Positions 1 to 51,307 of a stretch of DNA of 51,307 nucleotides are shown here, in pieces. Position 1 is the first letter of the stretch; every line of letters begins with the position of its first letter. The notes beneath the pieces are model-generated. The model saw only the letters and a list, made by a program, of their open reading frames with translations. It searched no databases and was not told where the DNA came from. The position numbers and the translations under genes are program-made. Source of the stretch: Eubacteriaceae bacterium (GTDB lineage: Bacteria > Bacillota > Clostridia > Eubacteriales > Anaerofustaceae); contig JAFXKY010000069.1 in assembly GCA_017531485.1 (NCBI GenBank), forward strand, positions 1 to 51,307, given 5' to 3'.

Positions 1-166
1 CATCGCTTGCCCGTGGCTCCGCCACGGGCTGCGGCGTCGCGGAGCGAAGCCGCGCGGCGCGGCCGCCGCCGCGCGAAAGCGAAGCTTTCGCGGCAAAGTG
101 GCGAAGCCACTTTGCGAGCCGTGCCGGCACGGCTCACGGCGGCGGGGGAGGCGGGCGGGAATAAAA
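1..166. repeat. GC-rich hairpin-chain repeat, left copy (truncated)
   Basis: A run of abutting short inverted repeats, far more GC-rich than the surrounding genes. Stems: 9-17/21-29 (loop tcc), 31-40/44-53 (loop gga, one mismatch at 36), a GC-only stem around 52-74, 72-80/84-92 (loop gaa), 93-102/106-115 (loop gaa), 116-124/127-135 (loop cg). It ends in a G-rich arm (136-159) followed by AATAAAAAA. The same series of stems occurs at 51161-51307, and a related element with other stems at 35677-35832. The window begins inside the right arm of its first hairpin, so the left end is missing. No coding potential is believable here. Confidence 0.9.
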
Positions 167-217
167 AAAAGAAGATTTGCGCGACAGCACAAATCAACAT
201 TATAAAACGATGATAAA

Positions 218-244
218 CAAAAATGCCTGCCCGAAGACAAGCAT
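218..244 (-). terminator. Terminator of the vanY-membrane protein operon
   Basis: On the minus strand a 9-bp stem (236-244 with 223-231, two G-U pairs) closes a UUCG loop and is followed by five T. It lies just after the stop codon of the 250-1050 gene and separates it from the repeat. Confidence 0.8.
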
Positions 245-249
245 CTTTA

Positions 250-1050
250 CTATAATAATAAATTCGCGATCTTGCTGTCGACGATCCCTTCGAGGATCAT
301 TATCAGCCACCATATTCCGAATAACGCCAGTATAAAAAACGGATTTGCATATACTGCGTTCGGGAATCCGCTTATTATGAGAACACAGAACGCGATCATG
401 TAAGCAACGATAGCCCTGAGTAAGTTGAGTAGTACATTCTTCACAAAGAACGAGACCAATGCCGCCATGAAACTGCCAAGAAACGCTTTTACTACAAAGA
501 ATCCCCCTGCAATAACTATAAGTATCGCAACGATGAGGAGTATGTTCTGCGCCATGGCAGGAAGTTTTACGAGCTCTGACTGGAAAATGTCGAAAACACG
601 GTTAACGAGAAGTGTCGATAAAAATACAGTCGTTAAAAGTATCAGCGTGTTCGCGTATTTGTTGAAATATCCGTGTGACTGCTTTCCGAGAAGCGCTTCT
701 ATCAGAGCTTCAATTGGACCCGCGATTATTACAACCATCACTGCCTTTAAAAACTCAAAAGCGAAAAAGTGCGTCGTCGTGACCTGCGTGGGAATGACAA
801 CTCCGAAATCTCCCGGATTGAGTCCAAGCGCTGAGAAAAAAGAGTTCGTCATTGACGCAACGGCTCCCATGAAGCCCAAAGTAAATTTCAGTATCTCATT
901 TCCGAACGGGATCGCATCCACCAAAGCTACGATGATGTCTACGGGAGAAGCGTTTATCGGGATGAGTATCAGAAACGGTACGCTGACCTCAACGGCAAGC
1001 ACACATATTACTGTCGCCGCAAAGGCTCTGAGAAACGGTTTGCTTGACAA
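250..1050 (-). CDS. Polytopic membrane protein of unknown function
   Basis: 266 residues, dominated by long hydrophobic stretches: one segment at the N-terminus (about residues 8-32), then several more, with the most obvious near 105-125, 135-155, 168-195, 210-230 and 240-258. No catalytic motif is recognisable. The start is a TTG directly after the TAA stop of the upstream carboxypeptidase gene; the ribosome site GAGGTGG lies inside that gene's last codons, so translation is probably coupled. A function at the membrane linked to cell-wall trimming by its partner is an inference from this coupling only. It is followed by a clear terminator at 218-244. Confidence 0.8.
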   Translation of the reverse strand: MSSKPFLRAFAATVICVLAVEVSVPFLILIPINASPVDIIVALVDAIPFGNEILKFTLGFMGAVASMTNSFFSALGLNPGDFGVVIPTQVTTTHFFAFEFLKAVMVVIIAGPIEALIEALLGKQSHGYFNKYANTLILLTTVFLSTLLVNRVFDIFQSELVKLPAMAQNILLIVAILIVIAGGFFVVKAFLGSFMAALVSFFVKNVLLNLLRAIVAYMIAFCVLIISGFPNAVYANPFFILALFGIWWLIMILEGIVDSKIANLLL

Positions 1051-2076
1051 TTACCACCTCGGGATGCAGAAGAATTCGTCCAGTGTGCACCAGCCTTCTT
1101 CTACGTACTGCGTAGCAAGCTCTTTGCCGATGTAACGATAATGCCACGGCTCGAAAATATATCCCGTGATGTCTTCACTTCCCTTTGTGTAACGGAGAAT
1201 GAAGCCGTACTCATGTCCGTGCTCCATCATCCAGTCGTATTCATCATCATATACCTGATTGTTTGAGATATATCCTTCCCTGCAGGTCCATGTAAGATCT
1301 GCCGCAAAGCCTGTGTGATGCTCGCTGTGACCGGGAACTGCTGTGTCATTCTGATCGGGACCGTATTTCGCAACGGCGCGGTTGTAAAGATATCTCTGTT
1401 CTGAAACTCCGCGGTAACCTGAGTTGACCCAGATGGTGTACCCGTCTTTCTTTGCCGCATCAAACAGATCCTGAAGCGCCCCCGCCGCAAGAGTGGACAT
1501 CTTTCTTCCGCCCACAGTCTTTGTTGCGTGGGGCTTGAAGTTGTCGCCGACTCCCATGTAGGGATTTACGAGAATCGAAGTGTTCTTGTTGGACATCTCC
1601 TGCATTACGACGTTGTATGTATATTTTTCTGTCATGTCAAGGAAACTTACGTCCATTGAAACGACTCTGTCTTCATCACTTCCGTTGTCCGGGATAGCAA
1701 CCACATAATCCCTTATCTTCTTTATGTCGGAGTTTTTCGCAACGCTGACGTCATCCGTAAGATAATACTTCTCTTCACCCGATGCGTTTTCGCCGTAAAT
1801 AAGAGCACCGAAACGGACAACGCCGCCGCATACTGCTGTGTCCGTATTGTTGGAAGCCGTAAAAGATACTCTCTTTACTTTTACTATATCCGTGTCTTTC
1901 CCTTCAAGATATTCTTCCACCTGAGTATAGTCCGTCTTTTTCGGAAAAACCACACTTCCTTCATATTCCTTTACCGCCATATTGTCGTAAAAATATCCCA
2001 CGCCCCCTATGGCCAATACCATTATTCCGAGTATAATAAGCTTTTTAGCAAGATTAAGAGTCTTTTTTCTTTTCAT
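1051..2076 (-). CDS. VanY-family D-alanyl-D-alanine carboxypeptidase (peptidase M15B)
   Basis: 341 residues from the ATG at 2076, chosen because GGAGGG stands 6 nt upstream; an in-frame ATG 90 bases earlier lacks a site. A basic N-terminus and one membrane segment (about residues 12-30) anchor the protein, with an extracellular catalytic domain in the C-terminal half. The zinc/catalytic motifs of the LAS family are visible: SGYRG, then SEHHTGFAADL (His and Asp ligands) and EPWHYRYIG (catalytic Glu309 and ligand His312). The family removes the terminal D-Ala from peptidoglycan stem peptides outside the membrane. No vanR/vanS/vanA genes are nearby, so a housekeeping wall-trimming role is more likely than glycopeptide resistance. 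Confidence 0.9.
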   Translation of the reverse strand: MKRKKTLNLAKKLIILGIMVLAIGGVGYFYDNMAVKEYEGSVVFPKKTDYTQVEEYLEGKDTDIVKVKRVSFTASNNTDTAVCGGVVRFGALIYGENASGEEKYYLTDDVSVAKNSDIKKIRDYVVAIPDNGSDEDRVVSMDVSFLDMTEKYTYNVVMQEMSNKNTSILVNPYMGVGDNFKPHATKTVGGRKMSTLAAGALQDLFDAAKKDGYTIWVNSGYRGVSEQRYLYNRAVAKYGPDQNDTAVPGHSEHHTGFAADLTWTCREGYISNNQVYDDEYDWMMEHGHEYGFILRYTKGSEDITGYIFEPWHYRYIGKELATQYVEEGWCTLDEFFCIPRW

Positions 2077-2094
2077 GTCTTCCCTCCGTATGTA

Positions 2095-2123
2095 AATATA
2101 GTACATTTTAGAGCTTTTGGCAA
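2095..2123 (-). promoter_or_regulatory. Sigma-A promoter for vanY operon
   Basis: On the minus strand TTGCCA (2118-2123), a 17-nt spacer and TATATT (2095-2100), about 20 nt before the ATG at 2076. Confidence 0.6.
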
Positions 2124-2202
2124 ATAAAATGTGATCTTTTGCGAATATTTTCTGTAATGAGGACATTTTTTTGATTTTTCTCAGAGATTCTTTTTTTAAT
2201 TA

Positions 2203-2231
2203 TTGCTATGTAAATTTACTTTCGGTATAAT
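2203..2231 (+). promoter_or_regulatory. Promoter of the ABC transporter operon with palindrome in the spacer
   Basis: TTGCTA (2203-2208), 17-nt spacer, TATAAT (2226-2231). The spacer contains the perfect palindrome GTAAATTTAC (2210-2219), a plausible repressor site. Confidence 0.6.
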
Positions 2232-2276
2232 ATTATATTACATTGCATAGTAAAACTTCAATAAAGGCAGAACAAC

Positions 2277-2978
2277 ATGAGTTTTATAGAATTTAAAGAC
2301 GTATATAAACGATATAAAAACGGCGACGTCGTAATAAACGCCTCTGACGGCATCAACCTCTCCATTGAAAAAGGCGAGTTCGTCACCATCGTCGGCACAA
2401 GCGGCGCGGGAAAGACCACTGTGCTTAATATGCTCGGCGGCATTGACCGTGCGACGGAAGGAGAGATCCTTGTTGACGGTGAAGACATTGTGAAATACAA
2501 TAACAAACGCCTTACTGACTACCGCCGTAATGACGTAGGCTTCGTATTTCAGTTTTATAACCTGATGAACAACCTTACCGTAAAGGAGAATGTGGAACTT
2601 TCCACCCATATCTGCCGCAATGGCATCGACCCGATGGATATGCTCGAAAAAGTAGGTATGGCGCAGTATCACGATATGTTCCCCTCCCAGCTTTCCGGCG
2701 GCCAGCAGCAGAGAGTTGCCGTGGCGAGGGCACTTGCGAAAAATCCCAAGATCCTTCTTTGTGACGAACCGACAGGCGCTCTTGATTATGATACCGCAAA
2801 GGCGATATTGAAACTGCTCAGGGAGCTCAGCGAAAAGATGGATATGACCGTCATCGTCATCACCCACAACCTCGCCATTACTCCCATGGCAGACAGGGTT
2901 ATAAGGATGAAATCAAGTAAGGTAAGGGAAATCATCGTAAACGAAGATGTTATTCCCATTGATGATATAGAGTGGTGA
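2277..2978 (+). CDS. ABC transporter ATPase, MacB/LolD type
   Basis: 233 residues, the usual size. Walker [10 protein letters not shown] at 40-48, Q-loop Gln92, signature LSGGQQQR at 139-146, Walker B ILLCDE ending at Glu164, H-loop His197. This subfamily powers FtsX-type permeases that move or release lipoproteins, peptides or lipids by mechanotransmission rather than classic pore transport. The partner permease starts 4 nt after its stop, so the two form one unit. The ATG follows only a weak site (AAAGGC about 9 nt upstream). The substrate cannot be told from the sequence. Confidence 0.93.
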
Positions 2979-2982
2979 TATT

Positions 2983-5900
2983 ATGAACAAGACACTTTTA
3001 AAAGACGTCCTTCGTCAGATAAAGGCGACGAAAAACCGCTTCATCTCCATAATGATAATCGTAGCCCTCGGCACAGGCTTTTTCGCAGGGCTCAAAGCAT
3101 CAAGCCCGGATATGATAAGCGTCGCCCAGCAGTATTATTCCGACACCAACCTCATGGACATCGAGCTTCTCTCCACCATGGGTTTTGATGAAGGGGATAT
3201 AAATTACATAAAAGAAAACCTCACCGACATCCGTTCCCTCCGCGGCGGATATTCCGCAGATCTGTTTTCTTCCGCAGAAGGACAGACAACGGAGAATATC
3301 GTAAAGGTTCTCAGCATCGACCTCGAATCGTATTACAACGACCCGGAATATATATCCCTGCCGTCAGTTACGGAAGGCAGGATGATCTCCTCCATGGATG
3401 AATGCCTTGTAGACGTCGGGCTTTCCGGCAACAGCGATTATGAGATCGGGGACAAGATAACTCTTTACGGCGAGAAGGACGAAGACGGAAATGATTCTTC
3501 CGATGATGCCCTCAACATAAAGGAATTCACCGTTGTCGGAAAGATAACAACTCCCGTATATATCTCCCACGAAAGAGGACAGTCCACCATCGGCTCCGGA
3601 AGCATCTCAAGTTATGTTTACCTTTCGGAAGAAGCGTTTAAATACGAAGTCTATACCAATCTTTACATAAACTTCGAAAAAACACGCCACCTCGTCTTTG
3701 ATGACCCCATTTACGAGGCCTTCGTGGAAACAATGGAAGAGGATCTTGAAAATATCGCGTCCGTAAGGAATCCCGAAAGATATAACGCGATCCTCGAAGA
3801 AGCGAACGAAAAGATAGACGACGCACAAAGAGAACTTGATGACGGATATGACGAATATAATTCCGCACTTGCGCAATTCGAAAGGGAAATAAGCTCAGGA
3901 CAGAGAAAGATCAATAACGGCTGGAATGAGATAAACAAATTCGAAAAGAGCCTCCCCGAACTGAGAAAACAGTACGACAGCGGCATCGTCGAATATGAAA
4001 ACGGAATAAAGGAATATGAAGCCGGACTTAAAAAACTGAAGGAAAACGAAAGCTATGTCAGCGACTTCAGAAAAGTATATTCCGAGCTCAACGATGTTTA
4101 TTCCTCTCTCGCTTCAGCGGAAAGATCTCTCCCGACGGATGAGGAAGAGGGAAGTGTTGACGAGATAAAAAGTATCGTATCTTCCGCCGAAAGCACTTCA
4201 AAGGCGTTCGTCAGCAAATACCGTATGTTCTGCGGTTTTATGCTGCAGATCGATTCTCCCGTCGTTCCGTCCTCCGGTGGAGTTACGGACAATTCCTCCG
4301 CAAAGGAATACCTCGCATCTGTCAGAAGTTCATTCTCAAAAATGGACTCAGCCCTCAAAGGTCCCATAAATGAATATGAAGACGGACTCGAAAAGCTTGA
4401 AGACGGAAAAGTACAGCTCGAAAAAGGTAAAAAACAGCTCGATGAACTTAAAAAGATCCTCGACGGAGCAAATAAGACAATCAGCTCTACCCGTGCCCAG
4501 CTCCGCGAAGCACAGCTTGACCTGAACCGTTCGAAAACATCTGCCCAGAGAGAACTGAACAAGGCGAAACAAGAACTCGAAGACGGTCAGAAGACCCTTG
4601 ATGAAGAAAAGAAAAAGCTTGATGACATAAAAGTTCCCGAGTGGTTCATTTACGACCGTTCCAACAACCCCGGATATTCCGGATATGTGGAAAATACCCA
4701 GAGGATCGACCGCGTTGCTGTGGTCTTCCCCATATTCTTCGTTGCGGTCGCAATGCTCGTATCCCTCACGACAATGAGCCGAATGGTCGAAGAGCAGAGA
4801 ACGCAGATCGGAACAATGAAAGCCCTCGGTTATTCAAACCTCAGCATTATGTCAAAATACATCATCTATGCTGTCAGCGCGAGCATCCTCGGAAGCATCA
4901 TGGGGCTTGCGGCAGGATTCACGGTGCTTCCTACGGTAATATATAACGCATACCGCAGCATGTACGTGCTTCCTGAACTGAAGCCGATGATATACTGGGA
5001 ATATGCTATCCTGTGTACCGTCGTTGCCATCCTCTGCACGACTGTTGCAGCAGTATATTCCTGCAATAAGGAATTAAAGGAAAAGCCCGCGTCCCTCATG
5101 AGGGCAAAGGCTCCGAAGATCGGAAAGAGGGTCTTTCTCGAAAAACTTCCGTTCGTATGGAACCGTCTTAACTTCATGCAGAAAGTCACCGTCAGAAATA
5201 TGCTCCGCTATAAAAAGCGTATCGCAATGACAGTCGTTGGCATCGCAGGCTGTACGGCGCTTCTGGTGGCAGGATTCGGACTTAAATATTCCATTTCGTC
5301 AATAACATCCCTGCAGTTCGGAGAGATCTTCCATTATGACATCAACATCGTCCTCTCCGACGACGTCAAGGAAGAATATCACGATGAAATGAGCTCATTT
5401 GTCAACAATACCGACAACATGGAAAGCTCACTGTTCGTTTCTCAGGAAACGGTAATGTCTTCATCAGATGCCGCATCCGCCAAGGAAGCATATCTGTTCG
5501 TGGCGAAGGAGCCTGAAAAGATCCATGATTATATATCTCTCCGCGACAGACGATCAGGCGAGCGGATCGATATCACCGACGGCGGCGCAGTCATCAACGA
5601 AAAGCTTGCGAAGCTTCTCGATATCGGAATCGGGGATGAAGTATCGTTCATTGTTCAGTCAGGAAGGGAAGTTTCCCTGCCCGTTACGGGAATTACGGAA
5701 AACTACGCCCTGAACTATATCTACACCACCCAACAGACCATCGAAGAAGTTTCCGGAGATGAAGTTACGTATAATATGATGCTCGGCCGACTTAAAGACG
5801 ATAATCTGATCGACGAAACGTCATCAAAGCTCATGGAAAACGAAGATGTCCTTACTATCGTCAACGTTTCAACGACGGCGAAAGGCACATTTGATGAAGT

Positions 5901-6312
5901 TGCCGACAGGCTTTCTCTCATCATCGTCGTCATCATCGCCTGCTCAGGACTTTTGGAGATCGTCGTGCTTTATAACCTCGCAAGCATCAACATCGCCGAA
6001 CGACTCAGGGAGATCGCAACCATCAAGGTCCTCGGTTTTTACGAAAACGAAACTTCGGATTATATCACCCGTGAGAGCATAATCTCCACGGCGCTGGGAA
6101 TAATCCTCGGGCTTATAATGGGTATCCCGTTCAAGTCATTCATCGTCTCCGCCGCAGAGGTGGATACGGTAATGTTCGCGCCGGGAGTCAACTTTACAAG
6201 CTTCCTTTATGCGACGATTCTCACCATTATCTTCGCATGGGTAGTAAATATAATGATGTATTTCATGTTAAAGAAGATCCCAATGGCGGAATCATTAAAG
6301 AGCGTGGAATAA
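2983..6312 (+). CDS. Giant FtsX/MacB-family ABC permease with long coiled-coil ectodomain
   Basis: 1109 residues. One membrane helix near 20-42 is followed by a long extracytoplasmic region. Residues about 270-560 are rich in Glu, Lys and Leu and repeat phrases like DGLEKLEDGK and EYENGIKEYEAG, the pattern seen in YhgE/Pip-type and related long permeases. Two FtsX cores follow: three helices around 585-710 (with QIGTMKALGYS) and three at the C-terminus around 980-1095 (with REIATIKVLGFYENE). The paired ATPase lies directly upstream, so it is one complete exporter or mechanotransmitter. FtsX pairs in Firmicutes often handle lipids, antimicrobial peptides or wall hydrolase control; which applies here is unknown. 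No sensor kinase or regulator lies nearby. Confidence 0.9.
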   Translation: MNKTLLKDVLRQIKATKNRFISIMIIVALGTGFFAGLKASSPDMISVAQQYYSDTNLMDIELLSTMGFDEGDINYIKENLTDIRSLRGGYSADLFSSAEGQTTENIVKVLSIDLESYYNDPEYISLPSVTEGRMISSMDECLVDVGLSGNSDYEIGDKITLYGEKDEDGNDSSDDALNIKEFTVVGKITTPVYISHERGQSTIGSGSISSYVYLSEEAFKYEVYTNLYINFEKTRHLVFDDPIYEAFVETMEEDLENIASVRNPERYNAILEEANEKIDDAQRELDDGYDEYNSALAQFEREISSGQRKINNGWNEINKFEKSLPELRKQYDSGIVEYENGIKEYEAGLKKLKENESYVSDFRKVYSELNDVYSSLASAERSLPTDEEEGSVDEIKSIVSSAESTSKAFVSKYRMFCGFMLQIDSPVVPSSGGVTDNSSAKEYLASVRSSFSKMDSALKGPINEYEDGLEKLEDGKVQLEKGKKQLDELKKILDGANKTISSTRAQLREAQLDLNRSKTSAQRELNKAKQELEDGQKTLDEEKKKLDDIKVPEWFIYDRSNNPGYSGYVENTQRIDRVAVVFPIFFVAVAMLVSLTTMSRMVEEQRTQIGTMKALGYSNLSIMSKYIIYAVSASILGSIMGLAAGFTVLPTVIYNAYRSMYVLPELKPMIYWEYAILCTVVAILCTTVAAVYSCNKELKEKPASLMRAKAPKIGKRVFLEKLPFVWNRLNFMQKVTVRNMLRYKKRIAMTVVGIAGCTALLVAGFGLKYSISSITSLQFGEIFHYDINIVLSDDVKEEYHDEMSSFVNNTDNMESSLFVSQETVMSSSDAASAKEAYLFVAKEPEKIHDYISLRDRRSGERIDITDGGAVINEKLAKLLDIGIGDEVSFIVQSGREVSLPVTGITENYALNYIYTTQQTIEEVSGDEVTYNMMLGRLKDDNLIDETSSKLMENEDVLTIVNVSTTAKGTFDEVADRLSLIIVVIIACSGLLEIVVLYNLASINIAERLREIATIKVLGFYENETSDYITRESIISTALGIILGLIMGIPFKSFIVSAAEVDTVMFAPGVNFTSFLYATILTIIFAWVVNIMMYFMLKKIPMAESLKSVE

Positions 6313-6320
6313 AATAAATA

Positions 6321-6350
6321 AGCAGACTGCCGTTGCAGTCTGCTTTATCT
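6321..6350 (+). terminator. Terminator after the ABC operon
   Basis: Perfect 10-bp stem AGCAGACTGC/GCAGTCTGCT (6321-6330 with 6335-6344), loop cgtt, then a T-rich stretch. Confidence 0.85.
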
Positions 6351-6364
6351 TTTCTGAAAACTGA

Positions 6365-6388
6365 GACCGTCAAAAGTTTTTGACGGTC
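6365..6388 (-). terminator. Terminator-like hairpin for the coiled-coil gene
   Basis: Near-perfect stem GACCGTCAAAA/TTTTTGACGGTC just downstream (minus strand) of the gene ending at 6396; the T-run after it is weak. Confidence 0.55.
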
Positions 6389-6395
6389 CTTGTTA

Positions 6396-7328
6396 TTATT
6401 TCATGGAATTTATTGCGCTGTTTATTGCGCTTATGCTCATCTTGTCGAGGCCGAATGTGGGAACGTCGTTTATTTCAAATGACTCTTTCGCAGCCTTTTC
6501 CTTTGAAGCTTCCGAAAAGCTCTTGGGAGATTCTTTTGCGGAGTTGATGACAGGCGGTTTTTCTGCCCATTTCGGTTCTCTTTTTGATGAAGATGATTCG
6601 GGAAGATACGGCGAATATGTAAGAACAGGAGTTTTCGGCTCTGCGAGAAGCTCGTCTTCTCTCTCTTCCAGAAGTGCGCTTCTTGCCTTTATCACTTCAT
6701 AAAGCGAATTTATATCGTCAAAGAGCTTGTCGATATGCTCTTTTTTTGCCGAGTTTTCTCTCATCATCTTCTCCGCACGCTCTCTGAGCTCTTCTTCCTT
6801 CTTTGAGAGCCTTGTTTCCGAGGATTGTAACCTCTGGATCGCATTTATGAGAGTGGAGATCTCTCTCTGGATGTCGAAAAGTCTGTTCACGTCATAATTG
6901 TAAAGCAGGTCTTCGTCGATCCTCTCTTCGCCGAAAATGTCTGTGCGGGTCTTCTTCTCCGGTTCTGCCTTTTCGGGCTCATCCTCACGGAATGCTTCAT
7001 AAGCCATTTTTGAAGAAACATTTTCTTCCGGAGCCGGCTCATATCTGAACTTTCCGAGAAGGTCGGAAAATACGGAGTATTTATTATTCTTTTTCGTTTC
7101 CCGCGTCTTTCGGGGCTTTTCGGCTGTGGGAGAACTTTCCTGCGCTTTTGGCTGTGGCGGTATATTCTTTTTCGGCTGCACAAGCGGCTCGATGTGATCA
7201 TAAAGGTTTTTATATCTTTCTTTGGAAGGCTTTTCTTCGTCAAAGAAGTCGTCATTAAGAGAAAAGGATACGGGGGATTTGATAAAATCTTCAATGTCTG
7301 ATGAATGAAACTTATCGTAGTTTGTCAT
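6396..7328 (-). CDS. Acidic coiled-coil protein of unknown function
   Basis: 310 residues with no recognisable catalytic domain. The first third is charged and proline-rich, apparently disordered; residues about 145-235 are a heptad-like Glu/Lys/Leu region (coiled coil); a Ser/Pro/Lys linker follows; the end is a short hydrophobic stretch (TFGLDKMSISAINSAINSMK). No signal peptide or membrane helix, so it is probably cytosolic and structural or scaffolding. The ATG has AAAGGAG 7 nt upstream and a strong promoter behind it, so it is a real gene. It is monocistronic, converging with the ABC operon and divergent from the penicillin-binding protein gene. Confidence 0.8.
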   Translation of the reverse strand: MTNYDKFHSSDIEDFIKSPVSFSLNDDFFDEEKPSKERYKNLYDHIEPLVQPKKNIPPQPKAQESSPTAEKPRKTRETKKNNKYSVFSDLLGKFRYEPAPEENVSSKMAYEAFREDEPEKAEPEKKTRTDIFGEERIDEDLLYNYDVNRLFDIQREISTLINAIQRLQSSETRLSKKEEELRERAEKMMRENSAKKEHIDKLFDDINSLYEVIKARSALLEEREDELLAEPKTPVLTYSPYLPESSSSKREPKWAEKPPVINSAKESPKSFSEASKEKAAKESFEINDVPTFGLDKMSISAINSAINSMK

Positions 7329-7389
7329 TTTTTTCTCCTTTCTCTTTTATGCTGAAATATTTTTCAAGATGCTGTGTATATTACACCTT

Positions 7390-7418
7390 ATTATATACAA
7401 TTTACGGTTTCAATTCAA
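7390..7418 (-). promoter_or_regulatory. Sigma-A promoter of the coiled-coil gene
   Basis: Minus strand TTGAAT (7413-7418), 17-nt spacer, TATAAT (7390-7395). It sits in the 330-base divergent intergenic region 7329-7658, in which I otherwise see only the opposite promoter and AT-rich sequence. Confidence 0.7.
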
Positions 7419-7554
7419 CATAAAAATATTTATCCTGCAATTTATTTTTCACCTGCATTATACTTATCTTAAAATGAAAATAATGCCGAAAAATGAACAT
7501 CAGGTGAATTTTACCGGAAAAATCAATTAAAGTGATTTAAAAATCGCCCTTTTG

Positions 7555-7583
7555 TTGCTTATGCGAAAAAAAAAGTATATAAT
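7555..7583 (+). promoter_or_regulatory. Promoter of the class A PBP gene
   Basis: TTGCTT (7555-7560), 17-nt spacer, perfect TATAAT (7578-7583), leader of about 70 nt before the ATG. Confidence 0.6.
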
Positions 7584-7658
7584 AACAGAGATTAGGCTTG
7601 AAAAGCACTCATCACAGGGTTAAGGAAAAATACATATCAAAGACTAAGGAGGTCTGTT

Positions 7659-10445
7659 ATGAAAAAAGACAAAAGTTCTCTTCCCGCTGTGACAGACGAT
7701 AACGATAAATCCCTGAAGGCAGTCAAAGCCAAAAAGGTTAAAGTGCCTAAACAGAAAAAAGGTGTACAGTGGTGGAAAAAGACGATCCTCGTTCTTTTCT
7801 TCCTCGGTTGCATCGTAGGGCTTATCGGACTCGGCGTCGTCGCAACGGTAATGATGCAGGCGCCGCCGCTTGACGTTACAAAGTTCGAGTTCACGGCACC
7901 GACCATGGTATATGACATCAACGGAGATGAATATCAGGAACTTGAAGCTACAGAAAAACGTGAACCGGTTACCATCGAGGAGATTCCCGAAATGGTACAG
8001 CTCGCGTTCATCGCCATGGAAGACCAGAGATTCTATTCTCACTTCGGCGTAGACATCCGCGGAACGGGTAAAGCCATCGTATCTGTTCTTACGACAGGTT
8101 CCACCGACGGCCCCGGCGGAAGTACCATCACTCAGCAGCTCATCAAGCTCACCCACCTTTCAAGTGAAACAAAGATTTCAAGAAAGCTTATGGAATGGCG
8201 ACTTGCGTATGAAGCGGAAAAGGTAGTTTCAAAGCGCGCCATCATGGAAGCATATCTCAATGAAGTCAATATGCGACACACATGGGGTATTCAGTCCGCT
8301 GCGAAATTCTATTTCGGAAAAGACGTTTCCGAGCTTTCCGTAGCGCAGAGCGCAGTTCTCGTTTCCATCATCAACAACCCGACATGGTACGACCCGTATG
8401 ATTACGAAAAAGATGAAAACGGCGATACTTATATTGTAAAAGAAAAGCTTAAAGACGGAACGATCCTCGTCGGACACGACGGCGACAACCGCGAAAGAGC
8501 GAAACTCGTCGTTGAAAAGATGCATGAGCTCGGATATATCAGCGACAGGGAATTTGAGATCGCAACAGACGAACTCGACAACAACAAGATCGCCCTCATC
8601 CTTCCGGAATACTCTTCAACGTATACATACTTCACCGATGCCGTATACAGCGAAGTCCTCGATGATCTTATGGATGAGTACGCATATTCTTATCAGGATG
8701 CTGCGGACCTTCTCCTCAACGGCGGTCTGAAAATCTACTCAACGGTAGACCCCATTATCCAGAACGCCCTTGAAGAACAGGCATCAAAATCATCCAACTT
8801 CCCCGCACAGTCAGATTCAGCAAAAGCTGCATCCAAGAAGCTTACACAAAAGACAGGTGAAGAAGTCAACTATATCGTTCAGGTCGGCGGTACGGTAATT
8901 GAAAACGAAACAGGTTACGTTGTCGGCATCATCGGCGGCAGGGAAAAGACAGGCTCTCTCTCACTCAACCGTGCCCTCCGTCAGTTCCAGATCGGTTCAA
9001 CGGCAAAACCCCTTACGGTTTATTCCCCCGGCGTTGATACGGGTATCCTCACTCTTGCGAGTACTTTCAATAACGTAAGAATGACATTCGGCTCATGGCG
9101 AGTTGTTAATACTCCGTCGACATATACGGGCATGATGTCAGTAAGGGATGCTATCGTCGGATCAGTAAACATCGTTGCAGTTCTCGCGCAGAAGAAAGTC
9201 GGCGTTGAGCTCTCGGCAGAGTACGGCGAAAAATTCGGCCTTGAGATCATCCGTGAAGGTGCTGCAAACGACATGAACTCCTCAGCAATGGCTCTCGGCG
9301 GATATACTTACGGACAGACACCGCTTGCACTTACAAGCGCTTATACGACATTCCCCAACGGCGGTTACAGAGTAACACCGACGTTCTACACAAGAGTTGA
9401 AGACTCCAACGGTACTGTCATCCTCGAAGCAGATCAGGAAACGATTCAGGTTATCAGCGAAGATACTGCATGGCTCATTACAAGCTGCCTACGTCAGGTA
9501 GTCCGCGGCGGTACGACAACAAGAAGCGTCCCCGGCCAGCAGATGGGCGGTAAGACAGGTACCACAGACTCCAATACGGTAACGTGGTTTGCCGGCTTCA
9601 CACCGAAATACACAGGCGCATTCTGGTACGGATATGACGAACAGAGAGTATCTGTAGATGGCAGGACATATAATCTCCGCGTCGGCATCGGCGGCGGTGG
9701 ATCACGCAGCCCATCTCAGTTCTGGGAAAAGGTATTCCGTCAGTTCTATGACGAAAAGAACCTCAAAAACGCAAACCTTCCGGGCAAACCTGCGAATGTA
9801 TATTCCGCAAGTGTGGATGCCGTTTCAGGAAAGGCACCGACGGATCTTACGGAAAAAGACCCGAGAGGAAGCCAGATCGTGACGGAATATTTCGCAAAGG
9901 GAACATATCCGTCGGAAGAAGACGATATGCATCAGGAAATGGATCTTTGTGTCGTTACGGGCGAACTTCCGAATGAACACTGCGTAACGGAAAAGAAAGT
10001 TGTCGTCGTAAAAGATGCTGAAAAGCTCTACCCTGCAGGAACGAGAGTAACAGGCAGCAATTACGGCTCAAAAGAAAAGAAGGTCAAACCGCCGACAGAT
10101 GTCTGTACGGTCTGCACAGCTTCGGGAACAGTTGAAAGCCTCGTATTCTCAACGAGATATGCATCCAACTCACCGACAAACAAGATCGTCCTCACCAAGG
10201 GCGAATCCACGACGCTTTACCTCAAAGCTGTAAAACGTGACGGTTCCGTAAGCAACATTACGACAGAAACTCCGTCATACTCAACGAGAGATTCATCGAT
10301 CTGTAATGTTTCAAGAGATTCTGCAGGAGTGACGATCACAGGCGTATCGGCAGGTACGACCACAGTCACTGCGAGAGTGACGTACTTCCTCGGCACATCC
10401 GCGGAATATACAGTAACGAGATCCATCATCGTTCAGGTAAAATAA
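7659..10445 (+). CDS. Class A penicillin-binding protein (PBP1A-type) with C-terminal Ig-like domain
   Basis: 928 residues, longer than a typical PBP1A. A basic cytosolic tail is followed by one membrane helix (about 42-66). The glycosyltransferase (GT51) domain shows EDQRFYSHFG with catalytic Glu121, GGSTITQQL near 153-161 and the KLMEWRLA motif. The transpeptidase domain shows the acylated Ser447 in STAK (447-450), SVN (502-504) and KTGT (from Lys632). Residues about 845-928 resemble a bacterial Ig-like (Big_2) fold, with TLYLKAVKRDG and VTITGVSAGTTTVTA phrases. It polymerises and cross-links peptidoglycan at the outer membrane face. AAGGAGG lies 6 nt before the ATG and a terminator follows. 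Confidence 0.96.
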   Translation: MKKDKSSLPAVTDDNDKSLKAVKAKKVKVPKQKKGVQWWKKTILVLFFLGCIVGLIGLGVVATVMMQAPPLDVTKFEFTAPTMVYDINGDEYQELEATEKREPVTIEEIPEMVQLAFIAMEDQRFYSHFGVDIRGTGKAIVSVLTTGSTDGPGGSTITQQLIKLTHLSSETKISRKLMEWRLAYEAEKVVSKRAIMEAYLNEVNMRHTWGIQSAAKFYFGKDVSELSVAQSAVLVSIINNPTWYDPYDYEKDENGDTYIVKEKLKDGTILVGHDGDNRERAKLVVEKMHELGYISDREFEIATDELDNNKIALILPEYSSTYTYFTDAVYSEVLDDLMDEYAYSYQDAADLLLNGGLKIYSTVDPIIQNALEEQASKSSNFPAQSDSAKAASKKLTQKTGEEVNYIVQVGGTVIENETGYVVGIIGGREKTGSLSLNRALRQFQIGSTAKPLTVYSPGVDTGILTLASTFNNVRMTFGSWRVVNTPSTYTGMMSVRDAIVGSVNIVAVLAQKKVGVELSAEYGEKFGLEIIREGAANDMNSSAMALGGYTYGQTPLALTSAYTTFPNGGYRVTPTFYTRVEDSNGTVILEADQETIQVISEDTAWLITSCLRQVVRGGTTTRSVPGQQMGGKTGTTDSNTVTWFAGFTPKYTGAFWYGYDEQRVSVDGRTYNLRVGIGGGGSRSPSQFWEKVFRQFYDEKNLKNANLPGKPANVYSASVDAVSGKAPTDLTEKDPRGSQIVTEYFAKGTYPSEEDDMHQEMDLCVVTGELPNEHCVTEKKVVVVKDAEKLYPAGTRVTGSNYGSKEKKVKPPTDVCTVCTASGTVESLVFSTRYASNSPTNKIVLTKGESTTLYLKAVKRDGSVSNITTETPSYSTRDSSICNVSRDSAGVTITGVSAGTTTVTARVTYFLGTSAEYTVTRSIIVQVK

Positions 10446-10458
10446 TGATTTTTATAAA

Positions 10459-10482
10459 AACTCCGGGAAACCGGAGTTTTTA
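10459..10482 (+). terminator. Terminator after the PBP gene
   Basis: AACTCCGG/CCGGAGTT stem with a GAAA loop and a T-run. Confidence 0.85.
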
Positions 10483-10483
10483 T

Positions 10484-10511
10484 TGATATTGCAAAAATAA
10501 TTATCTATACT
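10484..10511 (+). promoter_or_regulatory. Possible promoter for the 129-residue membrane protein
   Basis: TTGATA (10484-10489), 16-nt spacer, TATACT (10506-10511), directly after the upstream terminator. Confidence 0.45.
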
Positions 10512-10543
10512 GTATTTAACAAACCTGCCTGAGGAGATCATCC

Positions 10544-10933
10544 ATGAAAAAATACAGTCCTTCTCAAAACCTGTATGTCGACCTTCATAAAAAGATAAGA
10601 AAAATAATATATCTGTTTTTGTCGCTGAATATGCTTTTGTTTACTGTTTTCGGAAACTGCGCTGTGGACGGGGTAAATCTCAGGATTCTGTTTATTATCC
10701 TGTCGGTGTTGTTTTTGTTTCTTGCATATTCCTCAAAAAAGACCGATCTGACGATGGCGGGAAACATATCTGACGCTGTAATATGGATGATCATAACCAT
10801 CTGTGTCGGACACTTCTTTGACTTTCAATTTATGTATGTCGTCTTTATCATTGAAATTGTCATACTTGTCGGGATATTGGTAAATGATGATCATGTAAAA
10901 CATGTACTAAGAAAATATAATAGCAGAAAGTGA
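10544..10933 (+). CDS. Small multi-pass membrane protein, unknown function
   Basis: 129 residues. Four hydrophobic segments can be drawn (about 20-38, 46-62, 74-92, 93-111), with a basic N-terminus and a basic C-terminal tail (KHVLRKYNSRK). No motif links it to a known family. GAGGAGA lies 7 nt before the ATG, and its own promoter follows the PBP terminator, so it is probably a separate unit. Codon use is more AT-rich than in the PBP gene. Confidence 0.7.
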   Translation: MKKYSPSQNLYVDLHKKIRKIIYLFLSLNMLLFTVFGNCAVDGVNLRILFIILSVLFLFLAYSSKKTDLTMAGNISDAVIWMIITICVGHFFDFQFMYVVFIIEIVILVGILVNDDHVKHVLRKYNSRK

Positions 10934-11029
10934 TGTTGATGCGTTTTATATTAAAAATTCATCGCAAAAACCTGCTGTGAAATGAGCCGTTTCATATCAA
11001 AATTTATCATTAAAAATAATCGTAAAATG

Positions 11030-11096
11030 AAAAAGAGCCGTCAGGCTCTTCACGAATCGTATTGAACAAAAAAGAAAATGGTCGGAATGAGAGGAT
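11030..11096 (-). repeat. Duplicate of tRNA-Pro 3' end plus downstream terminator (copy A)
   Basis: Nearly identical to 11231-11298 (about 67 bases; differences are two substitutions and one A). On the minus strand it carries the last ~18 nt of tRNA-Pro (part of the T stem, the acceptor 3' strand and CCA), the same spacer, and a terminator stem (11033-11039 with 11044-11050) with a T-run. It is therefore an orphan tRNA 3' end. Between the copies (11097-11230) lies a 134-base segment with no gene. Confidence 0.85.
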
Positions 11097-11230
11097 GCAG
11101 CCCATCGCGGTGCTCGGTCTGCCGCGCTCGTCGACGCTGCGCTTACACTCCTCACGCACTCGGCTAAAAACGATTATCAATCGTTTTATTAACGCCTCGG
11201 ACCTTCTCAATGTTCGAATCCTCCCGAAAT
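11097..11230. other. Gene-free segment between the two tRNA-Pro 3'-end copies
   Basis: Noticeably GC-rich in its left half. It contains the inverted repeat AAACGAT...ATCGTTT near 11167-11187 and, on the plus strand near 11213, a T-arm-like GTTCGAATCCTCC phrase resembling tRNA sequence although no tRNA can be folded around it. Short open frames cross it, but none has a ribosome site. Confidence 0.5.
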
Positions 11231-11298
11231 AAAAAGAGCCGTCAGGCCCTTCATGAATCGTATTGAACAAAAAAAGAAAATGGTCGGAATGAGAGGAT
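11231..11298 (-). repeat. tRNA-Pro 3' end and terminator (copy B, native)
   Basis: The native partner of copy A: the 3' end of the intact tRNA-Pro gene, its spacer and its terminator (stem 11234-11240 with 11245-11251, one G-U pair on the minus strand, then five T). Confidence 0.85.
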
Positions 11299-11357
11299 TC
11301 GAACCTCCGGCCTCTTGGTCCCGAACCAAGCGCTCTACCAAGCTGAGCCACATCCCG
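11281..11357 (-). tRNA. tRNA-Pro (anticodon CGG)
   Basis: 77 nt including an encoded CCA (11281-11283). Acceptor stem CGGGATG/CATTCCG, D arm GCTC AGCTTGGTA GAGC, anticodon stem CTTGG/CCAAG with loop TTCGGGA, T arm GGAGG TTCGAAT CCTCT. The loop gives anticodon CGG, reading CCG proline codons. It has a consensus promoter 12 nt upstream and a terminator downstream. Confidence 0.95.
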
Positions 11358-11368
11358 ACGCAAGACAT

Positions 11369-11397
11369 ATTGTAACACAGTGCCCTGAAAATGTCAA
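11369..11397 (-). promoter_or_regulatory. Consensus promoter of tRNA-Pro
   Basis: Minus strand TTGACA (11392-11397), 17-nt spacer, TACAAT (11369-11374). Confidence 0.85.
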
Positions 11398-11464
11398 ACA
11401 CTTTTTTCACTTTTTCATAAAAAATTTTCAGCGAAGAATAGTACGGAAAATTTTGTGAATTGCG

Positions 11465-11493
11465 TTGACAAATCAGGGGGAAATTTGTATAAT
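11465..11493 (+). promoter_or_regulatory. Consensus sigma-A promoter of the hisS-aspS T-box transcript
   Basis: Perfect TTGACA (11465-11470), 17-nt spacer, perfect TATAAT (11488-11493). It starts the T-box leader. Confidence 0.9.
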
Positions 11494-11504
11494 TATCTGA
11501 CAAA

Positions 11505-11755
11505 TACTTAATAATACGCTATGAAGAGGGAGTAATCTGACGTATCGTATCAGGGAGGACGGGTCGTGACTGAAAGCCTGTCTTATGAAAAACGGATGAA
11601 AGACACTCGGAGCTTCGGACGGGAACAGAGTACTTTCCGACGTATTGCGGCGTTAACGCTTACTAAAGAGGGCTACAAAGACTTTTAGTCAATCAGGGTG
11701 GCACCGCGGGCTATGCTCGTCCCTGACACGGATTTATTCCATGTCAGTTTTTTTT
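11505..11755 (+). ncRNA. T-box riboswitch leader of hisS-aspS
   Basis: The hallmark T-box AGGGTGGCACCGCGGG is at 11695-11710. Stem I carries the usual AGTAA and GACTGAAAGCC...ATGAAAAACGG phrases. The specifier position, judged from the following ACTCGGAGC, reads GAC (Asp, 11602-11604); shifted two bases it reads CAC (His, 11604-11606). The terminator stem is 11723-11731 with 11739-11747 followed by a run of T; CCCT at 11721-11724 can instead pair with AGGG of the T-box to antiterminate. Uncharged tRNA would thus raise hisS-aspS expression. Confidence 0.95.
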
Positions 11756-11782
11756 ATACTGAATTTGGAGGGAAAAGGAAAA

Positions 11783-13045
11783 ATGAGTAACAAGATATAT
11801 GCGCCTAAAGGGACAAATGATATTTTGCCGGAAAATATCCCCCTTTGGGAGAAAATTGAAAATGCGGCAAAGGACATAGCAGGCCGCTATGGTTTCAAAC
11901 AGATCCGCACTCCGGAATTTGAAAGCACAAACCTCTTCGAGAGAGGTGTCGGCGATACTACTGACATCGTCCAGAAGGAAATGTATACTTTTACGCACCG
12001 CGGCAAGGAATCTCTTACCCTCAAGCCGGAAGGAACGGCTCCTGTCGTAAGAAGTTTCATTGAAAACGGTATGTCAAGCGCAGCACAGCCTGTGAAGCTC
12101 TTTTATCTCACAAACTGCTTCCGCTGCGAAAATCCGCAGAAGGGCAGATACCGTCAGTTCCACCAGTTCGGCATCGAAGTTTTCGGAGCCGAAGATGCAT
12201 CAAGTGATGCGGAAGTAATCAGCGTGGCTTATGAATTCTTAAAGGAACTTGGAATCAAGGACGTCGTTGCTAAAGTAAACTCCGTCGGATGCCCCACATG
12301 CAGAAAGAATTATTATGAAAAATTAAAGGCATTCATATCTCCCAAGCTTGATAAGCTCTGCGATGACTGCAAGAACCGCTTTGAAAAGAACCCCATGCGC
12401 CTTATTGACTGTAAGGTTGAAACATGTAAGGAACACATTCAGGGCGCTCCTCTCATGATCGACAATCTCTGCACAGACTGCAAGGATCATTTCGAAAAAG
12501 TCAAGGAATATCTCGACGCTATGGAAGTTGAATATGAAGTTGACCCGACGATCGTAAGGGGACTTGATTATTACACAAACACAGCATTCGAATTCATCCC
12601 CAAAGATAACACAAAATCTCAGGCTGCTATCGGCGCAGGTGGAAGATATAACGGCCTTGTTGAAACTCTCGGCGGACCGAAGACTGCAGGCATCGGGCTT
12701 GCGATGGGCATCGAAAGAATCCTCATCCAGCTCGAAGAACAGGGAATTACATTCCCCCTCGAAAATGTGACGGATCTTTATATCGCTCCCATGGGTGAGG
12801 CAGCAAAGACAACAGCCCTTAAATATGCGACAATAATGAGAAGGGAAGGTTTTATCGTACAGACAGACGTGATGAACCGTTCTCTCAAGGCGCAGATGAA
12901 ATATGCTGACAAGATCAATGCAAAATACGTCGCAATGATCGGCGATGAAGAGCTCGAAAAAGGCGTTCTTCTCGTAAGGGATATGCAGACCAAGGAACAG
13001 ACGGAAGTTGCTTTTGGCGACCTTCCGGGCTTTTTAAGGAAATAA
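11783..13045 (+). CDS. hisS: Histidyl-tRNA synthetase
   Basis: 420 residues from the ATG at 11783, chosen over an in-frame ATG at 11741 because that one lies in the T-box terminator while GGAGGG stands 10 nt before 11783. Class II synthetase: motif 2 region YLTNCFRCENPQKGRYRQFHQFGIE, histidine A box RGLDYYT and GAGGRYNGL, plus the LKPEGTAPVVR phrase. A Cys-rich insertion (CPTCRKNYY, CDDCK, CTDCK) is typical of many Firmicute HisRS. It charges tRNA-His in the cytosol. aspS follows after 19 nt; both are under the T-box. Confidence 0.98.
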   Translation: MSNKIYAPKGTNDILPENIPLWEKIENAAKDIAGRYGFKQIRTPEFESTNLFERGVGDTTDIVQKEMYTFTHRGKESLTLKPEGTAPVVRSFIENGMSSAAQPVKLFYLTNCFRCENPQKGRYRQFHQFGIEVFGAEDASSDAEVISVAYEFLKELGIKDVVAKVNSVGCPTCRKNYYEKLKAFISPKLDKLCDDCKNRFEKNPMRLIDCKVETCKEHIQGAPLMIDNLCTDCKDHFEKVKEYLDAMEVEYEVDPTIVRGLDYYTNTAFEFIPKDNTKSQAAIGAGGRYNGLVETLGGPKTAGIGLAMGIERILIQLEEQGITFPLENVTDLYIAPMGEAAKTTALKYATIMRREGFIVQTDVMNRSLKAQMKYADKINAKYVAMIGDEELEKGVLLVRDMQTKEQTEVAFGDLPGFLRK

Positions 13046-13064
13046 TACAAAAGGAGAATACACT

Positions 13065-14840
13065 ATGTCAAAAACATCATATAGAACACATATGTGCGCT
13101 CAGCTTACGGAAGCAAACGTCGGCGAACACGTCATCCTTTCCGGCTGGGCTCAGAAAATGAGAGACCTCGGCGGAGTTATCTTCATTCAGCTCCGTGACC
13201 GTTCAGGCATCATTCAGGTTACATTCAACGACGAATGTGACAAAGCTGTTTTTGAAACAGCTTCAACAGTAAGAAGTGAATACGTTATCCAGATCGAAGG
13301 TAAGGTTACAATGAGGGATGAAAGCAACTTCAATACAAACATCCCCACAGGCAAGATCGAGATCATCTGCGAAAAGATCAATATCCTCGATTCAGCAAAC
13401 ACACCGCCGATCTATATCGAAGATGATGATACGGTAAACGAAAGCCTCAGACTTAAATACCGTTACCTTGACCTCAGAAAGCCTTCTATGCAGCAGAAGC
13501 TCATCACGCGTCATAAAACGGCTCAGGTAGTCAGAAACTTCCTTTCAAACGAAGGCTTCCTGGAAATCGAAACACCGTACCTCACAAAACCGACTCCGGA
13601 AGGCGCAAGAGACTTCCTCGTGCCGAGCCGTGTTCAGCAGGGCAACTTCTTCGCTCTCCCGCAATCACCACAGATCTTCAAACAGATCCTTATGGTAAGC
13701 GGAATGGACAGATACTTCCAGCTCGCAAAATGCTTCCGTGACGAAGACCTCCGTCAGGACAGACAGCCGGAATTCACACAGATCGACATGGAACTCTCAT
13801 TCGTTGAACCGGAAGACATCATGGACATCAACGAAAGACTTATCTATACAGTATTCAAGGAAATCAAAGGCTATGAGATCAGCCTCCCGCTTCCGAGAAT
13901 GACATGGCAGGAAGCTATGGACCGCTTCGGCAGCGACAAACCGGACCTTCGCTTCGGAATGGAACTCTGTGACATTACTGACATCGTCAAAGACTGCGAA
14001 TTCAACGCATTCGCGTCAAACTGTAAAAAAGGCCATAGCGTAAGAGCGATCGTAGCAAAAGGCGCAGGGGATAAACTCAGCAGAAAAGAAATCGACGCAC
14101 TCGGCGAATTCGTAAAAGATTTCGGCGCTAAGGGACTTGCATGGTTCGTAATTCAGGAAGGCAACGTAAAATCTCCTGTTGCTAAATTCCTCAAGGAAGA
14201 AGAGTTAAACGCTATCTTTGAAAAAACAGGCGCAGAAGTCGGCGACGCTCTCTTTGTTGTTGGCGACAAGAATACAGTAGTTTACAACGCCCTCGGTCAG
14301 TTAAGACTCCAGCTTGCGAAGAAACTCAATATCCCCATGAAGGAAGGATATGAATTCTTATGGGTAACAGACTTCCCGATGTTCGAATATGACGAAGAAG
14401 ACGGAAGATATTACGCTATGCACCATCCGTTCACATCTCCGAGAGTTGAACATCTCGACATGATGGAAACAGAACCGGATAAAGTACTTGCAAAAGCATA
14501 TGACCTCGTAGTAAACGGCATGGAACTCGGCGGCGGCAGCATCCGTATCCACTCAAGAGACGTTCAGGCGAGAGTATTCAAGGCTATGGGCTTTACGGAA
14601 GAAGAAGCTGAACTCAAATTCGGATTCCTCCTCGAAGCTCTTAAATACGGCACACCTCCCCACGGCGGACTTGCATTCGGTATGGACAGACTTATGATGA
14701 TCCTTACTGATTCTGACAACATCCGTGACGTAATCGCATTCCCGAAAACACAGAACCACGGTTGCCTTATGTCAGAAGCTCCGGCGGTTGCTGACCTTGC
14801 AGCTCTGGAAGAACTCGGAATCAGGGTTATCAGAAGATAA
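13065..14840 (+). CDS. aspS: Aspartyl-tRNA synthetase
   Basis: 591 residues, the usual bacterial length. N-terminal OB-fold anticodon-binding domain (GWAQKMRDLGGVIFIQLRDR), class II core with FLEIETPYLTKPTPEGARDFLVPSR, the motif 2 phrase CFRDEDLRQDRQPEFTQID, a GAD insertion in the middle, and motif 3 GMDRLMMIL near the C-terminus. It charges tRNA-Asp; whether it also charges tRNA-Asn cannot be decided here, and no gatCAB is in the window. AAAGGAG stands 9 nt before the ATG. The hisS-aspS order is common in Firmicutes. Confidence 0.98.
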   Translation: MSKTSYRTHMCAQLTEANVGEHVILSGWAQKMRDLGGVIFIQLRDRSGIIQVTFNDECDKAVFETASTVRSEYVIQIEGKVTMRDESNFNTNIPTGKIEIICEKINILDSANTPPIYIEDDDTVNESLRLKYRYLDLRKPSMQQKLITRHKTAQVVRNFLSNEGFLEIETPYLTKPTPEGARDFLVPSRVQQGNFFALPQSPQIFKQILMVSGMDRYFQLAKCFRDEDLRQDRQPEFTQIDMELSFVEPEDIMDINERLIYTVFKEIKGYEISLPLPRMTWQEAMDRFGSDKPDLRFGMELCDITDIVKDCEFNAFASNCKKGHSVRAIVAKGAGDKLSRKEIDALGEFVKDFGAKGLAWFVIQEGNVKSPVAKFLKEEELNAIFEKTGAEVGDALFVVGDKNTVVYNALGQLRLQLAKKLNIPMKEGYEFLWVTDFPMFEYDEEDGRYYAMHHPFTSPRVEHLDMMETEPDKVLAKAYDLVVNGMELGGGSIRIHSRDVQARVFKAMGFTEEEAELKFGFLLEALKYGTPPHGGLAFGMDRLMMILTDSDNIRDVIAFPKTQNHGCLMSEAPAVADLAALEELGIRVIRR

Positions 14841-14866
14841 TTTGTTTCACTTTAAAGGAGGTTTTC

Positions 14867-15226
14867 ATGGACGCGAAATTAAGAGCTCTTCTTGTTAATT
14901 GCGATATTGGCGGAATCAGGGATTATTTTGCGGAAAAGGAAATGGAGTACTACGAATGTGACCTTCAGGACATCGTAGTCAGCCTTGAAAGCGATATCCC
15001 GCAGTACGACTGCCTTGTGGAAAGCCTCGGCATTGATAACCGTACAATATCCGCAGACCTGTTTACGGATAACAAAGCCATGTACAGCATCAATGCGTAT
15101 ACGACAGACGTTCCGGAACTTTACTTTATAGTAACGGAAGAATTCGGCCTTGACGACGGGTACGGCGTTGTGAATGAACTCAGATTTACTTCTGATATAG
15201 CAGGCTTTATCACCAATCATCAATAA
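14867..15226 (+). CDS. Small acidic protein of unknown function
   Basis: 119 residues with no family I recognise, no signal peptide and no membrane segment. Acidic and probably a compact cytosolic alpha/beta protein. AAAGGAGG lies 7 nt before the ATG, and the gene starts 26 nt after aspS with a strong terminator at its end, so it belongs to the T-box-controlled transcript. That position is the only hint to its role. Confidence 0.8.
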   Translation: MDAKLRALLVNCDIGGIRDYFAEKEMEYYECDLQDIVVSLESDIPQYDCLVESLGIDNRTISADLFTDNKAMYSINAYTTDVPELYFIVTEEFGLDDGYGVVNELRFTSDIAGFITNHQ

Positions 15227-15232
15227 AACAAA

Positions 15233-15268
15233 ATGCAGACACTGATTATGTAGTGTCTGCATTTTTTA
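15233..15268 (+). terminator. Terminator of the hisS-aspS operon
   Basis: Perfect 11-bp stem ATGCAGACACT/AGTGTCTGCAT (15233-15243 with 15252-15262) followed by T-run. Confidence 0.9.
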
Positions 15269-15271
15269 TTC

Positions 15272-16033
15272 CTACCTCTTTTTATATACAACAATATCCG
15301 CATCTTTCCCGCCTTCACCATACGTGCAGACAAGGATGAAATCCATATTCGCAACGATTCCGAAACATCTGTCTCCGCCGAATTCACATTCAAGCTCGTT
15401 TCCGAGATATGTCGCATTGTCATCAAGAAACTTTACCTTATTTCCGCCGGGAAGAGTATATTCGGGATTGACGAACTTCCCGACAAGTGCGTTGAGATTT
15501 CTGACATGGGGAAGTCCTTCGATTTTAAGAGCGTTTATCTCACCGATGAGCTTTTCCTTGAACTCCTCAAAATGATCTTCTCCGAGACTTTCGTATCTTT
15601 TCCAGTAGTTAAGCTTCGGGAGCATCTCCTGCATATACGCTCTTAATTCTTCCTCTGAGTGATTTTCATCAACCATGTGTGGAATGCAGTATTCAATGAG
15701 CGTGTCCATGTCCGTGTATGTGTATTCCCCGTCGGTATAACACCACTTGCAGTATTCTTCGTTAAACATCCCATCTTCTTCCTTGCTGATGATCTCATCT
15801 TCAAGCGGCATCCCGCAGCACTGACATATGAGCTTTCTCGGAGAGCCTAAAAGAGTATTTACGGAAACATCGAAGAGTTTTGATAAAAGGAGTAACGTTT
15901 CCGTGTTCGGTGTCGTTTCTCCCGTTTCCCAACGTGATACGGCCTGACGTGTGACGAAAAGCTTTTCCGCAAGTTCTTCCTGGGAAAATTTTGCTTTTGT
16001 TCTCAGTCCGAGGATGATGTCTTTTGTTTTCAT
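15272..16033 (-). CDS. XRE-family transcriptional regulator with zinc ribbon
   Basis: 253 residues. Helix-turn-helix at about 5-60 (FSQEELAEKLFVTRQAVSRWETGETTP). A zinc-ribbon-like domain follows at about 70-165 with CQCCGMPL and YCKWCYTDG, the four cysteines expected for one zinc. The C-terminal ~80 residues look like a small beta-rich domain ending in DADIVVYKKR. Such HTH-ribbon fusions are common in Clostridia but their ligands are mostly unknown. GGAGG precedes the ATG. The promoter contains a dyad that may be its own operator. Confidence 0.88.
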   Translation of the reverse strand: MKTKDIILGLRTKAKFSQEELAEKLFVTRQAVSRWETGETTPNTETLLLLSKLFDVSVNTLLGSPRKLICQCCGMPLEDEIISKEEDGMFNEEYCKWCYTDGEYTYTDMDTLIEYCIPHMVDENHSEEELRAYMQEMLPKLNYWKRYESLGEDHFEEFKEKLIGEINALKIEGLPHVRNLNALVGKFVNPEYTLPGGNKVKFLDDNATYLGNELECEFGGDRCFGIVANMDFILVCTYGEGGKDADIVVYKKR

Positions 16034-16060
16034 ATTTTCCTCCGCATAGTTTGTATGTTT

Positions 16061-16089
16061 ATTATATGACTCTCATATGAATATGTAAA
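16061..16089 (-). promoter_or_regulatory. Promoter with dyad upstream of the XRE regulator
   Basis: Minus strand TTTACA (16084-16089), 17-nt spacer, TATAAT (16061-16066). The dyad ATATGA-ctc-TCATAT (16064-16078) overlaps the -10 and spacer, fitting an autoregulatory operator. Confidence 0.6.
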
Positions 16090-16106
16090 GAAACAGCCCG
16101 TTGCAT

Positions 16107-16136
16107 AAAAAAAGAAGAAGGCATGTGCCTTCTTCT
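16107..16136 (-). terminator. Terminator of UroD-like paralog 1
   Basis: Perfect 11-bp stem AGAAGAAGGCA/TGCCTTCTTCT and, on the minus strand, a run of T. Confidence 0.9.
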
Positions 16137-16147
16137 GAAAACTCAAA

Positions 16148-17200
16148 TTAAGCGTTGAGCATTTCTCTTGAAATCTTGTAGATGTATTTCGGTACTTTCG
16201 GGTTTGTTGTGAAACCGATTGATGCTACAGCATTGATTTCGCCGTTAACGATGAATTCTTCGCAGAATGCTTTAGCGATTGCTTCAGCTTCTTCTTCTGT
16301 GAGATCCGGGTTGTTAGCTGCTTCCGGAAGCTGGAGTGTTACGCAGAAACCATGATCTTTGTAAAGTTTGTTGAAGTCATTGATGTTTGCCATACCCTGC
16401 CACATATCAACGCCTGTAGCTTTGTATGCATCGATGAGCATTTCGTTAGCACCGCAGCTGTGGAACTGTACGAAGAATCCGAGTTCGTGAGCTTTAGCAA
16501 CGAATTTCTGCATGTTCGGAACGAGAACGTCCATGCAAGCGTTGAGTGAGAAGAACGGGCTTCTCTGTGTACCCCAGTCATCATGTACCCAAAGCATTTT
16601 TACTGTCGGGAAGTATTTAGCGATGCATTCGAGATACGGAATGTAAACTTCTGTTGTGATCTTGTCGAGGAGTTCTTTAACTGCATCTACCTGATCTTCA
16701 TCGATGATTGCCATTGCAGCGCCTTCGAATTCCATGAAAGAGATAAGTCTTTCGAACATGAAGCCGTTGAGCATTGTCCAAGCCATAATTCTTTCGCCGT
16801 TTACGAGTGCTTCGTTAGCTTTTGCAGCGCCTTCCCAATCCCATTCAGCTACGTTCGGGAATTTGATGAATTCTTTCCAGTCATTTACGTCTTCCATGAG
16901 CGGCTGACCCGGTCTTACCATTGATCCACCAGCTACCGGAACGTATTCCCAATCGATACCGAACATGTCTTTGCCGCCCTGTTCTTCTTTTGTAAGTTTC
17001 GGTTCAGCAACGTCGATTACGAATGCACGAGCGATGTTGTCCGGATCGATTCTCGGTGCGAAGAAGCCGTATTCGTTAGACATCGGCATCCAAAGCGGTT
17101 TGTGTGTTTTTGTCATTTCGATGAGGTTGTCAATTGCTGCTACAGGCTTTTTGATTGTGTCGCCTTCGATTTCACATGCGCAGAATTTAATTCTTTCCAT
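16148..17200 (-). CDS. Uroporphyrinogen decarboxylase-superfamily protein, MtaA-like (paralog 1)
   Basis: 350 residues, the most divergent of four tandem paralogs. Shared landmarks are the MERIKF start, APRIDPDNIARAFV, VAGGSMVRPG, WVHDDWGTQRSPFFS, and FHSCGANEML with His247-x-Cys249 and a later conserved Cys at about 313. The HxC...C arrangement resembles the zinc site of methylcobalamin:coenzyme M-type methyltransferases (MtaA/MtbA) rather than HemE. It lacks the VDPPAIA loop present in paralogs 2-4. Corrinoid-dependent methyl transfer is an inference; no corrinoid protein or reactivase gene is nearby. AAGGAG lies upstream of the ATG; own promoter and terminator. Confidence 0.88.
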   Translation of the reverse strand: MERIKFCACEIEGDTIKKPVAAIDNLIEMTKTHKPLWMPMSNEYGFFAPRIDPDNIARAFVIDVAEPKLTKEEQGGKDMFGIDWEYVPVAGGSMVRPGQPLMEDVNDWKEFIKFPNVAEWDWEGAAKANEALVNGERIMAWTMLNGFMFERLISFMEFEGAAMAIIDEDQVDAVKELLDKITTEVYIPYLECIAKYFPTVKMLWVHDDWGTQRSPFFSLNACMDVLVPNMQKFVAKAHELGFFVQFHSCGANEMLIDAYKATGVDMWQGMANINDFNKLYKDHGFCVTLQLPEAANNPDLTEEEAEAIAKAFCEEFIVNGEINAVASIGFTTNPKVPKYIYKISREMLNA

Positions 17201-17259
17201 TATTATGTACTCCTTAATTTTTCTTTAATCTGCATTTTATACAGATTTTCATACGTATC

Positions 17260-17287
17260 ATTATAACTCAATTTTCACATTAATCAA
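17260..17287 (-). promoter_or_regulatory. Promoter of UroD-like paralog 1
   Basis: Minus strand TTGATT (17282-17287), 16-nt spacer, TATAAT (17260-17265). The gap also holds a GTAC-containing stretch (tgtacaatgtgt) upstream of the -35. Confidence 0.6.
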
Positions 17288-17335
17288 ATGTACAATGTGT
17301 AGGGTCTTTGGGGTATTAATTACTGCATTTTGACA

Positions 17336-17362
17336 AAAAAAGAAGGCAGAAGCCTTCTTTTG
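17336..17362 (-). terminator. Terminator of UroD-like paralog 2
   Basis: AAAAGAAGGC/GCCTTCTTTT hairpin, T-run on the minus strand. Confidence 0.85.
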
Positions 17363-17367
17363 TAAAA

Positions 17368-18441
17368 TTATGCGTTGAGCATTTCTCTTGAGATCTTGTA
17401 AACGAATTCGATGAACATCGGGTTAACTCTCATGAGGTTAGCGATTGCGTGAACTTTACCGTCAACGATGTATGTTTCGCAGAATTCTTTAGCTGCTGCA
17501 AGGAGATCATCTTTGTCAGCTTCCATGTCTCTTGCGATTGCCGGCGGATCAACGCCGAAGATCATTTCTTTGCCCCAGAGTTCGTGGTATTTTTTCTTGT
17601 CATTGATGTCTGACATACCATTCCACATCTGAACGCCACCTTCGATGTATGCCGGAACTACGAGTTCGTTAGCACCGCAGCTGTGGAGCTGGAAGATGAG
17701 ACCGAGTTCTTTACATTTTGCAGCGAATTTCTGGAGGAAAGGAACGAACATTTCTCTTGCTGTTTCGAGTGAGAAGAACGGTGCTCTCTGTGAACCCCAG
17801 TCATCGTGGAGGCAAACCATCTGAATCTGCGGGAAGTATTTCTTAGCGTTTTCAAGGTACGGAATGTAAACTTTGTCGAGCATTTCGCCGATGAGTTCTT
17901 TTACAGCATCCTGCTGGTCTTCATCGATAATAGCGATAGCAGCGCCTTCGAAGTCCATGAAAGAGATAAGTCTTTCATACATGAAACCGTTGAGCATCAT
18001 GATGCCTGCGAGTTTGTTTGTGTTGAGGAATTCCTTGTTAGCTTCAGCTGCGCCTTCCCAGTCCCATTCTGCAACGTTCGGGAATTTGATAACTTCTTTC
18101 CAGTCGTTAGCGTCTTCAAGAGCCGGTTTGCCCGGTTTAACCATTGAACCGCCTGCTACAGGAACGAATACCCATTCAATACCGAACATGTCCGGACCGC
18201 CATAGAGGTCTCTGTCGTACGGTGTGTCGCCGTCGATTACGAATGCACGTGAAATGTTGTCCGGGTCGATTCTTGTGCAGAGTGACATTGAATCTGTTGT
18301 CATCGGGAACCATACAGGGTTTTTGCCTTCGAAGAGAGCGAGCATGTTTTCTGCAGGTGTTACGGGATAGTTAATGTCCGGTGCTGTACCGTCAGCTGCT
18401 GAATGGATGATTTCAGCGGGATCGAATTTAATTCTTTCCAT
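17368..18441 (-). CDS. Uroporphyrinogen decarboxylase-superfamily protein, MtaA-like (paralog 2)
   Basis: 357 residues from the ATG at 18441, which has AAAGGAG 8 nt upstream; a longer in-frame start at 18504 lacks a site. Closest to paralog 3, with which it shares a 140-base identical tract (17855-17994 here). Landmarks: CTRIDPDNISRAFVIDGD, VPVAGGSMVKPG, LHDDWGSQRAPFFS, LHSCGANELV with His253-x-Cys255, the VDPPAIARDME loop and Cys321. Probably cytosolic and corrinoid-linked, by family only. It has its own promoter and terminator, so the four paralogs seem to be separate transcripts. Confidence 0.88.
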   Translation of the reverse strand: MERIKFDPAEIIHSAADGTAPDINYPVTPAENMLALFEGKNPVWFPMTTDSMSLCTRIDPDNISRAFVIDGDTPYDRDLYGGPDMFGIEWVFVPVAGGSMVKPGKPALEDANDWKEVIKFPNVAEWDWEGAAEANKEFLNTNKLAGIMMLNGFMYERLISFMDFEGAAIAIIDEDQQDAVKELIGEMLDKVYIPYLENAKKYFPQIQMVCLHDDWGSQRAPFFSLETAREMFVPFLQKFAAKCKELGLIFQLHSCGANELVVPAYIEGGVQMWNGMSDINDKKKYHELWGKEMIFGVDPPAIARDMEADKDDLLAAAKEFCETYIVDGKVHAIANLMRVNPMFIEFVYKISREMLNA

Positions 18442-18521
18442 TATGTATTCTCCTTTGTTTTTTATCCGCTGTGCGGAAATTTTCTTTTCGTACCCATAAT
18501 ACATGATTACTGTACTTATTT

Positions 18522-18549
18522 AGTATATCATCTTTTAATCAACATTCAA
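18522..18549 (-). promoter_or_regulatory. Promoter of UroD-like paralog 2
   Basis: Minus strand TTGAAT (18544-18549), 16-nt spacer, TATACT (18522-18527). Upstream lies a TTGACACA/TGTGTCAA inverted repeat (18551-18558 and 18595-18602). Confidence 0.55.
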
Positions 18550-18606
18550 ATTGACACATTGCACTGTCGGGTAGTACATAATCAAACAATATGTAGTGTG
18601 TCAAAT

Positions 18607-18635
18607 AAAAAAGAGAAGACATATTGTCTTCTCTT
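18607..18635 (-). terminator. Terminator of UroD-like paralog 3
   Basis: Perfect 11-bp stem AAGAGAAGACA/TGTCTTCTCTT, loop tat, T-run on the minus strand. Confidence 0.88.
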
Positions 18636-18645
18636 AAAGCCTGAA

Positions 18646-19719
18646 TTAAGCGTTGAGCATCTGTCTTGAGATGCAGTATACGTGTTCGATGAACATCGGG
18701 TTAACTCTCATAAGGCTTGCTACTGCGTGGCATTTTCCATCGATGATGTATGTTTCGCAGAACTGTTTAGCAGCATCATAAAGAGCTACGCCGTCAGCTT
18801 CCATGTCTTTAGCGATTGCCGGCGGATCTACGCCGAATACGAAGTTTTCGCCCCAGAGTTCGTGGTATTTTTTCTTGTCGTTGATGTCAGCCATACCATT
18901 CCACATCTGAACTTTACCTTCCATGTATGCCGGAACTACGAGTTCGTTAGCGCCGCAGCTGTGGAGCTGGAAGATGAGGCCGAGTTCTGCACATTTTGCA
19001 GCGAATTTCTGCATGAACGGAACGAACATTTCTCTTGCTGTTTCAACTGAGAAGAACGGTGCTCTCTGTGAACCCCAGTCATCGTGGAGAGAGATCATCT
19101 TAACCTGCGGGAGGTATTTAGCTACGCATTCGAGGTACGGAATGTAAACTTTGTCGAGCATTTCGCCGATGAGTTCTTTTACAGCATCCTGCTGGTCTTC
19201 ATCGATAATAGCGATAGCAGCGCCTTCGAAGTCCATGAAAGAGATAAGTCTTTCATACATGAAACCGTTGAGGAATGTCATAGAAACGAGTTTGTTTGTG
19301 TTGAGGTATTCTGCGTTTTCTTTAGCGCAAGTTTCCCAATCCCATTCATACGGGTTCGGCATTGTGATAACGTCTTTCCAGTCGTTAGCATCCTGAAGTC
19401 TCGGTTCGCCCGGAGCTACCATTGAGCCGCCTGCTACAGGAACGAATACCCATTCTGTACCGAACATATCTTTTCCGCCGTACTGTTCCGGTGTGAATTT
19501 AACGCCGCCGTCGAATACGAATGCACGAGCGATGTTGTCAACGTCGATTCTCGGTGTGAAGCTGAGGCAGTCAGATGTCATCGGGAACCATACCGGGTTT
19601 TTGCCTTCGAAGAGAGCGAGGAAGTTTTCCTGCGGTGTTACGGGGTAGTTAATGTCAGGTGCTGTACCGTCAGCAGCTGAAATAACGATTTCAGTAGGAT
19701 TAAATTTGATTCTTTCCAT
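18646..19719 (-). CDS. Uroporphyrinogen decarboxylase-superfamily protein, MtaA-like (paralog 3)
   Basis: 357 residues, the same length as paralog 2 and the closest to it throughout. Landmarks: TPRIDVDNIARAFVFDGG, VPVAGGSMVAPG, LHDDWGSQRAPFFS, LHSCGANELV with His253-x-Cys255, VDPPAIAKDME and Cys321. AAAGGAG lies 7 nt before the ATG. Positions 19133-19272 are identical to 17855-17994 of paralog 2. The 245-base gap to paralog 4 is AT-rich, with GTAC-containing stretches. Same functional inference and limits as its neighbours. Confidence 0.88.
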   Translation of the reverse strand: MERIKFNPTEIVISAADGTAPDINYPVTPQENFLALFEGKNPVWFPMTSDCLSFTPRIDVDNIARAFVFDGGVKFTPEQYGGKDMFGTEWVFVPVAGGSMVAPGEPRLQDANDWKDVITMPNPYEWDWETCAKENAEYLNTNKLVSMTFLNGFMYERLISFMDFEGAAIAIIDEDQQDAVKELIGEMLDKVYIPYLECVAKYLPQVKMISLHDDWGSQRAPFFSVETAREMFVPFMQKFAAKCAELGLIFQLHSCGANELVVPAYMEGKVQMWNGMADINDKKKYHELWGENFVFGVDPPAIAKDMEADGVALYDAAKQFCETYIIDGKCHAVASLMRVNPMFIEHVYCISRQMLNA

Positions 19720-19926
19720 GTTGTACTCCTTTGATTAATATTTTTGTTTAAGTATGGATTATTACATATGTACATCCAGATCTTCAAAACATTACACTAT
19801 ACTGTACCATTTATTGTAAAATATTCAAATTCGCTTTTTGTAGGATTTAAAAATATTGATTTATGCGATTTGACAGCACATAAATTAGTATATAACAAAT
19901 ATATAAATTTAATGTAAAATTTGTAT

Positions 19927-19954
19927 AAAAAAGAGAAGGCAAAGCCTTCCCTTT
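19927..19954 (-). terminator. Terminator of UroD-like paralog 4
   Basis: AAGAGAAGGC paired with GCCTTCcCTTT, loop aaa, T-run on the minus strand. Confidence 0.8.
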
Positions 19955-19964
19955 GAAATTTAAA

Positions 19965-21041
19965 CTAAGCGTTGAGCATTTCTCTTGAGATCTTGTATAC
20001 GCATTCTTTGAAGTACGGGTTTGTTCTTGCGATGTTAGCGATAGCGTGAACTTTGCCGTCTCTGATGAAGAATTCGCAGAATTCTTTAGCAGCAGCTTCG
20101 AGATCTTCTTTAGCAGCGTTCATATCAGAAGCTACGTCCGGAGCGTCTACGCCGAATACGAATTCCTGACCCCATGTGTCATAGTATTTTCTCTTGTCGT
20201 TGATCTTAGCCATACCTTTCCAGTGCTGAACGCCGCCTTCGATGTATGCCGGAACGAGCATTTCGTTTGCGCCACAGCTGTGGAGTTCGAAGATGAATCC
20301 GCATTCGTTGCATTTTTTACGGAATTTCTGGAGGATCGGAACGAAGATTTCTCTTGCTGTTGCGAGTGAGAAGAACGGAGCTCTCTGAGCGCCCCAGTCA
20401 TCGTGGAGGCAGATTACGTCGATGAGGTCACCGAAGTATTTCTGAATGTTTTCGATGTACGGCATGTAAACGTCATCAGCGATCTTGTTGAGAAGTTCGA
20501 TAACAGCGTCTTTCTGATCTTCATCGATAAGAGCCATAGCAGCGCCTTCAAAGTCCATGAAAGAGATAAGTCTTTCATACATTGAACCGTTGAGGAATGT
20601 CCATGTTTTGATGCCTTCTGCTTTGAGGTGTTCTCTGTTTTCAGCTGCACATGTTTCCCAATCCCAATCGTTTACGTTCGGGAATTTGATAACATCTTTC
20701 CAGTCACAAGCGTCTTCGAGCATCGGTTTGCCCGGTTTAACCATTGAACCGCCTGCTACCGGTACGTATACCCATTCAACACCGAACATGTCGGGACCGC
20801 CCTGTTCTTCTTTCGGAACTACAGGAAGCTGACCGTCGTTGATGAAAGCACGTGATTTGTTGTCCGGTTCGAGTCTCGGTGTGAAGCCTTTTGATTCGAG
20901 AGCCATCGGGAACCAAAGCGGGTTTTTGCCTTCGATAACTGCTTTCCAGTTTTCTTTCGGTGAGATAGGTGTAGCGATCTGAAGTTCGCCGTCAAGAGCA
21001 GAAACTTTAATTTCTTCCGGGTTGAATTTAATTCTTTCCAT
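19965..21041 (-). CDS. Uroporphyrinogen decarboxylase-superfamily protein, MtaA-like (paralog 4)
   Basis: 358 residues. Landmarks: TPRLEPDNKSRAFINDGQ, VPVAGGSMVKPG, LHDDWGAQRAPFFS, LHSCGANEMLV with His254-x-Cys256, the VDAPDVASDM loop and a Cys near 322. It is intermediate between paralog 1 and the 2/3 pair, and shares short identical stretches with 2 and 3 around the FMDFEGAA coding region. AAGGAG precedes the ATG. First in transcription order; gyrA lies upstream, ended by its own terminator. Substrate unknown. Confidence 0.88.
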   Translation of the reverse strand: MERIKFNPEEIKVSALDGELQIATPISPKENWKAVIEGKNPLWFPMALESKGFTPRLEPDNKSRAFINDGQLPVVPKEEQGGPDMFGVEWVYVPVAGGSMVKPGKPMLEDACDWKDVIKFPNVNDWDWETCAAENREHLKAEGIKTWTFLNGSMYERLISFMDFEGAAMALIDEDQKDAVIELLNKIADDVYMPYIENIQKYFGDLIDVICLHDDWGAQRAPFFSLATAREIFVPILQKFRKKCNECGFIFELHSCGANEMLVPAYIEGGVQHWKGMAKINDKRKYYDTWGQEFVFGVDAPDVASDMNAAKEDLEAAAKEFCEFFIRDGKVHAIANIARTNPYFKECVYKISREMLNA

Positions 21042-21189
21042 TATAGATCTCCTTGTTTTTCATACTTGCTTTTACATTAAATTTATGTAAAAACCTACGT
21101 ACATAATCTACCATAATTGTACCGATATATAAATGCTTATAATGTAGAAATATTTTTAAATTTTGCAACAAATAGTTGATAATGCTATG

Positions 21190-21218
21190 AAAAAGGCACA
21201 GCCTTTAAAAGCTGTGCC
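21190..21218 (-). terminator. Terminator of recF-gyrB-gyrA
   Basis: GGCACAGC/GCTGTGCC stem (21195-21202 with 21211-21218) and a run of T on the minus strand, just after gyrA. Confidence 0.85.
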
Positions 21219-21225
21219 GGAATTT

Positions 21226-23691
21226 TTATTCTGCTGTTTCTTCGTCTGTGCTTTCTTCATGGTTGATCCTTGCGATCGCAGCGATTGCCGTATCTTCGCC
21301 GAGGTCCATGAGCTTGACGCCGGAAGTGCTTCTTCCCATTGTTGAGATGCCTGCTGCTTCCATACGGATGACTGTTCCGTCAACAGAGATAAGCATTACA
21401 TCATGCTGATCTTTGTCCAGGACCGAAAGACCGCATACTTTGCCTGTCTTCTTCGTCATCTTGTAGTTCTGAACGCCTTTTCCCGCACGTGACTGAATCG
21501 GGTAAAGCGAACATTTCGTCAGCTTTCCGTAACCGTTTTCTGTTACTGATAAAAGCTGCATATTATCCTGTGCGATTCCCATTCCCACAACATGCGCATC
21601 ATCCGTCAGTCTGATTGCCGCAACGCCTCTTGTGACTCTGCCTGTGGGGCGGACATCACTTTCGGGGAACCTGATTGCATATCCGTTGTCTGTGCCGACG
21701 ATGATGTCGTGAGAGCCGTCTGTAAGCATTACTTCGATGAGCTCATCCCCTTCATCAAGGCTTATACCGATGATTCCCGTCTTACGCGGTGAAGCGTATT
21801 CCGTAAGGGGAGTTTTCTTGATGATGCCATTTTTCGTTGCCATCATGAGATACATATCATCCTTATATTCCGTTACGGGGATGACAGCATTGATCTTTTC
21901 GCCGGGATCAAGCGCAAGGATGTTTACTATCGCCGTGCCCTTTGATGTTCTGCTTCCTTCCGGAATTTCGTATGCCTTGAGGCGGTATACCTTACCTGCG
22001 TTTGTGAAGAACATGATGTAATCATGTGTGCTCGTCATAAACAGGTGTTTTACGAAGTCGTTGTCCCTCGTTGCGTGTGCTGCGATTCCCTTGCCGCCGC
22101 GTCTTTGTGCGCGGTATGTGTTTGCGGGGATGCGTTTTACGTAACCTACGTGAGTAATCGTAACGACGACGTCTTCCTGCTCGATGAGGTCTTCCACAAC
22201 GATGTCTTCATCATCATTTTCAAATGAAGTTCTTCTTTCGTCGGAATATTTTTCCTTGATCTCCGTGAGTTCGTCGCAGATGATCTTCTTTACGAGTTCG
22301 TCGCTGTTTAAAACTTCCCTGAAATACTTGATCTGTTCCTGAAGCTGGGCATATTCGTTTTCGATCTTTTCTCTTTCAAGACCCTGAAGTCTTCTCAGAC
22401 GCATATCCACGATCGCCTTCGCCTGAACTTCGGAAAGACTGAAGCGCTGCATGAGTTTTTCTTCCGCGTCGTCGTAAGCCGAACGGATGATTCGGATGAT
22501 CTCGTCGATGTTGTCGAGGGCGATGAGATATCCTTCCAGTATATGAGCTCTTGCAAGAGCTTTGTCAAGGTCGTATTTCGTTCTTCTTACGATAACTTCC
22601 TTCTGATGTGCGATATAATACTCTAAAACTTCCTTTAAGTTAAGGACCTTCGGCTGATTGTTGTCCGTGAGGGCAAGCATGATGACGCCGAATGTTTCCT
22701 GCATCTGAGTGAACTTGAAGAGCTGGTTGAGGATGATGCTTGCATTGACATCCCTCTTTAAGTCAATGACGATCTTGATACCGTTGCGGTCTGAGTAGTC
22801 ATTGATGTCGGAAATGCCTACGATGCGTTTTTCCTTTACGAGATCTGCGATCTTTTCAACGAGCTTGGCTTTGTTTACCATGTACGGAATCTCCGTAACG
22901 ACGATCCTCTGCTTGTTGGCTGCGACCTGCTCGATCTCTGTCTTCGCGCGTACTTTTACCCTGCCGCGACCTGTTGTGTATGCGGAGATGAGTCCGCTTT
23001 TTCCCATGATGATGCCGCCGGTGGGGAAGTCCGGACCTTTGATGTAATTAAGAAGCTCCTTCGCTGAAAGATCTTCGTTCTTCATCAGAGCGATGGTCGC
23101 GTCGATAACTTCGCCGAGGTTGTGCGGCGGAATGTTTGTCGCCATACCGACTGCGATACCACTTGAGCCGTTGACGAGGAGGTTCGGGAATCTTGCCGGC
23201 AAAACGACAGGTTCTTTTAAGCTTTCATCGAAGTTTCCCGTGAAGTCGACAGTTTCTTTTCCGATGTCGCGGAGAAGTTCCACTGTGAGGCGTGACATTC
23301 TCGCTTCTGTGTAACGCATGGCAGCGGCTCCGTCGCCGTCGATGCTGCCGAAGTTACCCTGACCGTCAACAAGGGGATATCTGTAAGAGAAGTCCTGAGC
23401 CATTCTCGCCATAGCGTCGTAAATGGAGGAGTCGCCGTGCGGGTGATATTTACCCATAACGTCTCCGACGATACGCGCACTCTTACGATAAGGCGTTCCT
23501 GCCCTTACTCCCAGTTCGTCCATCGCATAGAGGATCCTTCTGTGTACGGGTTTCAGGCCGTCACGTACGTCAGGAAGCGCACGTCCTACGATAACGCTCA
23601 TTGCGTAGTCGATGTAGGACTTTTCCATCTCGTTTGCGATGTCAACGTGCTGTATGCCTTTATCTAAGATGTTTTCATTTTCGTTTGTCAT
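21226..23691 (-). CDS. gyrA: DNA gyrase subunit A
   Basis: 821 residues. The breakage-reunion core has the catalytic tyrosine Tyr127 in [10 protein letters not shown]. The quinolone region reads [12 protein letters not shown], with Ser88 and Asp92 at the sites equal to E. coli Ser83 and Asp87, so no obvious resistance change. The C-terminal beta-pinwheel carries the GyrA box QRRGGKG, which separates gyrase from topoisomerase IV. It starts 11 nt after gyrB's stop; its ribosome site AAGGTG overlaps that stop codon. With GyrB it introduces negative supercoils. Confidence 0.98.
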
Positions 23692-23702
23692 ACTTTTTCA
23701 CC

Positions 23703-26758
<3,056 letters not shown>

Positions 26759-26792
26759 TTTCCCTCCGAATGTCAGTTTTAAACACATAATC

Positions 26793-26798
26793 ATTATA
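26793..26798 (-). promoter_or_regulatory. Extended -10 promoter of recF-gyrB-gyrA
   Basis: Minus strand TGG followed by TATAAT (26793-26798); the -35 is poor (TTTAAT at 17 nt), so it depends on the extended -10. Confidence 0.5.
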
Positions 26799-26947
26799 CC
26801 ACAAATGTCATCATAATTAAAGCAAAACAGAGCTTTTTTGAAGGATTTCGCACGCAGAAAATCCGTCCTGAAAACATTTGAAATTGCCCAGATTCCGACA
26901 TTTTTTTTAAGTCGGCCGTGGTATATTTTCCAATCGGGAGGCATATG

Positions 26948-29221
26948 ATGCAAAAGAGTGTATATGACAAAAAAACAGATTTGAAAACCGTGATCTTTAC
27001 CTTTCGTGATCTTCTCATTCCGATGGTTTTTACATACCTTTCAGCGGGGATCAGTCTCTTTGAAAGAGATATTTTTATGGGAACGGCGCTGTCGGTAAGT
27101 ATGATATTTTACGACAGACGATATATCCTCTGTCCGTTTGTGATGTTTGTTTCGTGCGTACGTAAGGGGGATATTATAACTTCCGTCATGGCGGGAATAT
27201 CCACCTTCCTTACAGTATCCTCATCAGCCCTGCTCAGAAAGAAGGGAAGCCTGTTTTCGGCGTGCAGCAGCTTTGTTATAACCTTCGCAGGCAGTCTGTG
27301 TGCATACCGCCTTTTCTCCCTGAATGACGGGTTTATTATCAACTCTCTCATCTCGTCTTCAGCGGCATTTATTTCATCCGCCGTCTTCAGTACAGCGCTT
27401 CAAAGCTTTTCGTCGTTTCTCGCTTCGGGAAAGATCTCTGCAAGAGAGGAACTCAGCTGTCTTATATGCGTGTCGCTGATGGCGATCTCGTCCGGAAATA
27501 TTTCCTTCCGGTATGCGGATCTTTCCGCGGTGGCGATAATGACCGCAATATCGGTATTTTCCGTCCGCGACAAAAAGCGCTGTATGCAGACGGGGTTTAT
27601 ATATTCTCTTCTCTCTGCACTGCTTTCCGGAAAAGGAGCGGCGGATGTTGTTATGATCGCGACGTTTTCGTTTTGTGCCGCGCTCCTTTCGGAATATAAG
27701 TTGTCCGTATCATACGCAGGAAGTTTGCTCGGAATGTTGACAGCATCTTCCTTATTCGGGATCCCTCCCGGAAATTACCTTCCCGAGTGGATCATTTCTT
27801 CTGCCGTCAGCTTCGGTATCGTTGGATATATCAAAAATAAAGCTGTCAAAGAAGAAGCTGTGCTTTCGGAAAACATGATAAGCTCGTCAGTCAGTACCAT
27901 CCTTTCGGACGAAATCTCCCTGAGTAAAGCGGCCCTTCGGTGCATCAGCGACGGAGTTGTTATAAATGATGATGAAAGCGATCTTTATAAACAGATCTCC
28001 CGCGTCGTCGTAACGAAAGTGTGTATGAAATGCGAAAACTATCCTGTATGCTGGCTTGAGAGGGGTGAACAGACTTTCTCCGAATTTAAATGTTCCATTT
28101 CATCCATCGACGGGAAGGTGGATATGGCAGATTTCGGAAGTCTTTGTGATGAGGAAAAGCGAAAATCCCTGTCAAAAGCCGTCCGGGAAGAATATCTGTC
28201 TTTACGCCTTCAGAGTGACAGTAAAAACAAGATAGTCAGGTTTATGAGAATATATAAAAATCAGATCACCTGCCTTTGCGATATGCTTGATTGTATCAGC
28301 GATACCATAAACAGAAACCTCGGATATTACACCTCCTCGTCTTTAGGACTCATGTCCCTTTTCCGCGAAAACGGCATTTTTCCTCATGATGTAGTCCTTT
28401 CAACAGACCTTTCGGGGAATATGAAAGCTGTCCTGTCAATAAAAGAACCTCTTTTGGAAGGGGCGATAAAGCGTGATGTGATAAATATCCTCAGTGCTTT
28501 TACGGGCAGGATGTTTACATATTCTTACTCAAAAGAACCTTCGGGAGAAGGAGAGTATATTTATGTTTACGAAGAGGACTTCGGACGCTGTCTTAAATTT
28601 GCCGTATCTTCCCGCTATAAGGAGGGGGAAGAGCTTTCCGGTGACAGCATCCTCATAAAAAACTTTTCACACAGACAACTCGCCGTGATCTGCGACGGAA
28701 TGGGAAGCGGTGAAGAAGCTGCCCTTCGCAGCAGGAAGGTCGTGAAGATGCTTGACGGGCTTCTCACCGCAGGATATGACCACGAAAGGGCAGTGGAACT
28801 CATCAACTCCGTTCTTACCTTCGGTGAAGAGTCGGAAGTGTTCACTACTCTGGATATGCTCCTTTATGACAGAAAGACTTCCGAAGCCGTCTTTCTGAAG
28901 GCAGGAGCCGAAAGTTGTTATATTAAAAGAAACGATGAGATAATAAAAATAAAGAGTGAAACTCTGCCAATAGGCATCCTTGAGTCCACTCATACCAATT
29001 CTCTGAAAATGCAGCTTGAAAAAGGTGATTACGTCTATCTTTTCAGCGACGGACTTGTGTCGGCGGCAGGGTATGACGAGGAATTCATAAAGACCCTCAT
29101 CCTCCGGAATTCATACCGCTATCCCCAGAAAGTCGCCGACGGCATCCTCTCTTCCGCTCTTGAACTCAGCGGCGGAAAAGCACAGGATGACATCAGCGTC
29201 ATTGTCGGTAAGCTGAGATGA
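26948..29221 (+). CDS. spoIIE: Stage II sporulation protein E (SpoIIE)
   Basis: 757 residues from the second of two adjacent ATGs (26945 and 26948), the one better spaced from GGGAGG. The N-terminal ~310 residues form about ten membrane segments. A central region carries the Cys cluster KCENYPVC, and the C-terminal PP2C domain shows VICDGMGSGEEA, the alanine-glycine strand FLKAGAESCYIKR, YLFSDGLVSAAG and AQDDISVIVG, supplying the metal-binding aspartates. In sporulating Firmicutes it dephosphorylates SpoIIAA and so activates sigma-F in the forespore. It is divergent from recF; upstream are a TATATT-like -10 and a CCGACA...GTCGG stretch resembling a degenerate Spo0A box (weak). Confidence 0.93.
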   Translation: MQKSVYDKKTDLKTVIFTFRDLLIPMVFTYLSAGISLFERDIFMGTALSVSMIFYDRRYILCPFVMFVSCVRKGDIITSVMAGISTFLTVSSSALLRKKGSLFSACSSFVITFAGSLCAYRLFSLNDGFIINSLISSSAAFISSAVFSTALQSFSSFLASGKISAREELSCLICVSLMAISSGNISFRYADLSAVAIMTAISVFSVRDKKRCMQTGFIYSLLSALLSGKGAADVVMIATFSFCAALLSEYKLSVSYAGSLLGMLTASSLFGIPPGNYLPEWIISSAVSFGIVGYIKNKAVKEEAVLSENMISSSVSTILSDEISLSKAALRCISDGVVINDDESDLYKQISRVVVTKVCMKCENYPVCWLERGEQTFSEFKCSISSIDGKVDMADFGSLCDEEKRKSLSKAVREEYLSLRLQSDSKNKIVRFMRIYKNQITCLCDMLDCISDTINRNLGYYTSSSLGLMSLFRENGIFPHDVVLSTDLSGNMKAVLSIKEPLLEGAIKRDVINILSAFTGRMFTYSYSKEPSGEGEYIYVYEEDFGRCLKFAVSSRYKEGEELSGDSILIKNFSHRQLAVICDGMGSGEEAALRSRKVVKMLDGLLTAGYDHERAVELINSVLTFGEESEVFTTLDMLLYDRKTSEAVFLKAGAESCYIKRNDEIIKIKSETLPIGILESTHTNSLKMQLEKGDYVYLFSDGLVSAAGYDEEFIKTLILRNSYRYPQKVADGILSSALELSGGKAQDDISVIVGKLR

Positions 29222-30343
29222 TCAGAGTAATTTCAGCGTTATGCTGTCCGCTATGTCAAAGCCTTTTTCTGTGATGAAGAGGTTGTTATCATTAATTCCG
29301 ACATATCCGCTTTTAATAAGTGCGGACAGTTCAATGCTTTTGTGTGAAAGAATATCATAACCGAATTCTTCCCTCAGCCTGCTTATTTCAATCCCTTCAG
29401 TCTTTCTCAGGGCAAGCATGATATATTCTTCGATCATATCCTCTCTCGTAAGCTCCTCAAAAGTCCTTACGGGGGAGGTATTGTTTTTTATTGCGCTTAT
29501 ATACCCATGAACGTCCGCGACGTTTTCCCACCTTACAGGGCGACAAAACGAATGTGCCGCAGATCCGAAACCGATGTAGTCTTCATAATCCCAGCAGTAT
29601 TTGTTATGACGGCAGATATACCCCTCTTTCGCATAGTTGGAAACTTCATACCTCTCATATCCGTATGAAGCAAGATAGTCTTTGCAAAGGTGGTACATCT
29701 TCCTTTCTTCTTCCTCGTCGGGAAGGTCAAGCTCCTGCCACGTATCGTAAAACGGGGTGCCTTCTTCGATTATGAGGCTGTATGCGCTGATATGTGTTGG
29801 GTTAAGCTTAACTGCGAACTCAAGACTTTTTTCAAGATCGCGGAGCTTTTGGGTCGGAAGGGCACACATGATGTCGAGATTATAATTTGTGATGCCGACG
29901 GAGTTTATGAGTTCAACGCCGTTTATTATATCTTCCGACGTGTGGATCCTGCCGAGAACGGAAAGGATCCTGTCATCATGACACTGCATCCCCATGCTGA
30001 TGCGGTTAATGCAACAGTCTTTGTATGTGGAGAGTTTGTCTTTCGTAAGCGTTCCAGGGTTTGTTTCGATGGTGATCTCGCAGTTTTCGGACAATGTGAA
30101 GTTTTCCCTTAGTGTGTCCATAACGCCTGCGATATATTTTTCATTGACATAAGACGGAGTTCCACCGCCGAAAAATACCGTATCTATCTTCTTTCCCCGG
30201 TGGACGCTTCGTGAGATCTCCTTACTGAGCGCGCTGAAATATTCACTCACAGTATCTTCCATTCCGGAAAACGACGGAAAGTCGCAATAACGGCATTTTG
30301 ATTTGCAGTAGGGGGTGTGGATATAAACGGATGTCTTGTTCAT
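29222..30343 (-). CDS. hemW: HemW, radical SAM heme chaperone-type protein
   Basis: 373 residues from the ATG at 30343 (AGGAGA 6 nt upstream). Radical SAM motif CKSKCRYC with Cys13, Cys17 and Cys20, followed by DF, then FFGGGTPSYV and IETNPGTL. The HNKYCWDYEDYIGFG stretch is typical of HemW rather than true HemN oxidases. HemW proteins bind heme and hand it to membrane proteins; older annotation calls them oxygen-independent coproporphyrinogen oxidase. Its stop codon abuts the convergent spoIIE stop with no base between. lepA lies 64 nt upstream across a weak terminator hairpin. Confidence 0.92.
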   Translation of the reverse strand: MNKTSVYIHTPYCKSKCRYCDFPSFSGMEDTVSEYFSALSKEISRSVHRGKKIDTVFFGGGTPSYVNEKYIAGVMDTLRENFTLSENCEITIETNPGTLTKDKLSTYKDCCINRISMGMQCHDDRILSVLGRIHTSEDIINGVELINSVGITNYNLDIMCALPTQKLRDLEKSLEFAVKLNPTHISAYSLIIEEGTPFYDTWQELDLPDEEEERKMYHLCKDYLASYGYERYEVSNYAKEGYICRHNKYCWDYEDYIGFGSAAHSFCRPVRWENVADVHGYISAIKNNTSPVRTFEELTREDMIEEYIMLALRKTEGIEISRLREEFGYDILSHKSIELSALIKSGYVGINDNNLFITEKGFDIADSITLKLL

Positions 30344-30375
30344 GTCTTCTCCTGAATGGTTTTTCTTCAAAAGAT

Positions 30376-30403
30376 AAAGAGATCGCCCTCAGGCAATCTC
30401 TTT
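30376..30403 (-). terminator. Weak terminator/attenuator between lepA and hemW
   Basis: 12-bp stem with one mismatch (30376-30387 with 30392-30403), loop ctca. Only a short T-rich tail follows on the minus strand, so read-through into hemW is likely. Confidence 0.5.
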
Positions 30404-30407
30404 TAAT

Positions 30408-32213
30408 TCAGTCATCAAGCTTCAATACGCTCATGAAGGCTTCCTGAGGAACTTCGACTACGCCGATCTGACGCATCTTCTTCTTTCCTTCCTTCTGCTT
30501 TTCAAGAAGCTTTTTCTTTCTGGAAATATCGCCGCCGTAACATTTTGCAAGTACGTCTTTTCTGAGCGCACCGACTGTTTCGCGGGCGATGATCTTGCCG
30601 CCGATAGCCGCCTGAATGGGGATTTCGAACATCTGACGCGGAATTTCCTTCTTGAGCTTTTCAGCCATCTTTCTTCCGCGTTTGTATGCGGAATCTTCAT
30701 GCACGATGAATGAAAGCGCGTCCACCATCTCTCCGTTTAAGAGAATGTCCAGTTTCACAAGCTTGCTCTTTCTGTAATCCGCGATCTCATAATCAAGGGA
30801 CGCATAGCCCTTTGTGCGTGATTTGAGAGCATCGAAGAAGTCATAAATGATCTCATTGAGGGGAAGCTCGTATTTAAGGATAACGCGGCTGTCATCCACA
30901 TATTCCATTGTAACATAAATGCCTCGTCTTGACTGACAAAGCTCCATGACCGGACCGACATATTCCTTCGGAAGCATGATGTCCGCGTTTACGAACGGCT
31001 CTTCCATATAATTGATCTCAGCCATGTTCGGGAGGTTCGTCGGGTTTGATACTTCCAGAACTTCTCCGTTTGTCTTTATTACCTTATAAGCAACGGACGG
31101 TGCCGTCGTCACGAGATCGAGGTTATATTCCCTGTCGAGTCGCTGCTGAGTTACTTCGAGATGCAAAAGTCCCAGAAAACCGCAACGGAAACCAAATCCG
31201 AGGGCAGCACTCGTTTCGGGTTCATAAATGAGAGAAGCGTCGTTGAGCTTTAACTTTGCGATAGCCGCTTTTAAGTCTTCGTATTTTGAACCGTCTGCAG
31301 GATAGATACCGCAGTAAACCATCGGCTGGATGGTCTTGTAACCTGCGAGGGGTTCTTTTGCGGGGTTTTCCACTAAAGTCACCGTATCCCCGACACGTGT
31401 GTCCGCAACGTTCTTGATGGAAGCTGTGAGGTATCCTACTTCGCCTGAATGAAGTGCATCCACAGGACGTAAGACGTCTGTAAATACGCCTACTTCTTCA
31501 ACTTCAAATACCTTATTTGTAGCCATGAATTTGATCTTGTCACCGGCTTTGAGCACGCCGTCAACGATTCTGATAGATGCGATTACTCCGCGGTACTGAT
31601 CATAATAACTGTCGAAGATAAGCGCCCTGAGAGGCTCAGAATCGTTATCCTGCGGAGCAGGAACGTTCTGTACGATAGCTTCGAGAACGTCTTCGATGTT
31701 GATGCCTTCCTTTGCGGAGATCCTCGGAGCATCTTCCGCAGGAAGTCCGATATAATCTTCGATCTCCCTTATCGCCATTTCCGGATCGGCGCTGGGGAGG
31801 TCGATCTTGTTGATTACGGGGATGATCTCAAGGTCGTTTTCAAGCGCGAGATATACGTTTGCAAGTGTCTGTGCCTGAATGCCCTGTGTAGCATCGACGA
31901 TGAGGACAGCTCCTTCGCAAGCGGCGAGGGAACGGGATACTTCATAAGTGAAGTCAACGTGTCCGGGTGTGTCGATGAGGTTTAAGATGTATTCCTTTCC
32001 GTCTTTTGCCTTATATACGAGCCTGACAGCCTGAAGCTTGATCGTGATGCCTCTTTCTCTTTCAAGATCCATCTTGTCAAGAACCTGACTTACCATATCT
32101 CTCTGAGAGATAAGTCCTGTCTTTTCAATGAGTCTGTCTGCGAGAGTTGACTTGCCATGGTCGATATGAGCAATGATTGAAAAGTTTCTTGTTAATTCCT
32201 GTCTTTGCGCCAT
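30408..32213 (-). CDS. lepA: Elongation factor 4 (LepA)
   Basis: 601 residues, the standard length, from the ATG at 32213 (GGAG 9 nt upstream). Translational GTPase: G1 AHIDHGKST at 15-23, [13 protein letters not shown]3 DTPGHVDF, G4 NKIDLP, and the LepA-specific C-terminal end with [23 protein letters not shown]. It binds stalled ribosomes and can promote back-translocation. It starts one base after the stop of the MerR-type gene, so the two are translationally coupled. Confidence 0.98.
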
Positions 32214-32214
32214 A

Positions 32215-32916
32215 TTATATTTCTCCAAGTGCGGCGTCATCCTGCTTCTGAAGCTTATCTTCGATAAGCCAGTTGGAAAGCTGTGAATATATCCATCTCA
32301 TATCGCGGTCTCTTGCATAGAATGATGCGAACTGACTGCTGATGGAGTTTATCTTGCTGATGTCGCCAATTTTTTCTACCAGTCCGCCGCCTTCGTTTGA
32401 ACCGATCTTGCACTCAATGAGGTTTCTCACGCAGATAAGGATGAGAAGTTCGCACTGATTGTATGTGTCTTTGTCCTTTAAAACACCTGTGTCAATGGCA
32501 AGCTCATAAACGAGCTTGTTGCATTCACTCTGTTCAAGAAGTTCTTCTTTTGAATATGATGCGGGGATCGACTGGATCCTTAACTCTGTCGTGAGATAAT
32601 CAAGCTCCTCCATAGCGTAAGCCATGAAGCTGTAGCTGAATTCTTCATATGACATACCCCTTCTTTCTGCGATCTTCTTCTTTTCTTTCTGTTCGTTGAG
32701 AAGAAGTCTTTTGATTTCGGGGAACGATTTGCCGTTTTGTTTCATATAACCGATCCTTTTGAGCCTTAAAAGGTGGATCTTGTCATAATTCGCCTGATTT
32801 GAAAAAGTATATTCCGGCTGGGGAAGGATCCCGAGCTCAATGTAATACTTTATCATTCTCTCGCTTATGTCATATCCGGACTGGGTGAGCTTGTCACGCA
32901 GTTCTTTCATTTTCAT
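32215..32916 (-). CDS. MerR-family transcriptional regulator
   Basis: 233 residues. The N-terminal winged helix-turn-helix (about 1-75: [33 protein letters not shown], then [23 protein letters not shown]) fits MerR-type DNA binding, followed by a helical coil and an effector domain of no known type. The C-terminal region carries single scattered cysteines without a metal-binding pattern. It sits between purD (14 nt upstream) and lepA (1 nt downstream), so it is part of this operon; its target and inducer cannot be read. Confidence 0.82.
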
Positions 32917-32930
32917 AATTTACACACTTC

Positions 32931-34193
32931 CTATTTGTCAAGCTTTGCAATATCTTTTCTGTATTGCATTCCGTTGAATGATATCTTTCCGAGAGCCGCA
33001 TACGCGTCTTCTCTCGCTTCTTCAAGTGTTCCCGCAAGTGCGCATACATTAAGAACTCTGCCGCCGTCTGTTACGATGCCGTCATCAGTGAGTTTTGTCG
33101 CTGCGTGAATAACTTTGATGTTGTCTTCAAACATGCTGTCAAGTCCGTCTATAACGTCACCTTTGTGTGATGTTGCGGGATATCCTTCAGATGCCATTAC
33201 AACGCATACTGCGCTTTCTTTTTTCCAGAGAACTTCCTGTGTTGCGAGGAGTCCGTCGCAGCAGCTGAGCATGATCCTTACGAGATCGCTTTCGAGTCTG
33301 AGCATGAGTACCTGTGTTTCAGGATCTCCGAAACGTACGTTGAATTCGAGGACTTTCGGAACGCCGGCGCAGATCATAAGACCTACATAAAGTACGCCTT
33401 TGAATGAGATTCCGTCTTCGAGGAAACCTTTCATGATGGGGCTGAGGATAGTCTTTTCGATCTTTTCAGCCATTGCTTCGTCAACCATCGGGTTGGGGGA
33501 GAATGTTCCCATACCGCCTGTGTTGTCGCCCATGTCGTTGTCAAAGATGCGTTTGTAATCCTTTGATGATGTCATTGGAACGAGTGTCTTTCCGTCAACG
33601 AAACAGAGTGCGCTTGTTTCAACGCCGTCAAGATATTCTTCCAGAACAACGACATTGCCTGAATCTCCGAGAGATTTTTTGTTCATCACTTCGTCCAGTG
33701 AATTATACGCATCTTCCTTTGTCGGGCAGATGAATACGCCTTTTCCCGCTGCAAGTCCGTCAGCCTTCACAACGAGGGGATAAGAGAATTTGTCAAGATA
33801 ACTTACAGCTTCGTCAAAAGAATGAACTTCCTTGTACTGTGCTGTGGGGATGTTGTGCTTCTGAAGGAATTTCTTTGTGTATGCCTTGCTGCCTTCGAAC
33901 TGAGCACATTCCCTGGACGGACCGAATGCCTTCATTCCTTCAGCTTCGAATCTGTCTACGATTCCCGCAACGAGTGGAGCTTCGGGACCTACGACTGTAA
34001 GTCCGATCTGGTTTTCCCTTGCAAAATTAACGAGTGCATCTATATCCGTAGCTGCGATGGGAAGACATTCCGCAACTTTTGCGATTCCGGCATTGCCCGG
34101 TGCGCAGTATATCTTTTCGCAGAGCTCACTTTCTTTGATTTTTTCGATGAGGGCGTGTTCTCTTCCGCCGCCTCCGACTACGAGTATGTTCAT
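32931..34193 (-). CDS. purD: Phosphoribosylamine-glycine ligase
   Basis: 420 residues, the normal size. ATP-grasp enzyme: MNILVVGGGGREHALI at the start, FGPSRECAQFEGSKAYTKKFL, the P-loop-like YPLVVKADGLAAGKGV, and NPMVDEAM, EFNVRFGDPETQ near the end. It makes glycinamide ribonucleotide in purine synthesis. GAGAGGT precedes the ATG. No other pur genes are in the window, so it is separated from the usual pur operon; it leads a purD-merR-lepA-hemW unit. Confidence 0.97.
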   Translation of the reverse strand: MNILVVGGGGREHALIEKIKESELCEKIYCAPGNAGIAKVAECLPIAATDIDALVNFARENQIGLTVVGPEAPLVAGIVDRFEAEGMKAFGPSRECAQFEGSKAYTKKFLQKHNIPTAQYKEVHSFDEAVSYLDKFSYPLVVKADGLAAGKGVFICPTKEDAYNSLDEVMNKKSLGDSGNVVVLEEYLDGVETSALCFVDGKTLVPMTSSKDYKRIFDNDMGDNTGGMGTFSPNPMVDEAMAEKIEKTILSPIMKGFLEDGISFKGVLYVGLMICAGVPKVLEFNVRFGDPETQVLMLRLESDLVRIMLSCCDGLLATQEVLWKKESAVCVVMASEGYPATSHKGDVIDGLDSMFEDNIKVIHAATKLTDDGIVTDGGRVLNVCALAGTLEEAREDAYAALGKISFNGMQYRKDIAKLDK

Positions 34194-34510
34194 TTTATAC
34201 CTCTCACGTATATTAAAATTAAATTTATATAATGTACTTACACTTCACGCATTATATATTTACAGATAGACTTATTCTATCACAAACACAGAAAAAATAC
34301 ATCATATATTGACAATTTTAAGTGAAAAAATGGATTTTTTTACTACAAAACTTATATAATTTTGTATGAATTAACGCATAATATTGGAAAGGGGTGCAGT
34401 GATTGTAATAATATAAACATACCAAAAACATTTTCGGGCGCGTATGAAAAAGAAAATCTTGTGATATGCCTTTATATATTATATAATTATAAAAAAAAGG
34501 GAGAAAACAT
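34194..34510. other. AT-rich divergent intergenic region, purD / aminopeptidase
   Basis: 317 bases with no believable gene. A minus-strand TATAAT (34251-34256) could serve purD but has no good -35. The imperfect palindrome ATAGActtatTCTAT is at 34266-34280. No riboswitch could be recognised. The plus-strand promoter is listed separately. Confidence 0.5.
34459..34487 (+). promoter_or_regulatory. Promoter of the M29 aminopeptidase gene
   Basis: TTGTGA (34459-34464), 17-nt spacer, TATAAT (34482-34487), giving a short leader with AGGGAG before the ATG. Confidence 0.6.
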
Positions 34511-35617
34511 ATGGATCAGAGAATACACAAACTTGCCTATAACCTTGTAAATATATCTCTTAAAATAAAAAAAGATGAACACGTCCTCATTCACGCCGTC
34601 GGCACGGATACAGTCGATATGGCAAGGGCACTTATTAAGGAAGTATACAAAGTCGGAGCTTTCCCCCACGTGGAACTCATCAACAGAAGCGTAACGAGAG
34701 AACTCATGATGGGATATACGGAAGAACAACTGAACGTGATGCTTGATTATCAGCTTTATCAGATGAAGAAGATGGATGCGTATATCGGAGTGTCTTCAAC
34801 GGATAACGTGTATGAACTCAGCGACGCGCCGATGGATAAGATGAATATGTCAAACCGCATCTTGAACCCTGTCCTCCGTGAAAGAGTGGATAATACCCGC
34901 TGGGTCATCCTCCGCTGGCCAAACGGCTCATCCGCACAGTCTGCGAAGATGAGTAAGGAAGCTTATGAAGATTATTTCTTCGACGTCTGCTGCCTTGATT
35001 ATGAAAAGATGAGCAACGCCATGAAACCCCTTGTGGAACTCATGAATAAGACGGATAAGGTCCATATCACAGGAGAGGGAACAGACCTCACATTCTCCAT
35101 CAAGGACCTTCCTGCCATCGAATGTTCCGGACAGTGCAATATCCCCGACGGAGAGATCTATACGGCACCGGTAAAAGACAGCGTGAACGGATATATTACT
35201 TATAACACCCAGAGCCTTGAAGACGGATTTGTTTATGAAAACATTTTCTTCCGCTTTGAAAACGGAAAAATTGTCGAAGCAAAGGCGAATAACATCCAGA
35301 AGATCAACGAACTTCTCGACACGGACGAAGGCGCAAGATATATCGGCGAATTTGCCATCGGAGTGAATCCTTACGTAACCCGCCCCATCCTCGATACGCT
35401 CTTCGACGAAAAGATCGCCGGCAGTTTCCACCTTACCCCCGGCTGTGCATATGAAGATGCGGACAACGGAAACTATTCCGCAGTTCATTGGGATCTGGTA
35501 TGTATCCACTCCGATGAACACCCGGGAAAGATCTATTTTGATGATGTTCTTATCCGTGAAAACGGAAGATTCGTTCTTGAAGAACTCAAATGCCTTAATC
35601 CGGAAAATTTAATATAG
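34511..35617 (+). CDS. Aminopeptidase, peptidase family M29
   Basis: 368 residues, typical of the AmpS/PepS/thermophilic aminopeptidase family. Candidate dinuclear metal ligands occur in the family's order: Glu215 in PDGEIYTAP, Glu280 in YIGEFAIGVN, His307 in FHLTPGCAY, His326 and Asp328 in AVHWDLV. It trims N-terminal residues from peptides in the cytosol. AGGGAG lies about 8 nt before the ATG; monocistronic with promoter and terminator. Confidence 0.94.
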   Translation: MDQRIHKLAYNLVNISLKIKKDEHVLIHAVGTDTVDMARALIKEVYKVGAFPHVELINRSVTRELMMGYTEEQLNVMLDYQLYQMKKMDAYIGVSSTDNVYELSDAPMDKMNMSNRILNPVLRERVDNTRWVILRWPNGSSAQSAKMSKEAYEDYFFDVCCLDYEKMSNAMKPLVELMNKTDKVHITGEGTDLTFSIKDLPAIECSGQCNIPDGEIYTAPVKDSVNGYITYNTQSLEDGFVYENIFFRFENGKIVEAKANNIQKINELLDTDEGARYIGEFAIGVNPYVTRPILDTLFDEKIAGSFHLTPGCAYEDADNGNYSAVHWDLVCIHSDEHPGKIYFDDVLIRENGRFVLEELKCLNPENLI

Positions 35618-35625
35618 TGAACATG

Positions 35626-35655
35626 AGGCGTACCGTTTTCGGTACGCCTGTTTTT
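35626..35655 (+). terminator. Terminator of the aminopeptidase gene
   Basis: Perfect 10-bp stem AGGCGTACCG/CGGTACGCCT with loop tttt, then GTTTTTAT. Confidence 0.92.
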
Positions 35656-35676
35656 ATAATAAATTCCGCATATCCA

Positions 35677-35832
35677 GGTTCCTGCACCGCAGGAACTTCG
35701 CGGCATCCGCCGCGCCCTGCCCACCCGCCCCCCCCGCCGCAGGCTGCGATGAGGAAGCCTCATCGCAAGTTCAAAGCATGGCTTTGAACCGCCGAAGCTG
35801 CCGCTTCGGCGCGCCTGCGGCGGGGGAATAAA
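35677..35832. repeat. GC-rich hairpin-chain repeat, internal complete copy
   Basis: Abutting stems: 35678-35685/35689-35696 (loop acc), 35699-35704/35709-35714 (loop atcc), then a C-rich stretch 35715-35735, an outer 13-bp stem 35732-35744/35813-35825 that encloses 35745-35754/35758-35767 (loop aag), 35769-35777/35781-35789 (loop atg) and 35791-35798/35803-35810 (loop tgcc). It ends GGGGGAATAAAAAAA like the copy at the window start. Most stems differ in sequence from the terminal copies, but the size, loop lengths, C-rich left arm and tail match. It lies between a terminator and the next promoter. Confidence 0.9.
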
Positions 35833-35846
35833 AAAACTGACAACGC

Positions 35847-35875
35847 TTGCATTTTGTGAAACATTGTGCTATAAT
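35847..35875 (+). promoter_or_regulatory. Promoter of the 65-residue peptide gene
   Basis: TTGCAT (35847-35852), 17-nt spacer, TATAAT (35870-35875), only about 15 nt beyond the hairpin-chain repeat. Confidence 0.7.
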
Positions 35876-35902
35876 CTGTCCAAAAGATGTGGAGGTCAAT
35901 GC

Positions 35903-36100
35903 ATGAAAAAATTATACGACAAACTGCCTGAATTCCTGAAAGGCATACTTGCTGTGTATTCATCTTTATTTTTGATATCACTGTTTATGGTTGCACTCCT
36001 CATACCCGTTGCGGTTTTGTTCGGAACAATGCCGCCTTGGGTGCTTAAAGTCGAAGGTGCTGTGATAGTGATTGCCGGATATCTGTATTTTAAAAACTGA
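35903..36100 (+). CDS. Small two-helix membrane peptide, unknown function
   Basis: 65 residues from the ATG at 35903, which has GGAGGTC 5 nt upstream; the upstream in-frame start lies over the promoter. Basic N-terminus (MKKLYDKLPEFLKG), then two hydrophobic segments (about 15-40 and 46-62). It has its own promoter and terminator, which argues that it is real. No family recognised. Confidence 0.7.
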   Translation: MKKLYDKLPEFLKGILAVYSSLFLISLFMVALLIPVAVLFGTMPPWVLKVEGAVIVIAGYLYFKN

Positions 36101-36115
36101 ATTATATACATATAT

Positions 36116-36142
36116 GTGCCTGATTTTTAATGAGGCACTTTT
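36116..36142 (+). terminator. Terminator of the 65-residue peptide gene
   Basis: GTGCCT/AGGCAC stem followed by TTTTATTTTTT. Confidence 0.75.
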
Positions 36143-36153
36143 ATTTTTTGAAT

Positions 36154-36184
36154 AAAAAAGTGCGGACCAACGATGGTGCCGCAC
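36154..36184 (-). terminator. Terminator of the dicarboxylate symporter gene
   Basis: Minus strand stem GTGCGGcACCA with TGGTcCGCAC and six T after it. Confidence 0.8.
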
Positions 36185-36190
36185 CTGAAA

Positions 36191-37447
36191 TTATTTTTCA
36201 AAAACTTCCTTGCAAAGCATTCCTTCCTGATGAGCAATGATAGTAGTGCAGACCGCATCCCCCGTTACATTTACGGCTGTTCGCATCATGTCCACGATCC
36301 TGTCAACGCCCATGATAAGCGAAATTCCTTCTGCCGGAAGACCGATGGAGGATACTACCATTGAAAGAGTGATCATTCCCACTCCCGGAACTCCTGCTGT
36401 GCCTATTGACGCGAGAGTTGCCGTGAGCATTACAGTAAGAAGCATCGGTATCGTAAGCTCAATGCCGTATGCCGCTGCGATGAATACTACCGCAACACCC
36501 TGCATGATAGCCGTTCCGTCCATGTTGATGGTCGCGCCGAGGGGAACGGTGAATGAAGAGATCTTCGGCGAGATTCCCATTTTGTCTGTGAGCGTTTCGA
36601 TAGAGAGGGGGATCGTCGCATTAGATGAAGATGTTGAGAACGCGAACTGCATTACGGGAATATATTTCTTCACGAACTTCATGGGATTTAACTTTGTGAA
36701 TATATAAAGAAGTGCCTGATATACTCCGAAACAGTGAAGTATAAGCGCTGCCGCAACGCAAACGATGTACTTGATAAGCGGTAAGAATGCGGAAAACCCT
36801 ATCGTCGCGAATGTCTTCGCGATCATGCAGAATACTCCCAAAGGAGCCGCTTTCATTACCGTCATCGTCATTTCCATCATGATGTCATTGAATTCATTGA
36901 AGAATTTAGATACTGTGGCAGCCCTTTCGCCCATGTTTGCAAGGAGAATACCGACGAATACGGCAAAGAATATTACCGGAAGCATATCTCCGCTTGCCAT
37001 TGATGAAAAGATGTTCTTCGGAATGATATTAAGAAGTGTGTCCACAAGACTCGTCTTCTCGGGAATCACTACCTGTGAAGTTTCCACAGACGAAATGTCA
37101 AGCCCTTTTCCCGGCTGAATGATCAGCGCGAGCATGAGAGCGAGGAAGATCGCAAATGCAGTCGTTGCAAGATAGAACACAACTGTTTTTCCGCCGACCT
37201 TTCCGAGAGTCTTTGTGTCGCCGATAGCCATTGCGCCGCACACAAGACTGCATAATACAAGGGGAATTACGAGCATCTGCATAAGGCGGATAAATCCGGA
37301 ACCGATGAGATTCAGGATTCCGTTGATGAGTATTTTATCCCTGAACTGTCCTGCAGGAACGAGATAATTAAGTATGATCCCAAACACTGCACCGAATAAA
37401 AGCGCAAGAAGGATCTTCGTTGAAAGATTTGATATCTTATTTTTCAT
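36191..37447 (-). CDS. Dicarboxylate/amino acid:cation symporter (DAACS family)
   Basis: 418 residues from the ATG at 37447 (AAAGGAG 10 nt upstream). Family hallmarks: the serine-rich hairpin FSTSSSNATIPLS, the NMDGTAIMQG motif, the second hairpin SIGTAGVPGVG, and DRIVDMMRTAVNVTGD, in that order, as in GltP/GltPh. About eight membrane helices and two re-entrant loops. It brings in glutamate, aspartate or C4-dicarboxylates with sodium or protons; which one is not clear. Consensus-like promoter and own terminator. Confidence 0.95.
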   Translation of the reverse strand: MKNKISNLSTKILLALLFGAVFGIILNYLVPAGQFRDKILINGILNLIGSGFIRLMQMLVIPLVLCSLVCGAMAIGDTKTLGKVGGKTVVFYLATTAFAIFLALMLALIIQPGKGLDISSVETSQVVIPEKTSLVDTLLNIIPKNIFSSMASGDMLPVIFFAVFVGILLANMGERAATVSKFFNEFNDIMMEMTMTVMKAAPLGVFCMIAKTFATIGFSAFLPLIKYIVCVAAALILHCFGVYQALLYIFTKLNPMKFVKKYIPVMQFAFSTSSSNATIPLSIETLTDKMGISPKISSFTVPLGATINMDGTAIMQGVAVVFIAAAYGIELTIPMLLTVMLTATLASIGTAGVPGVGMITLSMVVSSIGLPAEGISLIMGVDRIVDMMRTAVNVTGDAVCTTIIAHQEGMLCKEVFEK

Positions 37448-37500
37448 TGATTTTAAGCTCCTTTTATGTAGCGTGTCTTTTCTCAGACACAAACTATATA

Positions 37501-37529
37501 AGTTTACAACATGACTACCCCTTTGTCAA
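37501..37529 (-). promoter_or_regulatory. Promoter of the symporter gene
   Basis: Minus strand TTGACA (37524-37529), 17-nt spacer, TAAACT (37501-37506). Confidence 0.7.
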
Positions 37530-37557
37530 GTAATTTTCCTTTATTGATCTGCAGGGC

Positions 37558-37586
37558 TTTATATTCTTATATAATTCTGGTATAAT
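37558..37586 (+). promoter_or_regulatory. Promoter of the peptide deformylase gene
   Basis: TATAAT at 37581-37586 with a weak -35 (TTTATA, 37558-37563) at 17 nt. Confidence 0.45.
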
Positions 37587-37610
37587 ACATCAAAAGAAAA
37601 GGAGCGACTT

Positions 37611-38024
37611 ATGATAAAAGAACTGTGTAAAGATATATTATTCCTCTCAAAGAAAGCAGAAGATGCCACGAAAAATGACCTTCAGGTGGCGCAGGACCTT
37701 CTCGACACTTTAAAACACCACGAAGCGGGATGTGTCGGAATGGCAGCGAATATGATAGGTGTGAATAAAAAGATAATCGCAGTCTGCACAAACGACGGCA
37801 TGATCGCCATGATAAACCCGAAGATAGTCTATAAATCCGACGAAACATATGAAACGGAAGAGGGCTGCCTCTGCCACGAAGGAGCGCGCCCCGTAACGAG
37901 ATATAAGAAGATAAAAGTGGAATACCTCAATATGAAATTCCAACATAAAACCAAGACATTTACGGACTTCCCCGCGCAGATCATCCAGCATGAAATGGAT
38001 CATTTAGAAGGGATACTCATATAA
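37611..38024 (+). CDS. def: Peptide deformylase, short variant with altered motif 1
   Basis: 137 residues, shorter than E. coli Def (about 168). Motif 2 EGCLC has the zinc ligand Cys86 and motif 3 QHEMDH has His127, catalytic Glu128 and His131. Motif 1, usually GxGLAAxQ, reads CVGMAANM (41-48), so the conserved Gln that helps bind the transition state is Met48. The family removes the formyl group from nascent proteins. This subtype may be active with a different geometry or be a secondary paralog; no fmt is adjacent. AAAGGAG lies upstream of the ATG, and a terminator follows. Confidence 0.9.
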   Translation: MIKELCKDILFLSKKAEDATKNDLQVAQDLLDTLKHHEAGCVGMAANMIGVNKKIIAVCTNDGMIAMINPKIVYKSDETYETEEGCLCHEGARPVTRYKKIKVEYLNMKFQHKTKTFTDFPAQIIQHEMDHLEGILI

Positions 38025-38034
38025 AATAAAAATT

Positions 38035-38058
38035 CCCGGTCCTGATCAGGCCGGGTTT
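38035..38058 (+). terminator. Terminator of the deformylase gene
   Basis: CCCGG-t-CCTG/CAGG-CCGGG stem followed by TTTGTTG. Confidence 0.75.
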
Positions 38059-38082
38059 GTTGTCTGTATGATAAATAAGAAT

Positions 38083-38529
38083 TCATCTGTCGATATACTT
38101 TTTATATATTTTTTCTTCCGTCCCCCACGGAGCTATTTTTGTGTCAACGACATGAAAACAGTATTTTTCATACAGATCAACATGGTCACTTATCAGATAC
38201 ACTTCGTTAAAACCGGAGCGCTTTAAATAATCTATAGCATATTCAATCAATTGCTCACTTAACCTGTTTCCCCTGTATTCTTCATCTACGAAAACATATC
38301 CGATATAAGGTGTGTAGTGAACATCCGGAATGCAGTCTGTTTTTGTAACAGTACAAAAACCACATATTATTTCATCATCCAGAGCGACGATGACTCTTTC
38401 CCAATCAGTAAATTCATTGTTGCTCATTTTATATGCCAATGTTCTTCCTGCGCTCCACGGACATGCCTCAGCATATTTTCTGACAGCTTCCCATTTCTCA
38501 TCGGATACAGTAATGGGTTTAATATTCAT
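38083..38529 (-). CDS. GNAT-family N-acetyltransferase
   Basis: 148 residues. The acetyl-CoA-binding motif A is visible as VDEEYRGNRLSEQLIEYAIDYLKRSG (about 73-99), followed by VYLISDHVDLYEKYCF, the usual beta4-alpha3-beta5 pattern. The substrate is unknown. AAGGAG lies before the ATG. It is a single gene downstream of the ribosomal operon's terminator, in the position where rpoB would often be found. Confidence 0.9.
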   Translation of the reverse strand: MNIKPITVSDEKWEAVRKYAEACPWSAGRTLAYKMSNNEFTDWERVIVALDDEIICGFCTVTKTDCIPDVHYTPYIGYVFVDEEYRGNRLSEQLIEYAIDYLKRSGFNEVYLISDHVDLYEKYCFHVVDTKIAPWGTEEKIYKKYIDR

Positions 38530-38608
38530 AACTATCTCCTTGTCGGGTACATATAAATTTTATTGATCCTATGAAGCGATTATACTACACATAACACACG
38601 CCCGCAAT

Positions 38609-38637
38609 AAAAAAGCGGACGCTTTCGCATCCGCTTT
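38609..38637 (-). terminator. Terminator of the ribosomal protein operon
   Basis: 11-bp stem AAAGCGGATGC/GCGTCCGCTTT on the minus strand (one U-G pair, which fits only this strand) with a GAAA loop and T-run. Confidence 0.85.
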
Positions 38638-38665
38638 GAGTTCAGTTATTAATAAACCGAAATCA

Positions 38666-39037
38666 TTATTTGATTTCAACTTTACCGCCAACTTCTTCAA
38701 CTTTAGCTTTAACCATTTCAGCTTCTTCTTTAGAAACAGCTTCTTTGAGGTTTTTCGGGCAGTTGTCAACGAGATCTTTAGCGTCTTTGAGTGAAAGACC
38801 TGTGAGTTCTTTAACAGCTTTAACAACTTTAAGTTTTTCTGCACCAGCTTCAACGAGTACTACGTCGAATTCTGTTTTTTCTTCAACTGCTTCTGCAGCT
38901 GCCGGAGCTGCTGCTACGCCTACTGCTGCCATAGCAGATACGCCGAATTCTTCTTCTAAAGCTTTTACGAGTTCGCTGAGTTCGAGAACTGTCATAGCTT
39001 TTACTTCATCAATAATAGCCTGAAATTTTTCTGACAT
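38666..39037 (-). CDS. rplL: Ribosomal protein L7/L12
   Basis: 123 residues. N-terminal dimerisation helices ([32 protein letters not shown]), the flexible Ala/Glu-rich hinge ([19 protein letters not shown]) and the C-terminal domain that contacts translation factors ([26 protein letters not shown]). It forms the ribosome stalk with L10. GGAGG precedes the ATG. It is the last gene of the operon, followed by a terminator rather than rpoBC. Confidence 0.98.
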
Positions 39038-39071
39038 TGTATATTTCCTCCAAATAATTGTAAATTTCTTT

Positions 39072-39108
39072 TTATGGGCTTTGCCCTACGTTATGCTGCC
39101 TTACGCAG
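39072..39108. repeat. Two small GC-apex hairpins between rplJ and rplL
   Basis: GGGC-ttt-GCCC flanked by TA (39072-39088), and GCTGC-cttac-GCAGC (39094-39108). Short loops closed by GC resemble single units of the hairpin-chain repeats. They lie in the 85-base rplJ-rplL gap. Confidence 0.5.
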
Positions 39109-39122
39109 CCAAAATTGCGATA

Positions 39123-39632
39123 TTACGCTGTTTCTTCCTGTGCCTTGTCTGCGATAGCTTTGATAACAAGAGCAAATTTTGTGATGGGGGATTTGATTCC
39201 GCCAACAACCTGAGCGATGAGAACTTCCTTCGGCGGAAGTGCTGCGATTGCTTCGATTTCAGCTGCGCTTGTAACTTTACCGTCAACTACGCCGCCTTTG
39301 AATTTGAGCATCTGAAGCTTGTTGTCTTTAACAAATTCAGAAATAACTTTTGCCGGAGCTACTGCGTCATCACCGAATGCGATAGCTGTTGAACCCTTGA
39401 ATGCATCTTCAAGTCCTTCGAAACCACATTCTTTAGCAGCGATTGTGAGCATTGTGTTTTTGTAGATCTTGTAATCAACGCCCATTGCTCTGGCTTTTGC
39501 TCTGAGTGCTGTTACCTGTTCTACGTTGATTCCCTGATAATCTACGAGTACGAATGATGCGCAGTTATTCATTTTTTCAACGATTTCAGCAACAACTTCT
39601 TTTTTCTGAGCTAAAATAACCTGTGAAGCCAT
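39123..39632 (-). CDS. rplJ: Ribosomal protein L10
   Basis: 169 residues. N-terminal rRNA-binding part (KKEVVAEIVEKMNNCASFVLVDYQGINVEQVTALR, then YKIYKNTMLTIAAKE), and the C-terminal helical spine that carries L7/L12 dimers. AAAGGAGG precedes the ATG. Expression is probably autoregulated by the L10 leader directly upstream. Confidence 0.98.
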   Translation of the reverse strand: MASQVILAQKKEVVAEIVEKMNNCASFVLVDYQGINVEQVTALRAKARAMGVDYKIYKNTMLTIAAKECGFEGLEDAFKGSTAIAFGDDAVAPAKVISEFVKDNKLQMLKFKGGVVDGKVTSAAEIEAIAALPPKEVLIAQVVGGIKSPITKFALVIKAIADKAQEETA

Positions 39633-39639
39633 ATGTTCC

Positions 39640-39765
39640 TCCTTTTCTTGATATTGAAAGAGTATAAAAAATACCCTTTACCGCAATAAGATAAAGAGCT
39701 TGACTGCTTTAACTTACCTCGGCAGGAAATTAAGCTTTCGCACCTGCTTTCTGCGGTACAGTGGC
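39640..39765 (-). ncRNA. L10 leader (rplJ-rplL autoregulatory element)
   Basis: On the minus strand GCAGGTGCGAAAGCTTAA...TTCCTGCCGAGGTAA matches the conserved core of the Firmicute/bacterial L10 leader, in which a kink-turn binds the L10-L12 complex. It lies immediately upstream of rplJ. Confidence 0.85.
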
Positions 39766-39811
39766 TTTGCCACTAAAATTTTTATATTAAGGGGTGGGGT
39801 TGCCACCCCTT
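39760..39811. repeat. Two GC-apex hairpins in the rplA-rplJ gap
   Basis: AGTGGC-ttt-GCCACT (39760-39774) and AAGGGGTGG/CCACCCCTT (39789-39797 with 39803-39811). The first has the GTGGC...GCCAC stem core also used in the hairpin-chain repeats (51187-51197 and 99-108). Confidence 0.6.
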
Positions 39812-39828
39812 AAATGCATTTATATCAA

Positions 39829-40521
39829 CTATACTAATTTAGCAACTGAAAGTCTTACGCCCGGGCCCATTGAGCTTGCGAGTGTAACGCTTCTGAAGTA
39901 CTGGCCTTTAGCAGCTGCCGGTTTAGCTTTCTTAATAGCGTCAACGAGAGTGTTGATGTTTTCCATGAGAGCTTCTTCAGTGAAAGATGCTTTTCCTACA
40001 GGAACGTGGATGATGTTTGTTTTGTCGAGTCTGTATTCAACTTTACCAGCTTTAGCTTCTTTAACAGCTTTAGCGATATCCGGTGTAACTGTTCCTGTTT
40101 TCGGGTTCGGCATGAGGCCTCTCGGACCAAGGATTCTACCGAGCTTACCAACAACGCCCATCATATCCGGTGAAGCGATAACTGCATCGAATTCCATCCA
40201 GCCTTCTTTCTGGATTCTTTCAGCGTATTCTTCAGCACCTGCGTAATCTGCGCCTGCTTCGAGAGCTTCGTTAACTTTGTCGCCTTTAGCAAAAACAAGT
40301 ACTCTTGTGTTTTTACCTGTACCGTTCGGAAGAACGATAGCGCCACGAACCTGCTGGTCAGCGTGTCTTGAGTCAACGCCTAATTTGATGTGGAGTTCGA
40401 TTGTTTCGTCGAATTTAGCTGTTGCTAATTTTTTGCAAAGAGCAACGCCTTCATCGAATTCGTAATATTTGCCCTTTTCGAGCTGTTCTTTCTTCTGAAG
40501 ATAAATTTTTGATCTTTTCAT
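39829..40521 (-). CDS. rplA: Ribosomal protein L1
   Basis: 230 residues from the ATG at 40521 (GGAAGG 9 nt upstream); an upstream in-frame start lies in the L1 leader. Typical L1 sequence: [34 protein letters not shown], then [18 protein letters not shown]. It binds 23S rRNA at the L1 stalk and can repress its own mRNA. Confidence 0.98.
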
Positions 40522-40533
40522 TTTGATTTCCTT

Positions 40534-40555
40534 CCGTGGTTTAAGGCCTCCCACA
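40534..40555 (-). promoter_or_regulatory. L1-binding leader motif upstream of rplA
   Basis: Minus strand GTGGGAGGCCTTAAACCAC folds into a short stem (GTGG/CCAC) with an asymmetric internal loop, the pattern known for L1 autoregulation sites before rplA. It lies 13 nt before the start codon. Confidence 0.6.
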
Positions 40556-40570
40556 ATAGCGGCCTTTGTT

Positions 40571-40598
40571 ATTATATCGCAAATTCGGCAATAATCAA
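40571..40598 (-). promoter_or_regulatory. Internal promoter before rplA
   Basis: Minus strand TTGATT (40593-40598), 16-nt spacer, TATAAT (40571-40576) in the 100-base rplK-rplA gap. Confidence 0.6.
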
Positions 40599-40621
40599 GC
40601 CTTTTTTGCTATTTTTTGAAA

Positions 40622-41047
40622 TTAGTCAACTACTACAACGCCCATGCTTCTTGCAGTACCTGCGAGCATGCTCATGCAAGCTTCAATGCTTGCTGCGTTT
40701 GTGTCTTTCATCTTCTGTTCAGCGAGTTCTCTGAGCTGAGCTTTTGTGATTGTGCCAACCTTGTAAGAGTTCGGTTTGCCTGAACCTGACTGAAGGTTGA
40801 TTGCGCTCTTGATCATTTCAGCGTTGGGCGGTGTTTTTGTTACGAATGTGAATGTACCGTCCTGGTATACTGTGATAACAACAGGAATAACCTGTCCTGC
40901 CTGTTTTTCTGTTCTTGCGTTGTATTCTTTGCAGAACTGCATGATGTTAACGCTGTGCTGACCGAGAGCCGGTCCTACCGGCGGTGCAGGAGTAGCTTTT
41001 CCTGCCGGTAACTGAAGTTTGATAATTCCGGTAACTTTCTTTGCCAT
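40622..41047 (-). CDS. rplK: Ribosomal protein L11
   Basis: 141 residues, canonical. N-terminal thiostrepton-site proline-rich loop ([31 protein letters not shown]) and the C-terminal rRNA-binding domain ([24 protein letters not shown]). It forms the GTPase-associated centre with L10-L12. It follows nusG by 48 nt. Confidence 0.98.
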
Positions 41048-41095
41048 ATTATCCTCCGAATGCTATTAAGTTAGTTAGTTTTCTTTTTATGTTTT

Positions 41096-41623
41096 TCAGG
41101 CTTTCTTTACCTGTGAGAAATCAAGTTCAACAGGTGTTTCTCTTCCGAACATTGAGATGCTGATCTTGAGTTTTCTCTTTTCTTTGTTGATCTCATCAAC
41201 CGTTCCTTCGAAATCCTTGAACGGACCGTCTGTAACGATGATGTGATCTCCTGTTTCCAGGTCGATCTGCGGAAGCTTTGTTTCCTTGATTCCAAGGGCT
41301 TCAAGTTCCTGTGTCGTCAATGCGACAGGCTTGCTTGCAGGGCCGACAAACCCTGTAACGCCTCTTGTGTTTCTTACTACATACCATGATTCATCTGTCA
41401 TATACATATGAACGAGTACGTAGCACGGGAAGACCTTCTTTGTAACGTTCTTTCTCTGACCGTTTTTCATTTCTTCAACTTCATGAACGGGAACAACAAC
41501 TTCCAGAATGACGTCTTCCATATTGCGGCTCTGAACAGTCGCTTCGATGTTGGCCTTTACTTTGTTTTCGTAACCTGAGTAAGTGTGTGCAACATACCAC
41601 ATTGCACCGTTATTTTCGCTCAT
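41096..41623 (-). CDS. nusG: Transcription elongation/termination factor NusG
   Basis: 175 residues. NGN domain (MWYVAHTYSGYENKVKANIEA, PCYVLVHMYMTDESWYVVRNT, GVTGFVG) and KOW domain (DHIIVTDGPFKDFEGTVDEIN). It binds RNA polymerase and affects pausing. It lies 16 nt after secE in the conserved secE-nusG-rplK order. Confidence 0.98.
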   Translation of the reverse strand: MSENNGAMWYVAHTYSGYENKVKANIEATVQSRNMEDVILEVVVPVHEVEEMKNGQRKNVTKKVFPCYVLVHMYMTDESWYVVRNTRGVTGFVGPASKPVALTTQELEALGIKETKLPQIDLETGDHIIVTDGPFKDFEGTVDEINKEKRKLKISISMFGRETPVELDFSQVKKA

Positions 41624-41639
41624 TACTTTCCCCTCGGCC

Positions 41640-41861
41640 TTAAATGCTGTAAATAAGGTTTGTCAAGAATGAGAAAACGGTGTCAAGGCAGAAGATAACC
41701 GCTACAAAAACAGCAACGATTACAAGACACACCCATGTGTGGTTGAGGAGCTCTTTTTTGTTCGGCCAAGAAACTTTTTTAAGCTCTCTCCAAACTCCCT
41801 GTAAAAAGAGAATCGGTCTTTTGTACCATTTCACATTTGTTGTGTTTGGTGTATTTGCCAT
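41640..41861 (-). CDS. secE: Preprotein translocase subunit SecE
   Basis: 73 residues with one C-terminal membrane helix (about 45-70). The amphipathic LQGVWRELKKVSWPNKKELL motif is the SecE signature. It stabilises SecY in the protein export channel. An AGGGGGG ribosome site lies upstream of the ATG. Confidence 0.96.
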   Translation of the reverse strand: MANTPNTTNVKWYKRPILFLQGVWRELKKVSWPNKKELLNHTWVCLVIVAVFVAVIFCLDTVFSFLTNLIYSI

Positions 41862-41878
41862 AATAGCCCCCCTAATAA

Positions 41879-42028
41879 TTATTTTGTTTCTTTATGCGGG
41901 GTATGCTTTCTGCAGAACGGACAATATTTGTTGAGTTCAAGTCTTTCTTTCGGTTTATCCTTGTTTTTCATTTTGTCGTAGTTTCTCTGTTTGCATTCCT
42001 GGCATGCAAGTGTGATTTTTACTCTCAT
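41879..42028 (-). CDS. rpmG: Ribosomal protein L33
   Basis: 49 residues, easily missed for its size. [17 protein letters not shown] at the start and [17 protein letters not shown] at the end, with two CxxC pairs binding zinc. GGAGGG lies 5 nt before the ATG. First gene of the rpmG-secE-nusG-rplKAJL operon; secE starts 17 nt after its stop. Confidence 0.96.
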
Positions 42029-42063
42029 TTTACCCTCCGTGGCGGTAATTTTTTAAAACTGCA

Positions 42064-42091
42064 CTAAAAAAAGGCACTTTGCGCCCTTTTC
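42064..42091 (-). other. Terminator-like hairpin in the rpmG leader
   Basis: Minus strand AAAAGG-g-CGC with GTG-CCTTTT, loop aaa, followed by seven T. It lies directly downstream of the predicted transcription start, so it may act on transcripts from further upstream or on a different start site. Confidence 0.45.
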
Positions 42092-42100
42092 CGTGACATT

Positions 42101-42128
42101 ATTATACCATACCCCCGTCAAAAAGCAA
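42101..42128 (-). promoter_or_regulatory. Promoter of the rpmG-rplL operon
   Basis: Minus strand TTGCTT (42123-42128), 16-nt spacer, perfect TATAAT (42101-42106). Confidence 0.6.
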
Positions 42129-42291
42129 GATTTTTTTGATGAAATCTCAAAAAAGTTTTCACTGTGCGTTTTTTACGGCTTCAGCTGCACTTTATAACCA
42201 TTATATTCCTGATTTTTCTTTGATTCAAGTGGAATTTGTGGTAAAGTAATATATAATAATGCAGTAATGAAAAAGGAGGACACTTCTCATT

Positions 42292-43236
42292 ATGAAAATA
42301 AAGCCGAAACCAATAAAAATGACGCTCACGAGCTGCTTTATGCCGATGTTTGCGTATTTCGGAATAAATATCCTTGTAAGCGTTGCGTATGTGTTTTTAA
42401 TCGCCATGCCGAAACTCAGCGATACCATCTCACTTTCCCCGCCGTCAAATATGGCGGAAGTGGACATTATGTTCAATGAAATACTCAGCGCCGATTCGGT
42501 GCTTCTGATGATGCTTGTAAATATCGCAGTCCTTATTTATGCCGTCCGTTCGTTTGTCAGAAGCGAAGGATATGTCTTCGACAGACGTTATGAAAACCGT
42601 TTTTCTGTCAAAGATATACTTATGATGGCAGTCACAGCCCTCGGAATGTTCTTTGCCGTAAATATAGTCATGACGGTCATTACCCGGCTCTTCTCTTCAA
42701 TGATGGATTCCATGGACGAACTCAATACCACCGTGGGTGCCATGGTGGGAGAAGGTGTGTGGCTTACGATTATCGTCGTCGGGATCCTCGCGCCGGTCGT
42801 TGAGGAATTTCTCGTCAGAGGACTCATTTTCAACCGCCTCAGAAAGATCGGTTCTGTTCCGTTTGCCATATTCACATCTTCGTTCATCTTCGCATCAATG
42901 CACTTCCCGATGGTTGCTCAGTGTGTGTATACGTTTGCGGTCGGAGCAGTGTTCGCGTGGGCATATTATAAGTATGAAAACATCCTCATCCCAATAATCC
43001 TTCATATATTGTATAACATGTGCAGCTTCGTATTCATGATCCCGCAGGTGGGTCTCATGTTTATGGGCCTCGGCGGACTTCTGGCGTTTTACTTCATGGG
43101 AGTGGGCCTTACTTACTTCGGCATCAGGTTCCTTAAAAATAAGCCCCGTCCGGAAGTGAAGGAAGAATTCCGTGAGCTTGTCAGGGCGGAAGAGCTCCTT
43201 GATGAATACGACGAGTACGACGAAACGGATGAGTAA
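42292..43236 (+). CDS. CPBP-family intramembrane metalloprotease
   Basis: 314 residues, about seven to eight membrane segments. The family's three motifs are complete: Glu171-Glu172 with Arg176 (VEEFLVRG), FASMH with His204, and HILYN with His238 and Asn242. Bacterial members (CAAX protease/bacteriocin-immunity type) cleave substrates in the membrane, and some protect producers from bacteriocins; no bacteriocin gene is seen here. The cytosolic tail is strongly acidic (ELLDEYDEYDETDE). The AAGGAGG site lies 14 nt from the ATG, unusually far; no better start is in frame. Confidence 0.92.
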   Translation: MKIKPKPIKMTLTSCFMPMFAYFGINILVSVAYVFLIAMPKLSDTISLSPPSNMAEVDIMFNEILSADSVLLMMLVNIAVLIYAVRSFVRSEGYVFDRRYENRFSVKDILMMAVTALGMFFAVNIVMTVITRLFSSMMDSMDELNTTVGAMVGEGVWLTIIVVGILAPVVEEFLVRGLIFNRLRKIGSVPFAIFTSSFIFASMHFPMVAQCVYTFAVGAVFAWAYYKYENILIPIILHILYNMCSFVFMIPQVGLMFMGLGGLLAFYFMGVGLTYFGIRFLKNKPRPEVKEEFRELVRAEELLDEYDEYDETDE

Positions 43237-43269
43237 GCATCGTGAATTACTCAAAATTTAAAATTCACC

Positions 43270-43298
43270 TTGAAAAATCTCTCTCTAATATATATAAT
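43270..43298 (+). promoter_or_regulatory. Promoter of rimM-trmD
   Basis: TTGAAA (43270-43275), 17-nt spacer, TATAAT (43293-43298), about 30 nt before the rimM ATG. Confidence 0.65.
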
Positions 43299-43329
43299 CA
43301 ACTTTAGACAAAGAAAGGAATGATATTTT

Positions 43330-43827
43330 ATGCTTAAAGATACACTTACAATCGGAAAGATCACAGGAGCTCACGGAATTTACGGCGAACTCAAAATATA
43401 CCCCATGACAGACGAGGCTGAAAGATTTTACGATCTCGATTACTTCCTCTGCGAAGGAAAGAAATACGACATCCAGATTGCAAGAATCCACAAACAGTCA
43501 GTCCTCATCCAGACAGCTCAGATCCAGGACAGAACGGAAGCTGAAAAGATGAGAGGGAAGATGATCGAAATTTACAGAAAAGATGCGGTTGAACTCGAAG
43601 AAGGTCAGTTCTTTATCGAAGACCTCAAAGGCCTTGAAGCACGCGACAGAAATTCAGACAAAACAATGACTCTCGTTGACGTTCTCCGTGCAGGCGGCGC
43701 AGATGTTCTCGTATTCAAAAACAGCGGCGGAAAAGAATACATGATGCCGTTCCTTGTTGAGTATGTTGACGAAGTAAATCTCAATGAAGGATATATTATC
43801 GTAGACTTCACAAAATTCGTGGATTAA
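43330..43827 (+). CDS. rimM: 16S rRNA processing protein RimM
   Basis: 165 residues. RimM N-terminal barrel (LTIGKITGAHGIYGELKIYPMTD) and C-terminal PRC barrel (QFFIEDLKGLEA and MMPFLVEYVDEVN). It helps mature the 30S subunit head and binds S19. AAAGGAA lies upstream of the ATG. trmD follows 5 nt after its stop, the usual pairing; rpsP is not upstream. Confidence 0.96.
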   Translation: MLKDTLTIGKITGAHGIYGELKIYPMTDEAERFYDLDYFLCEGKKYDIQIARIHKQSVLIQTAQIQDRTEAEKMRGKMIEIYRKDAVELEEGQFFIEDLKGLEARDRNSDKTMTLVDVLRAGGADVLVFKNSGGKEYMMPFLVEYVDEVNLNEGYIIVDFTKFVD

Positions 43828-43832
43828 TAAAA

Positions 43833-44516
43833 ATGTTGTTTCATGTTCTTACTCTTTATGATGAACTCATAGAGGAGTATAAAAAGACCGGCGTCATCGG
43901 ACGCGCCGTAACAGCCGGACATATCGACATCAACCCCGTGCAGATAAGGGATTACACCCTTGACAAGCACGGCAACGTCGATGATTATCCTTACGGCGGC
44001 GGTGCGGGAATGGTGATGATGCCGCAGCCTGTGTGTGACTGCGTGGATGCGGTAAAAGACGGAAAGGATACGAAAGTAGTGTTCTTTACTCCCCGCGGAA
44101 GAGTCTTCAACAGCGAAATCGCCAAAGAATATGCAAAATACGACGAACTCATCCTCCTTTGCGGTCATTTCGAAGGGATCGACGAAAGGGCGATAGAGAT
44201 AATTTCTCCGGATGAGATAAGTATGGGGGATTATATCATCACAGGCGGACATATCGCCGCAATGTGTTTTATGGACAGCGTATCACGATATGTCGACGGA
44301 GTTCTCGGAAACAACGAGTCTTCCGAAGAGGAATCTTTTGAAAACGGACTTCTGGAATATGAGCAGTATACCCGCCCGTACGAATTCCGCGGAAGAAAAG
44401 TTCCCGATATTCTCCTGAGCGGTCATCATAAGAACATCGAGAAATATAAGAAGGAAAGAAGCCTTGAAGTCACAAAACTTCACCGTCCGGACCTTCTTGA
44501 AGACGAACAGAATTAA
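43833..44516 (+). CDS. trmD: tRNA (guanine37-N1)-methyltransferase
   Basis: 227 residues, SPOUT fold with the trefoil knot. Signature segments: DDYPYGGGAGMVMMPQP, LLCGHFEGIDERA and ISMGDYIITGG. It methylates G37 beside the anticodon using S-adenosylmethionine and prevents frameshifting, important for proline tRNAs such as the one in this window. It is translated right after rimM with little ribosome site of its own, so coupling is likely. Confidence 0.97.
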   Translation: MLFHVLTLYDELIEEYKKTGVIGRAVTAGHIDINPVQIRDYTLDKHGNVDDYPYGGGAGMVMMPQPVCDCVDAVKDGKDTKVVFFTPRGRVFNSEIAKEYAKYDELILLCGHFEGIDERAIEIISPDEISMGDYIITGGHIAAMCFMDSVSRYVDGVLGNNESSEEESFENGLLEYEQYTRPYEFRGRKVPDILLSGHHKNIEKYKKERSLEVTKLHRPDLLEDEQN

Positions 44517-44533
44517 AAACATACATTATTATG

Positions 44534-44554
44534 TATAGGGGCTATGCCCCTGTA
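44534..44554. repeat. GC-apex hairpin between trmD and the TRIC gene
   Basis: 9-bp stem TATAGGGGC/GCCCCTGTA with one T-G pair and loop tat. No T-run, so not an intrinsic terminator. Same style as single units of the hairpin-chain repeats. Confidence 0.5.
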
Positions 44555-44576
44555 TTAATGTGGTGAGGAATAAAGT

Positions 44577-45224
44577 ATGGATTCGGATTTATTTATTCTT
44601 GTCCTTGAACTTGTCGGTACGGTTGCGTTTGCCGTGTCGGGGGCGATGACTGCAATGAAAAAGGAGATGGACATCTTCGGTGTGTGCGTTCTCGGAATAA
44701 TCACTGCCTGCGGAGGCGGGGTAATAAGGGACATCATTCTCGGAATCACTCCACCGAACACATTCCGCGATCCCGTGTACGGCGTCACGGCGACGGTGAC
44801 TTCCATAATAATCTTTCTGCCGTTTGTCAGAAAGATGCTTTTCAGACATAAGAAGCTCTATGATAAGGTACTTCTTTATATGGACACCGCCGGTCTCGGC
44901 ATTTTTACGGTCGTCGGCGCAAGGACGGCTCTGGTAATGTCGGAAGAGTATAATATTTTTCTTCTCATATTCGTCGGCGTCATCACAGGTGTCGGCGGAG
45001 GTATCATGCGCGATGTCCTTGCAGGGGACAGACCGTATGTTTTCGTAAAGCACGTATATGCCTGCGCATCCATCGTCGGCGCGGCTGTCTGCAGCGTTTT
45101 GTGGAAATATTCTTCCTCAATCGCTCTGGCTTCGGGCATGGCTGTGGTTATTTTAATCAGGTTTTTTGCCATAAAATATGATATAAACCTCCCCAAGGCT
45201 GTGCTTGAAGACGACTGGGATTAA
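44577..45224 (+). CDS. TRIC-family (UPF0126/YadS-like) cation channel protein
   Basis: 215 residues, seven hydrophobic segments in two similar halves. Each half carries a glycine-rich motif, ACGGGVIRDIILG (about 40-52) and GVGGGIMRDVLAGDRP (about 139-154), the signature of prokaryotic trimeric intracellular cation channels. It probably forms a potassium-permeable membrane channel. GTGAGGAA lies before the ATG. It sits between trmD and rplS, which are normally adjacent. Confidence 0.92.
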   Translation: MDSDLFILVLELVGTVAFAVSGAMTAMKKEMDIFGVCVLGIITACGGGVIRDIILGITPPNTFRDPVYGVTATVTSIIIFLPFVRKMLFRHKKLYDKVLLYMDTAGLGIFTVVGARTALVMSEEYNIFLLIFVGVITGVGGGIMRDVLAGDRPYVFVKHVYACASIVGAAVCSVLWKYSSSIALASGMAVVILIRFFAIKYDINLPKAVLEDDWD

Positions 45225-45252
45225 AAAAGTTCTGTTTTTCGCAAAAAAGTAT

Positions 45253-45281
45253 TTGCAAATTGTCTCCTTCGGTGATATACT
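45253..45281 (+). promoter_or_regulatory. Promoter of rplS
   Basis: TTGCAA (45253-45258), 17-nt spacer, TATACT (45276-45281) with TG one base before the -10. The spacer end TCCTTCGGTG recurs at the livJ promoter. Confidence 0.7.
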
Positions 45282-45286
45282 GTTAA

Positions 45287-45342
45287 GGCTAATGTGGCGG
45301 TCCTCTGTTAGTTGAGTACGCAAGAACGCCCGGGAAGGATAT
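45287..45342 (+). ncRNA. Probable L19 leader before rplS
   Basis: After the promoter comes a short GC-rich leader in which GGCG (about 45297) can pair with CGCC (about 45329) around GTTAGTTGAGTACGCAAGAA. Position and shape fit the Firmicute L19 leader family; I cannot check the covariance model. Confidence 0.5.
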
Positions 45343-45349
45343 AAAAATA

Positions 45350-45700
45350 ATGGATTTAATCAAAATTGTTGAGTCACAGCAGCTCAAAGAAAACGTGACA
45401 CCGTTCGCAGTTGGCGACACAGTAAAAGTTCACGCAAAAGTAGTAGAAGGTAAAAGAGAAAGAATTCAGGTATTCGAAGGTATCGTTATCAAACGTCAGA
45501 ACGGCGGAGCAAGAGAAACATTCACAGTAAGAAAGATCTCTTCAGGCGTTGGCGTTGAAAGAACATTCCCGCTTCACAGCCCGAGAATCGATAAGATCGA
45601 AGTAGTTCGTCGCGGTAAAGTTCGTCGCGCTAAACTCAACTATCTCCGTGGCAGAGTTGGTAAAGCCGTTAAAGTTAAAGAAAAAGGCTTCAACAGATAA
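45350..45700 (+). CDS. rplS: Ribosomal protein L19
   Basis: 116 residues, canonical. [22 protein letters not shown]-type KOW start, [33 protein letters not shown] and the basic C-terminal [19 protein letters not shown]. It bridges the 30S-50S interface. GGAAGG lies upstream; it has its own promoter, leader and terminator. Confidence 0.98.
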
Positions 45701-45714
45701 TTTCGAAGAATCAG

Positions 45715-45743
45715 TGCGGTATCGTAAGATACCGCATTTTTTT
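45715..45743 (+). terminator. Terminator of rplS
   Basis: Perfect 9-bp stem TGCGGTATC/GATACCGCA with loop gtaa and seven T. Confidence 0.92.
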
Positions 45744-46076
45744 GGCTTTATAATGCCATAAATAAGTGCTATGAATAAGTATGCATGTTGTCGTGTTTTG
45801 ATAAACATAAAAGAAGCTGATTTGTGGATGTTTATTGAAATATGACTGATAAACAGCGATTTTTTCGATTGAATAAAAATTCCCGTTTGTCTGACATGAT
45901 GCATAAAATGAAAAATGCATATTTAAAATTTTCATTTCTGCGCTTTTCAGCAATCCCCGAATATGGATGATACCACACAATACATGTCAGAATATGGCAT
46001 AAACAAGCCAAATTGTGAAAGTTTCAGAAAAACAAGTAAAAAGTATGCAAAATATCAAAGATTTTCATTTTAGGGG
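45744..46076. other. AT-rich intergenic region before livJ, no gene seen
   Basis: About 330 bases with no open frame that has a ribosome site. It contains a partial inverted repeat (TCTGACATGATGCATAAAA near 45891 against ATGTCAGAATATGGCATAAA near 45984) and AAATGAAAA/TTTTCATTT near 45907-45939. They could be operator sites for liv control, but no known motif is recognised. Confidence 0.4.
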
Positions 46077-46105
46077 TTGCATATATTATCCTTCGGTGTT
46101 ATAAT
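46077..46105 (+). promoter_or_regulatory. Promoter of the livJHMGF operon
   Basis: TTGCAT (46077-46082), 17-nt spacer, TATAAT (46100-46105), TG one base before the -10. A 7-bp hairpin (GCGGTAC/GTGCCGC) lies in the leader at about 46173-46191. Confidence 0.75.
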
Positions 46106-46205
46106 GGGTCAAATCCTTTCGATATCACCCCCAATAATTTAAGATCCATTGTCGGAAGGAAATAAACATACGGCGGTACAGGGAGTGCCGCTACGGAGGG
46201 AAAAA

Positions 46206-47390
46206 ATGAAAAAGACATTGGCAATCTTACTTGCCGCAGTTATGGTTCTCACGCTTTTCGCAGGATGCGGAAACAAAGATGATCAGGCAAACGTTATCAA
46301 AATCGGTGTTTTCGAACCGGCATCAGGTGACAACGGCGCAGGCGGAAAACAGGAAACATTAGGTATCCAGTATGCTCACAGTGTAGCACCGACAGTAGAA
46401 ATCGGCGGCGTTACATACGACATCCAGCTTGAAATCGTTGACAACGAGTCTTCAAACGACAAAGCTGCAACAGCTGCAAACACACTCATCAACGCAGGCT
46501 GCTCAATTGTTCTCGGTTCTTACGGTTCAGGCGTTTCCATCGCAGCAAGCGATATTTTCGGTAATGCGCAGATCCCGGTAATCGGTATCACATGCACAAA
46601 CCCGCAGGTAACAGAAGGCAACGAACACTATTTCCGTATCTGCTTCCTCGATCCGTTCCAGGGCACAGTTCTTGCAAACTTTGCAAAAGAGGAACTCGGC
46701 GTAACCAAAGCATACTGCCTTGCAAAGATGGGCGATGATTACTCAACAGGTCTTGTAAACTACTTCAAAGAAGCTTTTGAAGGACTCGGCGGAACAGTTG
46801 TAAGCCAGACATTCCCGGACGGAACAAGTGACTTCACATCATACATCACAACAGCACAGAACGAAGGCTGCGGAGTATTCTTCTCACCGGTTTCAACAGA
46901 AGCTGCAGCAAACATCGTTGAACAGGCAAATGCGCAGGGCATGACAATGCCGATCCTCGCAGGCGACACATGGGACTCAAACGTAGTACTTCAGGCTGCC
47001 GAAGGAACAGCAAACAACATCTACATCACAACATTCTTTGACGAAGGCGACACAGCACAGGCAGCAGTTGATTTCGTATCAGGATGCAAGACATACATCA
47101 ACGGCAACGCAGAAGCAAAGACAAACAACAATGGCGATGACACTATCGCAGCTGTAACAGCAATGGGATATGATGCATACTTTGTAGCTCTCGAAGCACT
47201 CAAAGCAGCAGCAGATCCGACAGACCCGGTAGCAATAAACGAAGTTTTATGGGATGTTAACTATGACGGCGTAACAGGAAATATCCAGTTCGACGAAATC
47301 GGCGACGCTATCAGAAACGTTGCATACATCAAGAAAGTTAACACAACAGATGCAGTCTGGGAATTCGTTGCAGTTCAGTCTGTACAGTAA
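46206..47390 (+). CDS. livJ: Branched-chain amino acid ABC transporter, substrate-binding lipoprotein
   Basis: 394 residues from the ATG at 46206, chosen for GGAGGG 6 nt upstream. A lipoprotein signal with lipobox LFAGC puts the mature Cys21 on the outer face. The rest is a type 1 periplasmic-binding fold of the Leu/Ile/Val family: IKIGVFEPASGDNGAGGKQ, VDNESSNDKAATAANTLI, and MGDDYSTGLVNYFKEAFE. It catches leucine, isoleucine or valine, or a related amino acid, and delivers it to LivHM. First of five liv genes. Confidence 0.95.
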   Translation: MKKTLAILLAAVMVLTLFAGCGNKDDQANVIKIGVFEPASGDNGAGGKQETLGIQYAHSVAPTVEIGGVTYDIQLEIVDNESSNDKAATAANTLINAGCSIVLGSYGSGVSIAASDIFGNAQIPVIGITCTNPQVTEGNEHYFRICFLDPFQGTVLANFAKEELGVTKAYCLAKMGDDYSTGLVNYFKEAFEGLGGTVVSQTFPDGTSDFTSYITTAQNEGCGVFFSPVSTEAAANIVEQANAQGMTMPILAGDTWDSNVVLQAAEGTANNIYITTFFDEGDTAQAAVDFVSGCKTYINGNAEAKTNNNGDDTIAAVTAMGYDAYFVALEALKAAADPTDPVAINEVLWDVNYDGVTGNIQFDEIGDAIRNVAYIKKVNTTDAVWEFVAVQSVQ

Positions 47391-47413
47391 TTCTCCCGGA
47401 ATAATCATGATTT

Positions 47414-47442
47414 AAACGGGGGCATATATGTCCCCGTTTTGA
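47414..47442 (+). terminator. Attenuator between livJ and livH
   Basis: 8-bp stem AAACGGGG/CCCCGTTT extended by two pairs, followed by TTTT. Such a hairpin would lower expression of the channel genes relative to the binding protein. Confidence 0.65.
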
Positions 47443-47498
47443 GTTTGTAATACTACATATTATCACCCTAACCCAAATCCCGAATATGGAGTAAGAAA

Positions 47499-48380
47499 AT
47501 GGAATTCAGCAAATTTTTGCCATACATACTTTCCGGTGTTTCCGTCGGAGGACAATATGCCCTTATGGCCATCGGATATACTATGGTATACGGAATATTA
47601 AGACTTATCAACTTTGCCCATGGGGATATTTTTATGTCTGCAGGGCTCATTATGGTGTATTTGGCAACGTGGCTTCCCATATATGTCGCAATGCCTCTCA
47701 CGATAGCAATTACTGTCGCTATCGGATTTTTGGTTGAAAGAATAGCTTACAAGCCTCTTCGTGAAGCTCCGAGAATGTCTATTATGATCAGTGCTATCGG
47801 CGTAAGCTACTTTATTCAGAACTTCGCACTGTATCTCACAGGCGGACTTACAAAACAGTACCCCGAGATCCCGTTCATCAGCCGTACTGTAGAGATCTTC
47901 GGACAGAGAACAAAGATGGTTACGGTAATAACGCCGTTTTTGACACTCTTTCTGGTAATCGCACTGGTTACCCTCATCAAAAAGACAAAAGTGGGTATGG
48001 CAATGAGAGCCGTTTCCCGCGACTTCGAAACATCACGCCTTATGGGAATTAAGATCAATTCCGTAATCAGCGTTACATTCATCATCGGTACGTTCCTCGC
48101 CGCAGTCGGTTCAATGCTCTATTTTACCAACTACACAGGCGTTTCCACCATTTCAGGCTCAATGCCCGGTCTCAAAGCGTTCGTCGCAGCCGTTTTCGGC
48201 GGCATCGGCTCAATTCCGGGGGCTGTTATAGGTGCGTTCGTTATCGGTATATGTGAAAATATTATTAAGGGTCTTGGTTGGACGACATTCAGCGACGCGT
48301 TTACATTCGCGCTTCTCATTGTCATTCTCATCTTTAAGCCGAACGGCATTTTCGGTGAGGCCAACACGGATAAGGTGTGA
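47499..48380 (+). CDS. livH: Branched-chain amino acid ABC transporter permease LivH
   Basis: 293 residues, eight or so membrane helices. Typical phrases: LSGVSVGGQYALMAIGYTMVYGILRLINFAHGD at the start, the ATPase-contact loop AMRAVSRDFETSRLMGI, and AVFGGIGSIPGAVIGA. Forms the channel with LivM. It ends overlapping the ribosome site of livM. Confidence 0.96.
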   Translation: MEFSKFLPYILSGVSVGGQYALMAIGYTMVYGILRLINFAHGDIFMSAGLIMVYLATWLPIYVAMPLTIAITVAIGFLVERIAYKPLREAPRMSIMISAIGVSYFIQNFALYLTGGLTKQYPEIPFISRTVEIFGQRTKMVTVITPFLTLFLVIALVTLIKKTKVGMAMRAVSRDFETSRLMGIKINSVISVTFIIGTFLAAVGSMLYFTNYTGVSTISGSMPGLKAFVAAVFGGIGSIPGAVIGAFVIGICENIIKGLGWTTFSDAFTFALLIVILIFKPNGIFGEANTDKV

Positions 48381-48382
48381 GT

Positions 48383-49498
48383 ATGAAAAATATGGATAAA
48401 AAGACTCAGAAGAGGATAATTATAGATATCCTGCTCGTCATCGCGCTGTTCGCGGGACTGTATGTCATGGAAAAAACACTTCCCCGCAACAGCATGGTTT
48501 TCCCTGTACTGAAAAAAGGCGCGATATATGCTCTCCTTGCAGTATCAATGAACCTTCTTAACGGATTCACGGGACTTTTCAGTCTTGGTCAGGCAGGATT
48601 CATGCTTCTCGGCGCATATACATATGCTATCCTTACGATCCCCGTTCAGTCCCGCGCAAGTGTATATCAGTATTATGACGGCGGTGCACTCACATTCGCC
48701 CTTCCGCCATGGCTGGCACTTATTCTGGCAGGTGTTGTTGCTGCGTTGTTCGCATCTCTCATCGGATTTGCGGTGTTAAGACTTAAAAGTGACTACCTCG
48801 CCATCGCGACTCTCGGTTTTGCGGAAATTATCCGTGCGTTCGTACAGTGGGAAGCTATGGGGCCGATAACAAACGGTTCAAACGTTCTTAGAAAGTTCCC
48901 GTATTTCCGGTCAGTACTCGTTCCGTTTGCAGTTGTGGGAATATGTATTTTCGTAATAGTTCTCCTTCTGAATTCATCTTACGGCAGGGCGTTCAAGGCG
49001 ATCCGTGACGACGAAGTTGCCGCTGAAGCGATGGGAATAAACCTTTTTAAGCATAAGCAGATGGCGTTTGTTATCAGCTCATTCTTTGCAGGTGTCGGCG
49101 GTGCACTCTTTGCGATGTTTAACACGACCGTAATCGCCAGCACGTTCAAATCTTCGCTTACATATGAAATTCTCCTTATCGTCGTTCTCGGCGGTATAGG
49201 TTCAGTTTCAGGATCCGTCATGGCATCGTTCTTATATGTTGCGGCAAGCGAATGGTGGCTGCGTTTTCTTGACGAACCGCTGTTTATCGGAGCATTCCAG
49301 GTGCCGCTTCTTAAATCCGGCTTCAGAAAGGTCGTATTCTCTGTCATTATCATGGTAGTAGTTCTTTTCTACCGCGAAGGTATGATGGGTAAGAATGAAC
49401 TTTCATGGGAATTTATCAAAGACAGGCTGGGCAAGCTGAAGAATAAGTTAAAAAATATCGGAAAGAAAAAAGTAAAGGCGGAGGCGGAAAATGAGTAA
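48383..49498 (+). CDS. livM: Branched-chain amino acid ABC transporter permease LivM
   Basis: 371 residues from the ATG at 48383 (AAGGTG 5 nt upstream); a GTG at 48377 is a less likely start. Membrane helices with MNLLNGFTGLFSLGQAGFMLLGAY, LRLKSDYLAIATLGFAEI, the contact loop FKAIRDDEVAAEAMGIN, and LGGIGSVSGSVMAS. A basic cytosolic tail (about 40 residues, KLKNKLKNIGKKKVK) ends it. It overlaps livG by 8 bases. Confidence 0.96.
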   Translation: MKNMDKKTQKRIIIDILLVIALFAGLYVMEKTLPRNSMVFPVLKKGAIYALLAVSMNLLNGFTGLFSLGQAGFMLLGAYTYAILTIPVQSRASVYQYYDGGALTFALPPWLALILAGVVAALFASLIGFAVLRLKSDYLAIATLGFAEIIRAFVQWEAMGPITNGSNVLRKFPYFRSVLVPFAVVGICIFVIVLLLNSSYGRAFKAIRDDEVAAEAMGINLFKHKQMAFVISSFFAGVGGALFAMFNTTVIASTFKSSLTYEILLIVVLGGIGSVSGSVMASFLYVAASEWWLRFLDEPLFIGAFQVPLLKSGFRKVVFSVIIMVVVLFYREGMMGKNELSWEFIKDRLGKLKNKLKNIGKKKVKAEAENE

Positions 49499-50333
49499 TA
49501 ACGTATTGCGTCTTGAACACGCAACGATGCAGTTCGGCGGCGTTGTTGCTGTTGATGATCTTTCGCTGAACGTCAACAAAGGCGAGATCGTGGCGCTTAT
49601 CGGACCGAACGGTGCAGGAAAGACCACAGCCTTTAATATGATCACAGGAGTTTATCAGCCGACAAACGGCGCGATCTACTTCAACGACGAACTCATCATC
49701 TCCAACCGTCCGAAAGGAAAGATGAAGAAGATATATGCGGGAGGTTACGAAAGCCATAACAACAAGCGTATCGTCAAGACTCCCGACAGGATCACAAAGC
49801 TCGGTATGGCAAGAACATTCCAGAATATCCGCCTTTTCACTAACATGACGGTTCTTGAAAACGTTCTCATAGCAAAACACATGAGGGCAAAACATAATGT
49901 GTTTACGGCGACGACGAGAATTGCCTATTCCGAAGAAAAGAAAATGCGCGAAGAAGCTCTTGCTCTTCTGGAAATGCAGGGTATGACTTATCTTAAAGAT
50001 GAGATCGCAGGAAGCCTTCCTTATGGGATACAGAGACGTCTTGAGATCGCGCGTGCTCTTGCGACAGAACCGGAAATTCTTCTTTTGGACGAACCTGCGG
50101 CAGGTATGAACCCGCAGGAAACAAATGAACTTACGGATTTCATCGCGAAAATCAAAAATGATTACAATCTCACAGTATTTATGATCGAGCATCACATGGA
50201 CCTTGTCATGACGATCTCCGACAGAATTTACGTTCTCGACTTCGGAAAACTTATTGCAGAAGGCACACCGGAAGAGATCCAGAACAATCCGAGAGTAATC
50301 GAAGCTTATTTGGGGGTGAGTGAAGATGCTTAA
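49491..50333 (+). CDS. livG: Branched-chain amino acid ABC transporter ATPase LivG
   Basis: 280 residues. Walker A GPNGAGKTT near 38-46, LGMARTFQNIRLF Q-loop, signature PYGIQRRLEIARAL, Walker B EILLLDEPAAGM, H-loop IEHHMD. The signature begins PYGIQ instead of LSGGQ, as usual in LivG. It also holds the insertion NRPKGKMKKIYAGGYESHNNK. Forms a heterodimer with LivF. Ribosome site GGCGGAGG. Confidence 0.97.
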   Translation: MSNNVLRLEHATMQFGGVVAVDDLSLNVNKGEIVALIGPNGAGKTTAFNMITGVYQPTNGAIYFNDELIISNRPKGKMKKIYAGGYESHNNKRIVKTPDRITKLGMARTFQNIRLFTNMTVLENVLIAKHMRAKHNVFTATTRIAYSEEKKMREEALALLEMQGMTYLKDEIAGSLPYGIQRRLEIARALATEPEILLLDEPAAGMNPQETNELTDFIAKIKNDYNLTVFMIEHHMDLVMTISDRIYVLDFGKLIAEGTPEEIQNNPRVIEAYLGVSEDA

Positions 50334-51033
50334 AATCAGAAACCTCAGCGTATCATACGGCGGTATCGAAGCCGTCAGGGATGTGTCGTTCGACGTTCCG
50401 GAGGGAAAGGTCGTGACTATAATCGGTGCAAACGGCGCAGGAAAATCAACAACGCTCCGTACTATTGCAGGACTTGTCAAAGCCAAAGCCGGTACGGTGG
50501 AATTCATGGGGCAGGATATCACAAATATGCCCACAGAACAGATCGTAAAGCTCGGAATAGCCCTTGTTCCGGAAGGAAGAAAGGTCTTTGCAGATCTTAC
50601 TGTTGAAGAAAACCTCAAGATCGGTGCATATATGAGAAAAGACGATATCAAGCCGGACCTTGAGTGGGTATATTCCCTCTTTCCGCGTCTTAAAGAACGT
50701 TCATGGCAGTATGCCGGAACACTTTCAGGCGGTGAACAGCAGATGCTTGCAGTAGGCAGAGCCCTTATGAGTCGTCCGAAACTCATAATGATGGACGAAC
50801 CGTCCCTTGGTCTTGCTCCGATCATCGTTTCGGGAATATTCGACATTATCAGAGAAGTAAACAAGCAGGGTGTTACGATCCTTCTTATCGAACAGAACGC
50901 TAATATGGCGCTCAGTTGTGCGCATTACGCACATGTTCTCGAAACGGGTTCAGTAACTCTGAGCGGAACAGGTAAAGAAGTTCTTGAAAACGATGCGGTG
51001 CGTGCCGCGTATCTCGGTAAATCAAATAAATAA
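50326..51033 (+). CDS. livF: Branched-chain amino acid ABC transporter ATPase LivF
   Basis: 235 residues from the ATG at 50326; a GTG at 50320 is in frame but lies inside the ribosome site (GGGGGTGAG). Walker A GANGAGKST, VPEGRKVFADLTVEENL, signature LSGGEQQMLAVGRAL, Walker B LIMMDEPSLGL, H-loop LIEQNANMAL. It overlaps livG by 8 bases. Last gene of the operon. Confidence 0.97.
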   Translation: MLKIRNLSVSYGGIEAVRDVSFDVPEGKVVTIIGANGAGKSTTLRTIAGLVKAKAGTVEFMGQDITNMPTEQIVKLGIALVPEGRKVFADLTVEENLKIGAYMRKDDIKPDLEWVYSLFPRLKERSWQYAGTLSGGEQQMLAVGRALMSRPKLIMMDEPSLGLAPIIVSGIFDIIREVNKQGVTILLIEQNANMALSCAHYAHVLETGSVTLSGTGKEVLENDAVRAAYLGKSNK

Positions 51034-51045
51034 CATACTTATTGT

Positions 51046-51070
51046 AAAAGGTGCCTTTGGCACCTTTTTT
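51046..51070 (+). terminator. Terminator of the liv operon
   Basis: Perfect 10-bp stem AAAAGGTGCC/GGCACCTTTT with loop ttt and a T-run. Confidence 0.92.
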
Positions 51071-51132
51071 CGTGGAGACGATCGTTCAGATTCCCTGCAA
51101 GGGCTTTTTCTTTCTGCTTTCCGTTTCTGTCG

Positions 51133-51307
51133 CCCCGCCCGCCCACCCCCTCCCGCGCCGCAAGCGATGCAAGCATCGCTTGCCCGTGGCAAAGCCACGG
51201 GCTGCGGCTTCGCTCCGCGAAGCCGCGCGGCGCTGCCGCCGCCGCGCGAAAGCAAGCTTTCGCGGCAAAGTGGCAAAGCCACTTTGCGAGCCGTGCCTGC
51301 ACGGCTC
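51133..51307. repeat. GC-rich hairpin-chain repeat, right copy (truncated)
   Basis: C-rich left arm (51133-51154), then abutting stems: 51161-51170/51173-51182 (loop aa), 51183-51190/51194-51201 (aaa), 51204-51213/51217-51226 (tcc), a GC-only stem about 51225-51249, 51245-51253/51256-51264 (aa), 51265-51274/51278-51287 (aaa), 51288-51296/51299-51307 (ct). The window ends exactly at the end of the last stem. The stem sequences equal those at 4-135 almost throughout; the loops differ. The right G-rich arm seen at 136-159 in the left copy lies outside. Confidence 0.9.

Follow-up and report, generated by a model that had tools for sequence, protein, structure and literature searches.

The cloverleaf at 35677 and the two ends of the window

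The window analysed here is a stretch of 51,307 nucleotides taken from a bacterial genome that we call the source genome (G000). Rfam and ARAGORN place in it a tRNA-Pro gene (11281-11357, minus strand), a T-box leader (11512-11727) and a ribosomal L10 leader (39658-39774, minus strand). Hairpin-rich DNA lies at 35677-35832 and at both ends of the window. Folding of the segment 35677-35832 as DNA gave -69.4 kcal/mol (z = -11.7, none of 200 shuffles as good) and folding as RNA gave z = -9.6. This reproduced, far beyond the shuffles, the outer stem and five hairpins of a preliminary description. The core of this copy is a 96-nt cloverleaf (35731-35826) in which an outer stem surrounds three abutting hairpins. 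The left arm of the outer stem, CCCCCGCCGCAGGC (35731-35744), pairs with the right arm at 35813-35826, which is followed by AATAAAAAAA; the predicted stem has 14 bp, one pair more than the 13 bp originally given. Inside it lie hairpin 1, TGCGATGAGGAAGCCTCATCGCA (35745-35767), the middle hairpin GTTCAAAGC-ATG-GCTTTGAAC (35769-35789), which is the partly conserved hairpin of the cloverleaf, and hairpin 3, CGCCGAAGC-TGCC-GCTTCGGCG (35790-35811). To the left, a C-rich arm (35715-35730, G-rich on the opposite strand) is preceded by two extra hairpins, GTTCCTGC/GCAGGAAC and CGCGGC/GCCGCG (35678-35714), which are outside the conserved unit. The AATAAAAAA tail, first described as shared by the left and internal copies, is frequent but not invariant.

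The same design had been described at 1-166 and 51133-51307, and both ends indeed fold well against shuffles (z = -7.8 for 1-170 and -8.0 for 51133-51307), but they represent a larger, double version with two tandem, head-to-head cloverleaves. The double element consists of a C-rich arm, cloverleaf A, a short GC hairpin, cloverleaf B and a G-rich arm, and often continues with an A-rich stretch followed by a hairpin of terminator type. Both end copies are truncated, as the contig itself starts and stops inside them. At the left end a truncated A cloverleaf (1-62) is followed by the B cloverleaf (63-145), whose arms CCGCCGCCG and ACGGCGGCGG enclose CGCGAAAGC-GAA-GCTTTCGCG, GCAAAGTGGC-GAA-GCCACTTTGC and GAGCCGTGCCGGCACGGCTC, and then by the G-rich arm GGGAGGCGGGCGGG, AATAAAAAAAA, a terminator-like hairpin and the flank CAACATTAT (146-206). 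At the right end the C-rich arm (51133-51154) leads into an A cloverleaf (51155-51233), in which GCGCCGC and GCGGCGC enclose hairpins beginning with AAGCGATGC, GCCCGTGGC and GCGGCTTCGC (90 bits with the covariance model R1, see below), and into a truncated B cloverleaf (51237-51307). Stem sequences were said to be mostly different among the three copies; this is true of the end copies against the 35677 copy, but the end copies share most stems with each other. An outward flank comprising an A-rich run, a hairpin such as GAAAAGTGC..GCACTTTTC and C(A/C)AC(A/C)TTAT is kept at many element ends of the source genome, for example at 166-206 of the window, and may belong to the full element.

Copies in the source genome and in relatives

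Within the source genome, blastn gave 5 matches with the 35677 copy and 15 with the right-end copy. R1, a covariance model made from ten A units, yielded 100 listed matches on both strands. After parsing and merging, the three copies of the preliminary description gave way to about 68 cloverleaf units at some 47 sites, most of them intergenic. The earlier proposal of a dispersed, non-coding, REP/MITE-like family is supported. An overlap of more than 20 bases with a called ORF was found for 6 of 73 elements. Many contig ends, including both ends of the window, fall within copies; the true copy number is therefore probably higher, and the elements explain many of the breaks in this genome's assembly. 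One contig end (C3; L007 1513-1654) is a 142-nt perfect palindrome made of a B-type unit, which probably arose as a chimera by fold-back during assembly.

From copy to copy the stem letters vary, but Watson-Crick pairing persists. In a sequence-only alignment, 98.6% of cells were paired, both-sided changes affected 11 of 37 pairs (42 cells), and the covariation score was 0.302 compared to 0.107 in shuffles, with 0 of 500 shuffles reaching it. Hairpin types are mixed, the first hairpin ACCGATGC occurring with either CCGAAGGC or CCCGTGGC as the middle one. This fits an exchange of modules; the mosaic combination of hairpin types, suggested at the outset, is supported.

Further repeats accompany the elements. 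The tail GGGC(T/A)GCGGTGGC..GCGAAGC.GGGGAGCG recurs beside elements of the source genome (C15:47557, C26:44537, C43:8533, C80:26412 and C65:17612). A second structured repeat, in which a CCGCTGAAAT..ATTTCAGCGG hairpin precedes GGACGGAG..ACCT..CGTCC with nested stems, adjoins several elements (L030 1748-1850, L068 1672-1770, L034 165-250) and lies before a serine-recombinase-like ORF at L030. A different hairpin repeat, likewise dispersed (CCCCCTTAC.G..GTAAGGGGG with CAGGGGGAT), was noted at L157 2150-2190, at L021 160-185 and in the flanks of C26:55039 and C27:12185.

The relative examined most closely is a genome of the same genus (G001; record SVCP01, a metagenome assembly labelled Anaerofustis stercorihominis). 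The copies gave no blastn match in G001, where R1 found 12 and the outer-stem pattern CCGCAGGC...GCCTGCGG found 24 copies (reversed control 0). G001 copies have the outer stem of the 35677 copy and a partly conserved middle hairpin, whereas the two hairpins beside it are different in almost every copy. Since the letters vary and the fold is kept, sequence searches miss the family, as blastn missed at least 24 copies in G001. CCGCCGCAGGC, part of the left outer-stem arm, was found again in G001, in uncultured Clostridia (CALVTR), in Neglectibacter and in G007 (CALWKX). When one genome per species was scanned for CCGCCGCAGGC...GCCTGCGGCGG, true three-hairpin interiors were found in SVCP01, CALVTR, Neglectibacter X58 and CALWKX. 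Most other matches, in GC-rich genomes, lacked such an interior and were put down to chance. Outer stems differ as well in G007 and part of CALVTR, and only the architecture is therefore common to all. A covariance-model survey of 246 genomes matched the source genome only, a result of little weight because scoring was limited to 18 candidates per genome and passed over most of the source genome's own copies too.

The design is nearly invariant: one stem surrounds, nearly always, exactly three hairpins. A sequence-blind finder that asked for an outer stem of at least 8 bp enclosing at least two abutting hairpins returned 42 units, all with three hairpins: 2 from the window, 17 from the G001 sample (390 kb), 12 from the G007 sample (309 kb), 10 from the CALVTR loci (32 kb) and 1 from Neglectibacter. 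The CALVTR loci and, to some extent, the G001 stretches had been picked for holding copies, which biases these densities; all but one of the G007 stretches had been picked independently of copies. Dinucleotide shuffles gave 0 units, a background of 461 kb of mainly GC-rich DNA gave one two-hairpin unit, and about 70 other Clostridia genomes (1.32 Mb) gave one three-hairpin unit (G008, same family) and one two-hairpin unit. Widening the spans to 24-260 changed nothing, save that some double elements of the source genome were read as one arm pair around seven hairpins (3+1+3); a few units parsed as 2, 4 or 6 hairpins when the seed was set to seven bases. The CALVTR loci L081, L110, L123 and L133 are very densely packed with a mosaic of structured non-coding repeats, among them cloverleaves with unrelated outer stems.

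Loops, occupied sites and candidate enzymes

The GC-loop-GC apex attributed to almost every hairpin was present in 144 of the 164 triloop hairpins of the source genome, though not in all. Moreover, 113 of these 164 triloops were GNA or TNC, against 12.5% expected for random trinucleotides; the bias is weaker in G007 and CALVTR. Terminator-like hairpins of the window and of G001 have mostly longer loops, with GNA/TNC triloops in 2 of 25. GC-GNA-GC is known in biophysics as an extraordinarily stable DNA mini-hairpin. The preference for GNA/TNC loops closed by GC.GC, unlike the terminators of the same genomes, suggests a fold of single-stranded DNA, and a class of extraordinarily stable DNA mini-hairpins has been described (PMC10527192). 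G.T pairs are scarce (5 of 2555), but this was rejected as proof of DNA over RNA because terminators of the same genomes give the same ratio. Identical loops within one cloverleaf did not exceed chance (p 0.11).

The two halves of the double element prefer opposite loops. When units were oriented by stem type and not by loop, B units had GNA 37 times and TNC 7 times, A units GNA 12 times and TNC 32 times (69 of 88, p about 8e-8 by a statistic that ignores shared descent). A and B therefore look like a single directional unit copied in inverted orientation. Single units disperse as well, as seen at 35731-35826 and in G001.

Comparison of orthologous sites bears on whether the elements move. Between two genes that we take from their proteins to be lepA and hemW, G001 carries a full cloverleaf, and the orthologous gap of the window (about 30344-30410, orthology by tblastn) is short and holds a small hairpin and no element. 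Another gene-terminator site is likewise occupied in G001 and empty in the source genome. A third site, at C17:21362 in G001 and across a contig break in the source genome (end of C30, start of C12), is occupied in both by different elements. Losses could equally be behind such two-species differences, from which gain and loss are not distinguishable. Furthermore, twin G001 copies 1.4 kb apart are near-identical from outer stem to outer stem, lie in unrelated flanks and differ by an inverted first-hairpin loop (CTGCG and CGCAG). From these comparisons we infer that the elements may move. Target-site duplications, which had been proposed as a check, were not noticed by eye in the element flanks, and neither a transposition event nor a transposase was seen.

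A linked TnpA_REP/Y1 transposase had also been envisaged. The only Y1 gene of the source genome (C73:12856-13170) lies beside genes resembling McsA/McsB, with no cloverleaf within 1.5 kb. G007 has elements and no Y1 match, G002 has 24 Y1 matches and no detected element, and across 67 genomes Y1 counts did not correlate with elements. We therefore rejected a Y1/RAYT partner on the grounds of this one unlinked gene and the lacking correlation. The twin copies of G001 (C82; L246 18217-19756) enclose a serine recombinase of 204 aa, assigned to Pfam Resolvase, and an ORF of 145 aa for which Pfam gave no match. As a dedicated enzyme this recombinase was rejected too: it is widespread in relatives without detected elements and absent from G007. 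A viral origin was discarded because the outer-stem pattern is absent from IMG/VR contigs.

Interpretation and comparison with known systems

We lean slightly towards the view that the cloverleaf is a non-autonomous, REPIN-like dispersed DNA element that acts as a folded single strand and is recognised by the shape of its four-way junction. The family would be defined by architecture, a single strand folding into a four-way junction of an outer stem and exactly three abutting hairpins, whose loops are short and mostly of GNA type. The fold would form when the locus is single-stranded, on the lagging or a displaced strand, and a structure-specific enzyme supplied in trans may recognise it and copy or move it to intergenic positions, frequently right behind terminators. 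The A+B form would then be an inverted pair comparable to a REPIN. An arm that has lost its pairing would cease to work, which would keep the stems perfect, and arm-to-arm correction may add to this.

It is possible, and we propose it tentatively, that shape alone is what matters, namely that the element is mobile DNA whose sequence drifts freely and whose single-stranded four-way junction mimics a Holliday junction, to be moved or copied by a junction-specific enzyme of a kind so far not connected with any repeat family. It is the fixed number of arms from which we infer recognition by a junction enzyme. The dispersed palindromes known from bacteria are found through their sequence; here a precise fold is kept while the letters vary, across genomes of differing base composition. 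If movement were confirmed, junction shape would be what marks this mobile element for recognition, and how structure alone can specify a DNA substrate in bacteria would become testable.

We consider it rather unlikely that the family is a host RNA element (a 3'-end stabiliser, insulator or bidirectional terminator) that has expanded in number. Its position is in keeping with such a role: among the 49 elements whose neighbours on both sides were called with a simple ORF scorer, the flanking genes are tandem for 32, convergent for 11 and divergent for 6, so that the elements are mostly 3' of genes; contig-edge copies were found 19 times at the 3' side and 5 times at the 5' side, and many elements come after a terminator. 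However, with a terminator often already upstream, with GNA/TNC triloops unlike those of terminators in the same genomes, with the preferred loops placed on both strands by double elements and with no match in Rfam, the RNA reading loses ground, and a stabiliser has no need of exactly three hairpins.

Selected chromosome-organising sites, BIME-like, bound by gyrase, HU-type or junction-binding proteins and spread by recombination, would account for the high copy number, the intergenic position and a shape that is kept while sequence is free. We regard this as unlikely, as the distribution is patchy: the elements were not detected in the majority of the family's genomes and are almost lacking in the other Clostridia sampled, and orthologous sites are unequally occupied.

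Quite improbable is a mutational by-product without function or enzyme, in which foldback copying at GC-NNN-GC microhomology is combined with templated correction from arm to arm. The near-universal GC.GC apex and the loop inverted between the near-identical G001 twins are what this process would produce, but it leaves unexplained why the hairpins number exactly three, why distant Clostridia have the outer stem CCGCCGCAGGC in common and how near-identical copies came to lie in new flanks. An assembly artefact of repeats at contig ends, to which the many contig ends in copies and the palindromic C3 end might point, is highly improbable and is refuted for the family as a whole by more than 25 copies inside contigs with different sequence on either side and by the same design in independently assembled genomes.

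The cloverleaf can be compared with several known systems. It is not an Rfam RNA (no match above the gathering threshold in Rfam 15). As the preliminary description had stated, it is not a CRISPR, since its abutting hairpins differ in sequence and have no spacers, nor an ordinary terminator. Intrinsic terminators share the GC-rich hairpins 3' of genes, but the element often comes after a terminator of its own standing and differs from terminators in loops and architecture, and the unit is bounded by C/G-rich arms while T-runs belong to separate upstream hairpins. MITEs share the non-autonomous size, the dispersal and the inverted ends, the outer stem here being the inverted repeat; in contrast to MITEs, there are no sequence-conserved terminal repeats past that stem, no target duplication was seen and no parent transposon was found. 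Mitochondrial hairpin elements differ in being organellar and in consisting of single, double or triple hairpins, with no fixed four-way junction known. Among them, double-hairpin elements, sponge RHE and yeast GC clusters are likewise hairpin-forming, intergenic, scattered, thought to be mobile and structurally divergent between taxa (PMC2800124, PMC4478555).

The closest likeness is to REP, BIME and REPIN sequences with their RAYTs. Compared to the 20-40 nt of a REP/REPIN unit, the cloverleaf unit measures about 80-110 nt, its sequence is not conserved, it has exactly three hairpins in one stem and, unlike in RAYT systems, the Y1 gene lacks flanking elements. The tags GTAG and CGTC that mark the foot of the stem in the two REP superfamilies (PMC3733652) are missing here, being found at 1 and 8 of 140 element ends, respectively; the elements are thus not tagged REPs of the described superfamilies. 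At the same time, both kinds of element are short, intergenic, palindromic and dispersed, occur as inverted pairs and are predicted to act as single-stranded DNA, and a 'clover' fold is named in the legend of a supplementary figure of the REPIN paper (PMC2817692, PMC3116915, PMC3733652).
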